Of a DNA stretch of 41,115 nt, positions 1-41,115 are shown piece after piece. The stretch is from Clostridia bacterium (GTDB lineage Bacteria > Bacillota > Clostridia > UBA1381). The position numbers and the translations under genes are program-made. The notes beneath the pieces are model-generated. The model was given only the letters and a program-made list of their open reading frames with translations, ran no database searches and was not told where the DNA came from. The stretch covers positions 1 to 41,115 of the forward strand of contig JAFUJN010000181.1 of the NCBI GenBank assembly GCA_017468095.1. Reading direction: 5' to 3'. Each line of letters starts with the position of its first letter. Positions within the stretch are counted from its first letter, which is position 1.

Positions 1-1
1 A

Positions 2-117
<116 letters not shown>

Positions 118-168
118 ACTGAACTTAAAGTTCAGCTTGCGATAATTTAATAATGAGTTATCGCAAAT

Positions 169-243
169 GGCCCGTTGGTCAAGCGGTTAAGACACCGCCC
201 TTTCACGGCGGTAACGGGGGTTCGATTCCCCCACGGGTCACCA
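169..243 (+). tRNA. tRNA-Glu (UUC)
   Basis: Full cloverleaf of 75 nt with encoded CCA. The acceptor stem GGCCCGT (169-175) pairs with ACGGGTC (233-239). The anticodon stem CCGCC/GGCGG encloses the loop CTTTCAC, giving anticodon TTC (Glu). The T-arm GGGGGTTCGATTCCCCC is canonical. It sits 51 nt after the 5S gene, so it is probably co-transcribed with the rRNA operon. Confidence 0.96.
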
Positions 244-249
244 AATTGT

Positions 250-277
250 AAAAAGCCTTTCGAAAGAGAGGCTTTTT
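250..277 (+). terminator. Rho-independent terminator between the two tRNAs
   Basis: AAAAAGCCT (250-258) pairs with AGGCTTTTT (269-277), and the 3' arm doubles as the T-tract. It lies between tRNA-Glu and the CAU tRNA, so it either ends the rrn transcript or attenuates it. No convincing promoter is visible in the 9 nt before the second tRNA, so read-through is likely. Confidence 0.7.
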
Positions 278-286
278 GCTAAATTT

Positions 287-363
287 GGGCCATTAGCTCA
301 GTTGGTTAGAGCATCCGGCTCATAACCGGACGGTCCAAGGTTCGAGTCCTTGATGGCCCACCA
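287..363 (+). tRNA. tRNA with CAU anticodon (Met, possibly Ile2)
   Basis: Cloverleaf of 77 nt with encoded CCA. The acceptor GGGCCAT (287-293) pairs with ATGGCCC (353-359). The anticodon stem TCCGG/CCGGA holds the loop CTCATAA, anticodon CAT. The acceptor stem is fully paired (G1-C72), so it is not the initiator. Elongator tRNA-Met and tRNA-Ile2 (lysidine-modified C34) share this loop and cannot be separated by eye; Met is the default call. Confidence 0.92.
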
Positions 364-365
364 CG

Positions 366-397
366 TCGGAACAAGTTACGCTTGTTCCGATTTTTTT
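366..397 (+). terminator. Rho-independent terminator after the tRNA cluster
   Basis: Perfect 10-bp stem TCGGAACAAG/CTTGTTCCGA with loop TTACG, followed by seven T. It closes the rRNA/tRNA transcription unit. The following ~115 nt (398-514) are AT-rich and hold nothing I can name. Confidence 0.92.
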
Positions 398-514
398 GTG
401 CAAAAAATCAGTCACCCGCTTCACTGTTCATCCTTATCGAAAAAGGTCACGTTCAAGTAGGCACAAATTGAAATTAAATATTTTTAATTTTTTGCATAAA
501 CTTTAAAAAAACTA

Positions 515-543
515 TTGACATTTTATGACTACGGATGTAGAAT
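515..543 (+). promoter_or_regulatory. sigma-A promoter of the blaI-M56 operon
   Basis: TTGACA (515-520), a 17-nt spacer, then TAGAAT (538-543): a near-consensus housekeeping promoter. The 3' part of the spacer and the -10 box are covered by the first putative BlaI operator, which implies repression by occlusion. An AAAGGAGG ribosome site follows at 572-579, 7 nt before the blaI ATG. Confidence 0.85.
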
Positions 544-569
544 ATAGGTGTGACTACGAGTGTAGAATA
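526..569 (+). promoter_or_regulatory. Two BlaI-type operators
   Basis: Two 19-bp direct copies, TGACTACGGATGTAGAATA (526-544) and TGACTACGAGTGTAGAATA (551-569), repeat with a 25-bp period and differ at two positions. Each contains the dyad CTAC-N4-GTAG, resembling the TACA/TGTA half-sites of BlaI/MecI operators. The first overlaps the -10 region and the second covers the expected transcription start and leader. Placement directly ahead of a blaI-family gene indicates autoregulation. Binding is inferred, not shown. Confidence 0.82.
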
Positions 570-586
570 CAAAAGGAGGTATTTCA

Positions 587-964
587 ATGACTTATAAAAA
601 TATCAATATAGGCGAATCCGAACTGGAAATAATGAAGGTTCTATGGAAGGCAGGAGAGCCGGTTAATACTCAATACATAAGCGAGGCGGTTGAAGATAAG
701 GGTTGGAAACGAACAACTATTTCAACATTTCTTGTACGTCTTGTTGAGAAGGGAGCTCTTTCGGTAGAAAAAAGAGGAAAACTATACTATTACTCACCGC
801 TTATTTCCCAAAAAGAGTATCGAAAGTCACAGACTAAAAACCTTATAATGAGTTTATATAATGGATCGATAAAGGATTTTGCAGTTTCTCTTTTTGATGA
901 ACAGACATTGTCTGATAACGATATAAAGGAGCTAAAAGCAATTTTTGAAGATAAGGAGGTATAA
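587..964 (+). CDS. BlaI/MecI-family transcriptional repressor
   Basis: This 125-aa winged-helix repressor has the usual family length (~120-130 aa). The N-terminal ~75 residues carry the DNA-binding fold, with ESELEIMKVLWKAGEP at the start and the recognition region KRTTISTFLVRLVEKG followed by the wing. The C-terminal helices (~80-125) should dimerise. In the known Bla/Mec systems the partner M56 protease causes cleavage of the repressor and lifts repression. The M56 gene starts 2 nt after this stop codon, so the two are co-translated. Two operators overlap the promoter. Despite the name, no beta-lactamase is present here; many Clostridia use such pairs for envelope functions. Confidence 0.93.
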   Translation: MTYKNINIGESELEIMKVLWKAGEPVNTQYISEAVEDKGWKRTTISTFLVRLVEKGALSVEKRGKLYYYSPLISQKEYRKSQTKNLIMSLYNGSIKDFAVSLFDEQTLSDNDIKELKAIFEDKEV

Positions 965-966
965 TT

Positions 967-3177
967 ATGCTTGAGTACATATTCAAGGCGGTACTTATTA
1001 CTTCTCTTATAGGCACTGTTTCTGCAGTTTTATTTGCCTTAATCAAGCCGTTAACAAAGAAATATTTTTCTGCAAGTTGGCATTATTACATTTGGCTAAT
1101 TGTTTTAGTAACTATGGTAACGCCTTTCAGGTTTATTATGCCGGAAAAGACCTTTGTTGCAGATATCCAAGAAGATGCAATCATTCAACAAGAGAACTAT
1201 GTAGAAAATAATCCGGTTCTTGAGTTTGTGAAAAATGAGGAAGTGTTTCCGCAAGTAGATAATGTTACGGAAGGTAAAATTGCTAATATAAAGGGTTTTG
1301 CCGAAGACAAAATCAGTATATTATCAATAATATGGCTTGGTGGAGCTATGGCATTTCTTGTTTTTAAAGTGATTGCTTACATTTTGTTTGTTTTAAAACT
1401 TCAAAGGGCATCACAAATAATCTCTTGTGAAGAACTTAAGCAATATACAAATAAGAAAATTATAACCAGAACAAGTAGCAAAATTGTTTCGCCGTTGATG
1501 GTGGGAACTTTACGGCCGACACTACTTTTGCCGGAAGCTGAAATGACAGAGGAACAGCTTGACAACGTGTTAGCTCACGAAATGGTGCATTTTAAGCGAA
1601 AAGACATTATTTATAAATGGTTTGTTTGCTTTGTGAAGTGCATCCATTGGTTTAACCCGATGGTTTACTATGTGGCAAAGCAGGTGGATATTGAATGCGA
1701 AATTTCCTGTGATTTGGCGGTTGTGAAAAACATGAATAAAGAGCAAGAGAGTAGTTATATAGACACAATTCTCGCTTTAGTTACTGCAAAAAAACAACAG
1801 AAAACAGCTGTAACTACAGCGATGGCAGGGGATAAAAAGTCGCTGAAAAGGAGGTTTTCAATGATTAAAAATAAGGGTAAAATAAGTAAAAAGGCAATTA
1901 TAATTTCTGTTATAATAGCATTTGTGGTCCTTGTTGGTTCCGTATTGGCAAGCGGAATATTAAACGGAAAGTTTATAAGCAATTATGAAAATGAGCTGCT
2001 TGCAGTAAACACAGATGCAAGGCAGAGTGATGATTTTAATTTCTTGTTTGTAGGTATTGATAAGCAAAATAACGCGGATTCATTGATGGTTTTATCTGCT
2101 GAAGACGGCAAACTGTCAGGGGTGTCATTCTTGAGAGAAACTGTATTTATTATTGATGGAATAAAAGCAAGCGCAAGTGAGATTGTAAATGGAGTTGACG
2201 GAAATCAAAGAATAATAGATGTGGTAAAAAACACACTATCTGTGCCAATCAATTATTATGCGAAGGTAAATTTGACTGTTATTGAAAAATTGGTGGATAG
2301 CGTTGGAGGAATAGAGATTGATGTGCCGATAGATATGGAGTATGATGACCCGGAACAGAATTTACATATTAAGATAAAGCAGGGCAGACATACTCTGAAC
2401 GGCTCTGCAGCGTGCGGACTTCTGCAGTTCAGACGTTCAAATAACGGCAACGGATACGGAGATGTTGTAAGAACCAAAATGGGTCAAGAGTTTGTAAAAG
2501 AATTTATAAATCAAAAACTCAACAAGGAATTTATCAATAAATCGCCTGAAATATTTAAAGAATTGGCAGAAAATATCGAGACTAATTACCCTGTGTCAAA
2601 GCTTCTCGGCGATATAAGAATGCTTAGCAATATGAAGTCTGACATAACATTTAAAGTATTTGATAGCGCATCAATAACTGATGATACTGGATTTATGCTA
2701 TACGAAGAGGAAAATGGCGAGGTGATTTCAGTAGTTGCCAAGCCAAAGCTTGTGCCAGATGCTCACAATGAAAGCAAAGTACAACCCGAAACAAAAGTAA
2801 AGCTTGCAAGGCCATGCGATGGTACAATAACCAATCATTTTGGAAAAAGAGTGCATCCTATTACAAATGAAGTTCGTGAACATAATGGTATCGATATAAA
2901 AGCACCTGAAGGAACAGAAGTGGTTTCGTCCATGATCGGAACAGTAACAGATGTTGGTTTTGATGCCGAAAAGGGTAATTATATCGTGGTGGAGAAGGAT
3001 AATGTTAAGACAATATACTCACAACTTTCTGCCACAAACGTGAAAAAGGGCGATAACATAAGTATAAACCAATCCATAGGTGCAGTAGGCAGTACGGGAA
3101 ATTCCACAGGCGCACACTTGCACTTTGAGGTTATGATTGATGGAGAATATGTTGATCCGGAAAGCTTAATGCCATAA
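967..3177 (+). CDS. M56 (BlaR1-type) protease - LCP - M23 peptidase fusion
   Basis: A 736-aa membrane protein with three enzyme modules. Residues 1-145 contain three hydrophobic segments. The M56 metalloprotease domain follows, with the zinc motif HEMVH (204-208) and downstream ECEISCD (243-249). A fourth membrane helix (about 310-329) precedes an LCP (LytR-CpsA-Psr) domain (~355-580) with GID, DSLMVLS, SFLRET and a C-terminal GYGDVVRT-type arginine motif. The C-terminus (~618-733) is an M23/LytM endopeptidase with intact H639xxxD643 and H717xH719. Expected topology puts M56 in the cytoplasm, to act on BlaI, and LCP plus M23 outside, in place of the penicillin-sensing domain of BlaR1. LCP enzymes attach polymers to peptidoglycan and M23 enzymes cut peptide stems. 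Domain calls are firm; the combined role is inference. Confidence 0.88.
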   Translation: MLEYIFKAVLITSLIGTVSAVLFALIKPLTKKYFSASWHYYIWLIVLVTMVTPFRFIMPEKTFVADIQEDAIIQQENYVENNPVLEFVKNEEVFPQVDNVTEGKIANIKGFAEDKISILSIIWLGGAMAFLVFKVIAYILFVLKLQRASQIISCEELKQYTNKKIITRTSSKIVSPLMVGTLRPTLLLPEAEMTEEQLDNVLAHEMVHFKRKDIIYKWFVCFVKCIHWFNPMVYYVAKQVDIECEISCDLAVVKNMNKEQESSYIDTILALVTAKKQQKTAVTTAMAGDKKSLKRRFSMIKNKGKISKKAIIISVIIAFVVLVGSVLASGILNGKFISNYENELLAVNTDARQSDDFNFLFVGIDKQNNADSLMVLSAEDGKLSGVSFLRETVFIIDGIKASASEIVNGVDGNQRIIDVVKNTLSVPINYYAKVNLTVIEKLVDSVGGIEIDVPIDMEYDDPEQNLHIKIKQGRHTLNGSAACGLLQFRRSNNGNGYGDVVRTKMGQEFVKEFINQKLNKEFINKSPEIFKELAENIETNYPVSKLLGDIRMLSNMKSDITFKVFDSASITDDTGFMLYEEENGEVISVVAKPKLVPDAHNESKVQPETKVKLARPCDGTITNHFGKRVHPITNEVREHNGIDIKAPEGTEVVSSMIGTVTDVGFDAEKGNYIVVEKDNVKTIYSQLSATNVKKGDNISINQSIGAVGSTGNSTGAHLHFEVMIDGEYVDPESLMP

Positions 3178-3180
3178 CCA

Positions 3181-3209
3181 AAAACCTTTGGCTTTTTGCC
3201 AAAGGTTTT
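3181..3209 (+). terminator. Terminator of the blaI-M56 operon
   Basis: Stem AAAACCTTTGGC/GCCAAAGGTTTT with a five-T loop, starting 3 nt after the stop codon. The 3' arm supplies the short T-run. It separates this operon from the downstream sigma-factor gene. Confidence 0.85.
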
Positions 3210-3226
3210 GCTATTTTAAATAAAAC

Positions 3227-3259
3227 TGCAACCTTTTCAACGTTTCAAGGATATATAAT
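3227..3259 (+). promoter_or_regulatory. Possible promoter of the sigma/anti-sigma operon
   Basis: TATAAT lies at 3254-3259, but no TTGACA-like -35 is spaced correctly. Instead TGCAACC (3227-3233) lies where an ECF-type AAC-containing -35 would be, consistent with partial autoregulation by the sigma factor. The assignment is tentative. Confidence 0.4.
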
Positions 3260-3308
3260 AGTGTAAAGACTAAAAGCTTTTAACTTTGCGAAAGAAAGTT
3301 GGTTTAAG

Positions 3309-3845
3309 ATGGTAGATGAAAGAAAATTACTTTTTCAGCTTCAAAAACGAGCAAAAAATTCTATAGATGTGGCGATAGATATTTATACACCTTATCTGAG
3401 TACGGTTTTGTATAATATTGCAGGGAATAGCCTACCCAAAGAAGATATTGAAGAAATTGTATCAGATGTATTTATTGCCCTTTGGAATAATGCAGGAAAC
3501 ATAGACCTTGACAAAGGAACCTTGCGGTCATATATTGCAACTTGTGCCAGAAATTTTGCGCTGAAACGACTTAATAAAGTCAAAGAATTTGCAGAACTTG
3601 ACGATATAGAGTTGGCAGATAGCCGAGATTTTGCCGAGGATAGCATAAAAAGTGATTTTGTTTGGAAATCGGTTATGGAGCTTGGCGAACCGGACAATGA
3701 AATATTTGTCCGCTACTACAAGTTCGGTGAAAAAATAAAAGAAATTTCAAATGCAACGGGATTAAATGTGTCTACTATCAAGAGCAAGCTTTCAAGGGGT
3801 AAACGCAAATTAAGAATTTTGTTAAATGCGGAGGAATGGTTATGA
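3309..3845 (+). CDS. ECF-type RNA polymerase sigma factor
   Basis: 178 aa, typical of group-4 (ECF) sigma factors. The region-2-like part (~20-90) includes the stretch IEEIVSDVFIALWNN, which matches the -10-recognition helix. The region-4-like part (~125-172) has the helix-turn-helix EISNATGLNVSTIKSKLSRGKRKL, which reads -35 elements. The stop codon overlaps the start of the next gene (ATGA), the usual coupling of an ECF sigma with its anti-sigma. It follows the blaI/M56 operon after a terminator, so it has its own promoter. The regulon is not deducible here, but the neighbourhood suggests envelope stress. Confidence 0.88.
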   Translation: MVDERKLLFQLQKRAKNSIDVAIDIYTPYLSTVLYNIAGNSLPKEDIEEIVSDVFIALWNNAGNIDLDKGTLRSYIATCARNFALKRLNKVKEFAELDDIELADSRDFAEDSIKSDFVWKSVMELGEPDNEIFVRYYKFGEKIKEISNATGLNVSTIKSKLSRGKRKLRILLNAEEWL

Positions 3846-4621
3846 AAAAAAGAGATTTGTTTTTGGAACTCAATATTAAAGATGTAAAGGAAAGGGATAA
3901 CGCTCCTTTTGATATTGACATTCAAAAAGTAAAGAACAAAGTAAATAACAGTATCTGCTCCGCAAAACGGGAAAGGACGGTTAGTTTTATGAAATCAAAA
4001 AAGAAAGTGGCTTTAATTGCAGCAGCAACAGTTTGTGTATTGGGAATTACAGCTTTTGCGGCAAGTGGGATTATTACAAGCTGGAACAGTAGTTCATCAG
4101 GTATTCCCGAATATAAAAGCCTTCCGTCGGCGGAGCAATGTATAGAAGATATAGGTTATGTGCCGGTGCTTATTGACACCTTTGAGAATGGCTATAAATT
4201 TAACAACGGTAGCCTTGTGAATAACAATCTTAAAGATGAAAATGGCAATTCTGTTGAAAAGTTCAAGTCTGTTATGTTCAGATATGAAAAAGATGGCGAC
4301 AGAGTAATATTTTCTCAGGACAAATTCGACTCAGCGATTGAAAGAGATGGAGAAATTGTCGCTACAGTTGACAACGTAGACATCTATTATAGCAGCTACA
4401 CAAACAAGCTTGTTCCGCCGGATTATGAGCTTACAGAAGAGGACAAAAAGGCAGAGGCAAACGGAGAACTTGTATTCAGCTATGGTACTCCAGAAGTGGA
4501 AATCATAAAAGTGCAGAGTGCCAACTGGGTTAAAGACGGCGTTTTGTATAACTTAATGCAGATGGACGGAAAGCTATCTCAAGAAGAATTGATCCAAATG
4601 GCAACAGAAATCATAGAATAA
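3842..4621 (+). CDS. Putative membrane-anchored anti-sigma factor
   Basis: I chose the ATG at 3842 (259 aa) over the one at 3836, because the ribosome site CGGAGG (3829-3834) is 7 nt from the former and only 1 nt from the latter; this gives the ATGA overlap with the sigma stop. About 50 charged N-terminal residues would face the cytoplasm and bind the sigma factor. One transmembrane helix follows (VALIAAATVCVLGITAFAA, around residues 57-75). The ~180-residue extracytoplasmic part begins SAEQCIEDIGYVPVLIDTF and resembles the DUF4367-like sensor domains of clostridial anti-sigmas; I cannot confirm the family by eye. The role rests mainly on gene order and topology. Confidence 0.75.
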   Translation: MKKRDLFLELNIKDVKERDNAPFDIDIQKVKNKVNNSICSAKRERTVSFMKSKKKVALIAAATVCVLGITAFAASGIITSWNSSSSGIPEYKSLPSAEQCIEDIGYVPVLIDTFENGYKFNNGSLVNNNLKDENGNSVEKFKSVMFRYEKDGDRVIFSQDKFDSAIERDGEIVATVDNVDIYYSSYTNKLVPPDYELTEEDKKAEANGELVFSYGTPEVEIIKVQSANWVKDGVLYNLMQMDGKLSQEELIQMATEIIE

Positions 4622-4626
4622 TAAAG

Positions 4627-4656
4627 AACCACCCAATCCCTCGGGTGGTTTTTTTG
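4627..4656 (+). terminator. Terminator after the anti-sigma gene
   Basis: AACCACCC/GGGTGGTT stem with an 8-nt loop and a run of T on the plus strand. The convergent AraC gene ends right beside it; on the minus strand only a weak T-tract follows, so it works best for the plus-strand operon. Confidence 0.88.
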
Positions 4657-5445
4657 TTACTTTATTTTTGATGGAAGATACCCCAAAACCTTTTTAAAGG
4701 TTTTGGTAAAATAAGAAACATCGGAAAATCCGCATTCGGCGGAAACTTCTGAAACTGTGAACTTTTTGGTGCGAAGCAACTTTTCTGCTTCACGGCAACG
4801 TATCATTTGTATATATTCTTTCACAGAACAGCCGACCGATTCGGTGAATTTTCGTGAAAAATAGAAACGGCTGAAGCCTACGTGTTCGGCAATATCCGAA
4901 ACCAAAATGTCTTCCTTGAAATGCTTGCCGATATACTTAATGCTTTGTTTTATAACATCATCTGCTATTTTTTGCTTTTTGCCAAGGGAATAGTATCTGA
5001 AAAGATGGGACACCAAAGAGGCAACATGGCCTTTAATCGCTGCTTCAAAAAAGTCGTTTTTTTCGTGGTATTCCGAAATAATTTTCATAAAATATTCATT
5101 AAGCGTATCATCCTTAACAAACTCCGCAAGGCTTGTGCTTTCAACGTCAAGGCCAAGTGTTTTAAGGAAAGCAGTATCAATAATAAGGCAGTAGTACTGC
5201 AAAATATCCGAATCTGCAATAGTAGAATGCATCAATCCGGAGTTAATAACGGTAATTGCGCCGACTTTGGTTTCTACCAGATTTGAATTGATTATGGTGT
5301 GGCCATTACCTTTAGTACAAAAAAGAAGTTCTATATTTTCGTGCCAGTTAGCCACGCTTTTGCCATAACCATCTTTTTTTAGAGTATCAAGGTGCAGAAT
5401 TATAGGAAGCCCGCTACCCAAACCATGATATTCATATAAACCCAT
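4657..5445 (-). CDS. AraC-family transcriptional regulator
   Basis: 262 aa in two parts. Residues ~10-110 form a cupin-like ligand-binding domain (NWHENIELLFCTKGNGHTII is a typical segment). Residues ~165-262 form the double helix-turn-helix DNA-binding domain, with ILVSDIAEHVGFSRFYFSRKF and the second helix pair VSEVSAECGFSDVSYFTKTF. The gene is divergent from a GH20 hexosaminidase across 125 bp, the classical arrangement of an AraC activator and its sugar-utilisation target. The inducer is probably a GlcNAc- or GalNAc-containing sugar, which is inference from the neighbour. Confidence 0.9.
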   Translation of the reverse strand: MGLYEYHGLGSGLPIILHLDTLKKDGYGKSVANWHENIELLFCTKGNGHTIINSNLVETKVGAITVINSGLMHSTIADSDILQYYCLIIDTAFLKTLGLDVESTSLAEFVKDDTLNEYFMKIISEYHEKNDFFEAAIKGHVASLVSHLFRYYSLGKKQKIADDVIKQSIKYIGKHFKEDILVSDIAEHVGFSRFYFSRKFTESVGCSVKEYIQMIRCREAEKLLRTKKFTVSEVSAECGFSDVSYFTKTFKKVLGYLPSKIK

Positions 5446-5570
5446 AGCATCACCTCAAAAAAGCACAAAATTACCAAAACACAGCATATAAATTATAGCT
5501 AATAACATTATAATCCTTTATAATGGGATTGTAAAGCAATTTTTTACAAAAAGTGCAAAGGAGTGATTTT
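5446..5570. promoter_or_regulatory. Divergent AraC/GH20 control region
   Basis: 125 bp of AT-rich DNA. Plus-strand TATAAT copies occur at 5509-5514 and 5519-5524; minus-strand TATAAT occurs as ATTATA at 5508-5513. None has a clean TTGACA partner, which fits activator-dependent promoters. I see no clear cre site. An AAAGGAGTGAT ribosome site precedes the GH20 ATG. Confidence 0.5.
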
Positions 5571-7271
5571 ATGCATTTATTACCAAAACCAAAAAAACTT
5601 GAAATTAAAGAAAACAGCCTTAAATCGAAAAAGGTAAACATTAAAAACCTAATTGCAGATAACAGAATTGACAAGGCATTAGGCTTTTTTGAACAGGCTG
5701 ATGACGGCGTTCTTTTAACGGTAAGCGCTCAAGGTGTTGGTGAGGGATACACCCTTACAATTTCACCTGACGAAATAAAAATCGAGGGTAATGGCGTAGC
5801 CGGTGCATTTTACGGCATCCAGACCCTAAAGCAGATTTTTGAAGAGACAAGCGTTCCTTGTCTTGAAATTGAAGACGAGCCTGATATGAAGCGCCGTGGT
5901 TTTTATCACGATGTAACTCGCGGAAAAGTGCCAACAGTTGAAACTCTAAAGGGCCTTATTGACAAGATGGCGTACTACAAAATGAACGAGCTTCAGCTTT
6001 ACATAGAGCACACATTCCCATTCAAAGAATTTGGCGACGATGTGGAAAAGTTTGGATACCTAACTCCTAGCGAAATCAAGGAAATTGACGATTATTGCTA
6101 TGATAATTTCATTGAGCACGTTCCGTCTATCGCCACATTTGGTCATCTTTTTGAGCTTTTGGCTAAGCCTGAATACCGCCATTTGCAGACCGTTGACAAC
6201 TACGAACCTGACCGCATATTCTGGATGGAGCGTATGGCTCACCACACAATCGACCCGAAAAATCCTGAAAGTATCGAGATTATTAAGAGCCTTATCGACC
6301 AGGTTTTGCCACTATTCAGAAGCGACAGATTCAACATTTGCGGTGACGAAACTTTTGACCTAAAAGAGGGAAAATATAAGGGCGAAGACACAGGTAAGCT
6401 ATATGTTGATTTCATTAAGAAAATTATTGCCCACCTGAAGTCAAAGGGCAAGAAGATAATGATGTGGGGCGACGTTTTGCTTCAGCATCCTGAAGTAATT
6501 CCTGAGCTTCCAAAGGATATTCAGCTTGCAAACTGGTACTATTCTGAGAATCCTCCGGAAGAAACCTTTGAAACATTTGAGAAGTCGGGTTGCGAACAGA
6601 TTGTTTGCCCTGGTACTTCTGCGTGGATAGGATTTACCGAAGATGTTATAAGAGCAAACCAGAACATCATTAAAATGTGTGATTTGGGTTACAAACACGG
6701 CGCAACGGGTATGCTTAACACAAACTGGGGTGATTTTGGACACTTATGTTCACTTGAGCTTTCTATGCACGGATTTGTTCTTGGTGCTGCAAAGTCCTGG
6801 AATATTGAAACAAAAGCAGATGGCGAGTTTGACAGTAGCATAAATGCGATTTGCTACAAGAACGAAAATGCTGTTAAATACCTTACAATATTGAGCAAGG
6901 CGAATGTGGTTATGTCATGGAATGAGATTATCTGGACATATTCAAAGATGACTATGAACACCAAAATTCATGAGTATGAGCTTCCAACGATGGAAGAGAT
7001 TGAAAAGTGTATTTCCAATTGCCAGAGCGTTATTGCCGAGCTTAAGAAGCAGACTTGGGAAATTGATAGATACAGAACCGAGTTTATCCTTGCGGCAGAA
7101 GGCATTATTATAGTGGCAGATATACTTGCGAAGCTTGCAAAGCATGACCATAAGCAAGTATCAAATGTAGCAGAATGGCTAAAGAGCTATCGCGAAAGCT
7201 GGATGCAGGTTAATAAGGAAAGCGAACTTTACAGACTTGAAAAGTTCCTTACCGAACTTGATGCGATGTAA
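5571..7271 (+). CDS. Glycoside hydrolase family 20 beta-N-acetylhexosaminidase
   Basis: 566 aa from the ATG at 5571. The GTG 18 nt upstream is rejected because the ribosome site AAAGGAG lies inside that extension. Residues ~1-100 match the zincin-like N-terminal domain that precedes GH20 barrels; the catalytic TIM barrel starts near MKRRGFYHDVTRGKVPT (~106-122). The catalytic pair D259-E260 lies in FNICGDETFDL; in GH20 the Asp orients the substrate acetamide and the Glu is the general acid. There is no signal peptide, so it acts in the cytoplasm on imported GlcNAc/GalNAc oligosaccharides or wall fragments. It is a single-gene unit with its own terminator, probably controlled by the divergent AraC regulator. 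Confidence 0.9.
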   Translation: MHLLPKPKKLEIKENSLKSKKVNIKNLIADNRIDKALGFFEQADDGVLLTVSAQGVGEGYTLTISPDEIKIEGNGVAGAFYGIQTLKQIFEETSVPCLEIEDEPDMKRRGFYHDVTRGKVPTVETLKGLIDKMAYYKMNELQLYIEHTFPFKEFGDDVEKFGYLTPSEIKEIDDYCYDNFIEHVPSIATFGHLFELLAKPEYRHLQTVDNYEPDRIFWMERMAHHTIDPKNPESIEIIKSLIDQVLPLFRSDRFNICGDETFDLKEGKYKGEDTGKLYVDFIKKIIAHLKSKGKKIMMWGDVLLQHPEVIPELPKDIQLANWYYSENPPEETFETFEKSGCEQIVCPGTSAWIGFTEDVIRANQNIIKMCDLGYKHGATGMLNTNWGDFGHLCSLELSMHGFVLGAAKSWNIETKADGEFDSSINAICYKNENAVKYLTILSKANVVMSWNEIIWTYSKMTMNTKIHEYELPTMEEIEKCISNCQSVIAELKKQTWEIDRYRTEFILAAEGIIIVADILAKLAKHDHKQVSNVAEWLKSYRESWMQVNKESELYRLEKFLTELDAM

Positions 7272-7273
7272 TT

Positions 7274-7303
7274 AAAAAAATCCACCCATAGGTGGATTTT
7301 TTT
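7274..7303. terminator. Bidirectional terminator between GH20 and DAP dehydrogenase
   Basis: AAAAATCCACC/GGTGGATTTTT stem with the loop CATA, flanked by A-runs on one side and T-runs on the other. It therefore serves the plus-strand hexosaminidase and can also stop transcripts leaving the minus-strand dehydrogenase. Confidence 0.88.
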
Positions 7304-7331
7304 GTGTTGGTTGATTTAGGTTGGGGAATTT

Positions 7332-7391
7332 GTAGGGGAGGGTCTCTGCGCCCTCCCGAATAAACGAGTGGGGATGGAACCCCGCCCCTAC
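7332..7391. repeat. Short palindromic repeat element A (60 bp)
   Basis: It begins GTAGGGG and ends CCCCTAC, with inner G/C-rich hairpins (GGAGGG...CCCTCC and GGGG...CCCC). It lies 4 bp beyond the 3' end of the dehydrogenase gene. The termini match the GTAGGG/CCCTAC ends of the elements at 30043, 32077 and 32154, suggesting a family of mobile or REP-like palindromes. It is much more G/C-rich than its surroundings. Confidence 0.65.
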
Positions 7392-7395
7392 GATT

Positions 7396-8379
7396 TTACA
7401 ACAATCTTTTTCTTAAATCTTCGCCACTATGCGGTGAAAGATAGCTTGGCGCCACATCAAACACGGTTTTGCAACCACATAAGCCTTCTTTAGCCATACG
7501 AACAGCTGCTCTTGCATAGCAAACCAAAACTGATGAAGTAAATTCAGGGTTGGAATCAAGCTTCAGGCTATATTCGATAATGTGCTTATTTTCGCCTGAA
7601 AGCCCTGTTTTTCCGCTTCTTATAACAAATCCGCCGTGTGGAATACCGCTATGGTCGCGGTCAAGCTCTTCCTTTGAAATAAAGTGAACTGTTGTGTCAT
7701 AATCCGCGAAATAGTTCGGCATTTCCTTGATTTCTTTTTCCACCTTTTCGGCATCTGCACCGCCTTTTAATACAACAAAACATTCTCGTAGATGCTTTTC
7801 ACGAGTGGAAAGTTCAGGATTTTCGCCTGCTCTCACTTTTGCCAAAGCATCATCGCAAGGGATTGTATATTGCTTTGCATCCAAAACGCCGTCAACCCTG
7901 CGGATTGCATCGGAATGGCCCTGACTTACGCCTTTACCCCAGAAAGTATAGTCCTTGCCATCAGGAAGAACTGCTTCTGCGTAAAGTCTGTTTAAAGAGA
8001 ACATTCCAGGGTCCCAGCCAACTGAAATAATTGCGATATTACCGCCCTGTTTTGCTTCTTTATCCACATTTTCAAAGTGTTCAGGGATTTTTGCGTGAGT
8101 GTCAAAACTGTCAATCACGTTAAAATTCTTTGCCAGTTCAGGTGTCTGATGCGGAAGATCTGTTGCGCTTCCGCCACAAAGAATTAGAACATCGATATTA
8201 TCCTTGTGGTTCAAAATTTCGTCAATATGATAGGCTTTTGCACCTGTCAAAGTTTCAAAACTGTCAGGATTTCTTCTTGAAAAAACGCCGTAAAGCTCCA
8301 TATCAGCGTTTTGCTTTATGGCACATTCAACGCCACGGCCAAGGTTGCCGTATCCTACAATTCCTACTTTAATACTCAT
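7396..8379 (-). CDS. ddh: meso-Diaminopimelate D-dehydrogenase
   Basis: 327 aa, the expected length. The N-terminal Rossmann fold begins KVGIVGYGNLGRGVE (NADP binding). Family blocks follow: VLILCGGSATDLPHQTPELA, VGWDPGMFSLNRLYAE and the substrate-region segment GKGVSQGHSDAIRRVDGV. The enzyme reductively aminates tetrahydrodipicolinate in one step to meso-DAP, bypassing the succinylase/acetylase routes, and so supplies lysine and the DAP of peptidoglycan. A GAGGTC ribosome site precedes the ATG. It may be read from the promoter of the upstream 61-aa gene, 66 bp away. Confidence 0.95.
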   Translation of the reverse strand: MSIKVGIVGYGNLGRGVECAIKQNADMELYGVFSRRNPDSFETLTGAKAYHIDEILNHKDNIDVLILCGGSATDLPHQTPELAKNFNVIDSFDTHAKIPEHFENVDKEAKQGGNIAIISVGWDPGMFSLNRLYAEAVLPDGKDYTFWGKGVSQGHSDAIRRVDGVLDAKQYTIPCDDALAKVRAGENPELSTREKHLRECFVVLKGGADAEKVEKEIKEMPNYFADYDTTVHFISKEELDRDHSGIPHGGFVIRSGKTGLSGENKHIIEYSLKLDSNPEFTSSVLVCYARAAVRMAKEGLCGCKTVFDVAPSYLSPHSGEDLRKRLL

Positions 8380-8445
8380 TTAAAAGACCTCTTTTCGAAA
8401 AGTTATATAAATAAATTGCCCGAATTTGGGGAAATAAATTCTTTT

Positions 8446-8631
8446 TTAGTTTTGGTGACGAACAACTTCGTATTCGTCGCCGTTTCGCCAATATGGGCAG
8501 TTATAAAAGCTACCCTGCATAAAGCGCATCATTTCGTCTTCGTCAAGATTGATTTCGCAAAAATAGCTTTCCCAATCTTCGTCATAGGCGTAGTATGCAC
8601 AGGTTTCGCAACTGGTTTTAGATTTTTTCAT
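8446..8631 (-). CDS. 61-aa four-cysteine protein (DUF6472-like)
   Basis: A short acidic protein with cysteines at 8, 11, 25 and 45. The N-terminal CETC and the spacing C-x2-C-x13-C-x19-CP suggest a small zinc- or cluster-binding knuckle. A good ribosome site (AAAGGTGAT) lies ahead of the ATG, so it is expressed. It resembles a small clostridial family annotated DUF6472, a recollection I cannot check here; no function is known to me. It is upstream of and in line with ddh. Confidence 0.7.
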   Translation of the reverse strand: MKKSKTSCETCAYYAYDEDWESYFCEINLDEDEMMRFMQGSFYNCPYWRNGDEYEVVRHQN

Positions 8632-8742
8632 ATCAAATCACCTTTCATTTTACCTAAAAAGTATAGCAAAAAAAGTAAAAAAAGTCAATAGCAGAGCCAT
8701 TTTGGGCTGTATATTTTTTTGGGTGCATACACCGGTTTTGTA

Positions 8743-8771
8743 TTGACGAACTTTTTAAAATATGATAGAAT
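8743..8771 (+). promoter_or_regulatory. Promoter of the ECF-transporter/rho operon
   Basis: TTGACG (8743-8748), 17-nt spacer, TAGAAT (8766-8771). It is the only convincing promoter seen ahead of the S-component gene and may drive the whole ~8-kb plus-strand run, since no strong terminator is visible before the end of rho. Confidence 0.75.
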
Positions 8772-8786
8772 AATAAGTTGAGAAAG

Positions 8787-8803
8787 AGTGTCCTTTTGAC
8801 ACT
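8787..8803 (+). promoter_or_regulatory. Leader hairpin ahead of the S-component gene
   Basis: AGTGTC (8787-8792) and GACACT (8798-8803) form a perfect 6-bp inverted repeat with a 5-nt loop, about 8 nt upstream of the AAGGAGG ribosome site. It could be a repressor operator just after the start site, or a leader stem. It is too small for a known vitamin riboswitch. Confidence 0.4.
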
Positions 8804-8823
8804 ATAATAAGGAGGAATTACAA

Positions 8824-9384
8824 ATGAGTAAAATGACAACTAAAAATATGGTATTGGCGGCAATTTTGACAGCACTTGTGGTAATACTGCAATTTGTAGG
8901 AGCTACAATAAAGCTTGGACCATTTTCAATTTCAACAGTACTGGTACCAATAGTTATCGGTGCTGCAAGCTGTGGCATAGGAATTGGTGCGTGGCTTGGT
9001 TTTGTCTTTGGAGTAATCGTTCTTTGGAGTGGAGATGCGGCAGCATTTTTAGCTGTTAATGTCGTTGGAACAATACTTACAGTTCTTGCAAAAGGTACAC
9101 TTTGCGGACTTTTGGCAGGGGTTACATACAAGGCTTTAGAAAAGACTAATAAGTATGTGGCAGTTTGTGCAGCAGCCCTTGTTTGTCCTATAGTTAACAC
9201 AGGCGTGTTTGTTTTGGGTTGCTTTGCATTCTTTATGGATACAATCACCCAGTGGGCAGGCGGAACTGATGCCGTTCAGTACATTTTTGTAGCGATGATA
9301 GGCCTTAATTTCCTTATTGAAACTTTAGTAAACATTGTTTTAAGCCCTGTAATTGTTAGACTTATAGATATAAGAAAGAAGTAA
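8824..9384 (+). CDS. ECF transporter substrate-binding S component (substrate unknown)
   Basis: 186 aa with about six hydrophobic helices. The N-terminal stretch KMTTKNMVLAAILTALVVIL resembles the family's first helix, with an AAILTAL motif of the kind that contacts EcfT. S components capture a vitamin or metal and dock on the EcfA-A'-T energising module. That module is encoded in the same operon (10260-12758), so this is an ECF transporter with a linked S gene. No substrate-specific motif (for example of ThiT, RibU or BioY) is recognisable and no classical riboswitch precedes it, so the substrate is left open. Confidence 0.82.
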   Translation: MSKMTTKNMVLAAILTALVVILQFVGATIKLGPFSISTVLVPIVIGAASCGIGIGAWLGFVFGVIVLWSGDAAAFLAVNVVGTILTVLAKGTLCGLLAGVTYKALEKTNKYVAVCAAALVCPIVNTGVFVLGCFAFFMDTITQWAGGTDAVQYIFVAMIGLNFLIETLVNIVLSPVIVRLIDIRKK

Positions 9385-9388
9385 TAGT

Positions 9389-10258
9389 ATGTGGTGTGCA
9401 AACGACTGGAAAGACTACATTTTAATAGACGCAGCAGGCGGAGAGAAGATTGAATATTGGAAGAATATCCTGCTTCGCCGTCCTGACCCACAGGCAATCT
9501 GGACCGAAAAGGCAAAAACACCTTTATGGACAAAAACAGATGCAACCTATCACAGAAGCGATAAAGGTGGCGGAAGCTGGGAGTATTTCAACAAGAAAAT
9601 GCCCGAGCGGTGGACAGTTTCTTATAAAAACCTGACCTTTAACATAAAGCCCATGGGATTTAAGCATACAGGACTTTTTCCGGAGCAGGCTGTTAACTGG
9701 GACTGGTTTTCCGAGCTTATAAAAAATGCGGGACGTCCCATTAAGGTTTTAAACCTTTTTGCCTATACAGGCGGTGCAACAGTTGCGGCAACTGCGGCAG
9801 GCGCCGAAGTGTGTCACGTTGATGCATCAAAGGGAATGGTATCCTGGGCAAAGGAAAATATGGCATCATCAGGCCTTGCAGATAGACCTGTAAGATACAT
9901 CGTTGATGATGTTAAAAAGTTTGTTCAAAGGGAAGCAAGGCGCGGAAAAACCTACGATGCCATAATTATGGACCCGCCATCTTATGGCAGAGGCCCGAAT
10001 GGTGAGCTTTGGAAGATTGAGGACGAGCTATATTCCTTGGTGGAAGATTGTATGAAGATTTTATCGGACGAGCCGTTGTTCTTCTTGATAAACTCATACA
10101 CAACAGGTCTTTCCCAGACCATTATGGAAAACGTTTTGACACTTACAATGAAGAAAAAATACGCAGGAAAAGTTGCCTGCGACGAAATTGGACTTATGAT
10201 GCAGGAAAAGGGATTGGTACTTCCTTGCGGAATGAGTAGCCGTTGGAGCAAAGACTAA
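9389..10258 (+). CDS. Class I SAM-dependent (rRNA-type) methyltransferase
   Basis: 289 aa. SAM-binding motif I is KVLNLFAYTGGATVAA (~119-134); the acidic motif II lies near CHVDASKGM (~142-150); the catalytic loop is DPPSYGRGP (195-203). The family resembles the RlmI/RlmK-like cytosine methyltransferases, which act on 23S rRNA, but lacks their N-terminal PUA domain and has an ~110-residue N-terminal part of its own. It sits between the S component and EcfA1 with gaps of 4 and 1 nt, so it is translationally close to a transporter it probably has no functional link with. The exact base modified is unknown. Confidence 0.82.
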   Translation: MWCANDWKDYILIDAAGGEKIEYWKNILLRRPDPQAIWTEKAKTPLWTKTDATYHRSDKGGGSWEYFNKKMPERWTVSYKNLTFNIKPMGFKHTGLFPEQAVNWDWFSELIKNAGRPIKVLNLFAYTGGATVAATAAGAEVCHVDASKGMVSWAKENMASSGLADRPVRYIVDDVKKFVQREARRGKTYDAIIMDPPSYGRGPNGELWKIEDELYSLVEDCMKILSDEPLFFLINSYTTGLSQTIMENVLTLTMKKKYAGKVACDEIGLMMQEKGLVLPCGMSSRWSKD

Positions 10259-10259
10259 T

Positions 10260-11108
10260 ATGATTGACGTAGAAAAGTTGTCATTTTCATATGATGACGA
10301 AGAAACACAAGAGAAAAAGTATGTAATAGCTGAGCTTGACCTTCACATTGATAAGGGCAGCTTTGTTGCTGTGCTTGGGCATAACGGTTCGGGAAAATCC
10401 ACCTTTGCCAAGCACTTAAACGGCATCCTTTTGCCATCAGGCGGTAAGGTGTATATCGCCGGAATGGATACACAGGATGATGCACATACTTTTGACATAA
10501 GAAGCACCGCAGGAATGGTTTTCCAGAATCCTGACAACCAAATCGTTGCCGCAATAGTGGAAGACGAAGTGGCATTTGCGCCGGAAAACTTGGGCGTAGA
10601 ATCCAGCGAAATAAGGCGCAGAGTTGATGAGTGCCTTGAGATAGTGAATATGTCAGAATTTGCGAAAAGTACGCCGTCAAGATTGTCCGGCGGTCAAAAG
10701 CAGAGAATCGCCATTGCAAGCGTTCTTGCTATGGAACCACAGGTTATAATACTTGATGAGCCGACGGCTATGCTTGACCCGAAAGGCAGAAGCGAGGTTA
10801 TGAAAACCATTAAAAAGCTCAACCAAGAGCGCGGTATGACGGTGGTTTTGATAACTCATTATATGGATGAAGCCGCACTTGCCGACAGGGTTGTAGTTAT
10901 GGAAAAAGGCAAGGTTGTAATCGACGATGTGCCAAAGAAGGTATTTTCCGAAGTTGAAAAAATCAAGGCAATCGGCCTTGATGTACCGCAAGTAACCGAG
11001 CTTTTGTACAGGCTTCGTGAAATGGGCTTTGATATGCCGGATGACATAATTACAGTAGCGGAGTGCAAAGAAGTGCTACTCCAAAAATTAAAGGGACTAA
11101 AGAAATGA
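10260..11108 (+). CDS. ecfA1: Energy-coupling factor ATPase EcfA1
   Basis: 282 aa. Walker A GHNGSGKST (40-48), Q-loop in GMVFQNPDNQIV, signature LSGGQKQR (142-149) and Walker B VIILDEPTAMLDP (162-174), with the switch His in VVLITHYMDEA. It is the first ATPase of the ECF vitamin-transporter engine; it pairs with EcfA2, and together they drive EcfT. The order ecfA1-ecfA2-ecfT-truA matches that of Bacillus and other Firmicutes. The next start codon overlaps its stop (ATGA), so expression is coupled. Confidence 0.95.
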   Translation: MIDVEKLSFSYDDEETQEKKYVIAELDLHIDKGSFVAVLGHNGSGKSTFAKHLNGILLPSGGKVYIAGMDTQDDAHTFDIRSTAGMVFQNPDNQIVAAIVEDEVAFAPENLGVESSEIRRRVDECLEIVNMSEFAKSTPSRLSGGQKQRIAIASVLAMEPQVIILDEPTAMLDPKGRSEVMKTIKKLNQERGMTVVLITHYMDEAALADRVVVMEKGKVVIDDVPKKVFSEVEKIKAIGLDVPQVTELLYRLREMGFDMPDDIITVAECKEVLLQKLKGLKK

Positions 11109-11965
11109 TTAAGGTAACAAATTTAAGTTATATATATCAGCAGGGAATGCCGTTTGAAGAAACGGCTCTTTCCGATATAAGCTTTGAAATTCCTGACGGG
11201 GATTTTGTGGCGATAATCGGGCATACAGGCTCAGGCAAATCCACATTGATACAGCATCTTAATGCCTTGATAAAGCCAACAAAGGGCAAAATCGAAATTA
11301 ACGGTGTTGATATAACAGCGCCCGATGTTGATTTGCGAGCAGTGCGCCGTGATGTAGGGCTGGTTTTTCAGTATCCGGAGCATCAGCTTTTTGAAGAAAC
11401 TGTGTATAAGGATATAGCCTTTGGCCCGAAAAATATGGGACTTTCAGATGATGAAATAAGACAAAGAGTTCTTGATGCGATGCACTTTGTGGGCTTATCC
11501 GAAGACCTTTTGGAAAAGTCACCATTTGAGCTTTCAGGCGGTCAAAAGCGCAGAGTCGCAATCGCAGGCGTTCTTTCAATGCGCCCAAAAGTGCTTATTT
11601 TAGACGAGCCGACAGCGGGCCTTGACCCAAAGGGCAGGGACGAGATTTTAAATCAGCTTGTAACTCTTCACAAGGAAAACGAGAATATGACCATAATTTT
11701 CGTTTCTCATTCAATGGAAGATGTGGCGATGCTGGCAAATAACGTGCTTGTTATGAACAAAGGTAAGCTTGCAATGAAGGGAAGCGTTGCGGATGTTTTT
11801 GAACGTTCAGCAGAACTTCGGGAAATGGGCCTTGATGTTCCCCAGATAACCGAGCTTACTCATAGGCTTATTGCAGCAGGTGTTGATATAAGACCTGATA
11901 TTTATACAGTTAAGTTTGCGTCGGAGATTTTTGCCGAGCTTTTAAAGGAGGCAGAAAATGTTTAA
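11105..11965 (+). CDS. ecfA2: Energy-coupling factor ATPase EcfA2
   Basis: 286 aa from the ATG at 11105, which overlaps the ecfA1 stop codon; the longer in-frame extension to 11063 would run through ecfA1 and is rejected. Walker A GHTGSGKSTL (39-48), signature LSGGQKRRVAIAGVL, Walker B VLILDEPTAGLDPKG, switch His in FVSHSMEDV. It forms the asymmetric ATPase pair with EcfA1. It ends 8 bp inside ecfT, whose AAAGGAGG ribosome site is embedded in its last codons. Confidence 0.95.
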   Translation: MIKVTNLSYIYQQGMPFEETALSDISFEIPDGDFVAIIGHTGSGKSTLIQHLNALIKPTKGKIEINGVDITAPDVDLRAVRRDVGLVFQYPEHQLFEETVYKDIAFGPKNMGLSDDEIRQRVLDAMHFVGLSEDLLEKSPFELSGGQKRRVAIAGVLSMRPKVLILDEPTAGLDPKGRDEILNQLVTLHKENENMTIIFVSHSMEDVAMLANNVLVMNKGKLAMKGSVADVFERSAELREMGLDVPQITELTHRLIAAGVDIRPDIYTVKFASEIFAELLKEAENV

Positions 11966-12758
11966 AGACATTACAATCGGACAGTATATAGAAGGAAATT
12001 CCTTTATACACAAGATGGATGCTCGTGTTAAAATTTTGCTGTCACTTATTTACATTGTTATACTGTTTTTAATTTCCACGCCCGTAGCATACGCCCTTGT
12101 GTTTTTATTAACAGCTTTTCTTGTATGGCTTTCAAAGCTTCCTGTAAAGTATATCATAAAAGGCTTAAAGCCTATGCTTTACATCTTGATTTTTACCAGC
12201 ATACTTAATTTGTTTATGACCGGGGGCGGTGATGTTTTATGGACTTGTCCGTTTCTACCATCACTAAAAATCACCGAGCAGGGTTTAAAAACTGCAATTC
12301 TGATGGTTTTAAGGCTATCCCTTTTGGTTGTGGTAACATCACTTTTAACTCTTACCACATCACCACTGATGCTGACCGACGGAATAGAGAAGCTACTAAA
12401 ACCATTTGAGATAATCAAGGTGCCTGCACACGAAATTGCAATGATGATGACTATTGCAATCCGCTTTATTCCTACACTTTCGGAAGAAACGGAAAAGATA
12501 ATAAAGGCACAAACTGCCCGTGGTGCAGACTTTGAAAGCGGAAATATCCTAAAGCGAGCTAAAGCCATGATACCGCTTTTGGTACCGCTGTTTATAAGTG
12601 CGTTCAGGCGTGCCGATGATCTGGCGGTGGCTATGGATTCCCGTTGCTATCACGGCGGAAAGAACAGAACACGAATGAAGCAAATGAAGATGACATGGCG
12701 TGATGGCGTGGCGGCTATCGTATTGGTTTTGGCATCTGTACTGCTTTTGGCAATATAA
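11958..12758 (+). CDS. ecfT: Energy-coupling factor transmembrane protein EcfT
   Basis: 266 aa with several N-terminal and one C-terminal hydrophobic helices. The long cytoplasmic coupling-helix region holds ARG (187-189, AQTARGADFESG) and a second, variant SRC motif (228-230, AMDSRCYHGG); these dock into the grooves of the two ATPases. With EcfA1/A2 it forms a module that may be shared by several S components, including the one at 8824. The gene overlaps ecfA2 by 8 bp. Confidence 0.94.
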   Translation: MFKDITIGQYIEGNSFIHKMDARVKILLSLIYIVILFLISTPVAYALVFLLTAFLVWLSKLPVKYIIKGLKPMLYILIFTSILNLFMTGGGDVLWTCPFLPSLKITEQGLKTAILMVLRLSLLVVVTSLLTLTTSPLMLTDGIEKLLKPFEIIKVPAHEIAMMMTIAIRFIPTLSEETEKIIKAQTARGADFESGNILKRAKAMIPLLVPLFISAFRRADDLAVAMDSRCYHGGKNRTRMKQMKMTWRDGVAAIVLVLASVLLLAI

Positions 12759-12779
12759 ATTTTATGAAAGGAAGATGGG

Positions 12780-13514
12780 ATGCGTAACATTAAGCTTACT
12801 ATCAAGTATGACGGAACCCGTTACCACGGCTGGCAAAGCCAACAAAATGCGGTTACGGTTCAGGAAGTTTTAGAAAACGCTATATTTAAGCTTGCCGGTG
12901 CACGCCCAAGGGTTACGGGATGCAGCAGAACCGATACCGGTGTGCATGCCGAAATGTTTGTCTGCAATTTTAAAGCAGAAACCACAATACCTGCGGACAA
13001 ATTACCACTTGCATTAAATACCCATCTGCCACAGGACATCATCTGCATAAAAGCAGAAGACGCAGATAGCGATTTTCATTCAAGATACTGCGCAAAAAAG
13101 AAACGCTATACTTATTACATTCAAAATTCACAGTTCCCTGATGTTTTCAAGGTAAATTATGCGTGGCACTACTCTTATAAATTAGACATAGACGCCATGC
13201 AAAAAGCCGCAAAGGCGTTTTTGGGTGAGCACGATTTTATCGGGTTTGCCGCCAGCGGATTTACCGTAAAAACAACGGTGAGAACTATATATGACATAAG
13301 CGTTGAAAAAAACGGAGATTTGATAAAGATATCCGTTTTGGGTGACGGATTTTTATATAATATGGTAAGAATTATTGCAGGAACTCTTGCTTTTGTGGGA
13401 TGCGGAAAAATCAATCCCGACGATATGGAAGACATAATAAATTCCTGCGACAGAAAGCGTGCAGGTATAACTGCACCGCCTGAAGGACTATTTTTAACGG
13501 AGGTATTTTATTGA
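12780..13514 (+). CDS. truA: tRNA pseudouridine(38-40) synthase TruA
   Basis: 244 aa, the standard length. The catalytic aspartate is D52 in CSRTDTGVHAE. Other family blocks: IKYDGTRYHGWQSQ at the N-terminus and LGDGFLYNMVRIIAGTL near the C-terminus. It isomerises uridines 38-40 in the anticodon arm. It follows ecfT by 21 nt, the conserved Firmicutes order. Its last codons contain the GGAGG ribosome site of the next gene, whose start overlaps the TGA stop. Confidence 0.96.
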   Translation: MRNIKLTIKYDGTRYHGWQSQQNAVTVQEVLENAIFKLAGARPRVTGCSRTDTGVHAEMFVCNFKAETTIPADKLPLALNTHLPQDIICIKAEDADSDFHSRYCAKKKRYTYYIQNSQFPDVFKVNYAWHYSYKLDIDAMQKAAKAFLGEHDFIGFAASGFTVKTTVRTIYDISVEKNGDLIKISVLGDGFLYNMVRIIAGTLAFVGCGKINPDDMEDIINSCDRKRAGITAPPEGLFLTEVFY

Positions 13515-14866
13515 TGAAAAAGAAATCAAATATTATGAAAATACTGCTTATCATCGTGTGCCTCTGTGCTATTTTATTGTTTTCGCTGGTTGCCGCCGGC
13601 GTGGATGTGCCATTTCTTCAGGCATATAAAACAAACTTCAAGCATAATGTAAGCGGAATAAGCAATCTTTTGGGAATAGAACTTCCTATCGAGATGCAAC
13701 TTTATTTAGACGATGAATCTGTGCCGACGCCGAAGCCAACAATGGTACCGAAAGAGGAAATAGATGCATTGGAAGCTGCTCTTGGATACCCTGAGGAAGA
13801 AGAGATTGTAACCAAAGAGGGAACAGCGGACTTAACCACACAGGCACCGCTTAAAGTAAAAAATGAAAATCTACCGGTGGCACTTGATGGTGCATCTAAT
13901 TCAAAGTTCGCAGACTATGGCGGAAATATGGTTGCGGCATCAGAAACAAGATACCGTGGTTTTAATGATAATGGTGAGCTTTTGTGGGAGATTCCTATCG
14001 GGATGCAATCGCCACAGATAACTGTTCGCGGTGAATATGTTTTGATAAACGAAACCGGTGCAAAAAAGATACTTTTGTTTAAGGGCAGAAAACAGGTCTT
14101 TGAGGCAACTACCGAAGGCAATATCGTATCTTGCGACCTATCCAAAAACGGCGATGTTGTGGCGGTTACCGATAAAGAATATTATAAAGGTCAGGTGTTG
14201 GTGCTAAACTCAAGCGGAAAGGTGATATTCGCATGGGATTCAGGCTCATATAACATTCTTGACGCCGCAATTTCAGCGGGAAGAAGAGTGGCGGTTTCGC
14301 TTTTAAATACCGACGTTGGTGCAGATAGTTTAATTACCTGCTTTGACGTAAACGGCAAGGAAAAATATCGCACCGAAAACTTCTCCAACTCAATAATTTT
14401 TGATGTGGAATTTAATGGCGAAAAGCTTAACGCCATTGCAGATAACAAATGCGTAGGACTTTCCAAAATCGGAAAGATTTTATGGGAATTTGACTATAGT
14501 GGCAGAGTTTTAAAGAACTATGATATTGCCGAAAACGGCTCTAAAATGCTACTGTTTGAAAACGGCGGAGTAGGCGAAATTGTGGTTGTATCCGCCGGAG
14601 GAAAGGCGTATGATGCAATAAAAACCGAGTCAATGCCTGAAATTGTAAGCATCAAGTCGGATTATATCGCATATAATAGCGGACGAGATGTTATTGTTTC
14701 AAATTTCAAGGGCAAGAGCACAAAAAGAGCTTCCTGTAGTGCAGATATAAAGCAGGCTTTTGCCATAGAAAAGAACAAGATATTCTGCGTGTATAACTCA
14801 AGCATACAGGTTAAAAAGCCTGTACGTGTTAAAAAGCAGGATGCTATAGTGATAACGGCAGAGTAG
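13514..14866 (+). CDS. Membrane-anchored beta-propeller-like protein (DUF5711-like)
   Basis: 450 aa from the ATG at 13514; a TTG directly before it (13511) is an alternative, with the GGAGG site 7 nt away instead of 10. One N-terminal transmembrane helix (about residues 8-29, ILLIIVCLCAILLFSLVAAG). The exterior part has repeated beta-strand blocks such as RGFNDNGELLWEIPIG and GLSKIGKILWEFDYSG, reminiscent of PQQ/WD-type propellers. It resembles clostridial DUF5711 proteins found beside cvpA, a recollection I cannot check. A surface or scaffolding role is plausible; no catalytic motif is visible. Confidence 0.72.
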   Translation: MKKKSNIMKILLIIVCLCAILLFSLVAAGVDVPFLQAYKTNFKHNVSGISNLLGIELPIEMQLYLDDESVPTPKPTMVPKEEIDALEAALGYPEEEEIVTKEGTADLTTQAPLKVKNENLPVALDGASNSKFADYGGNMVAASETRYRGFNDNGELLWEIPIGMQSPQITVRGEYVLINETGAKKILLFKGRKQVFEATTEGNIVSCDLSKNGDVVAVTDKEYYKGQVLVLNSSGKVIFAWDSGSYNILDAAISAGRRVAVSLLNTDVGADSLITCFDVNGKEKYRTENFSNSIIFDVEFNGEKLNAIADNKCVGLSKIGKILWEFDYSGRVLKNYDIAENGSKMLLFENGGVGEIVVVSAGGKAYDAIKTESMPEIVSIKSDYIAYNSGRDVIVSNFKGKSTKRASCSADIKQAFAIEKNKIFCVYNSSIQVKKPVRVKKQDAIVITAE

Positions 14867-14879
14867 GAAAGGAATAAAT

Positions 14880-15572
14880 ATGGGGTATATACTTGATATA
14901 GCTTTGGTGGCGGTGATACTATTCTTTGTGGTGATGTCTGCAAAGAAAGGGTTTATTTCAGCATCAAAAAACATTATTACGCTGATTTTGACCGTAACAC
15001 TTTTGGCATCAATGCAGGGTGTGGTTCTTGAAGCACTTCAAAGCTCACCACTTGGCGATAACATTAAAAAAATGGTAAGCCAGAATGTAACCAAAACCTA
15101 TGAAGCGGAAAATCTTCCTGAAGGAACGGACACAACCGATACGGAAAAATCCCTTATGATTTGTGAAGCCATGTCCCTTCCGACCTTTTTGGCAAACAGC
15201 ATAGAAGAAAGCATACGCGGAATGTCTGAAATTAAGAACAACGTAATGGAAGTCATAACCGATGCACTAACCCTGCTAATTATGCGAATAATTGCTATGA
15301 TTTTGCTGTTCATTCTGGTACGAGTCTTTGTATTCTTGGCAGTAAAACTCTTGGAGAGCCTGTTCGGGCTTCCTGGGCTTAAAACCATAAACAAATCCTT
15401 GGGAGCGGTAATAGGAGTGGTAAACGCATTCCTTGTAATATACATAATTTGTGGCGGAATAAGCCTGTTTATGCCTGCCGAAAAGCTGGCTGTTATAAGC
15501 GCAGCTATGGACCAGACTATGCTTTTAAAATACATTTATAATCATAATCTGCTACTTTCTTTATTTGTATAG
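14880..15572 (+). CDS. CvpA family membrane protein
   Basis: 230 aa with two N-terminal and two or three C-terminal hydrophobic helices flanking a ~75-residue extracytoplasmic segment. The start GYILDIALVAVILFFVVMSA with a following KKGF is typical of CvpA/colicin-V-production homologs, as is GLPGLKTINKSLGAVIGVVN near the end. Family members are linked to envelope homeostasis; the biochemical role is unsettled. The ribosome site AGGAAAGGAAT precedes the ATG. It lies between the DUF5711-like gene and rho. Confidence 0.82.
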   Translation: MGYILDIALVAVILFFVVMSAKKGFISASKNIITLILTVTLLASMQGVVLEALQSSPLGDNIKKMVSQNVTKTYEAENLPEGTDTTDTEKSLMICEAMSLPTFLANSIEESIRGMSEIKNNVMEVITDALTLLIMRIIAMILLFILVRVFVFLAVKLLESLFGLPGLKTINKSLGAVIGVVNAFLVIYIICGGISLFMPAEKLAVISAAMDQTMLLKYIYNHNLLLSLFV

Positions 15573-15587
15573 GATTGAGGTGATAAG

Positions 15588-16892
15588 TTGGAAGAGAGAC
15601 GTGAACTTGAACGCAAGACAAAAGAAGAATTAAAACAGCTTGCCCAAGGCCTTGAAATTCCAAGGATTTCCAGCCTGAAAAAGGAAGAGCTAATTGATGC
15701 AATACTTGCAAAGCGTGACGAAAACAGAGCCAAAACAGAAGTTGAAGCGCCTAAAAAACGCCAAAGACCGCAGGATGTTATTGAAGTATGCGGTGTTTTG
15801 GAAGTTTTGGCAGACGGATTCGGATTCTTGCGATTTGATAACTATAAGCCTGGCACAGATGACATCTATGTATCTCCAACCCAGATTCGCAGATTCAATC
15901 TAAAAACCGGCGACGAAATCACCGGCGATGCAAGGCCATCACAGGAAGAAGACAAGTATTCGCCACTATTATTTGTGAAGAAGATAAATGGCGACAGCCT
16001 TGAAGTTGCCTTAAAAAGAACTAATTTTGAAAGGCTAACACCTGTATATCCCGAAGAGAAAATCAAGCTTGAAACAGGAGAAAAGGAAAAGTACGCATCA
16101 AGGCTTTTAGACATTGTGGCACCTATCGGAAAAGGCCAGCGCGGAATGATTGTGGCACCGCCAAAGGCAGGAAAAACCACAATTATAAAGCAGATTGCCC
16201 AGTCAATCTCAAAAAATTATCCTGATATAAAGCTTATTGTTCTTCTGATTGACGAAAGACCGGAAGAAGTTACCGATATGCGAAGAAGCATTACAGGCGA
16301 AGTGATAGCGTCCACCTTTGACCAGACACCTGAAAGCCACACCAAATGCGCAGAAATGGTTTTGGAGCGTGCTATGCGACTTGTTGAGCAGAAAAAGGAT
16401 GTGGTAATCCTGATGGATTCCATAACACGCCTTGCACGAGCATATAACTTAACAGTTAACCCGACGGGAAGAACGCTATCAGGCGGTCTTGACCCTGATG
16501 CCCTTATAAAACCAAAGAAATTCTTTGGTGCGGCACGAAACATTGAAGAAGGCGGAAGCCTTACAATCCTTGCAACCGCTTTGGTGGAAACCGGCTCCCG
16601 AATGGACGAAGTTATCTTTGAAGAGTTTAAGGGAACGGGAAATATGGAATTAAAGCTTGACCGCGGTATGCAGGAAAGGCGCATTTTCCCTGCGGTTGAT
16701 ATCCTAAAATCAGGAACACGCCGTGAAGATAAGCTTCTAAGTCGAGAAGAAGCGGAAGCGAGCTGGACAATTCGCCGTAATACAAATTCCCAGAATACTT
16801 ATGATACTATGGGAAAAATTCTTCAGCTTATGAAAGATACTGATAATAACTCACAATTTATAGATGGGGTAATGAAATTTTATAAGAAATAA
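15588..16892 (+). CDS. rho: Transcription termination factor Rho
   Basis: 434 aa, normal length. The start is TTG, supported by GAGGTGAT 4 nt upstream. The N-terminal helical domain (~1-45) is followed by the cold-shock-like RNA-binding domain (~64-140, with GFGFLRF) and the RecA-type ATPase with P-loop APPKAGKTT (190-198), Walker B VVILMDSITRLARA, and the secondary RNA-binding (Q/R-loop) segment GRTLSGGLDPDAL. It is a hexameric RNA helicase that ends transcripts. It is the last gene of the plus-strand run from 8824 and is followed by an intrinsic terminator. The basic insert EAPKKRQRPQD between N-terminal subdomains is short. Confidence 0.97.
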   Translation: MEERRELERKTKEELKQLAQGLEIPRISSLKKEELIDAILAKRDENRAKTEVEAPKKRQRPQDVIEVCGVLEVLADGFGFLRFDNYKPGTDDIYVSPTQIRRFNLKTGDEITGDARPSQEEDKYSPLLFVKKINGDSLEVALKRTNFERLTPVYPEEKIKLETGEKEKYASRLLDIVAPIGKGQRGMIVAPPKAGKTTIIKQIAQSISKNYPDIKLIVLLIDERPEEVTDMRRSITGEVIASTFDQTPESHTKCAEMVLERAMRLVEQKKDVVILMDSITRLARAYNLTVNPTGRTLSGGLDPDALIKPKKFFGAARNIEEGGSLTILATALVETGSRMDEVIFEEFKGTGNMELKLDRGMQERRIFPAVDILKSGTRREDKLLSREEAEASWTIRRNTNSQNTYDTMGKILQLMKDTDNNSQFIDGVMKFYKK

Positions 16893-16922
16893 ACAGTGCA
16901 ATTTGCGCTGTTTATTTTTTTT
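16888..16922 (+). terminator. Intrinsic terminator after rho
   Basis: The stem AAATAAACAG/CTGTTTATTT continues inward (TGCA/TTGC with one mismatch) and is followed by six T. It overlaps the last codon and stop of rho. Confidence 0.85.
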
Positions 16923-16934
16923 GAAAAAGAAATT

Positions 16935-16963
16935 TTGCTGAGTTCTTGCGCATATACTATATT
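16935..16963 (+). promoter_or_regulatory. Promoter of the tandem-ATPase gene
   Basis: TTGCTG (16935-16940), 17-nt spacer, TATATT (16958-16963). It lies directly after the rho terminator and 30 bp ahead of the start codon at 16993. Confidence 0.6.
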
Positions 16964-16992
16964 TAGTTAAAAGGCGGAAAGGAAGTAATTAA

Positions 16993-18021
16993 ATGGTGAG
17001 AAAGTATTTTGGGATGGCAAACAGCGCAGGTGGACTTGCAAATCTTATGGACAATAACTTATCAGGATTAAAAACAATATACACAATTTCGGGAGACTCT
17101 AAAAAACAAAAGACCGAAATCTTAGACGGCGTACTTAAAAAAGCGGAAATGTCAGGAGATGTGGAATGTGTTATTAGCCCTTTTGATATTAAATGCATAG
17201 ACGCCGTAATCATAAGGAGCAAGGGACCCTGTGTGGTTGACAGGGATTGCCTGTGCGGTGAAATTGCGGCAAAAAATATAGATTTAGACGGGGAAAATCA
17301 AAAGAGAACTGATATTTCAGAAAAAGAAAAATGGGCAATAGGTAAGATGTATAAATGTTATGATGATGCGAAAAAGATACACGATGAATGGGAAAAAATA
17401 TATATGAAAAATATGGATTATGATAAGCTTGAAGCCTACGAAAAGGGTGTGCTTGACCAGCTTTTTGCAGGCCAAAAAGGGCTATCGGGCAAAAAGAACT
17501 ATCACAGATTTTTCGGCTCATCAACACCTGACGGAGCGGTGAATTATATCGATAATCTTACGGAAAATCTTGCCGCAAGATATTTTATAAAAGGCAGAGC
17601 AGGAACAGGCAAATCCACATTTTTAAGGAGAGTGGCAAGGGAAGCCAATGAAAAAGGCTTTGATACAGAAATTTATTATTGTGGTTTTGATAAGAACAGT
17701 CTTGATATGGTAATCGTGCCCGAGCTTGATTTTTGCGTTTTTGATTCAACGGCGCCACATGAGATGTTCCCGAAATCCGAAAGGGATACAATCCTTGATT
17801 TTTATGAAGAATCAGGTCTTTTGGGAACGGATGAAAAGTACGAAAAGGAGCTTTTAGACGTAGAGACAAGATATAATCAAAAAATGGCAGAGGGAATGGC
17901 ATTTTTGCGCCTTTTCAAGCTGTATATGAAAGAAAGGGAATACTATCTGGCAAAGCACTTAAATGAAAAAGAATTCCTTATGCTAAAGGATGCGGTAATA
18001 AAAGAAGTATTTCAAAATTAA
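16993..18021 (+). CDS. Two-domain P-loop ATPase (PRK06851-like) with degenerate first half
   Basis: 342 aa made of two related halves. The second half (~165-290) starts NYHRFFGSSTPDGAVNYIDN and has an intact P-loop IKGRAGTGKST followed by YYCGFDKNSLDMVIVPEL and the family block FDSTAPHEMFPK. The first half (~3-95) starts KYFGMANSAGGLANLMDN and aligns with the second, but its P-loop has decayed to ISGDSKKQKT and the following region is shortened. Homologs of this cytosolic family usually keep both halves. Function unknown. It is a monocistronic gene with its own promoter and a terminator shared with the convergent DJ-1 gene. Confidence 0.72.
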   Translation: MVRKYFGMANSAGGLANLMDNNLSGLKTIYTISGDSKKQKTEILDGVLKKAEMSGDVECVISPFDIKCIDAVIIRSKGPCVVDRDCLCGEIAAKNIDLDGENQKRTDISEKEKWAIGKMYKCYDDAKKIHDEWEKIYMKNMDYDKLEAYEKGVLDQLFAGQKGLSGKKNYHRFFGSSTPDGAVNYIDNLTENLAARYFIKGRAGTGKSTFLRRVAREANEKGFDTEIYYCGFDKNSLDMVIVPELDFCVFDSTAPHEMFPKSERDTILDFYEESGLLGTDEKYEKELLDVETRYNQKMAEGMAFLRLFKLYMKEREYYLAKHLNEKEFLMLKDAVIKEVFQN

Positions 18022-18022
18022 A

Positions 18023-18050
18023 AAAATACGGTGCAAAAGCACCGTATTTT
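18023..18050. terminator. Bidirectional terminator
   Basis: Perfect 12-bp stem AAAATACGGTGC/GCACCGTATTTT with an AAAA loop. The minus strand reads into a seven-T run, so it is strongest for the DJ-1 gene ending at 18061; the plus-strand gene ends at 18021. Confidence 0.9.
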
Positions 18051-18060
18051 CGTATGCACA

Positions 18061-18597
18061 TTAAATATATTGCATTTCCTTTTTAAGCTTGTCGGCAATG
18101 TCCTTACCTTTCAGGATTTCAACCATTTTGAAACCAAAATCAGCGGCTGCACCGGCACCTTTTCCGGTTAAAATCTTGCCGTCAAGAGTGGCTTTTTCAC
18201 CTGTAAAAATACCATTTGCACAGAATTTTTCAAAGCCAGGGAAACAGGTATATTTTTTGCCGTCCAAAATCCCACGCTTACCCAAAATTGATGGAGAAGC
18301 ACAAATTGCGGCAATATAAATATCATTTTCAAGGGCATAAGTTATAAGGTCCTGAACTTCGCCTGATTCATCAAGGTTGGTATGCCCAGGCCCGCCAGGA
18401 AGCACAAGCATTTCCATATCATCCTTGTTTACTGCATCAATCGGGATATCCGTCTCAATAGTAACATCGTGAGATGATGTAGCATTTTTGCCCATAACCC
18501 CGACGGTTTTAACGCAAATTCCGGCTCTTCGCATAATATCAACAGGCTCTAAAGCCTCAATGTCTTCAAAGCCATCCACCATAAGAACATATACCAT
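18061..18597 (-). CDS. DJ-1/PfpI family protein
   Basis: 178 aa, typical for the DJ-1 (YajL/ThiJ) branch. The nucleophile is C99 in AAICASPS and the conserved glutamate is E14 in DGFEDIEALEPVD. The GGPGHTNL loop (68-75) is also characteristic. Members act as chaperones or glyoxalase/deglycase-like stress proteins; the precise activity is not readable here. The histidine-containing catalytic context of PfpI proteases is absent. Transcribed alone, divergent from nusB. Confidence 0.9.
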   Translation of the reverse strand: MVYVLMVDGFEDIEALEPVDIMRRAGICVKTVGVMGKNATSSHDVTIETDIPIDAVNKDDMEMLVLPGGPGHTNLDESGEVQDLITYALENDIYIAAICASPSILGKRGILDGKKYTCFPGFEKFCANGIFTGEKATLDGKILTGKGAGAAADFGFKMVEILKGKDIADKLKKEMQYI

Positions 18598-18637
18598 AAA
18601 AAATCACGCTCACTTTTCAAAAATTCTTTGTAATTTA

Positions 18638-18667
18638 ATATTAGCATAATCGCCCTTTATTAGTCAA
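18638..18667 (-). promoter_or_regulatory. Promoter of the DJ-1 gene
   Basis: On the minus strand TTGACT (18667-18662), an 18-nt spacer and TAATAT (18643-18638), about 40 bp ahead of the ATG. Confidence 0.6.
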
Positions 18668-18696
18668 TCTTTTTGGCGGGAAATTGTGTATTTTCC

Positions 18697-18725
18697 TTGC
18701 TTTTTTGCTAAAAAAAGGGTATAAT
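18697..18725 (+). promoter_or_regulatory. Promoter of the nusB operon
   Basis: TTGCTT (18697-18702), 17-nt spacer, TATAAT (18720-18725). The leader is about 70 nt long; the ribosome site GGAAAGGAAAG lies just before the ATG at 18801. It probably drives the nine-gene run to 25953. Confidence 0.75.
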
Positions 18726-18800
18726 ATAATATACAAGAAAATGGGTAGGTGCACGCAAAATTCGAGGAATACATAAAACGTAGCACGGAAAGGAAAGCAA

Positions 18801-19211
18801 ATGAGCAAAAAACTTTCAAGAAGTCAGGCAAGATGCGAGGCGTTTAAAATCATTTTTCAGCTAAATCAACATATGGACGACGTTGATTTTTTGCTTGATA
18901 ACCTTATGAACGAGCTTCCGGCCAGCATAACATCTATGCCATACATAAAAAATGTGGTGTATGGCGTTATGGAAAAGTATGACGAGCTTACAGGAATAAT
19001 TAGTGAGAATTTAGCAGAAGGCTGGAAAGTAGAGCGTATTTCAAAGGTGGCAAGAGCTGTACTTATGCTTGCAATTTACGAAATCAAATATGTTGAAGAT
19101 GTGCCGGAAAAGGTTGCCATAAACGAAGCAATAGAGCTTGCGAAAACCTTTGATATGCCGGATTCACCTGTGTTTGTAAACGGCGTTTTGGCCGGTGTTG
19201 TAAACAAATGA
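18801..19211 (+). CDS. nusB: Transcription antitermination factor NusB
   Basis: 136 aa, all-helical, standard length. Landmarks: N-terminal SRSQARCEAFKIIFQLN (the RNA/NusE-facing start), the middle YIKNVVYGVMEKYDEL and the C-terminal block AINEAIELAKTFDMPDSPVFVNGVLAGV. It binds boxA RNA with ribosomal protein S10 during rRNA antitermination. It is first in the operon; its stop overlaps the next start (ATGA). Confidence 0.95.
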   Translation: MSKKLSRSQARCEAFKIIFQLNQHMDDVDFLLDNLMNELPASITSMPYIKNVVYGVMEKYDELTGIISENLAEGWKVERISKVARAVLMLAIYEIKYVEDVPEKVAINEAIELAKTFDMPDSPVFVNGVLAGVVNK

Positions 19212-20119
19212 GCATTTATCTTGGAATAGACACGTCAAACTACACCACGTCAGTTGCTTGTGTGGGTGACGTTTTCATAAACGAACGAAAGATTATTGAT
19301 ATAAAAGAGGGAATGCGCGGAATACGCCAATCGGACGGCGTTTTTGTGCACCTAAAGGAACTGCCGCAGCTTTTTGAAAGGCTTTCCATTGATATGAAAA
19401 GCGTATCAGCTGTGGGAGTATCAACCAGACCGCGAAATGTAGAAGGCTCATACATGCCGGTGTTTTTGGCAGGTGAGAGCTTTGCAAAGGTAATTGCCAA
19501 AAGCCTTAATGTACCGCTTTTTGAGTACTCTCATCAGGACGGACATATTATGGCAGGTATACTTTCGCAAAATGCAGAAGAACTTTTGGATGAACCGTTT
19601 TTGGCGGTGCATTTGTCGGGTGGAACAACCGAAATTTTGGAATGTGAATATAAGGAAAACCACTTTAGCGCAAAAATAGTGGGCGGAACAAAGGATATTT
19701 CAGCAGGTCAGCTTATTGACAGGCTGGGCGTAGCCTTGGGAATGAAATTTCCATGTGGAAAAGAAATAGACAAGTTAAGTCTTTCCTGCGATAAAGAACC
19801 TATAAACCTGAAAACATCCGTCAAGGACGGATACATAAACTTTTCAGGAGTGGAAACAAAATTACTTTCAATGCAAGGCACAGAAGATGCAGGGCTTTTG
19901 GCCAAAACTGCGCTTGCGGTAATTGGCAAGAGCTTAACCTGTGCTATCAATTTCCAAAAACCAAAAAGAGTGCTTTTCGTTGGCGGTGTTGCATCAAACA
20001 TACAGCTACGTGAGTATTTTGAAAAGGAAATTGATGCGAAAACTTACTTTGCATCAAAGGAGCTTTCCTGCGATAACGCCGTGGGAATTGCGGAACTTTG
20101 CCGAAGAGCTAATATATAA
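19208..20119 (+). CDS. TsaD/Kae1-like paralog (ASKHA fold)
   Basis: 303 aa, somewhat shorter than genuine TsaD (~335-340). The fold markers are present: N-terminal IYLGIDTSNYTTSVA (TsaD has ETSCDET there), metal-binding H109 and H113 in YSHQDGHIMAG, LSGGTTEI, and the C-terminal VGGVASN with CDNAVGIA. The replaced N-terminal signature and shorter length argue for a paralog rather than the t6A synthase itself, which would be expected elsewhere in the genome. Such M22-like paralogs occur beside nusB/xseA in some Clostridia. Substrate unknown. Start overlaps the nusB stop. Confidence 0.75.
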   Translation: MSIYLGIDTSNYTTSVACVGDVFINERKIIDIKEGMRGIRQSDGVFVHLKELPQLFERLSIDMKSVSAVGVSTRPRNVEGSYMPVFLAGESFAKVIAKSLNVPLFEYSHQDGHIMAGILSQNAEELLDEPFLAVHLSGGTTEILECEYKENHFSAKIVGGTKDISAGQLIDRLGVALGMKFPCGKEIDKLSLSCDKEPINLKTSVKDGYINFSGVETKLLSMQGTEDAGLLAKTALAVIGKSLTCAINFQKPKRVLFVGGVASNIQLREYFEKEIDAKTYFASKELSCDNAVGIAELCRRANI

Positions 20120-20131
20120 GGAGATGATAAA

Positions 20132-21316
20132 ATGGAACCGATTATGGCAACGGTCAGTCAACTGAACGCTTATATGAAAAGAGTTGTTGACGGCCAGACC
20201 GCTCTTAACGATATCTGGATTAAGGGCGAAATTTCAAACTTCAAAGACCATTATTCGGGTCATCTTTATATAACCTTAAAGGATGACGGCGGAGTTTTAA
20301 AAGCCGTTATGTTTAAGGCGGCAGCATCAACTCTGACTTTCAAGCCTGAAGATGGAATGAAAGTTATTGCCCGTGGACGAATCGGCGTTTATGAGCAAAG
20401 CGGAACATATCAGCTTTACATTAGCGAAATGACGCCGGATGGTTTAGGCGAGCTTTATGTTGCATACGAACAGCTAAAAAAGAAACTGGGGGAAGAAGGA
20501 CTTTTTGATGATGACAAGAAAAAGCCAATCCCAAAGTACCCTGAAAAAGTGGGAGTTATCACAGCATCAACAGGTGCAGCTGTTCGGGATATAATAAACG
20601 TTATAACAAGACGTTACCCATACTGTGAAATCATCATTTATCCGGCGCAGGTTCAGGGAGCTGGTGCTAAGGAAAGCATCGTTGCCGGAATTGAATATTT
20701 TAACGAAAAAGAACCTTGCGACACATTGATTGTGGGCCGTGGCGGTGGCTCTATAGAAGATTTATGGGCGTTTAATGAAGAAATTGTGGCACGAGCTATA
20801 GCGGATTCAAAAATTCCGATAATTTCTGCAGTTGGTCACGAAACCGACTTCACTATTGCAGACTTTGTGGCAGACCTTCGAGCACCAACGCCATCAGCGG
20901 CGGCAGAAATTGCCGTACCGTCACAGCTTGAGCTGTTGTCAAAGATATCCACAATGTCGGGAAGAATGCAATCTTCGGTGATAAACGGGCTTAAAAATAA
21001 AAGGCTTTTGATTGAAAAACTTTCAATGCGAAGCCCGAAAAACAGAATTGATGACTTAAGACAGAAGAACGATAATTTAATAAAGCAGGCAGAAAAGAGC
21101 TTCCTTTTAACCTTTGAGGGAAAGAAAAAGGAACTTGCAAAAATATGTGCAAAACTTGATGCACTAAGTCCACTTGGGGTAATGGCAAGGGGATATGCTA
21201 TTGCGCAAGAAGAAGACGGAACAGTTATCAGAACAATATCTAAAATGTCGCCGGGCAAGGAGTTCAGTTTAAGACTTGCCGACGGCGAGTGCCAATGCGA
21301 AGTAAAGGAGATATAG
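20132..21316 (+). CDS. xseA: Exodeoxyribonuclease VII large subunit
   Basis: 394 aa. The N-terminal OB fold (~1-100) includes VSQLNAYMKRVV and the block WIKGEISNFKDHYSGHLYITLKD. The catalytic core (~125-310) has GVITASTGAAVRDIINVITRRYP, VGRGGGSIEDLWAFNEE and SAVGHETDFTIADFVADLRAPTPSAAAE. A coiled-coil segment and the C-terminal PLGVMARGYAIA block follow. It forms ExoVII with the small subunit encoded next, degrading single-stranded DNA to oligonucleotides. Ribosome site AAGGAGATGAT. Confidence 0.96.
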   Translation: MEPIMATVSQLNAYMKRVVDGQTALNDIWIKGEISNFKDHYSGHLYITLKDDGGVLKAVMFKAAASTLTFKPEDGMKVIARGRIGVYEQSGTYQLYISEMTPDGLGELYVAYEQLKKKLGEEGLFDDDKKKPIPKYPEKVGVITASTGAAVRDIINVITRRYPYCEIIIYPAQVQGAGAKESIVAGIEYFNEKEPCDTLIVGRGGGSIEDLWAFNEEIVARAIADSKIPIISAVGHETDFTIADFVADLRAPTPSAAAEIAVPSQLELLSKISTMSGRMQSSVINGLKNKRLLIEKLSMRSPKNRIDDLRQKNDNLIKQAEKSFLLTFEGKKKELAKICAKLDALSPLGVMARGYAIAQEEDGTVIRTISKMSPGKEFSLRLADGECQCEVKEI

Positions 21317-21318
21317 CT

Positions 21319-21522
21319 ATGTTTGAAGATTCAATAAAGGAACTTGAAAAAATTGTTGAGAGCTTAGAAAAAGGCGATTGCGGACTTTCAGAGAGTCTTG
21401 ACCTTTTTGAAAAGGGAATCAAGCTTTCAAAGGAATGTAGTGATATGCTTGACAAGGCGGAAAAGAAAGTATCTGTGCTAATCGGCGGAGAAAAGAAAGA
21501 CTTTGATATAGACGAGGAATAA
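21319..21522 (+). CDS. xseB: Exodeoxyribonuclease VII small subunit
   Basis: 67 aa from the ATG at 21319, set by the ribosome site AAAGGAGATA 5 nt upstream; the in-frame extension to 21289 overlaps xseA and is not used. The FEDSIKELEKIVESLEKGD start and SLDLFEKGIKLSKEC helix are the family signature. Several copies coat the XseA subunit. Confidence 0.94.
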   Translation: MFEDSIKELEKIVESLEKGDCGLSESLDLFEKGIKLSKECSDMLDKAEKKVSVLIGGEKKDFDIDEE

Positions 21523-21524
21523 TT

Positions 21525-22385
21525 ATGCAAAAATACATTGACCTTGCAGAAAAGGCACTTTCAAAGTATATGAAAGTAATAGACAATCCGCAAAAGAAGA
21601 TATACCAGGCGGAAGAATACAGCCTTATGGCAGGCGGAAAAAGACTTCGCCCTGTTATAATGATGATGACCGCAAAAATGTGTGGAAAATCGCCTGAGCT
21701 TGTGCTTCCTTTTGCTGCGGCAATCGAAATGATACACACATATTCGCTTATTCACGACGATTTGCCGGCAATGGATAATGACGATTTAAGACGCGGAAAG
21801 CCAACCAACCATAAGGTATACGGCGAAGCTATGGCAATTTTGGCAGGAGATGCGCTACTGACCAAGGCATTTGAAACTGCGGCAAGTTTTGATGACGAAA
21901 CCGTCTCAAAGGAAAGAGTTTTAAGGGCTATTTCAACCCTTGCCATAGCATCAGGGGATAACGGAATGATTGGCGGTCAGGTGGTAGACATTGAAAGCCG
22001 AAACGAAGATGAAGAGCTTTTAAAATACCTGCACTCACTAAAAACCGGTGCACTAATCCGTGCATCAGGCGTTATCGGTGCAATTTTAGCAGGAGCAACA
22101 GAAGAGCAAATAAAAGCGGTTGATAGCTTTTGCGAGAATTTAGGCATAGCATTCCAGATACAGGACGATATTTTGGATGTAACCGGCAGTGAAGAAGAAT
22201 TGGGAAAACCTATTGGCTCGGATGCTGAGAATGATAAGTCCACCTATGTAACTTTATTTGGTGTTGAAAAGGCAGAAAAGCTGGCAGAGGAATACACCAA
22301 CAAAGCCATCGAAAGCCTTAGCATATTTGAGGAAAATGGTGAGCTTGTAGCTCTTGCCGAAAGGCTTATGGGCAGAAAGGCATAA
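21525..22385 (+). CDS. ispA: Polyprenyl (farnesyl/geranyl) diphosphate synthase
   Basis: 286 aa trans-isoprenyl diphosphate synthase. First aspartate-rich motif DDLPAMD (78-84) and second DDILD (214-218) bind Mg2+-diphosphate; GGKRLRP (37-43) and the KPTNH block are also present. It condenses IPP with DMAPP/GPP to farnesyl diphosphate, the precursor of undecaprenyl phosphate for cell-wall synthesis. The position after xseB is the usual Firmicutes order; here no dxs follows. Confidence 0.93.
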   Translation: MQKYIDLAEKALSKYMKVIDNPQKKIYQAEEYSLMAGGKRLRPVIMMMTAKMCGKSPELVLPFAAAIEMIHTYSLIHDDLPAMDNDDLRRGKPTNHKVYGEAMAILAGDALLTKAFETAASFDDETVSKERVLRAISTLAIASGDNGMIGGQVVDIESRNEDEELLKYLHSLKTGALIRASGVIGAILAGATEEQIKAVDSFCENLGIAFQIQDDILDVTGSEEELGKPIGSDAENDKSTYVTLFGVEKAEKLAEEYTNKAIESLSIFEENGELVALAERLMGRKA

Positions 22386-22387
22386 AT

Positions 22388-22822
22388 ATGAATTGGAATG
22401 ATAACGTAATTGTAACCTGTCTTCTGGGCTGGTTTATTGCCCAGTTTATAAAGGTTATTTTAACGCTTATAAAAGATAAAAGAATTGATTTCAGGCGTTT
22501 TGTGGGTTCAGGCGGATTCCCGAGTTCACACGCGGCACTTGTAACGTCACTTGCTACAGCAGTAGGACTTATAGACGGATTTGAAAGCACAGAGTTTGCC
22601 ATAACCGTAGTTCTGGCCCTTGTTGTTATGTATGATGCCGCAGGCGTAAGACGCGCTGCAGGTCAGCAGGCACGAATCCTGAATAAGATAGTGGAAGAGT
22701 GGGAGCATAAGGACCTTACCAACACGGATAAGCGCCTAAAAGAGCTTTTGGGTCACACACCAAAAGAAGTTTTTGCAGGCGCAATTTTGGGTATTGTAAT
22801 TGCACTTATAAGACACATGTAA
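22388..22822 (+). CDS. Divergent PAP2 family membrane protein (YuiD-like)
   Basis: 144 aa with four hydrophobic segments. The block SGGFPSSHAALVTSLATAVG is the family signature and resembles the PSxxxH part of PAP2 phosphatases, while the rest of their catalytic triad is not recognisable. YDAAGVRRAAGQQA in the middle is another conserved block. The adjacency to a prenyl diphosphate synthase could hint at a lipid-phosphate substrate, but this is speculative. It follows ispA by 2 nt. Confidence 0.85.
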   Translation: MNWNDNVIVTCLLGWFIAQFIKVILTLIKDKRIDFRRFVGSGGFPSSHAALVTSLATAVGLIDGFESTEFAITVVLALVVMYDAAGVRRAAGQQARILNKIVEEWEHKDLTNTDKRLKELLGHTPKEVFAGAILGIVIALIRHM

Positions 22823-22833
22823 GGGGAAAACAA

Positions 22834-23598
22834 ATGATATTTGATTCACACGCTCATTATAATGATTCAAAATTTAATGATGATAGAGATGAGGTTTTAA
22901 AAAACCTTGATAATGTCAAATACATTATGAATGTGGCCGATTCAATGAAATCCCTTAAAAAGGTTATCAACATTGCAGACAAGTACCCATTCATTTATGC
23001 AAGTGTTGGCGTGCATCCTGAAGAAACAGGCGAGCTTACAAGCGTTGATATGGACACTCTTTTGGAATACACCAAGCATAAAAAAGTAAAGGCAATCGGC
23101 GAAATCGGGCTTGATTATTATTGGGACAGCGTGGAAAGAGACATTCAAAAAAAGTGGTTTGCTCGTCAGATTGAGCTTGCAAGAAAGGTTAATTTGCCTA
23201 TTATTGTTCATGACCGTGAAGCCCACGGCGATACAATAGACATCCTAAAAAGCGAAAATGCAAGGGATGTTGGGGGAATACTCCACTGCTTTTCGGGAAG
23301 CGTTGAGATGGCAAGGGACGTTTTAAACCTTGGAATGTATGTGGGAATCGGCGGAACTGTCACCTTTAAAAATGCAAGAAAAATAAAGGAAGTAGCAGAG
23401 TATGTGCCGATGGACTCAATAGTTCTTGAAACCGATGCACCGTACCTTGCACCGGAGCCGTTCCGCGGAAAACGAAACAGCTCGGATTTGATAAAATATG
23501 TGATAGAAGAAATTTCCCGAATAAAAGGGATACCTAAAGAAGAAGTAGAAAAAATTACTTTTGAAAACGCAAAGCGAGTTTATAGGATTGAGGATTAA
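22834..23598 (+). CDS. TatD family metal-dependent hydrolase
   Basis: 254 aa TIM-barrel hydrolase. The metal-site residues are visible in order: HAHYND (6-11), GEIGLDYYWD, IVHDREAHGD, LHCFSGS and ETDAPYLAPEPFRGKRN. TatD enzymes are 3'-5' exonucleases or deoxyribonucleases, plausible here next to xseAB and holB. The ribosome site GGGGA precedes the ATG. Confidence 0.93.
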   Translation: MIFDSHAHYNDSKFNDDRDEVLKNLDNVKYIMNVADSMKSLKKVINIADKYPFIYASVGVHPEETGELTSVDMDTLLEYTKHKKVKAIGEIGLDYYWDSVERDIQKKWFARQIELARKVNLPIIVHDREAHGDTIDILKSENARDVGGILHCFSGSVEMARDVLNLGMYVGIGGTVTFKNARKIKEVAEYVPMDSIVLETDAPYLAPEPFRGKRNSSDLIKYVIEEISRIKGIPKEEVEKITFENAKRVYRIED

Positions 23599-23601
23599 GC
23601 T

Positions 23602-24585
23602 ATGTATGGTTATGAGATTTTGCACGAGCAAATCGCGGAAAACTTAATAAACAACATACGGCAGGAAGTGGCAAATCAGGCGTATATCTTTGAGGGTGAA
23701 CGTGGCGTTGGCTCAAAGGAATGTGCAAAACTGTTTGCCGGCGCATTGGTGTGCAAGAATACCCCATCAGCACCATGCACCACCTGTAATGCCTGCATTA
23801 TGGCAAAAGCGGAATCTCATCCTGATATTTACGAATTAACACCTGCTGATGGAAAAAGAAACATCAGCGTTGACCAGATAAGAAGCGTTGTTACCGATGC
23901 CTACACGAAGCCTTATGAGAGCAAAAAAAAGGTTTATATAATTGCCTATGGAGACGATATGAACGAGCAGGCACAGAATGCATTCTTAAAGGTTTTGGAA
24001 GAACCGCCGGAGTATGCGGTGTTTGTGATTTTGGCGGAGAATAACGAAAGCTTGCTTCCAACAATCCGCTCAAGATGCACATCCATAAGATTTAATCCTG
24101 TAGCGGATAAAAAAGTGGAAGAATATATCAAAAAGAATTACCCTGAAAGACTAGAGGCGATGGACTTTTTGGTGCAGTATGCAGGCGGAGTTGTGGGCGA
24201 TATTGAGAAGATTTTAAACGCCGAGAACTTTGTGCCCCTAAGACGGGAAAGCCTTGAAAAGTTAGAAGCACTTTTGTCCGAAAGAAAGCTTGACGCCTAT
24301 CAGGTGGCGGAATTTTTGGAAGAAAACAAAGAAGATGCCGACCTTATACTAAGATTTTGGCAAGGCTTTTTAAGGGATATGATGCTTATTTTGCAAGGTG
24401 CCAAAAATCTTGTAAAAAGTACAGATTTTATTGATAATCTCATAAATCTTGCAAATAAAACTCAGGAAGAAAAGGTGGCACGTGCCATAGACGAAGTGCT
24501 TTTAGCACAGCAAATGAGAAAACGATATGTAAATCTTAAGGCACTTTCCTTAAGGCTTGCATTTTCTATAAAAAACCGTGGATAA
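23602..24585 (+). CDS. holB: DNA polymerase III clamp-loader subunit delta-prime
   Basis: 327 aa AAA+ protein. Zinc-module cysteines C51, C59, C62 and C65 follow the degenerate Walker A (GERGVGSKE, 32-40), which lacks the lysine in its normal place, as in other non-hydrolysing delta-prime subunits. The sensor/arginine-finger region is SLLPTIRSRCTSIRF. It is the rigid stator of the clamp loader. tatD next door is the usual context; here the tmk that often precedes holB is absent. Confidence 0.9.
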   Translation: MYGYEILHEQIAENLINNIRQEVANQAYIFEGERGVGSKECAKLFAGALVCKNTPSAPCTTCNACIMAKAESHPDIYELTPADGKRNISVDQIRSVVTDAYTKPYESKKKVYIIAYGDDMNEQAQNAFLKVLEEPPEYAVFVILAENNESLLPTIRSRCTSIRFNPVADKKVEEYIKKNYPERLEAMDFLVQYAGGVVGDIEKILNAENFVPLRRESLEKLEALLSERKLDAYQVAEFLEENKEDADLILRFWQGFLRDMMLILQGAKNLVKSTDFIDNLINLANKTQEEKVARAIDEVLLAQQMRKRYVNLKALSLRLAFSIKNRG

Positions 24586-24597
24586 GGAGAAAAAGAA

Positions 24598-25953
24598 ATG
24601 AACAGATTTGAAAATTTGCTACCCAAGGTGGAAATGCTGGCACAAAAATGTGATAATAACGGGCATATCAACCCAGAATTATATGACAAGTATGAAGTAA
24701 AACGTGGACTTCGTTATAAGAGCGGACGAGGCGTTTTGACAGGCCTTACCGAGATTGGTGAAGTTAAGTCATACACAATCGATGACGGCGAAATGATTCC
24801 TTGCGAAGGTAAGCTTTACTATCACGGCGTGGATATTGAGCAGATTGTTGAAGGCTTTACATCTGAGGGCAGATTTGGTTTTGAAGAAGTGACCTATCTT
24901 TTGATTTTCGGCGAACAGCCGACAGAAGAACAGCTTAGCGATTTCAGAAAGCTTTTGGCTGAATACAGAATGCTTCCGACAAGCTTTGTGCGTGATATTA
25001 TTATGAAGGCCCCGTCAAAGGATATGATGAACACACTAGCACGAAGTGTTTTAACAATGTATTCTTACGACGAGCTTGCAGATGATACAAGCGTATCAAA
25101 CGTGCTTCGCCAGAGCCTTCAGTTAATCGCGGTTTTCCCGCTTTTATCAGTTTACGGCTATCAGGCATATAACCACTATCAAAAGGGTCACAGCCTGTTT
25201 ATACACACACCGCCTGCAGAGCTTTCAACTGCAGAGGCTATTCTTTACATTTTGCGCCCTGACAGCAAATACACCGAGCTTGAAGCAAAGCTTTTGGATA
25301 TTTGCCTTGTTGCACAGGCAGAGCATGGCGGCGGTAATAACTCAACATTTACAACTCACGTTGTATCATCATCAGGAACTGATACATACTCATCTGTTGC
25401 AGCGTCTTTGGGATCCCTTAAGGGCCCAAAGCACGGCGGTGCAAACAAGAAAGTTGTGGAAATGTTTGAAGACATAAAGGAAAACGTTAAGAACCATGAG
25501 GATGAAGAAGAGGTAAGAAGCTATCTTCAGAAGATTCTTGATAAGGAAGCCTTTGACAAATCAGGACTTATCTATGGTATCGGTCACGCGGTTTATTCAT
25601 TGTCCGACCCAAGAACAAGAATTCTTAAGAAGTATGTCGGCCAGCTTGCAAAGGAAAAGGGAACAGAAAAGGAGCTTGCACTTTACGAAATGGTGGAGCG
25701 TATTGCACCCGAGCTTTTGTCTAAGAAGAGAAACCGCCCTGTAAGTGCAAATGTAGACTTCTACTCAGGATTTGTATATCGTATGTTAGGTCTTCCATTG
25801 GAGCTTTACACACCGATTTTTGCTATTGCAAGAATTGCGGGTTGGAGCGCACACAGAATTGAAGAGCTTATGAACTCAGGAAAAATTGTTCGTCCTGCTT
25901 ATAAGAATGTTGCAAAGCATACGGATTATGTTCCGATGAGTGAAAGAAGATAA
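24598..25953 (+). CDS. Citrate/2-methylcitrate synthase
   Basis: 451 aa. Active-site histidines appear at H243 (AEHGGGNN), H279 (GPKHGGAN) and H330 (YGIGHAVY), and the catalytic aspartate is D387 (NVDFYSG). It condenses acetyl-CoA (or propionyl-CoA) with oxaloacetate. The first loop reads AEHGGGNNSTF where most citrate synthases have DHExNAST, a variant found in a group of clostridial enzymes. Good ribosome site (AAGGAG). No other TCA-cycle gene is near; it ends the nusB operon, probably supplying citrate/2-oxoglutarate for glutamate synthesis. Confidence 0.93.
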   Translation: MNRFENLLPKVEMLAQKCDNNGHINPELYDKYEVKRGLRYKSGRGVLTGLTEIGEVKSYTIDDGEMIPCEGKLYYHGVDIEQIVEGFTSEGRFGFEEVTYLLIFGEQPTEEQLSDFRKLLAEYRMLPTSFVRDIIMKAPSKDMMNTLARSVLTMYSYDELADDTSVSNVLRQSLQLIAVFPLLSVYGYQAYNHYQKGHSLFIHTPPAELSTAEAILYILRPDSKYTELEAKLLDICLVAQAEHGGGNNSTFTTHVVSSSGTDTYSSVAASLGSLKGPKHGGANKKVVEMFEDIKENVKNHEDEEEVRSYLQKILDKEAFDKSGLIYGIGHAVYSLSDPRTRILKKYVGQLAKEKGTEKELALYEMVERIAPELLSKKRNRPVSANVDFYSGFVYRMLGLPLELYTPIFAIARIAGWSAHRIEELMNSGKIVRPAYKNVAKHTDYVPMSERR

Positions 25954-25961
25954 CATTAAAA

Positions 25962-25990
25962 GGCAAGAAATTTCGGTTTCTTGCCATTTT
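25962..25990 (+). terminator. Terminator after citrate synthase
   Basis: GGCAAGAAA/TTTCTTGCC stem with a TTTCGG loop, then ATTTT. The T-tract is short, so read-through into hydF is possible. Confidence 0.65.
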
Positions 25991-26007
25991 AAAAAGAGGT
26001 GATTTCT

Positions 26008-27207
26008 ATGGAAACACAATCAGGTGAAAGAATACACATTGGCTTTTTTGGTATGCGAAATGCAGGCAAATCAAGCCTTGTAAACGCTGTTACAGGTCAG
26101 AACTTGTCGGTTGTGTCCGACGTTTTGGGAACAACTACCGACCCTGTAAAAAAGGCTATGGAACTTTTGCCACTAGGGCCTGTGGTTATTATTGATACGC
26201 CGGGACTTGATGATGAAGGCGAGCTTGGGAATTTGCGAATAAAAAAGGCACGTCAGATTTTGGGAATGACGGATATTGCGATTCTTTGCGTTGATGCGAG
26301 AGCCGGAATAAGCGATTTTGACAGGGAGCTTGTCAGCGTTTTTGAAAAGAAAAATATACCATATATTGTGGCATATAACAAGTCTGATTTAACAGAAACA
26401 CGAAAAGAACTGAAAGAAAATGAGATATATGTAAGTGCAAAAACAGGGGAGAATATAACCCAGCTCAAAGAGAAGATGGCAACCCTTTTGAAAGATGGCG
26501 GGGAAGAGAAAAAGCTACTTGCAGACATTGTTTCAAAAGGTGATTTGGTGGTAATGGTGATACCGATTGACGCAGCAGCGCCAAAGGGTAGAATAATCCT
26601 GCCACAGCAACAGACTCTTCGTGAACTTTTGGATATAGGCGCAACTGCTGTGTGTTGCAAGGATACAGAGCTATCTGAAACGCTTTCTATGATTTCAAAA
26701 AAGCCAAACCTTGTAATTACGGATTCACAGGTTTTCGGCAAGGTTTCAAAAATCGTGCCAGCGGATGTGATGCTCACATCTTTCTCAATTCTTTTTGCAA
26801 GATATAAGGGAAACTTGGAAACATTGGTACGGGGAGCCGCAGAACTTGATAATTTAAAGGACGGGGATGCTGTCTTAATATCAGAGGGTTGCACCCATCA
26901 CAGACAATGCGGTGATATAGGAACAGGGAAGCTTCCTAAATGGATAGAAGAATATACAGGGAAGAAGCTAAACTATGAATTCACTATGGGCACAGAGTTC
27001 CCTGAAGACTTATCAAAGTATTCCCTTATCCTGCATTGCGGTGGATGTATGCTAAACGCAAGGGAAATGCAGTCAAGGCTAGGCTATAGCGAAGACGAGC
27101 AGGTTCCTATTACAAACTACGGAGTTTCTATAGCTCAAATAAATGGCATTTTAAAACGAAGCCTTGAACCATTTGGAGATATAGCAAAAATAATTAAAAG
27201 GTCATAG
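26008..27207 (+). CDS. hydF: [FeFe]-hydrogenase H-cluster maturation GTPase HydF
   Basis: 399 aa from the ATG at 26008, with the ribosome site AGAGGTGAT 4 nt upstream. A GTG at 25999 lies within that site and is rejected. The GTPase domain (~8-170) has P-loop GMRNAGKSS (15-23), switch region GTTTDPV, DTPGLDD and NKSD. The middle dimerisation domain is followed by the C-terminal [4Fe-4S] domain with CTHHRQC and HCGGC, matching the HydF pattern CxH...HCxxC. HydF is the scaffold on which HydE and HydG products assemble the 2Fe subcluster. The presence of an [FeFe]-hydrogenase elsewhere in this anaerobe follows. Confidence 0.95.
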   Translation: METQSGERIHIGFFGMRNAGKSSLVNAVTGQNLSVVSDVLGTTTDPVKKAMELLPLGPVVIIDTPGLDDEGELGNLRIKKARQILGMTDIAILCVDARAGISDFDRELVSVFEKKNIPYIVAYNKSDLTETRKELKENEIYVSAKTGENITQLKEKMATLLKDGGEEKKLLADIVSKGDLVVMVIPIDAAAPKGRIILPQQQTLRELLDIGATAVCCKDTELSETLSMISKKPNLVITDSQVFGKVSKIVPADVMLTSFSILFARYKGNLETLVRGAAELDNLKDGDAVLISEGCTHHRQCGDIGTGKLPKWIEEYTGKKLNYEFTMGTEFPEDLSKYSLILHCGGCMLNAREMQSRLGYSEDEQVPITNYGVSIAQINGILKRSLEPFGDIAKIIKRS

Positions 27208-27227
27208 AAAATTCTATGACCTTTTTG
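27198..27227 (+). terminator. Terminator embedding the hydF stop codon
   Basis: Perfect 12-bp stem AAGGTCATAGAA/TTCTATGACCTT with a 2-nt central loop, then T-run. The TAG stop codon (27205-27207) lies inside the 5' arm. Confidence 0.85.
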
Positions 27228-27234
27228 TGTGGCG

Positions 27235-27268
27235 AAAAAAAAGAGATGTAATTCATACATCTCTTTTT
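27235..27268 (-). terminator. Terminator of the 324-aa/63-aa operon
   Basis: 13-bp stem AAAAAGAGATGTA/TACATCTCTTTTT with loop ATTCA; on the minus strand it is followed by eight T. It lies 4 nt beyond the stop codon of the 63-aa gene. Confidence 0.9.
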
Positions 27269-27271
27269 AAA

Positions 27272-27463
27272 TTATTTATTAAAATCACTGAAATTAACTT
27301 TATATAAAGTATTTCCGCCTTCATTACGATTGAACTGGATACCTTCAAACTGTGTTCCTGTAAGTGTCCAAAGACTTACAGCACTCAAGTCTGTACCAGT
27401 CATAATGTTTTCAGTAACAAATGTTTCTGAAAGGAGGCTTGGTTTTACGTAATTCTTTTTCAT
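27272..27463 (-). CDS. 63-aa peptide with KKNYVKPSLLSETF-type start
   Basis: Start set at the ATG at 27463, 10 nt from AGGAGG; a TTG 6 nt further upstream is an alternative. The protein begins MKKNYVKPSLLSETFVTENI and continues with a TGT-rich, weakly hydrophobic middle and an FSDFNK end. It has no cysteine, signal peptide or membrane helix. Many short clostridial and Bacteroides ORFs share the K-x-Y-x-KP-x-L-x-x-E-x-F start and are of unknown function; some have been viewed as peptide precursors. It lies 20 nt after the stop of the secreted 324-aa protein and shares its transcript. Confidence 0.7.
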   Translation of the reverse strand: MKKNYVKPSLLSETFVTENIMTGTDLSAVSLWTLTGTQFEGIQFNRNEGGNTLYKVNFSDFNK

Positions 27464-27483
27464 TTCCAATCTACCTCCTTCAA

Positions 27484-28458
27484 TTAGTCATTCAAGTATA
27501 CATCAACGTCTGGCAATTTTGCATAAGCTGCAGCTTTTTCTTCATCTGTTAAGTCTACACCGTAAGTATAGTCATAAACATCTTCAATTACCATTCTGAA
27601 GAAGTACTGAGCCTGACCACCAATTTCCTGGTTGTTGCCATTTGTAATACTTGCCTGAAGAGCACCATCAGCATCAGCTGTTAGGTTGTTACCGCTTCTT
27701 TCTGTCTTCTTGATGTAATCATCGTTGTAAACGCCGTCAAATACAAAACCGAAGTCTGTATCAACCTGTGAGAAGTTAGCTCCACCTGTGATAGTAGCCT
27801 TACCGAAACAGTAAGCATCGCCGTTTCTTAGGAAGTACTTATCTTCTACAGTTGGTGTCTTGTCAGTAACATCGTTAACGTACATAAGCTCAACGCTTGG
27901 TGTACCGATTAGGAATGAATATGTGTTTGAAATCACAACATCATTAACTTTATCGTGAAGTCTCATTTCCAACTTATATCTTCCATCTTCAAGAGTATCA
28001 CGCAACTTATATGTGTTGTAAATGTAAGATGTGCTTGATGATGGAGTAAGTGTTACCTGATCGATAAACTGTACATTTGTATTTTCGTAAGTTGTATCAT
28101 CCTGCTTTGAACAAATGTATGTAAGAACGTCACCTTCATTAACCTTTGTAACAGTACCGTTGGTTTTAGCGACAAGAGCGAATGTAATGCTATCGCCGGC
28201 TCTGTATGTAGGCAAATAAGCTATACCATAACTTGTGGCACGGAAAACAGGAGTACCATAGTTAAGTCCTGATGTTGATACACCATTAGTAGTAACTGTA
28301 CCACTACTTGAGCTTGTAGTATAGTTTCTGCTCACGCCCTTGTGATCTGAACTAACAGCAGTACCAATTGGATTAAGGTCAAAAGCGTCATACGCGAATG
28401 CACTTGTTGACATTGCCAAAGCGGAAACAGCTAATAATAAAGCCATTAACTTTTTCAT
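27484..28458 (-). CDS. Secreted protein of unknown function
   Basis: 324 aa from the ATG at 28458. An in-frame ATG 21 nt upstream would contain the AAAGGAAG ribosome site and is rejected. Residues 1-22 form a signal peptide (MKKLMALLLAVSALAMSTSAFA), with likely cleavage after AFA. The mature part has a Ser/Thr-rich stretch (about 46-62), then beta-rich segments suggestive of Ig-like domains (GDSITFALVAKT; LEDGRYKLEMRLHDKV), and ends in an acidic tail. No sortase, SLH or lipobox motif is visible. The co-transcribed 63-aa peptide gene suggests a linked function. I do not recognise the family. Confidence 0.8.
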   Translation of the reverse strand: MKKLMALLLAVSALAMSTSAFAYDAFDLNPIGTAVSSDHKGVSRNYTTSSSSGTVTTNGVSTSGLNYGTPVFRATSYGIAYLPTYRAGDSITFALVAKTNGTVTKVNEGDVLTYICSKQDDTTYENTNVQFIDQVTLTPSSSTSYIYNTYKLRDTLEDGRYKLEMRLHDKVNDVVISNTYSFLIGTPSVELMYVNDVTDKTPTVEDKYFLRNGDAYCFGKATITGGANFSQVDTDFGFVFDGVYNDDYIKKTERSGNNLTADADGALQASITNGNNQEIGGQAQYFFRMVIEDVYDYTYGVDLTDEEKAAAYAKLPDVDVYLND

Positions 28459-28519
28459 TTTTATAAAACTTCCTTTCATATTTTAGTCCTATACATAGTA
28501 AAACATTATTAACACACCC

Positions 28520-28548
28520 ATTTTATCATAGAAAAATAGTAATGTCAA
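28520..28548 (-). promoter_or_regulatory. Promoter of the secreted-protein/peptide operon
   Basis: Minus strand: TTGACA (28548-28543), 17-nt spacer, TAAAAT (28525-28520); near consensus. The leader is about 55 nt to the ATG at 28458. Confidence 0.8.
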
Positions 28549-28602
28549 GCATTTATTTGCTTTTTTTGTAAATATTTTTGAAATAAAAATGGCTGATATT
28601 TT

Positions 28603-29718
28603 CTATTCTTTTTTGTTCATTTCATCTAATATGGCAAATGCATTGGGGTGAATGGGATTTCCACGTTTTTTATTAACTTCGATTGTGGACCTTATGCATT
28701 CTGCTACCGCCATGTCAAGATTTTCGCGGGAAAGCTTTCTCAAAGGCTCTGCATCAGGGAAATTTCTTCCCGGCTCGGTAAGGTCGGCAACAAAAATAAT
28801 TTTTTCAAGCAGTGTCATATCAGGCTTGCCGATGGTATGCCACTTAATTGCTTCTAAAATTTCCGGATCTGTAATACCAAACTCGATTTTAGCGGTTTCT
28901 GCACCAAGCTTTGCATGGACAAGTGGCGGAGATTTCATTTCAAACTCGTCAAGGTCTACCTCCAAATCATGTGCTCTCTCATAAATATTGTCAAGGTTTT
29001 TGGCGTTATCGTGCAAAAGACCTGCTAACTTTGCTTTTTCTGTGTCTGCGCCATGGATTTTGGCAAGCTCAACTGCAGTTTCCATAACCCCAAGGCTATG
29101 GGCGTATCTTTCAGGGGTTAAAAGAGTCTTTAATTGCTCTTCCATCCTGAGTTTCTTCCTATATATATTGTTTCTTTTTATAAACTCCAAAACGCTATGT
29201 GGAACAAACGCCGAAACATCTTCACCGTTTTCCAGTTTTTTTCTTATTTCGGTTGATGAAATATCAATGGTACTACCCGAAATAGGTTTTGAAAAATCGG
29301 AAGTGTGTCTACCGCCACATCTATTGTAAACCAAAAGGGTGCAGAGCTTTAAAATCTCTTCGGGCATATACCACTTATGGAAGTCACGAAGTGAGTCCCC
29401 ACCGATAATGAAGAAAAGCTCATCATCGGGCATCACTTCCTTAAAATGTTTTAAGGTATTAACCGAATAGGAATACGCAGGTCTATTCACTTCATAATCC
29501 GATGCTTCGAAGCCATCCATTCCTGCTATGGCACGCTTCACCATAATATGACGGATTTTTGCATCGAGAATCTGCTTATCCCTTTTGTGTGGCGGATTTC
29601 CACTGGTCAAAAATATCACCTTGTCAAGGTGATATTCTGATTTTGCAGCGGTTGCAATATTAAGATGTCCAAAATGAATAGGGTCGAAAGTACCGCCCAT
29701 TATACCGATTTTACTCAT
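28603..29718 (-). CDS. nadD: NadD-YqeK fusion: nicotinate-nucleotide adenylyltransferase and HD phosphohydrolase
   Basis: 371 aa. Residues ~1-190 are NadD, with nucleotidyltransferase motif GGTFDPIHFGHL (9-20) and ISSTEIR near 153-159; it adenylates nicotinate mononucleotide for NAD synthesis. Residues ~193-371 are a YqeK-type HD domain with RYAHSLGVMETA, LAGLLHDNAKN and a downstream WHTIGKP block; YqeK enzymes split diadenosine tetraphosphate symmetrically. In most Firmicutes these are adjacent separate genes; here they are one ORF without a break. The start overlaps the yhbY stop (ATGA). Confidence 0.92.
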   Translation of the reverse strand: MSKIGIMGGTFDPIHFGHLNIATAAKSEYHLDKVIFLTSGNPPHKRDKQILDAKIRHIMVKRAIAGMDGFEASDYEVNRPAYSYSVNTLKHFKEVMPDDELFFIIGGDSLRDFHKWYMPEEILKLCTLLVYNRCGGRHTSDFSKPISGSTIDISSTEIRKKLENGEDVSAFVPHSVLEFIKRNNIYRKKLRMEEQLKTLLTPERYAHSLGVMETAVELAKIHGADTEKAKLAGLLHDNAKNLDNIYERAHDLEVDLDEFEMKSPPLVHAKLGAETAKIEFGITDPEILEAIKWHTIGKPDMTLLEKIIFVADLTEPGRNFPDAEPLRKLSRENLDMAVAECIRSTIEVNKKRGNPIHPNAFAILDEMNKKE

Positions 29719-30017
29719 TTTTTTGGTAGCTCAATCTTTCTGTTTTTGATATTTTTAGCCTGCTTGTAAAGCACAAACTTTGAGCCGATTGCCTGAACAG
29801 GCTCGGCTTTTAACATTTCTGCAACTTCGTTACAGGTTGGCTTTGTGTCTAAAAGTGCAGTTTCCAAAATATGCACTTTAATAAGCTCACGTGCTTCTAA
29901 GGCTTGTGCAAGTCCTGTTAAAAGTTCGTCTGTTATGCCGTCTTTGCCAATTTGGAAAATCGGCTGAATTCCATGTGCTTCCTTTCGCAAGAATGCACGT
30001 TGTTTACTTGTTATCAT
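29715..30017 (-). CDS. yhbY: YhbY family (CRM domain) RNA-binding protein
   Basis: 100 aa from the ATG at 30017. The longer in-frame reading to 30089 would translate the palindromic element and is rejected. The CRM-domain landmarks are MITSKQRAFLRKEAHGIQPI, the QIGKDGIT loop and VQAIGSKFVLYK. Family members bind the 50S precursor. It is the first gene of the operon with nadD-yqeK; GGAGAG serves as ribosome site. Confidence 0.92.
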   Translation of the reverse strand: MITSKQRAFLRKEAHGIQPIFQIGKDGITDELLTGLAQALEARELIKVHILETALLDTKPTCNEVAEMLKAEPVQAIGSKFVLYKQAKNIKNRKIELPKK

Positions 30018-30042
30018 ATATTCTCTCCATTTAATATGTGTT

Positions 30043-30096
30043 GTAGGGAACGGATTTATCCGTTCCGCTTGCGGAATGCATAAATGCATTCCCTAC
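30043..30096. repeat. Palindromic element B (54 bp)
   Basis: GTAGGGA...TCCCTAC termini enclose two perfect hairpins, GGAACGGAT/ATCCGTTCC and GGAATGCAT/ATGCATTCC, joined by CGCTTGCG, giving a three-way cruciform. It lies between yhbY and the typA stop (11 bp from the latter). It is the exact reverse complement of element C at 32077-32130. Confidence 0.92.
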
Positions 30097-30107
30097 GTTT
30101 AATATTT

Positions 30108-31931
30108 TTACGCTCTTGCCTTTGCTTTGGCACGAAGGTCAGTTTTTAATATACGTTTTCTCATTCGAAGGTGATTTGGAGTAACTTCCAAAAGCTCATC
30201 ATCTGCGATGAAGTCAAGGCACTGTTCCAAGGATAAATCCTTTGGCGGAACAAGCTTTAGGGCATCGTCAGAACCTGATGCACGAGTATTTGTGGCGTGT
30301 TTTCTCTTGCAGACATTAACTGTTATATCTTCAAGGCGTGAACATTCGCCAACAATCATGCCTTCATAAACTTCAACACCTGCACCTATGAAAAGTGTTC
30401 CACGTTCTTGAGCGTTGAATAGCCCGTAGGTGATACTTGTGCCATTTTCCCAGGCGATTAGCGTACCGCGGGTTCTTGCGGTAATGTCGCCCTTGTATGG
30501 CTCGTAGCCCTCTAAAATGCTGTTGATAATTCCTGTTCCGCGAGTGGCTGTCAGCATTTCGCTTCGGTATCCGATAAGGCCACGGGACGGAATCAAGAAC
30601 TCAAGGCGAGTGTATCCTTGTGCTGCAGGCGCCATATTCACCATTTCGCCACGGCGGGCAATAATACCATCCATAATTGTGCCTGTAAATTCTTCAGGAA
30701 TGTCAACTGTTAGGCGTTCAATAGGTTCACACTTCACGCCGTCAATTTCCTTGTAAATAACAACAGGGTTTGAAACCTGAAACTCATAACCTTCACGGCG
30801 CATATTTTCAATTAAAACTGAAAGGTGAAGTTCGCCACGGCCTGATACAACAAAGGCTTCGGTTGTATCGGTTTCTGATACGCGAAGACTGATGTTTGAG
30901 TCAAGCTCACGGAAAAGTCTGTCGCGAAGATGACGGGATGTTACGAATTTACCGTCACGGCCTGCAAAAGGTGAGTCATTTACGCTGAATGTCATTGACA
31001 AAACAGGCTCGTCAATCTTTGTAAATGGAAGAGGCTCAGGAGCTGAAATGTCACAAAGAGTATCACCGATATTGATGTCGGTAATACCTGAAATTGCAAC
31101 CATGTCACCGGCGGATGCAACTTCAACAGTTTCCTTTTTAAGACCGTCAAAGGTATAAAGTTTAACAGCACGTCCTGACAATTTCTTACCGTCAGATTTT
31201 AAAAGTACAAGTGGCATACCTGTTTTAACTGAGCCACGCTGAATCTTACCAACGGCAATTCTGCCCGTATATTCGTCATAGTCAATGTTTGAAACAAGCA
31301 TCTGGAATGGGCCATCATCGTCGCAGTCAGGGCAAGGAATTGCTGTGGCGATTAGCTCAAACAAGTCACGAAGGTCGGTGTTTGGCTGTTCAGGATTATA
31401 TTCCGCAGTTGCCCAACCGTCACGGCCTGATGCGAAGATAACAGGAGTGTCAATCTGCTCTTCTGTTGCACCAAGGTCAATGAATAGGTCAAGAACTTCG
31501 TCCACAACTTCGTATGGCCTTGCATTTGGTCGGTCAACCTTGTTTACCACGATAATCGGCTTTAGGTCAAGGGCAAGAGCTTTTGACAACACGAAACGGG
31601 TCTGTGGCATACATCCCTCAAAGGCGTCAACCAATAGAAGAACGCCATCCGCCATTTCAAGTCCGCGCTCAACTTCGCCACCAAAGTCTGCATGCCCTGG
31701 TGTGTCGATTATGTTGATTTTTATATCTTTATACATAAGTGATGTATTTTTTGCGAGTATTGTAATTCCACGCTCACGCTCCAAGTCATTAGAGTCCATT
31801 ACACGCTCTGCAACCTGCTCGTTTTCACGGAAAATTCCGCTTTGGCGAAGCATTGCATCAACCAATGTTGTTTTGCCGTGGTCAACGTGGGCAATTATTG
31901 CGATGTTTCTTATGTTTTCACGTTTTGTCAC
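30108..31931 (-). CDS. typA: Translational GTPase TypA/BipA
   Basis: 607 aa from a GTG start at 31931, with GGGGGAA upstream; the longer in-frame reading to 32045 passes through the promoter and is rejected. G domain motifs: AHVDHGKTTL (G1), RGITI (G2), DTPGHADF (G3), NKVD (G4). Domains II/III and the C-terminal BipA-specific domain (GEMVNMAPAAQGYTRLEF) follow. It binds ribosomes like EF-G/LepA and is linked to stress and low-temperature 50S assembly. It is flanked on both sides by copies of the same 54-bp palindrome. Confidence 0.95.
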   Translation of the reverse strand: MTKRENIRNIAIIAHVDHGKTTLVDAMLRQSGIFRENEQVAERVMDSNDLERERGITILAKNTSLMYKDIKINIIDTPGHADFGGEVERGLEMADGVLLLVDAFEGCMPQTRFVLSKALALDLKPIIVVNKVDRPNARPYEVVDEVLDLFIDLGATEEQIDTPVIFASGRDGWATAEYNPEQPNTDLRDLFELIATAIPCPDCDDDGPFQMLVSNIDYDEYTGRIAVGKIQRGSVKTGMPLVLLKSDGKKLSGRAVKLYTFDGLKKETVEVASAGDMVAISGITDINIGDTLCDISAPEPLPFTKIDEPVLSMTFSVNDSPFAGRDGKFVTSRHLRDRLFRELDSNISLRVSETDTTEAFVVSGRGELHLSVLIENMRREGYEFQVSNPVVIYKEIDGVKCEPIERLTVDIPEEFTGTIMDGIIARRGEMVNMAPAAQGYTRLEFLIPSRGLIGYRSEMLTATRGTGIINSILEGYEPYKGDITARTRGTLIAWENGTSITYGLFNAQERGTLFIGAGVEVYEGMIVGECSRLEDITVNVCKRKHATNTRASGSDDALKLVPPKDLSLEQCLDFIADDELLEVTPNHLRMRKRILKTDLRAKAKARA

Positions 31932-31975
31932 TGTAAATTCCCCCAAAATTCCTACATTATATATTATACTGTTTA

Positions 31976-32004
31976 ATTTTATCATATTTTGAAGATTTAT
32001 ACAA
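31976..32004 (-). promoter_or_regulatory. Promoter of typA
   Basis: Minus strand: TTGTAT (32004-31999), 17-nt spacer, TAAAAT (31981-31976), about 45 nt ahead of the GTG start. Confidence 0.65.
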
Positions 32005-32033
32005 TAGGAATTGTGACAAAAAATATTAAACCA

Positions 32034-32062
32034 AAAATCCGCCACTTATAAAAAGTGACGGA
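32034..32062 (-). terminator. Terminator-like hairpin upstream of the typA promoter
   Basis: TCCGCCACTT (32038-32047) pairs with AAGTGACGGA (32053-32062) with one mismatch; on the minus strand five T follow. It would block read-through from the upstream 1167-aa gene into typA. The rest of 32005-32270 holds the palindromes C and D and the terminator listed next; no gene is seen there. Confidence 0.6.
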
Positions 32063-32076
32063 ACGTAGAGTTAAAT

Positions 32077-32130
32077 GTAGGGAATGCATTTATGCATTCC
32101 GCAAGCGGAACGGATAAATCCGTTCCCTAC
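32077..32130. repeat. Palindromic element C (54 bp), inverted copy of B
   Basis: Base-for-base reverse complement of element B (30043-30096). It has the same two hairpins in the opposite order and lies about 70 bp upstream of the typA promoter. The two copies bracket the 2-kb typA unit in inverted orientation. Confidence 0.92.
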
Positions 32131-32153
32131 GATATGGTGATTTGTATGAATTT

Positions 32154-32211
32154 GTAGGGTACAGCCTTTAGGATGTACCGAATGCGGTTTGTCGAAATCG
32201 CCGAACCCTAC
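32154..32211. repeat. Palindromic element D (58 bp)
   Basis: Termini GTAGGGT/ACCCTAC with inner hairpins GTACAGCCT/AGGATGTAC (one mismatch) and a poorer GCGGTTT/AATCGCCG pair. Same architecture as B and C but different inner sequence, 23 bp from C. Confidence 0.7.
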
Positions 32212-32232
32212 AACTATTTCATAAACCACAAC

Positions 32233-32263
32233 AAAAAAGAGTTGAACCAAAGTTCAACTCTTT
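32233..32263 (-). terminator. Terminator of the 1167-aa surface protein gene
   Basis: Perfect 12-bp stem AAAGAGTTGAAC/GTTCAACTCTTT with a CAAA loop; six T follow on the minus strand. Confidence 0.92.
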
Positions 32264-32270
32264 AATATGA

Positions 32271-35200
32271 TTATCTTTCGATTGCAAAGATTGCAACAAC
32301 ATCGCCGTCAACAATCATAACGGTAGCGGTTGTAGCCTTGCTCATAAGGTCGCCTTGGTAAATGCCGTCATCAAGAACGCCGTTGCCAGCATCAAATGAT
32401 GTGAAATCAGAAGCTTTGATTGAAGATGGTAATGTGGCGTCATACTTCTCTGATTCAAACCTTGTCTTCATACTGCTGTCATAGGTGTATGCAACACAAT
32501 CATCAGCAATACCATATGTTATAATACCGTTAGCTCTTGTATCATCAAGGTCAAGGGTTGTATCAAGTGAACCTGATTCAACCTGCTCCATTGTAGCAAA
32601 TGAGATATAGCTTGATGCAACTTCTGTCACAACGCCTTCCACGAACTGGATTGATTTATGCTCATCCCAAAGAACGTATGACCAGTCATCAAGGGATATC
32701 ATAGACTCCCAATCAGGGTTACCTTCTTCTGGGTAGTAGATTGAATCTACAAAGCCATCAGAATCTGTTTCAAAGAAGAATATTTTACCTTGGATATCGC
32801 CAGGGTCATAAGCAAATAGAAGCTCCTGTTCTTCACCATCGTAAAGAGCCTTTACACCGAAAACTCTGTCACCGTCTTCTGTCGGGACAACTTCAGGGAT
32901 ACCTATTGCAACTGCAAAGGTTGATGCCTCATTAAATGATGCACCAGCGGATGTTATTACAACAAATGCAACAGTTGTGTTGATTTTGTAAACATAACCT
33001 GAGTATGTTGTTCCATCTACAAGGTCAGCCTTTGTGTAAACAGTATAGTTATCCGCGTTGTTTGTAAGTATAGTACCTTGAGCATCTTCATCTATGCGAA
33101 TCATAGGTGTTGTGTCAAGGATTTTGTTGCCAGAACCAAGCAGGCTTGTTCTTGACTTGTATTCTCTGTCAACAAGAATCGAGCCTGCGCCAACCTTGTT
33201 GATAGCAACGATCTTACCAGTCTTACCTGATACTTCGTATTCTACAACACGATCAGCAACGTCCTTTACGTTGTTAATCTTGTTGTCAACAAAGTCATTA
33301 TAGTAGTTATAAGCCTTAGCTGTATCAACTTCAAAAGTTTTTACTGTACCATCAGAAAGAAGAAGCTTGGTTTGTTCATCTTCTGCGCCAAGTTTTAAAG
33401 CAATAGCGTAGTTTGCTGCGTCAGCGCTTGTTTCCCAAGCATAAATTCTGCCGAATGGGTCAAGTGTGAGGTCAAGAGAATCCTTAAGCCAAATGGAAGG
33501 ATCTGATGCTCTGTAAATACTTGGAACAAATGTATATTCAGCTCCGCCGATTGTGTATACGTTATCATTGTAGTTAGAATAAATGTTCTTATCGACAATA
33601 GTAACAACTCCCGAAGCCACCTTGTTTGTTGCGATGATATCAAGTGCCTTTGGGTTTTCGGTAGTACCGCTGTATTGGTCATAAAAATCTGTAGCGTAAG
33701 CAATAATATCGCCGTTCTCGAGAGTATCAAGCGTAGCAGCTTCGCCATTTCTTGTTACAGTAACATCTGAGTAGCCAAGAGAAATAGCCTGATTTGAAAT
33801 TACAATTTCTTCGATTTCTGTTGTATCGTCAAGAAGACAATATGTGCCTGAAAGGGTAAGAACTGTTCCGTCACTACTGCTATCAACAGAAATAACTTCA
33901 GCTACCTGATAGAAATCTACACAAATTGTGTTATACGCATCCTCGGTATCACTTGTATTAACAAGAGTAACTGTACCACGAGCGTTGCCAATTATCCAGT
34001 CAAGCATAGCAGGAACGATAGAGTCGCTTGCATCGACTGTGATATATTGTACACCATTTACATAAATGTCTATGGAATCAGTAAACTTGTAATATGTTGT
34101 GCCAAATCTGATGTTCGTGTGGTCAGCAGAATATTGATGGCTATCAACAAGGTTACACTGTAGATAGTAAGTTGATGCATCAAGCTCTAAGGTTTCCTGG
34201 CTATATACAGGAACTGTTGGTATAGATGCAGAAGAGCCTTGCTCAATAGCAAAGATTTCAACAACTTCGCCATCAACTATCATGGCTGTAGCAATTGTTG
34301 CTCTATCAATCATCCTATCACCGTCGTATGCATCAGCATAGATACCGTCGTTTAAGATACCGGCATTATAATCAAATGGAGCAAAGTTAGATGCCTTGAT
34401 AGAAGCAGGTAGAGTTACTTCATATTTCTCGGTTTCAAATTTTGTCATCATACCCGCATCGTAGGTGTAAGCAACACAGTCGCCTGCGAATTCATATATG
34501 ACAATGCCATCTCCCTTTGTATCGTCAAGGTCAAGGGTTGTATCAAGTGAGCCGGATTTAACCTGATCAATTGTAGCAAATGCGACATAGTCTGATGTAA
34601 CTTCTGTTATAACACCTTTAACGAACTGAATTGGTTTATGAGTATCCCAAAGAACATATGACCAATCGTCAAGGGATATCATAGACTCCCAAGCCGAGTC
34701 GCCTTCTACAGGGTAGTAAATTTCATTTACATATCCATCCCAATCGGTTTCAAAGAAGAATGATTCGCCCATAATATAGCCAGGGTTAAAAGCGAATAGA
34801 AGCTCCTGAACTTCACCTTCGTAAAGAGCATTTATGCGGTAAACTCTGTCACCGTCTTCAGTAAGCATCTCAACAGGCTCGTCAATAGCAACTGCAAATC
34901 TTGAGCTTTCGCCAAAGCTTCTTCCGATTGCTGTGATTACTACAAAGCTAACCGTTGTGTCAACTCTATAAACATAGCCGTCGTAAACTGTTCCATCAAC
35001 AAGGTCGCTCTTTGAGAATACAGCAAAATTGCTGGCGTCGTTTGGCAAAGCAGAATAATCTTTTAAAACCATAATAGGTGTTGTATCGAGAATTTTGTTG
35101 CCTGAACCAAGCATACCTGTTCTTGCTTTGTATTCTTTGCCCGCAAGTGCTGTTGTTGGGGAAACCTTTTGAATATCAACAATTTCACCAGTTTTGCCAG

Positions 35201-35774
35201 ATACTCTGTATTCTACAACTCTGCCGGCAACATCTAACACATTGTTGATTTTGTCATCAACAAAGTCAGCCATGTAGTTGCTGGCTTTAGCTGTGTCCAC
35301 TTCGAATGTTTTTGTTGTTCCGTCAGCAAGCAGAAGCTTTATCTGGTTATCTTCTGCACCAAGCTTCAAGGCAATTGCATAGTTAGGAGCGGTTGCGTTG
35401 ATAGAAAGTTCGCAAGTCTCAGAAAGTGGTTCAAATGTTCCAAATCCGTCCCAGATGAATGCTTTTTGGTATTGTGTTGGCTCAGTTTCAAACTTTACAG
35501 AAAAAGAATCAAAACCTTCCGATGCAAGCGAAATGTTTGTATAAGCATAGTCTAAAAACTTGCCATCGGCCGAGTAAGAGCCAACCACAAGAACTCCTGT
35601 TTGTGTAACAGAAGTCAGATTTTGAATGTTTGCAGTAGAATAGTATCCATCATCATCGGAACCTGTAACAAGATCTGCAATTTCAAAAACAAATCCCGCA
35701 TCTTCTGCATAAGCAGATGGAATAAAACTCATAGCAATAATAAGAGTGAGAAGTAGTGATAAAAGTTTCTTCAT
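32271..35774 (-). CDS. Large secreted protein with two ~380-aa internal repeats
   Basis: 1167 aa from the ATG at 35774 (AGGAGG 6 nt upstream; the ATG at 35780 abuts that site). The signal peptide begins MKKLLSLLLTLIIAMSFIPS and ends AYA, with cleavage before EDAG. A ~105-residue N-terminal domain precedes repeat 1 (131-512), a ~275-residue central domain, and repeat 2 (788-1167) at the C-terminus. Both repeats start NYAIALKLGAED and share LGSGNKILDTTP, WESMISLDDWSYVLWD and GSLDTTLDLDD. The composition is acidic and Cys-poor, like clostridial S-layer or surface proteins, but no SLH domain is present. Its own strong promoter suggests abundant expression. Function unknown. Confidence 0.85.
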   Translation of the reverse strand: MKKLLSLLLTLIIAMSFIPSAYAEDAGFVFEIADLVTGSDDDGYYSTANIQNLTSVTQTGVLVVGSYSADGKFLDYAYTNISLASEGFDSFSVKFETEPTQYQKAFIWDGFGTFEPLSETCELSINATAPNYAIALKLGAEDNQIKLLLADGTTKTFEVDTAKASNYMADFVDDKINNVLDVAGRVVEYRVSGKTGEIVDIQKVSPTTALAGKEYKARTGMLGSGNKILDTTPIMVLKDYSALPNDASNFAVFSKSDLVDGTVYDGYVYRVDTTVSFVVITAIGRSFGESSRFAVAIDEPVEMLTEDGDRVYRINALYEGEVQELLFAFNPGYIMGESFFFETDWDGYVNEIYYPVEGDSAWESMISLDDWSYVLWDTHKPIQFVKGVITEVTSDYVAFATIDQVKSGSLDTTLDLDDTKGDGIVIYEFAGDCVAYTYDAGMMTKFETEKYEVTLPASIKASNFAPFDYNAGILNDGIYADAYDGDRMIDRATIATAMIVDGEVVEIFAIEQGSSASIPTVPVYSQETLELDASTYYLQCNLVDSHQYSADHTNIRFGTTYYKFTDSIDIYVNGVQYITVDASDSIVPAMLDWIIGNARGTVTLVNTSDTEDAYNTICVDFYQVAEVISVDSSSDGTVLTLSGTYCLLDDTTEIEEIVISNQAISLGYSDVTVTRNGEAATLDTLENGDIIAYATDFYDQYSGTTENPKALDIIATNKVASGVVTIVDKNIYSNYNDNVYTIGGAEYTFVPSIYRASDPSIWLKDSLDLTLDPFGRIYAWETSADAANYAIALKLGAEDEQTKLLLSDGTVKTFEVDTAKAYNYYNDFVDNKINNVKDVADRVVEYEVSGKTGKIVAINKVGAGSILVDREYKSRTSLLGSGNKILDTTPMIRIDEDAQGTILTNNADNYTVYTKADLVDGTTYSGYVYKINTTVAFVVITSAGASFNEASTFAVAIGIPEVVPTEDGDRVFGVKALYDGEEQELLFAYDPGDIQGKIFFFETDSDGFVDSIYYPEEGNPDWESMISLDDWSYVLWDEHKSIQFVEGVVTEVASSYISFATMEQVESGSLDTTLDLDDTRANGIITYGIADDCVAYTYDSSMKTRFESEKYDATLPSSIKASDFTSFDAGNGVLDDGIYQGDLMSKATTATVMIVDGDVVAIFAIER
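32274..33413 (-). repeat. Internal repeat unit 2 of the surface protein
   Basis: It encodes residues 788-1167 and ends at the C-terminus (FAIER). It diverges from unit 1 mainly in the loop after ILDTTP and near the DGIY stretch; the cores stay conserved, which suggests each unit is a folded module under selection. Confidence 0.85.
34242..35384 (-). repeat. Internal repeat unit 1 of the surface protein
   Basis: It encodes residues 131-512 (NYAIALKL to FAIEQ). The DNA remains closely similar to unit 2 in places, for example around 34670-34690 versus 32690-32710 (shared TCAAGGGATATCATAGACTC). Duplication of ~1.14 kb within the gene. Confidence 0.85.
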
Positions 35775-35807
35775 AGCCATCCTCCTGAAGTCAATAATAT
35801 TACCTTA

Positions 35808-35836
35808 ATTATAGAAAAAAATCCAGTATTTGTCAA
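35808..35836 (-). promoter_or_regulatory. Promoter of the 1167-aa gene
   Basis: Minus strand: TTGACA (35836-35831), 17-nt spacer, TATAAT (35813-35808): a perfect consensus promoter, followed by an AGGAGG ribosome site. This is one of the strongest expression signals in the window. Confidence 0.88.
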
Positions 35837-35861
35837 GGAATTTCCAAACAAATCAGCACAC

Positions 35862-35888
35862 AAAAAAGAGGCTATTCGCCTCTTTTTT
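35862..35888 (-). terminator. Terminator of the SLH-M15 gene
   Basis: 11-bp stem AAAAAAGAGGC/GCCTCTTTTTT with a TATTC loop. It abuts the TAA stop of the carboxypeptidase gene and has T-runs on both strands. Confidence 0.88.
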
Positions 35889-37303
35889 TACTTACCCAAA
35901 TAACTAAAATGCATATAGTCCTTAAGGTTTGTCCAATTACCGCCCCAAGTCCAGCCGTACTTTTTAAAGTTTTTAACCACAGAGCCGTCAGGAGTTATGG
36001 AGAATGGGTTTTCGTATGGCTTCCAAAAACTTCCTGTAATCGCTTGACCTGATGGGTAGCAGTAGTAGTTTTCGTCAAAGTTAATATCTACGCAGGTGCC
36101 GTAGCTATGATGTGAAACACTACCGAAAGCGGTGTTTCGCCAGCTGTATGCGCCTACATTTTTAATAGGAAACTTTTCAGGATCATTATATATATTGGTA
36201 AAAATTCGCATTACTTCATCCGCCAAATTCACGTTAACCACAAGGGGAAGCTTGTTTGAGTATTTGTTCCCGCTATCATCCATCTGCCATACAGGAACAT
36301 AGATGGTTCTCATATTGCTATCTGCCTGAGCCTGTGTTGTAAAGGGCTTTCCGTTCGGGAAAACTCTGTTATATCTTTCGGTTTGCGACACAAGGATGTT
36401 TGGAGTATCATCTCCATAAAAAACATAAGCAGGGTCGGAATAAACGGTAATGTAGTCACCAAATTTTGCGCCAACAATGACGGTGTAGCCCTTGTCCTTT
36501 TGGAGCATACTGCTGACATCCGCTGTAGTGTTTTTCGTATCAAAACTATTTATAACCTTACCTGTTGTATCCTTTACCAAAACCACATATCCGTCTGCAT
36601 CGGTGACAGCACTCCAGCCAAATGAGAACTTGTCCGTTAAAGCCGAGCCGTCATAAATGTCGGTGAATTTAGGGTAAGTGTACTTTGTTTTGGTACTTGC
36701 AAATGTATTATAAGCACGGTTCACTATGGCGATTGCCTGCTCGCGAGTGGCATAGCCTTTCGGAAGCAGAGTTTTTTCGGAAAGACCGTTTATAACTTCA
36801 TACTTAACGCTTCTTACCATATCGTGGGTTGCCCAGAAATCTGTATCGCCAAAGTCAGAAAACCGCCACAGCTTGTCTATGTCAGATGCTGTTATGTCAG
36901 TATTTTTGTTTGCTGCATTCAATGTACGCATAATTATTTTCGCCATTTCCTGACGCAAAACAGGGTCATCAGGAAAAAATTCCGTTTCGGTTTTCCCGTC
37001 AATCACCCCAAGTGAGTAAGCCATTTTTACGCTATCTGAGTCAGTATCGCGAAATGGTGTATCGGTAATTTCAGGCGTTTCTCCTGTCATAACCATATAC
37101 AGATTCATAACCAGCTCGCAAAATTCCGCTCGTGAAATGTTTCCTGACGGCTTCCCTGAAATCACATTCTGTGAGATGAGCCCTGCCGTATTTGCACTAT
37201 AGTATTCCTTAACTGCCCAATCGGAAAAGTTATAGGCAGATACCGAGGCTACCGAACCAAGCAAAAGGCTTGCCGAAAGTATCGGTATAATAATTTTTTT
37301 CAC
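35888..37303 (-). CDS. SLH-domain M15 (VanY-like) D-Ala-D-Ala carboxypeptidase
   Basis: 471 aa from the GTG at 37303 (GAAAGG 11 nt upstream); a TTG at 37312 is too close to that site. The signal peptide KKIIIPILSASLLLGSVASV ends near VSA. Three SLH modules cover about 25-200 (SRAEFCELVMNLY; LRQEMAKIIMRTL; TREQAIAIVNRAY). A fibronectin-like domain follows (~225-295). The C-terminal M15 peptidase (~300-471) has the zinc motif SHHSYGTCVD (S-x-H-x2-G-x3-D) and the last ligand His in DYMHFS. It should be anchored through SLH to secondary wall polymer and trim peptidoglycan stem peptides. It has its own promoter, terminator and GTG start. Confidence 0.88.
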   Translation of the reverse strand: MKKIIIPILSASLLLGSVASVSAYNFSDWAVKEYYSANTAGLISQNVISGKPSGNISRAEFCELVMNLYMVMTGETPEITDTPFRDTDSDSVKMAYSLGVIDGKTETEFFPDDPVLRQEMAKIIMRTLNAANKNTDITASDIDKLWRFSDFGDTDFWATHDMVRSVKYEVINGLSEKTLLPKGYATREQAIAIVNRAYNTFASTKTKYTYPKFTDIYDGSALTDKFSFGWSAVTDADGYVVLVKDTTGKVINSFDTKNTTADVSSMLQKDKGYTVIVGAKFGDYITVYSDPAYVFYGDDTPNILVSQTERYNRVFPNGKPFTTQAQADSNMRTIYVPVWQMDDSGNKYSNKLPLVVNVNLADEVMRIFTNIYNDPEKFPIKNVGAYSWRNTAFGSVSHHSYGTCVDINFDENYYCYPSGQAITGSFWKPYENPFSITPDGSVVKNFKKYGWTWGGNWTNLKDYMHFSYLGK

Positions 37304-37338
37304 TTTTATCAAAACCTTTCATTTTTTCATACCGCTAA

Positions 37339-37367
37339 AGTTTAGCACGTAAAAAAATGAATTTCAA
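37339..37367 (-). promoter_or_regulatory. Promoter of the SLH-M15 gene
   Basis: Minus strand: TTGAAA (37367-37362), 17-nt spacer, TAAACT (37344-37339). Confidence 0.65.
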
Positions 37368-37450
37368 CAGGTATTTTGTTAAGTTTTTATGAACACCTAT
37401 ATCAATTTATGGGTGTGGGGGAAAGCGCAGGAAACACATAAAAAATGCGT

Positions 37451-37478
37451 AAAAAAATCCGCCATATATATGGCGGAT
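37451..37478 (-). terminator. Terminator of tspO
   Basis: Palindrome ATCCGCCATATATATGGCGG (37457-37476) extended by AT, with seven T on the minus strand; 9 nt after the tspO stop codon. Confidence 0.9.
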
Positions 37479-37487
37479 AAGGAAATA

Positions 37488-37946
37488 TCAGTAAGCACTA
37501 TAAAGCCAGATAAAAAATGTAAGATAGGTTGCAAAAGCCGTCCAGATAAGATAGGGGATTTGAAGATATGCGGCCAGTTTGTTAATCCTGTAAAATTCAA
37601 TAATCATAAGCACAACAAGGACTAAAAGCAGTACAATCCAGATAAATGCAAAAAGGTAAGCCTGCATATTAAAGAAGATTATCGGCCAAAGGAAATTGAC
37701 AAAAAGCTGTAGCCAATAGATGAACGGAATCTGACCTTCGGTTTTGTATACAAGTCCTGCGCTTATCCCCATAAGAATATATAGGATGGACCACACGATA
37801 GGGAAAACAACCGGCGGCGGAGCAAGTGGTGGTTTTATAACTTCGCCATATACATTAAAGCTTCCCCTTGTAATAAGACCGGCAAGGCCACCCACTAAAA
37901 GCGCAATCAGAATTTGCACAATGTACGGTTTATATTTTTTTAGCAT
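37488..37946 (-). CDS. tspO: TspO/MBR family protein
   Basis: 152 aa from the ATG at 37946, set by GAGGTGAAG; the longer reading to 38027 lacks a ribosome site. Five hydrophobic helices; the family signature KPPLAPPPVVFPIVWSILYI follows the first helix, and FVNFLWPIIFF is the conserved fourth-helix block. TspO proteins bind porphyrins and are linked to stress and tetrapyrrole handling. Encoded alone with its own terminator. Confidence 0.92.
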   Translation of the reverse strand: MLKKYKPYIVQILIALLVGGLAGLITRGSFNVYGEVIKPPLAPPPVVFPIVWSILYILMGISAGLVYKTEGQIPFIYWLQLFVNFLWPIIFFNMQAYLFAFIWIVLLLVLVVLMIIEFYRINKLAAYLQIPYLIWTAFATYLTFFIWLYSAY

Positions 37947-38085
37947 AAACTTCACCTCATACAATATTATATGAAGCGTATGGGTCATATTATTCAAAAA
38001 AAGTGGTTTTGAACGGAAAAAGTGCACATATTGTGTAAAATTTAAAAAAAATTTAAAAAAACCACAATATTTTATAAGAAAAGGC

Positions 38086-38114
38086 TTGTAATCTATGTAA
38101 AGATGTGTTATAAT
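38086..38114 (+). promoter_or_regulatory. Orphan promoter for a putative small RNA
   Basis: TTGTAA (38086-38091), exactly 17 nt, TATAAT (38109-38114), with an extended -10 TGT immediately before it. No plus-strand ORF with a ribosome site follows; a hairpin and terminator do. The flanking genes are both on the minus strand. Confidence 0.75.
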
Positions 38115-38119
38115 AGAAG

Positions 38120-38196
38120 GGTAGAAGGAAGTTACTTTCTACCCTTTTATCCTATACATATCAAGCTAAAAAGCATCGTGCCGCGGTGCTTTTTTT
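38120..38196 (+). ncRNA. Candidate small RNA of about 75-80 nt
   Basis: Starts about 6 nt after the orphan -10 box. Its 5' part folds into a stem whose arms are AAGGGTAGAA (38117-38126) and TTCTACCCTT (38137-38146); the exact start decides whether the whole 5' arm is included. About 20 unpaired nt follow (TATCCTATACATATCAAGC), then a terminator stem AAAAAGCA/TGCTTTTT (38168-38194) closed by T. No ribosome site or ORF. I do not recognise it as 6S, SRP, tmRNA or RNase P. It lies between tspO and greA, both transcribed the other way. Confidence 0.6.
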
Positions 38197-38204
38197 CTGC
38201 CAAG

Positions 38205-38228
38205 AAAAAACGCCTGTAGGCGTTTTTT
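38205..38228. terminator. Bidirectional terminator, likely of greA
   Basis: Perfect 10-bp stem AAAAAACGCC/GGCGTTTTTT with the loop TGTA. On the minus strand it ends the greA transcript; on the plus strand it backs up the small-RNA terminator. Confidence 0.85.
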
Positions 38229-38230
38229 AT

Positions 38231-38267
38231 AATGTAGGAAATTGCGTAAAACGCAATGACGTACATT
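38231..38267. repeat. Nested 37-bp palindrome
   Basis: AATGTA (38231-38236) pairs with TACATT (38262-38267), enclosing ATTGCGT/ACGCAAT around a 3-nt loop, with 4-nt bulges between. A second small hairpin (CCCGC/GCGGG near 38292-38303) follows before greA. It may be another palindromic repeat family member, or part of the greA 3' end. The remaining DNA in the 377-bp gap between tspO and greA holds nothing else I can name. Confidence 0.5.
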
Positions 38268-38323
38268 TCAAAATCGCTTCCTTATTCTCACGCCCGCAGG
38301 CGGGGATTTTATCAAAAGCTTTT

Positions 38324-38836
38324 TTATTTCTCGTATTTGTAAATGTTTTTGATTACAAAATCAATAGTGCAAGCAGGTGTTTCGCAGGAAACAGTTTCGC
38401 CTGCCTTATGTCCCAAAAGAGCCTTTCCAACAGGAGAGCTTACTGAAAGAAGAATGTCATCCATATCCTTGTTCAAAACTGCATAGATTTCAATTTCATC
38501 AGGACTTACAACTGCGTAAGTCTCGATTTCGTCTTCGCCAACTTCCTGAATTTCGATTGTGTTGCCAAGGCAAACAGTGTTTTCGATAATTTCGTCATCG
38601 CCAACAACTCTTGTGTACTTCATCATGTTCATAAGCTGGTTGATTTTTGACTCAACTTCTGCCTGCTCATTTTTTGCTTCGTCATATTCGGCATTTTCTG
38701 ACAAGTCGCCGAATCCGCGTGCCACCTTAATCTTTTCTGTAATTTCGCTTCTTTTCTCGGTTTTTAAGTAATCAAGTCCTGACTTTAATGCATCCATACC
38801 AATACTTGTTAAAACAATTTCTTTGGTTTCTGCCAT
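38324..38836 (-). CDS. greA: Transcription elongation factor GreA
   Basis: 170 aa, slightly longer than the usual ~158. The N-terminal coiled coil carries the acidic tip motif GDLSENAEYDEAK (43-55) that reaches into the RNA polymerase channel to stimulate transcript cleavage. The C-terminal FKBP-like domain is recognisable at VSSPVGKALLGHKAGETVS. The family's ISPxSPLGxAL block reads LLSVSSPVGKALL. Transcribed alone from a consensus promoter. Confidence 0.93.
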   Translation of the reverse strand: MAETKEIVLTSIGMDALKSGLDYLKTEKRSEITEKIKVARGFGDLSENAEYDEAKNEQAEVESKINQLMNMMKYTRVVGDDEIIENTVCLGNTIEIQEVGEDEIETYAVVSPDEIEIYAVLNKDMDDILLSVSSPVGKALLGHKAGETVSCETPACTIDFVIKNIYKYEK

Positions 38837-38895
38837 TTTTAAAAACTCCCTTTCTTATATATAAATGTGTGTTCCGTCAGTTACGTATCCTATAC

Positions 38896-38924
38896 ATTAT
38901 AATCAAAGATTGGCCCGTTGTCAA
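38896..38924 (-). promoter_or_regulatory. Promoter of greA with overlapping palindrome
   Basis: Minus strand: TTGACA (38924-38919), 17-nt spacer, TATAAT (38901-38896): a consensus promoter. An inverted repeat AAAGATTG (38905-38912) / CAATCTTT (38922-38929) with a 9-nt centre overlaps the -35 box and spacer, the right position for a repressor. Confidence 0.82.
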
Positions 38925-39006
38925 TCTTTTTATTTTAATACTAAATAATTCTATGCAAATAAGCGAATAATTATAACGGAGAAACAAAGAAAAAACAAGG
39001 AATTTA

Positions 39007-39912
39007 ATGAATATGGATTTTGAGAAAGTTAAAACGGATTTTGAGAAAAGATACGACAAAAAGTGTGAAAAAATTTATTTTGCAGGGATGGGAATAGAGC
39101 TTTTTTCGGAAAATGCAAACACCCTTTCGGGATGCCTGTCCATTGGGGAAGCGATGGCAGTAGCCAAAAGGGATGACGGCAGGATCACCATACAGTTTTC
39201 GGGGACGGACTCTGTGGCATCCTTTAACGTAACCGAAATTAAAAGGCATCGGGGTGAGAGATTTGCGAGGCTTTTGGAAAAGGTACAAAACTGCGGGATA
39301 GTTCTTGGCGGAGCGGATATATTTATCTTCAAGAATACCCGCATAACCGACCTTATGAAGCCGCTGACTCTTGGTGGACTTTCTGCTTTTTGCGAGAATG
39401 TGCCCAAAAAAGAAAACCTGCTTTTACGGTTTGAGAATTTTACGGAAAATATGGAAACCCTTTCGGGGCGACGCAGATGCGTAACGCTGTTTGATGGGCA
39501 GAAAGTCAAGTATCTCCCATTCTTTGGCGAAAAATGCAAGGTGGTAATAACCTATGCGGGCGGAGAATCCTTAACTCAAAAAAGACCTGCAACGTCTTCC
39601 CTTGAAGAGCCGATTTCGGCACTAAAAAAAGGGGATATGGAGAAATTCGGCTACCTGCTTGATAAGAATACCGAGACTTTTTTAAGTAACAACAAGTGTG
39701 AATTACAGGAAGGGATATTTCTTGCCGCCAAAACCACAAAAGACGCTTTGGGTAGCGGAGCCATATCCAATGGAAGCGTCTTTTCGGTGGTGGAAAACAA
39801 TAAGGTGGACAGGTTTATACAAGGGGTGTCGGCAGAATACCAAAAACATTTTGGCGGAGCGCCCGATTTTTACGTGACCGACTTTGTGGATAGCGGATTT
39901 TTTGCAAACTAA
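39007..39912 (+). CDS. Degenerate galactokinase-like (GHMP) protein
   Basis: 301 aa, against ~390 for GalK. The N-terminus GMGIELFSENANTLSGCLSI aligns with the galactokinase substrate motif (PGRxNLIGEHTDY), but the GEHTDY core reads SENANT. The C-terminus RFIQGVSAEYQKHFGGAPDFYV matches the GalK ending. The GHMP phosphate-binding loop (GLSSSA type) is not recognisable and the GGGFGG motif is replaced by SNGSVF, so sugar kinase activity is doubtful. The ORF is intact with AAGGAA upstream, so it is a maintained paralog rather than a recent pseudogene. It converges on, and overlaps by 3 bp, an equally degenerate AsnB-like gene. Confidence 0.68.
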   Translation: MNMDFEKVKTDFEKRYDKKCEKIYFAGMGIELFSENANTLSGCLSIGEAMAVAKRDDGRITIQFSGTDSVASFNVTEIKRHRGERFARLLEKVQNCGIVLGGADIFIFKNTRITDLMKPLTLGGLSAFCENVPKKENLLLRFENFTENMETLSGRRRCVTLFDGQKVKYLPFFGEKCKVVITYAGGESLTQKRPATSSLEEPISALKKGDMEKFGYLLDKNTETFLSNNKCELQEGIFLAAKTTKDALGSGAISNGSVFSVVENNKVDRFIQGVSAEYQKHFGGAPDFYVTDFVDSGFFAN

Positions 39913-41115
39913 ACAATTCTTGGCTTTGTCATTTCAAACCACATATTCAACTTGATAAGATATGCAATAAGCTCCGATTCATTTTCGTTTTCGCAAAATG
40001 AAAATCCGCCTTCGCAAAGCCTTAAGAGTGCAGAGCGTTTAAAGAACGCTATAATCGGCGAATGTTCCTTTGAAATTATGTCTAAAAGTATGTGCCGAAG
40101 TGCAGTTTTAATCCGTCCTGATAGGGCAGTTGGCGGAGTTTCTACATTATATATAATAGGTGTTTTAATGGACGTGCCAAAGGAATCTGCAATCATTGAC
40201 GGGTAAGGAATAAAAATATCACCGCTTGGGCTGTGGGCTTTCATATTTTCTTCTATGGCAGAATAGAACGCACCATTTTTAATAAGGGTAGGGATATAGT
40301 TCTTCTTCGGTGAAAAACGGTCAGGGAATGGGAAAAACAAAGTTTCGTCGTTGCCTTTTGCCCGCTTTATTGCCATTGGAAGAAGAAAATCGTAGCTTGA
40401 CATAAAGGGAAGACCGCAGGCTGAAACCACGGATTCCAACGCCCACAATATAGTTCCGTCGTCTGTTAAAAGGTGTTGATTTCGTGTGGGAAACCGCCCG
40501 AAATTGTCGGAAAACTTTTCTGCATATATGCTTGTTCTGGTGTGCTCTTTTTCGCAAAAGGTAGCAAGATTTTCTATAAGCTCAAGGTCAAGTGGTGTGC
40601 CGGACAGAATAACACCCGACTTTTCGGCGCCTTGAAAATCATTTCGGGGTGAAGCTATAGGCGAATAAGCACCCTTTTTAATTCCATCCTTTGAGATTTT
40701 TAAAAAGCTACCGGCGGGAAGCATATATACATCTTCCAGAATACATTCTGTGATGCGATTCTGGCAGGAAAGTAGCTCGCAAAGATTTTGTGCAGAAATT
40801 TTCTTCGATATGTCAGGATGTGCAAAAATTCCTTTAAAGGATGTTGAAAGAACATATTCATCGTCGGTTTTGGCATAGAAAACAGGGGTAGAGCCGGAAT
40901 AATCAGTGAGTGCAAAAACCTGACGTCGCATAGCGTCATATATTATAAAAGCAAATTCGCCGGTCAGCTTTTGCGGGCATTTTTCGCCAAAGTGTATGTA
41001 GGCCGAAAGGGCAAGCTCTGCATCCTTGTCAGTTAAGAAATGATAGCCAAAAGCGGAAAGTTCACATTTCAACTCATCGCTATTTTCAATATTGCCTGAA
41101 AATGCAATGGTGAAC
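39909..41115 (-). CDS. Degenerate asparagine-synthetase-like protein (partial)
   Basis: 401 residues are visible; the frame stays open past the right edge, so the N-terminus, including any Cys nucleophile, is missing. The TTG at 41072 is not a credible start. The visible glutaminase part (FTIAFSGNIENSDELKCEL, LTDKDAELALSAYIHFGEKC, LTGEFAFIIYD, FALTDYSGSTPVFYA) aligns with AsnB. In the second domain the PP-loop SGGxDSS reads VILSGTPLDLEL and the ATP site is not evident, although the C-terminal LIAYLIKLNMWFE block remains. Asparagine synthesis is therefore unlikely. A regulatory or new amidotransferase role is possible. Confidence 0.7.
   Translation of the reverse strand, partial: FTIAFSGNIENSDELKCELSAFGYHFLTDKDAELALSAYIHFGEKCPQKLTGEFAFIIYDAMRRQVFALTDYSGSTPVFYAKTDDEYVLSTSFKGIFAHPDISKKISAQNLCELLSCQNRITECILEDVYMLPAGSFLKISKDGIKKGAYSPIASPRNDFQGAEKSGVILSGTPLDLELIENLATFCEKEHTRTSIYAEKFSDNFGRFPTRNQHLLTDDGTILWALESVVSACGLPFMSSYDFLLPMAIKRAKGNDETLFFPFPDRFSPKKNYIPTLIKNGAFYSAIEENMKAHSPSGDIFIPYPSMIADSFGTSIKTPIIYNVETPPTALSGRIKTALRHILLDIISKEHSPIIAFFKRSALLRLCEGGFSFCENENESELIAYLIKLNMWFEMTKPRIV

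Follow-up and report, generated by a model that had tools for sequence, protein, structure and literature searches.

BlaR1 and MecR1, the receptors that work with the repressors BlaI and MecI, are familiar as beta-lactam switches. In BlaR1 the gluzincin motifs of the M56 protease are H201ExxH and E242xxxD (PMC9834060). Two other protein families bear on the locus described here: the LCP glycopolymer transferases (TagT/U/V and A. oris LcpA), for which work on LcpA found Arg149 and Arg266 to be essential and Arg128 dispensable (PMC6381275), and the M23 peptidases, of which LytM depends on two catalytic histidines, His260 and His291. Replacing one or the other by alanine kills activity in LytM, lysostaphin, LasA and Ale-1 (PMC4594094), and pseudoalterin has the same dependence on both catalytic histidines (PMC6962226). 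Combinations of M56 with M23 are mentioned, as rare, in a review of M23 (PMC9662197). M56-LCP proteins are nowhere described in the literature that our search could reach (most subscription papers lay outside it), and no named family with the order M56-LCP-M23 was found, just as the earlier note on this DNA had supposed.

The window (the whole stretch of DNA that was analysed, 41,115 nucleotides from a gut-type Clostridia bacterium) belongs to a draft genome, G000 (1.25 Mb, 183 contigs, 91% complete), and encodes the sole M56-LCP protein of that genome. The earlier note had proposed that one intact frame joins an M56 protease to both an LCP and an M23 domain, and this is indeed the case: the Pfam search was positive for all three, all far over the gathering scores, no frameshift was found in 967-3177, and GC3 and codon usage are uniform over M56, LCP, linker and M23 (Table 1). 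Our preferred reading, to which we assign a probability of about 0.5, is that of a BlaR1-type envelope receptor in which wall-polymer-binding modules replace the beta-lactam sensor and which forms a self-amplifying closed circuit with BlaI.

Table 1. Features of the receptor operon and of the related split operons (positions are those of the window unless a locus is named)
Feature	Position	Strand	Basis
Sigma-70-type promoter TTGACA-17-TAGAAT, blaI-receptor operon (predicted)	515..543	+	11/12, best match in region
BlaI operator copy 1, GACTACGGATGTAGAATA (candidate)	527..544	+	contains -10; paired site conserved in homologs
BlaI operator copy 2, GACTACGAGTGTAGAATA (candidate)	552..569	+	paired site conserved in homologs
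blaI-type repressor, 125 aa	587..964	+	Pfam Penicillinase_R 7.8e-31; MecI alignment
M56-LCP-M23 fusion receptor gene	967..3177	+	single uninterrupted ORF, 736 aa
M56 (BlaR1-type) membrane protease domain, residues 9-300	991..1866	+	Pfam Peptidase_M56 3.9e-57
M56 motif HEMVH, residues 204-208	1576-1590	+	aligns with BlaR1 H201ExxH
M56 motif E245xxxD249	1699-1713	+	aligns with BlaR1 E242xxxD
Adaptor: autocleavage-site loop and fourth membrane helix, residues 282-334	1810..1968	+	BlaR1 alignment
LCP domain, residues 370-516	2074..2514	+	Pfam LytR_cpsA_psr 1.6e-23; PDB TagV 2.5e-16
M23 domain, residues 638-731	2878..3159	+	Pfam Peptidase_M23 2.6e-26
Intrinsic terminator closing the two-gene operon (predicted)	3181..3209	+	12-bp stem, then T-rich tail
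Split BlaR1-like operons (blaI, truncated M56, satellites)	L085:4911-9242, L086:5311-9681, L087:6480-10595, L112:5987-10500		

The likeness to BlaR1/MecR1 and BlaI/MecI extends over the M56 motifs (the zinc motif is intact, as had been claimed), the four-helix layout, the aligned autocleavage-site loop and the presence of blaI in the operon, with a predicted operator over the -10. In an AF2 model built from 21 sequences most of M56 has a pLDDT of 80-97 (except the 55-110 loop), and Foldseek matched the model to the BlaR1 structures 8ext, 8exs and 8exp. The adaptor loop of the window protein reads TTAMAGDKKSLKRRF (TTxMxxxKxxLxxRF in relatives), and its Met286 aligns with Phe284, the P1' residue of the BlaR1 autocleavage site before TM4. 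The repressor gene lies directly upstream, with 2 nt between its stop and the receptor ORF, and the S101-L102 pair of its product stands in the MecI alignment where BlaI and MecI have the cleavage bond N101-F102. Besides these two departures (Met for Phe at P1', S-L for N-F at the BlaI bond), the differences are that no penicillin-binding (transpeptidase/beta-lactamase-like) domain is present, the LCP and M23 domains of this BlaI-partnered M56 receptor being located where BlaR1 has its penicillin sensor (again as the earlier note had it), that the protein scores 138 bits against the BlaR1_generic profile, whose cut-off is 400, and that, unlike BlaR1, it apparently has no target genes beyond itself.

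The M23 domain has the fold and zinc ligands of M23 peptidases (LytM, lysostaphin, ShyA) and of degenerate LytM proteins (EnvC, NlpD, SpoIIQ); it is well modelled by AF2 (21 sequences), and Foldseek returned the M23 domains of DipM, EnpA, EnvC and LytM. The zinc ligands H639, D643 and H719 are retained, as is H717, within the motifs HNGID and HLH, so that the claim of complete HxxxD and HxH motifs stands for the residues it named but not for the second catalytic histidine: Gln686 (3022-3024) occupies the position of LytM His260, with His717 at that of His291 and the 31-residue spacing unchanged. The domain thus differs from M23 peptidases both in this residue and in being tethered to an M56 receptor. 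One catalytic histidine is missing in 7/8 M56- or adaptor-linked M23s versus 0/8 other M23s, a comparison whose rows are phylogenetically non-independent; at the His260 position the M23s encoded by satellite genes of split operons (see below) have Ser and L015 has Ala, and L112 and L114 keep this histidine and have lost the His291 equivalent. A rule that all M56-linked M23s are degenerate was rejected, since the M56-M23 protein of L169 (Subdoligranulum) keeps both histidines; the existence of such a protein with all its catalytic residues counts against the sensor model. This gene (L169:3737-5122) is unannotated in its record, which is labelled as a Subdoligranulum variabile plasmid. L015, L112, L114 and L169 all have M56 and M23 in one chain, like the window protein, with CAO_N1 or a linker between them where the window protein has LCP. 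In L015 (Lachnospiraceae; L015:3278-10010) there are three consecutive M56 genes, one of which is the M56-M23 fusion. In the tree the window M23 joins those from M56-CAO_N1-M23 proteins and from the satellites of split operons (92/89); its identity to the satellite M23s is about 60%. It is probably zinc-loaded and catalytically crippled and, because one catalytic histidine has become Gln, would in principle stand nearer to the degenerate LytM regulators.

The LCP domain shares its family and pocket Asp/Arg residues with the glycopolymer transferases: D365, D371, R390, R489 and R502 are retained and are invariant in a six-sequence alignment, and by motif position the protein has the equivalent of A. 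oris Arg149 (R390) and is without that of Arg128. It differs from them in being joined to M56 via TM4, in having LRE in place of PRD (with loss of the Asp), in the absence of KIN and in belonging to a separate, long-stemmed clade. KIN is missing from all of the receptor-type LCPs (8/8), whereas the free LCPs compared retain both KIN and PRD; in the LCP domain tree the LCP of the window, those of the six other M56-LCP proteins and that of one satellite form a single clade (100/100, stem 1.25) apart from the free LCPs. The AF2 model (21 sequences) is poor in this part (pLDDT about 30-60), which was set aside. From these residues, binding appears more likely than turnover for the window LCP. Since both LCP and M23 fall in receptor-specific clades, the two modules would have been drawn from a pool specific to receptors, as opposed to some random housekeeping enzyme.

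The earlier note had the ectodomain attach wall polymers and cut peptidoglycan, and suggested that it might “sense or edit” peptidoglycan. With one of the two catalytic histidines gone from M23 and with KIN and the PRD Asp gone from LCP, attachment and cutting are weakened, even though the pocket and the zinc ligands remain, and sensing is therefore better supported than editing; LCP and M23 are more likely to be binding or sensing modules than enzymes, while these substitutions as such do not prove inactivity. The alternative that survives best, though we consider it unlikely, is an inducible effector enzyme, in which M56/BlaI sets the dosage of an active LCP (glycopolymer ligase) and an active M23 (endopeptidase) that remodel the wall. 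The closed regulon described below would make the ectodomain the only induced product, the three zinc ligands and H717 are intact, the five pocket residues do not vary, the Arg149/Arg266-type arginines are the essential ones in A. oris and Arg128 is dispensable (PMC6381275), and the fusion carries the only LCP domain found in the G000 draft. These points are set against a Gln at the very position where Ala abolishes LytM activity (PMC4594094), the loss from LCP of elements that the compared free LCPs have kept, and the fact that in receptor contexts both clades, M23 and LCP alike, have lost catalytic residues.

The candidate operator consists of two GACTACnnnTGTAGAATA copies, the pair overlapping the -10; the paired site CTACnnnnGTAGAAT is conserved in front of almost every homologous blaI gene, where the promoter layout of the window's operon also recurs. 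Exact matches in 11 genomes fell at blaI-M56 promoters in 28/30 cases (a count that includes palindromic double hits), and the remaining two, single sites in G386 and G284, were rejected as extra BlaI targets because they lie inside unrelated ORFs. Within G000 both exact sites (2/2) are at the receptor's own promoter, no beta-lactamase or PBP gene in this draft was found under the operator, and the three extra sites with one mismatch are no excess over the reversed-pattern control. The self-amplification proposed earlier is supported by this map, in which clear predicted operator sites occur at the receptor's own promoter only; BlaI and the receptor apparently form a closed autoregulatory loop. 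BlaI may also have degenerate targets, as the search was for near-exact matches in a draft genome and degenerate sites are indistinguishable from chance. An ordinary switch of the BlaR1 kind, responsive to beta-lactams or wall stress and with further BlaI targets that this search overlooked, would be in keeping with the classical role of BlaI/M56 pairs in governing resistance genes (PMC9834060) and with the near-exact search of a draft, but we regard it as quite improbable given the absent penicillin-binding domain, the lack of a resistance gene adjoining the receptor operon, one-mismatch hits no more numerous than in the control, and an operator exclusivity that is also seen in the 10 other genomes.

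Just past the terminator lie an ECF sigma factor gene and then one for a likely membrane anti-sigma protein without a Pfam match (3309-4621). The sigma factor (3309) was considered as a part of the system and rejected: the terminator intervenes, the operator is absent and the gene is in a different place in G013. A phage origin was likewise rejected, relatives being absent from the viral contigs searched, as was a plasmid origin, the best plasmid match being only a distant M56-M23.

M56-LCP receptors were found in 6/95 genomes of the order (the window's and G013, G049, G056, G052 and G046), the five other proteins being 38-55% identical to that of the window over about residues 3-580; a further one (G284) turned up among 391 genomes sampled from the class. 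The gene was not found in the eight other species of the window's genus. These eight congeners have two free LCP genes apiece. All of the M56-LCP relatives have blaI immediately upstream; what follows LCP is either nothing (G013) or other unannotated domains. Several M56-LCP and M56-CAO_N1-M23 receptors (L082:5472-7808, L083:6678-9029, L084:7926-10745, L111:1535-3808, L114:3984-6545) end in a conserved domain of some 110 aa that carries no annotation (YxGFxxLxLxNAD ... YSFLGF ... WxIEGxYIIY). No second intact M56-LCP-M23 protein was found in the order, class and phylum samples and two further orders (about 1,000 genomes). A loss of the M23 motifs in close homologs, which the earlier note had named as a sign against its proposal, was found in part, in that the closest homolog (G013) ends after LCP and is without M23. 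Two other M56-LCP proteins (L082 and L084) have, in the segment that separates LCP from their C-terminal domain, the stretch KRVHP(V/I)(T/S)xE. The M23 motif, GxRVHPITGE...HNGVD, opens in this way, and among ORFs totalling 402,000 aa no protein other than these two has RVHP outside an M23 domain. We read the stretch as a relic of M23 deletion, and the LCP-M23 order would therefore predate this one genome. It is very unlikely that the true protein is M56-LCP and that its M23 end arose by chimeric assembly or by a recent fusion without function: a singleton in a metagenome-type draft whose nearest homolog stops after LCP could suggest it, but the domain is in frame and the linker before it normal, GC3 and codon usage are uniform, its place in the receptor-linked clade and its identity to the satellite M23s are those given above, and the relic is present in two other proteins.

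The split operons offer a different arrangement of the same parts. Their M56 cores are truncated (276-302 aa, ending at MKTIL(D/A)L) and are followed by satellite genes that start with the loop and TM4, two or three behind one core in L085, L086, L087 and L112. The satellite ectodomains differ (LCP, CAO_N1, M23 or unknown), one L112 satellite being an LCP that is 43% identical to window residues 283-580, and each operon has its own blaI paralog and an operator different from the window's. Frameshift errors were rejected as an explanation, since the four loci share the stop position and a clear ribosome-binding site precedes most satellite genes. The loop motif is kept in the relatives and at the N-terminus of the satellite proteins; a 55-aa satellite N-terminus used as query had matches in 31/95 genomes of the order (mostly the N-termini of short ORFs, a few the internal loop of fused receptors) and matched window residues 282-328 at 2.4e-6. 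To judge from sequence, the loop and TM4 together act as a module in cis or in trans. We tentatively, and with slightly less than even confidence, propose a modular BlaR1-type class in which the loop-TM4 is a universal adaptor and one M56 core either is fused to pseudo-enzyme ectodomains (LCP, M23, CAO_N1) or has several of them acting on it in trans, in closed autoregulatory loops, with the window protein as a fused three-domain member. The exchangeable adaptor and the split receptors are the newest part of this proposal.

In the receptor model that we prefer, BlaI bound to the paired operator over the -10 would repress its own two-gene operon, as the predicted operator, promoter and terminator suggest. 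By homology to BlaR1 and from the model, the receptor would sit in the membrane with its M56 site facing the cytoplasm and LCP-M23 on the outer side, where the LCP Arg/Asp pocket may bind polyprenyl-pyrophosphate-linked wall precursors and M23 may bind peptidoglycan stem peptides. Occupancy could then be relayed via TM4 and the autocleavage loop (the exchangeable adaptor) to activate M56, which would cleave BlaI and so give more receptor, in line with the operator map and with the example of BlaR1 (PMC9834060). Self-only regulation without catalysis would give no output, and some piece is therefore missing from the self-amplifying model. As no other operator target was seen, the most likely output is either the ectodomain of the receptor itself or M56 cleavage of a substrate other than BlaI; the ectodomain might serve either as a low-activity enzyme with residual catalysis or as a wall-bound scaffold, a role comparable to that of EnvC and NlpD, which are amidase activators of degenerate M23 type (PMC9662197).

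If this reading is true, BlaR1/MecR1 would represent a single branch of a broader receptor architecture, with the sensor swapped for wall-polymer modules, and it would become possible to test what the majority of M56/BlaI pairs that lack a penicillin sensor respond to, a question of long standing. The presence of LCP and M23 points to specific candidate ligands, namely lipid-linked wall precursors and peptidoglycan peptides, and the split operons suggest that BlaR1-type activation may be deliverable in trans through the autocleavage loop, which is itself a testable point.

Follow-up and report, generated by a model that had tools for sequence, protein, structure and literature searches.

The 41,115-nt stretch of DNA analysed here (the window; contig JAFUJN010000181.1 of the Clostridia bacterium assembly GCA_017468095.1) gives strong sequence indications of a small RNA (sRNA) gene. 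The best reading is a stand-alone gene, since promoter, hairpin pairing and terminator are kept in relatives. We propose, with a probability of roughly 0.75, that the product is a trans-acting base-pairing sRNA that blocks Shine-Dalgarno sites and that is titrated in sister genera by RNAs carrying its complement. The family to which the window belongs is probably Monoglobaceae, judging by the names Ornithomonoglobus and Avimonoglobus among its members.

An initial annotation of the window had described a compact promoter-hairpin-terminator unit on the strand opposite to both of its neighbours. The extended −10 promoter (TTGTAA-17-TGTTATAAT, 38086–38114, + strand) was confirmed by a promoter scan, which found TG before the −10, 10 of 12 matches and a spacer of 17, and its geometry is kept in all 49 family loci. 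The orientation is likewise correct, with the sRNA on the + strand and both tspO and greA on the − strand, and the Rho-independent terminator is borne out by the RNA fold and by 26 aligned relatives. Two of the claims stand in part. A hairpin close to the 10 bp described is present in the window (9–10 bp), but the family-wide stem comprises only ~6 bp, so that the pairs beyond it are local to the window; and the setting between tspO and greA is true of the window but is not part of the sRNA gene, as neighbours vary among relatives. The mapped features are collected in Table 1.

Table 1. Features of the sRNA locus and its surroundings, in window coordinates
Feature	Position	Strand	Basis and remarks
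A/T-rich upstream stretch ACAATATTTTATAAGAAAAG	38064–38083	+	Alignment; similar in most same-genus loci and g6
−35 hexamer TTGTAA	38086–38091	+	Promoter scan; TTG kept in 49/49 accepted family loci
Extended −10 TGTTATAAT, 17-nt spacer	38106–38114	+	TGnTATAAT and spacer 17 in 49/49
Predicted small RNA, ~77 nt, ends predicted	38120–38196	+	Fold; accepted in 49/70 family genomes
5' hairpin, arms 38120–38128 and 38135–38143	38120–38143	+	Fold, alignment
Family-wide stem core GUAGAA with UUCUAC	38121–38126 with 38137–38142	+	Fold, family loci
Conserved core/seed ACCCUUUUAUCCUAUAC, mostly unpaired; complement Shine-Dalgarno-like	38141–38157	+	Fold, family loci
Linker AUAUCAAGC	38158–38166	+	Common to 4/7 aligned same-genus sequences
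Intrinsic terminator, 12-bp stem and T7 tail	38168–38196	+	Fold; two-sided changes in 10/12 pairs, 26 relatives
Palindromic terminator-like repeat, separate from sRNA; probably the terminator of greA (− strand)	38205–38228		Sequence, self-match
Neighbour tspO (TspO/MBR, PF03073), outside sRNA	37488–37946	−	Pfam
Neighbour greA (PF03449/PF01272), outside sRNA	38324–38836	−	Pfam

Promoter-like sites as a class were not above chance in the scanned window (7 found versus 9.6 expected), and the locus is judged to be above chance because the promoter and the unit are conserved in 49 of 49 loci, not on account of the promoter scan. The generic terminator scan of the window did not list the terminator at 38168–38196, probably because its T run pairs within the stem. 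Comparison of the window with Rfam at the cut-offs returned only 5S rRNA and two tRNAs, leaving the sRNA locus without a family; the statement that the RNA matches no known family therefore holds at those cut-offs, next to a sub-threshold resemblance to FsrA that is taken up below. Upstream of greA, the − strand carries a perfect 12/12 σ70-type promoter (TTGACA-17-TATAAT, 38896–38924).

Searches within the genus at the DNA level gave long matches in six of eight other genomes and none in G001 (79% complete) and G002 (74% complete). The same-genus alignment shows one conserved block that takes in the promoter, the stem, the linker and the terminator stem. Some conservation extends further upstream, where the stretch ACAATATTTTATAAGAAAAG may be UP-element-like or an operator. 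The sRNA is adjacent to tspO in five of seven same-genus loci; greA lies on a separate contig in the draft assemblies of G004, G006 and G007; and the neighbours in other genera are different genes. Because they change between genera, we regard the sRNA as its own gene.

A covariance model (R1) built from seven sequences was searched against 70 family genomes and matched in 49 of them at E 0.01. Dropping G001 (without the core) and G038 (sibling core) and adding G012 and G013 by pattern yielded an accepted set of 49 loci in 49 of 70 genomes, spanning 11 of 17 genera. Left out of the counts were R1 matches lacking the core (L119, L120, L123–L126), rows with the sibling core (L116, L122 and L121, which also lacks the −10) and a minus-strand match overlying the window's own sRNA. 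TTG at −35, the 17-nt spacer and TGnTATAAT occur in every accepted locus, while the core ACCCUUUUAUCCUA is identical in 41 of the 49 and ACCCTTTTATCCTA is exact in 41 of the 49. Among 25 other genomes of the order, four weak R1 matches were obtained, none with the core. The core pattern was present in 33 stretches of a named genome collection, four of the six examined looking genuine; the stretches L138 and L161 have no promoter and look like chance. Record L147 (Lachnospiraceae bacterium MD329) carries the sRNA. Viral contigs gave no match to this pattern.

Related and neighbouring elements were also seen. A sibling RNA, in which a different stem stands ahead of TACCCTTTTATCATATATACCACCA and is followed by a hairpin, occurs in four genomes including the window's own (L007, G000:C68, near locus base 1501; L121/L221; L116; L122). 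On the − strand of L019 (G004:C18), near locus base 1501, lies CCCTTTATCCAATACATATCAAGC, a partial relative whose long hairpin is different and which has a terminator-like hairpin, and a lysine riboswitch (L010, 2169–2339, 96.2 bits) is found downstream of the sRNA in G006.

The 77-nt RNA is predicted to fold into two hairpins separated by an open linker. The fold of 38120–38196 has an energy of −24.5 kcal/mol (z −4.58), and none of 200 shuffles was as stable. Compensatory changes were sought in the 26 short-hairpin members of the 49 loci, using an alignment that was fitted to the model and so leans towards structure: 90.7% of its cells pair, versus 43–59% in slid versions, and two-sided changes occur in 11 pairs against a shuffle mean of 5.2. 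Ten of these 11 pairs belong to the terminator helix, where they make up 10 of 12 pairs. The 5' stem, counted with the best-pairing offset chosen for the 5' arm, is GUAGAA/UUCUAC in 28 of the 49 loci and GUGAAA/UUUCAC in four, amounting to two double changes; variants in the remaining 17 retain 5 or 6 of 6 pairs in 16 cases and 4 in one. The initial annotation had staked its proposal on conservation of the promoter and of the hairpin pairing in close relatives, and both are kept, with compensatory changes. The apical part of the hairpin is enlarged in several genera, often through an extra hairpin. A peptide-coding reading was rejected: among 51 predicted transcripts (the 49 accepted loci and two siblings), 50 hold no closed ORF of at least 8 codons having both a start and a Shine-Dalgarno sequence, and one holds 10 codons.

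Between the hairpins lies the conserved, mostly unpaired, C-rich core characteristic of C-rich base-pairing sRNAs; its ensemble probability of being unpaired has a median of 0.88, though it reaches 0.8 or more in only 29 of 49 loci. These features suggest a model in which RNA polymerase would start a few bases past the extended −10 and the RNA would form a protective hairpin at its 5' end and a terminator hairpin, with ACCCUUUUAUCCUAUAC remaining open. The C-rich core would then pair with AGGAUAAAAGG-type sequence at or near Shine-Dalgarno sites and block translation of the targets. Sister genera would in addition make perfect-complement RNAs, either as tiny transcripts or as mRNA 3' ends before a terminator, that may titrate the sRNA.

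Potential partners were searched for in the 70 genomes, counting sites outside the sRNA genes and using the reversed pattern as the control. The 13-mer complement AGGATAAAAGGGT was found at 29 sites versus 3 for the control, ATAGGATAAAAGG at 42 versus 5, and TATAAT-N5-35-AGGATAAAAGG in 24 rows (23 sites) versus 0. The 5'-UTR part of this excess is inflated because the complement resembles a Shine-Dalgarno sequence and the reversed control does not, so that part of it arises without sRNA pairing. The first two patterns united give 62 sites, and 74 with the third. The 62 sites fall into 32 context groups. In seven of these an intrinsic terminator lies no more than 40 nt to the 3' side; at random positions this holds for 93 of 6000 (binomial P 5e-7). 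Counted per site, 17 of 62 have a terminator within 30 nt versus 56 of 4000 random positions. Sites within one genus are partly a single inherited site. Four kinds of site were distinguished: promoter-site-hairpin units, mRNA 3' ends right before terminators, sites over or near Shine-Dalgarno sequences, and sites in coding sequence, as in an M56-peptidase ORF. In G023 and G026 one gene is followed by two 3'-end sites in tandem.

This family-wide excess does not extend to the genus of the window. Its nine genomes show no enrichment of the 10-mer GGATAAAAGG, with 38 non-sRNA sites and 34 for the control, and no sponge was found there. Sites exist in that genus nonetheless, at a 3' end before a hairpin in G005 (L325) and right before a conserved start, which we take to be that of pth, in G000 and G004 (L329, L335). 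At L328 (G000:C66:11033), in the window's genome, GGATAAAAGGG comes within ~9 bases after a consensus promoter (TTGACA-17-TATAAT), making this locus a leader or sponge candidate. The g6 core reads CCCUCAGAUCC, and its complement AGGATCTGAGGG is confined to the sRNA itself in four of four genomes, so that no co-varied partner is detectable in g6. Sites also occur in G035 and G037, whose assemblies yielded no sRNA.

Stand-alone promoter-site-hairpin units occur in genera g4, g7 and g10. Motif searches located nine, in six g7 genomes (G025, G027, G028, G030, G033, G036) and three g10 genomes (G046, G052 and G053, the last upstream of mnmA); with four found by synteny, all have promoter, site and hairpin, the arrangement expected of a RosA-like sponge. 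A strict terminator rule (within 40 nt) was passed by five of the nine motif-found units; in those of G027, G030, G033 and G036, which fail it, the hairpin is followed only by TTTTCCC. The sRNA-sponge duplex energy, computed with crudely cut transcript ends, lay below the mean of mono-shuffled sponges in all nine. Only the units of G028, G030 and G036 were strictly lower than the best of 200 shuffles, and those of G046 and G053 equalled it. As only three of nine beat all 200 shuffles, duplex energy alone proves little. By their sequence and layout, the complement-bearing units of sister genera are candidate sponges comparable to the Bacillus RNA RosA.

The g7 unit follows a desulfoferrodoxin gene (PF01880, one representative), which allowed a check independent of the motif. 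The desulfoferrodoxin protein was searched in 25 genomes, 22 of which gave a match (at least 26 matches in all). For the best 20 of these matches, each from a different genome, the sequence 3' of the stop was examined over at most 260 bases, and a stop could be located in 19. Ten of the 19 genes are followed by a promoter and a GATAAA(A0-2)GGG site, each having the site or a close variant, and no such unit lies in the stretch examined 3' of the other nine. The ten comprise nine of the 15 g7 genomes examined and G016 (g4); six were already known, and four (G016, G022, G023, G026) had been missed by the motif searches and constitute new evidence. All ten units carry tandem repeats, (CTTACA or TTAACA)-N5-TTTAC, 53–54 bp before the −10, a pattern drawn up post hoc whose background over all fetched loci is 0.033 per kb. 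These repeats resemble Pho boxes. Eight loci passed the family cut-off for pstS, and six of the seven pstS promoters examined carry TTAACATACAATTAAC or a close form (the exception being G030). The repeats may be Pho boxes, and the sponge promoter may be bound by an OmpR-type regulator.

Pfam analysis of seven site-bearing gene products identified SLH, NlpC/P60, copper amine oxidase N-terminal and YARHG domains, which make several of the products envelope-type, with one product lacking a family; a sigma factor gene also bears a site in G006. In the YARHG-domain gene, the site lies over the Shine-Dalgarno sequence in G016 and at the 3' end in G032, as it does in the YARHG-type copy of G037. At 16 loci the sRNA follows VTC-domain and DUF4956 genes (Pfam, one representative per cluster), and GGATAAAAG precedes the VTC start in only six of them. 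These associations offer leads to an envelope or phosphate role. A more elaborate version of the proposal, to which we give somewhat less than even odds, is that the sRNA represents a new Monoglobaceae sRNA family within a titration network, in which a sponge gene and terminator-proximal decoys in envelope mRNAs would free the targets under specific stress. The sponge gene would be the one after desulfoferrodoxin in g7 and one g4 genome, with its Pho-box-like repeats, and lineages would differ in relying on a stand-alone sponge or on mRNA 3' ends.

The occurrence of several sites in the 3' ends of SLH, NlpC/P60, copper amine oxidase N-terminal and YARHG genes would also fit another relation, in which these mRNAs are targets whose decay the sRNA alters and the tiny units are of a different nature. 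We consider this improbable, given that the stand-alone units of g4, g7 and g10 have no visible gene product, vary in sequence except for the promoter region and the site, and retain the hairpin end.

Homology with FsrA, a Fur-controlled iron-sparing sRNA of Bacillus with the same hairpin-linker-terminator layout, is considerably less probable. The FsrA model (RF02273) aligns to the window sRNA over its full length at 35.0 bits (E 5.6e-6 for 141 bases), with a GAAG-UAC loop and AUCAAG in common, and the two RNAs are alike in size, 5' hairpin, open C-containing linker and terminator. The score falls far short of the 80-bit gathering cut-off, however, and the resemblance is narrow, with sub-threshold matches in three of seven same-genus loci (35.4 bits in G004, 31.4 bits in G008) and none in ten loci tested from other genera. 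The C-rich core is different, and the 49 sRNA promoters show no excess of Fur boxes (best scores average 8.92 of 14, against 9.14 in shuffles). Membership in the FsrA family was rejected on the grounds of score, breadth and promoter.

Two further explanations have very little left in their favour. A cis element, either an attenuator or leader of the gene downstream or a terminator region in which a promoter arose by chance, would account for the UUUU after the first hairpin, which looks like a weak terminator, but the downstream gene varies and is often on the opposite strand, and the core beyond the U run ranks with the best-conserved segments; the leader or attenuator form was rejected on the differing genomic context. 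A protein-binding decoy acting without base pairing, for instance on a CsrA-like protein through a hairpin GGA, would suit the GG(A/G) of the seven aligned same-genus hairpins but is just as hard to uphold, for in many other genera the loop has no GGA (AGAAAUUAC) and the linker is retained.

If the trans-acting reading is true, a whole order of gut bacteria, for which there is none at Rfam cut-offs, would gain a well-supported trans-acting sRNA family, together with a natural pair of sRNA and sponge in which the sponge can be traced across genera. Full-text searches found no Monoglobus small RNA or sRNA; among the matches listed in the structured-RNA literature, the order is not named in the title or the start of the abstract; and on RNA sponges with C-rich Firmicutes sRNAs, the titles found concern RoxS or FsrA. 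A second, independent and very compact sponge would allow a comparative test of sponge evolution.

Besides FsrA, the known systems closest to this proposal are RoxS/RsaE and RosA. RoxS has CCCC runs, unlike the Monoglobaceae core, which has CCCUUUU, and Rfam covariance searches of the window, same-genus and other-genus loci listed no RoxS/RsaE match. Rex sites in the 49 sRNA promoters have a mean best of 9.33 of 14 versus 8.65 shuffled, with a maximum of 11. RoxS/RsaE of Bacillus and Staphylococcus resemble the sRNA in having a C-rich region that can mask Shine-Dalgarno sites (PMC8216469). RosA, a sponge of both RoxS and FsrA in Bacillus, is ~225 nt long with two G-rich regions; when reported in 2021 it was called the first RNA sponge to be confirmed in a Gram-positive bacterium (PMC8216469). 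The sister-genus units differ in their length of ~65–75 nt by crude ends, in their single site and in their distribution, as such units are seen in sister genera and not in the window's genus; control by CcpA is a feature of RosA. What the units would share with RosA is the principle itself, an RNA with its own transcription unit in which a G-rich stretch is complementary to a C-rich sRNA.
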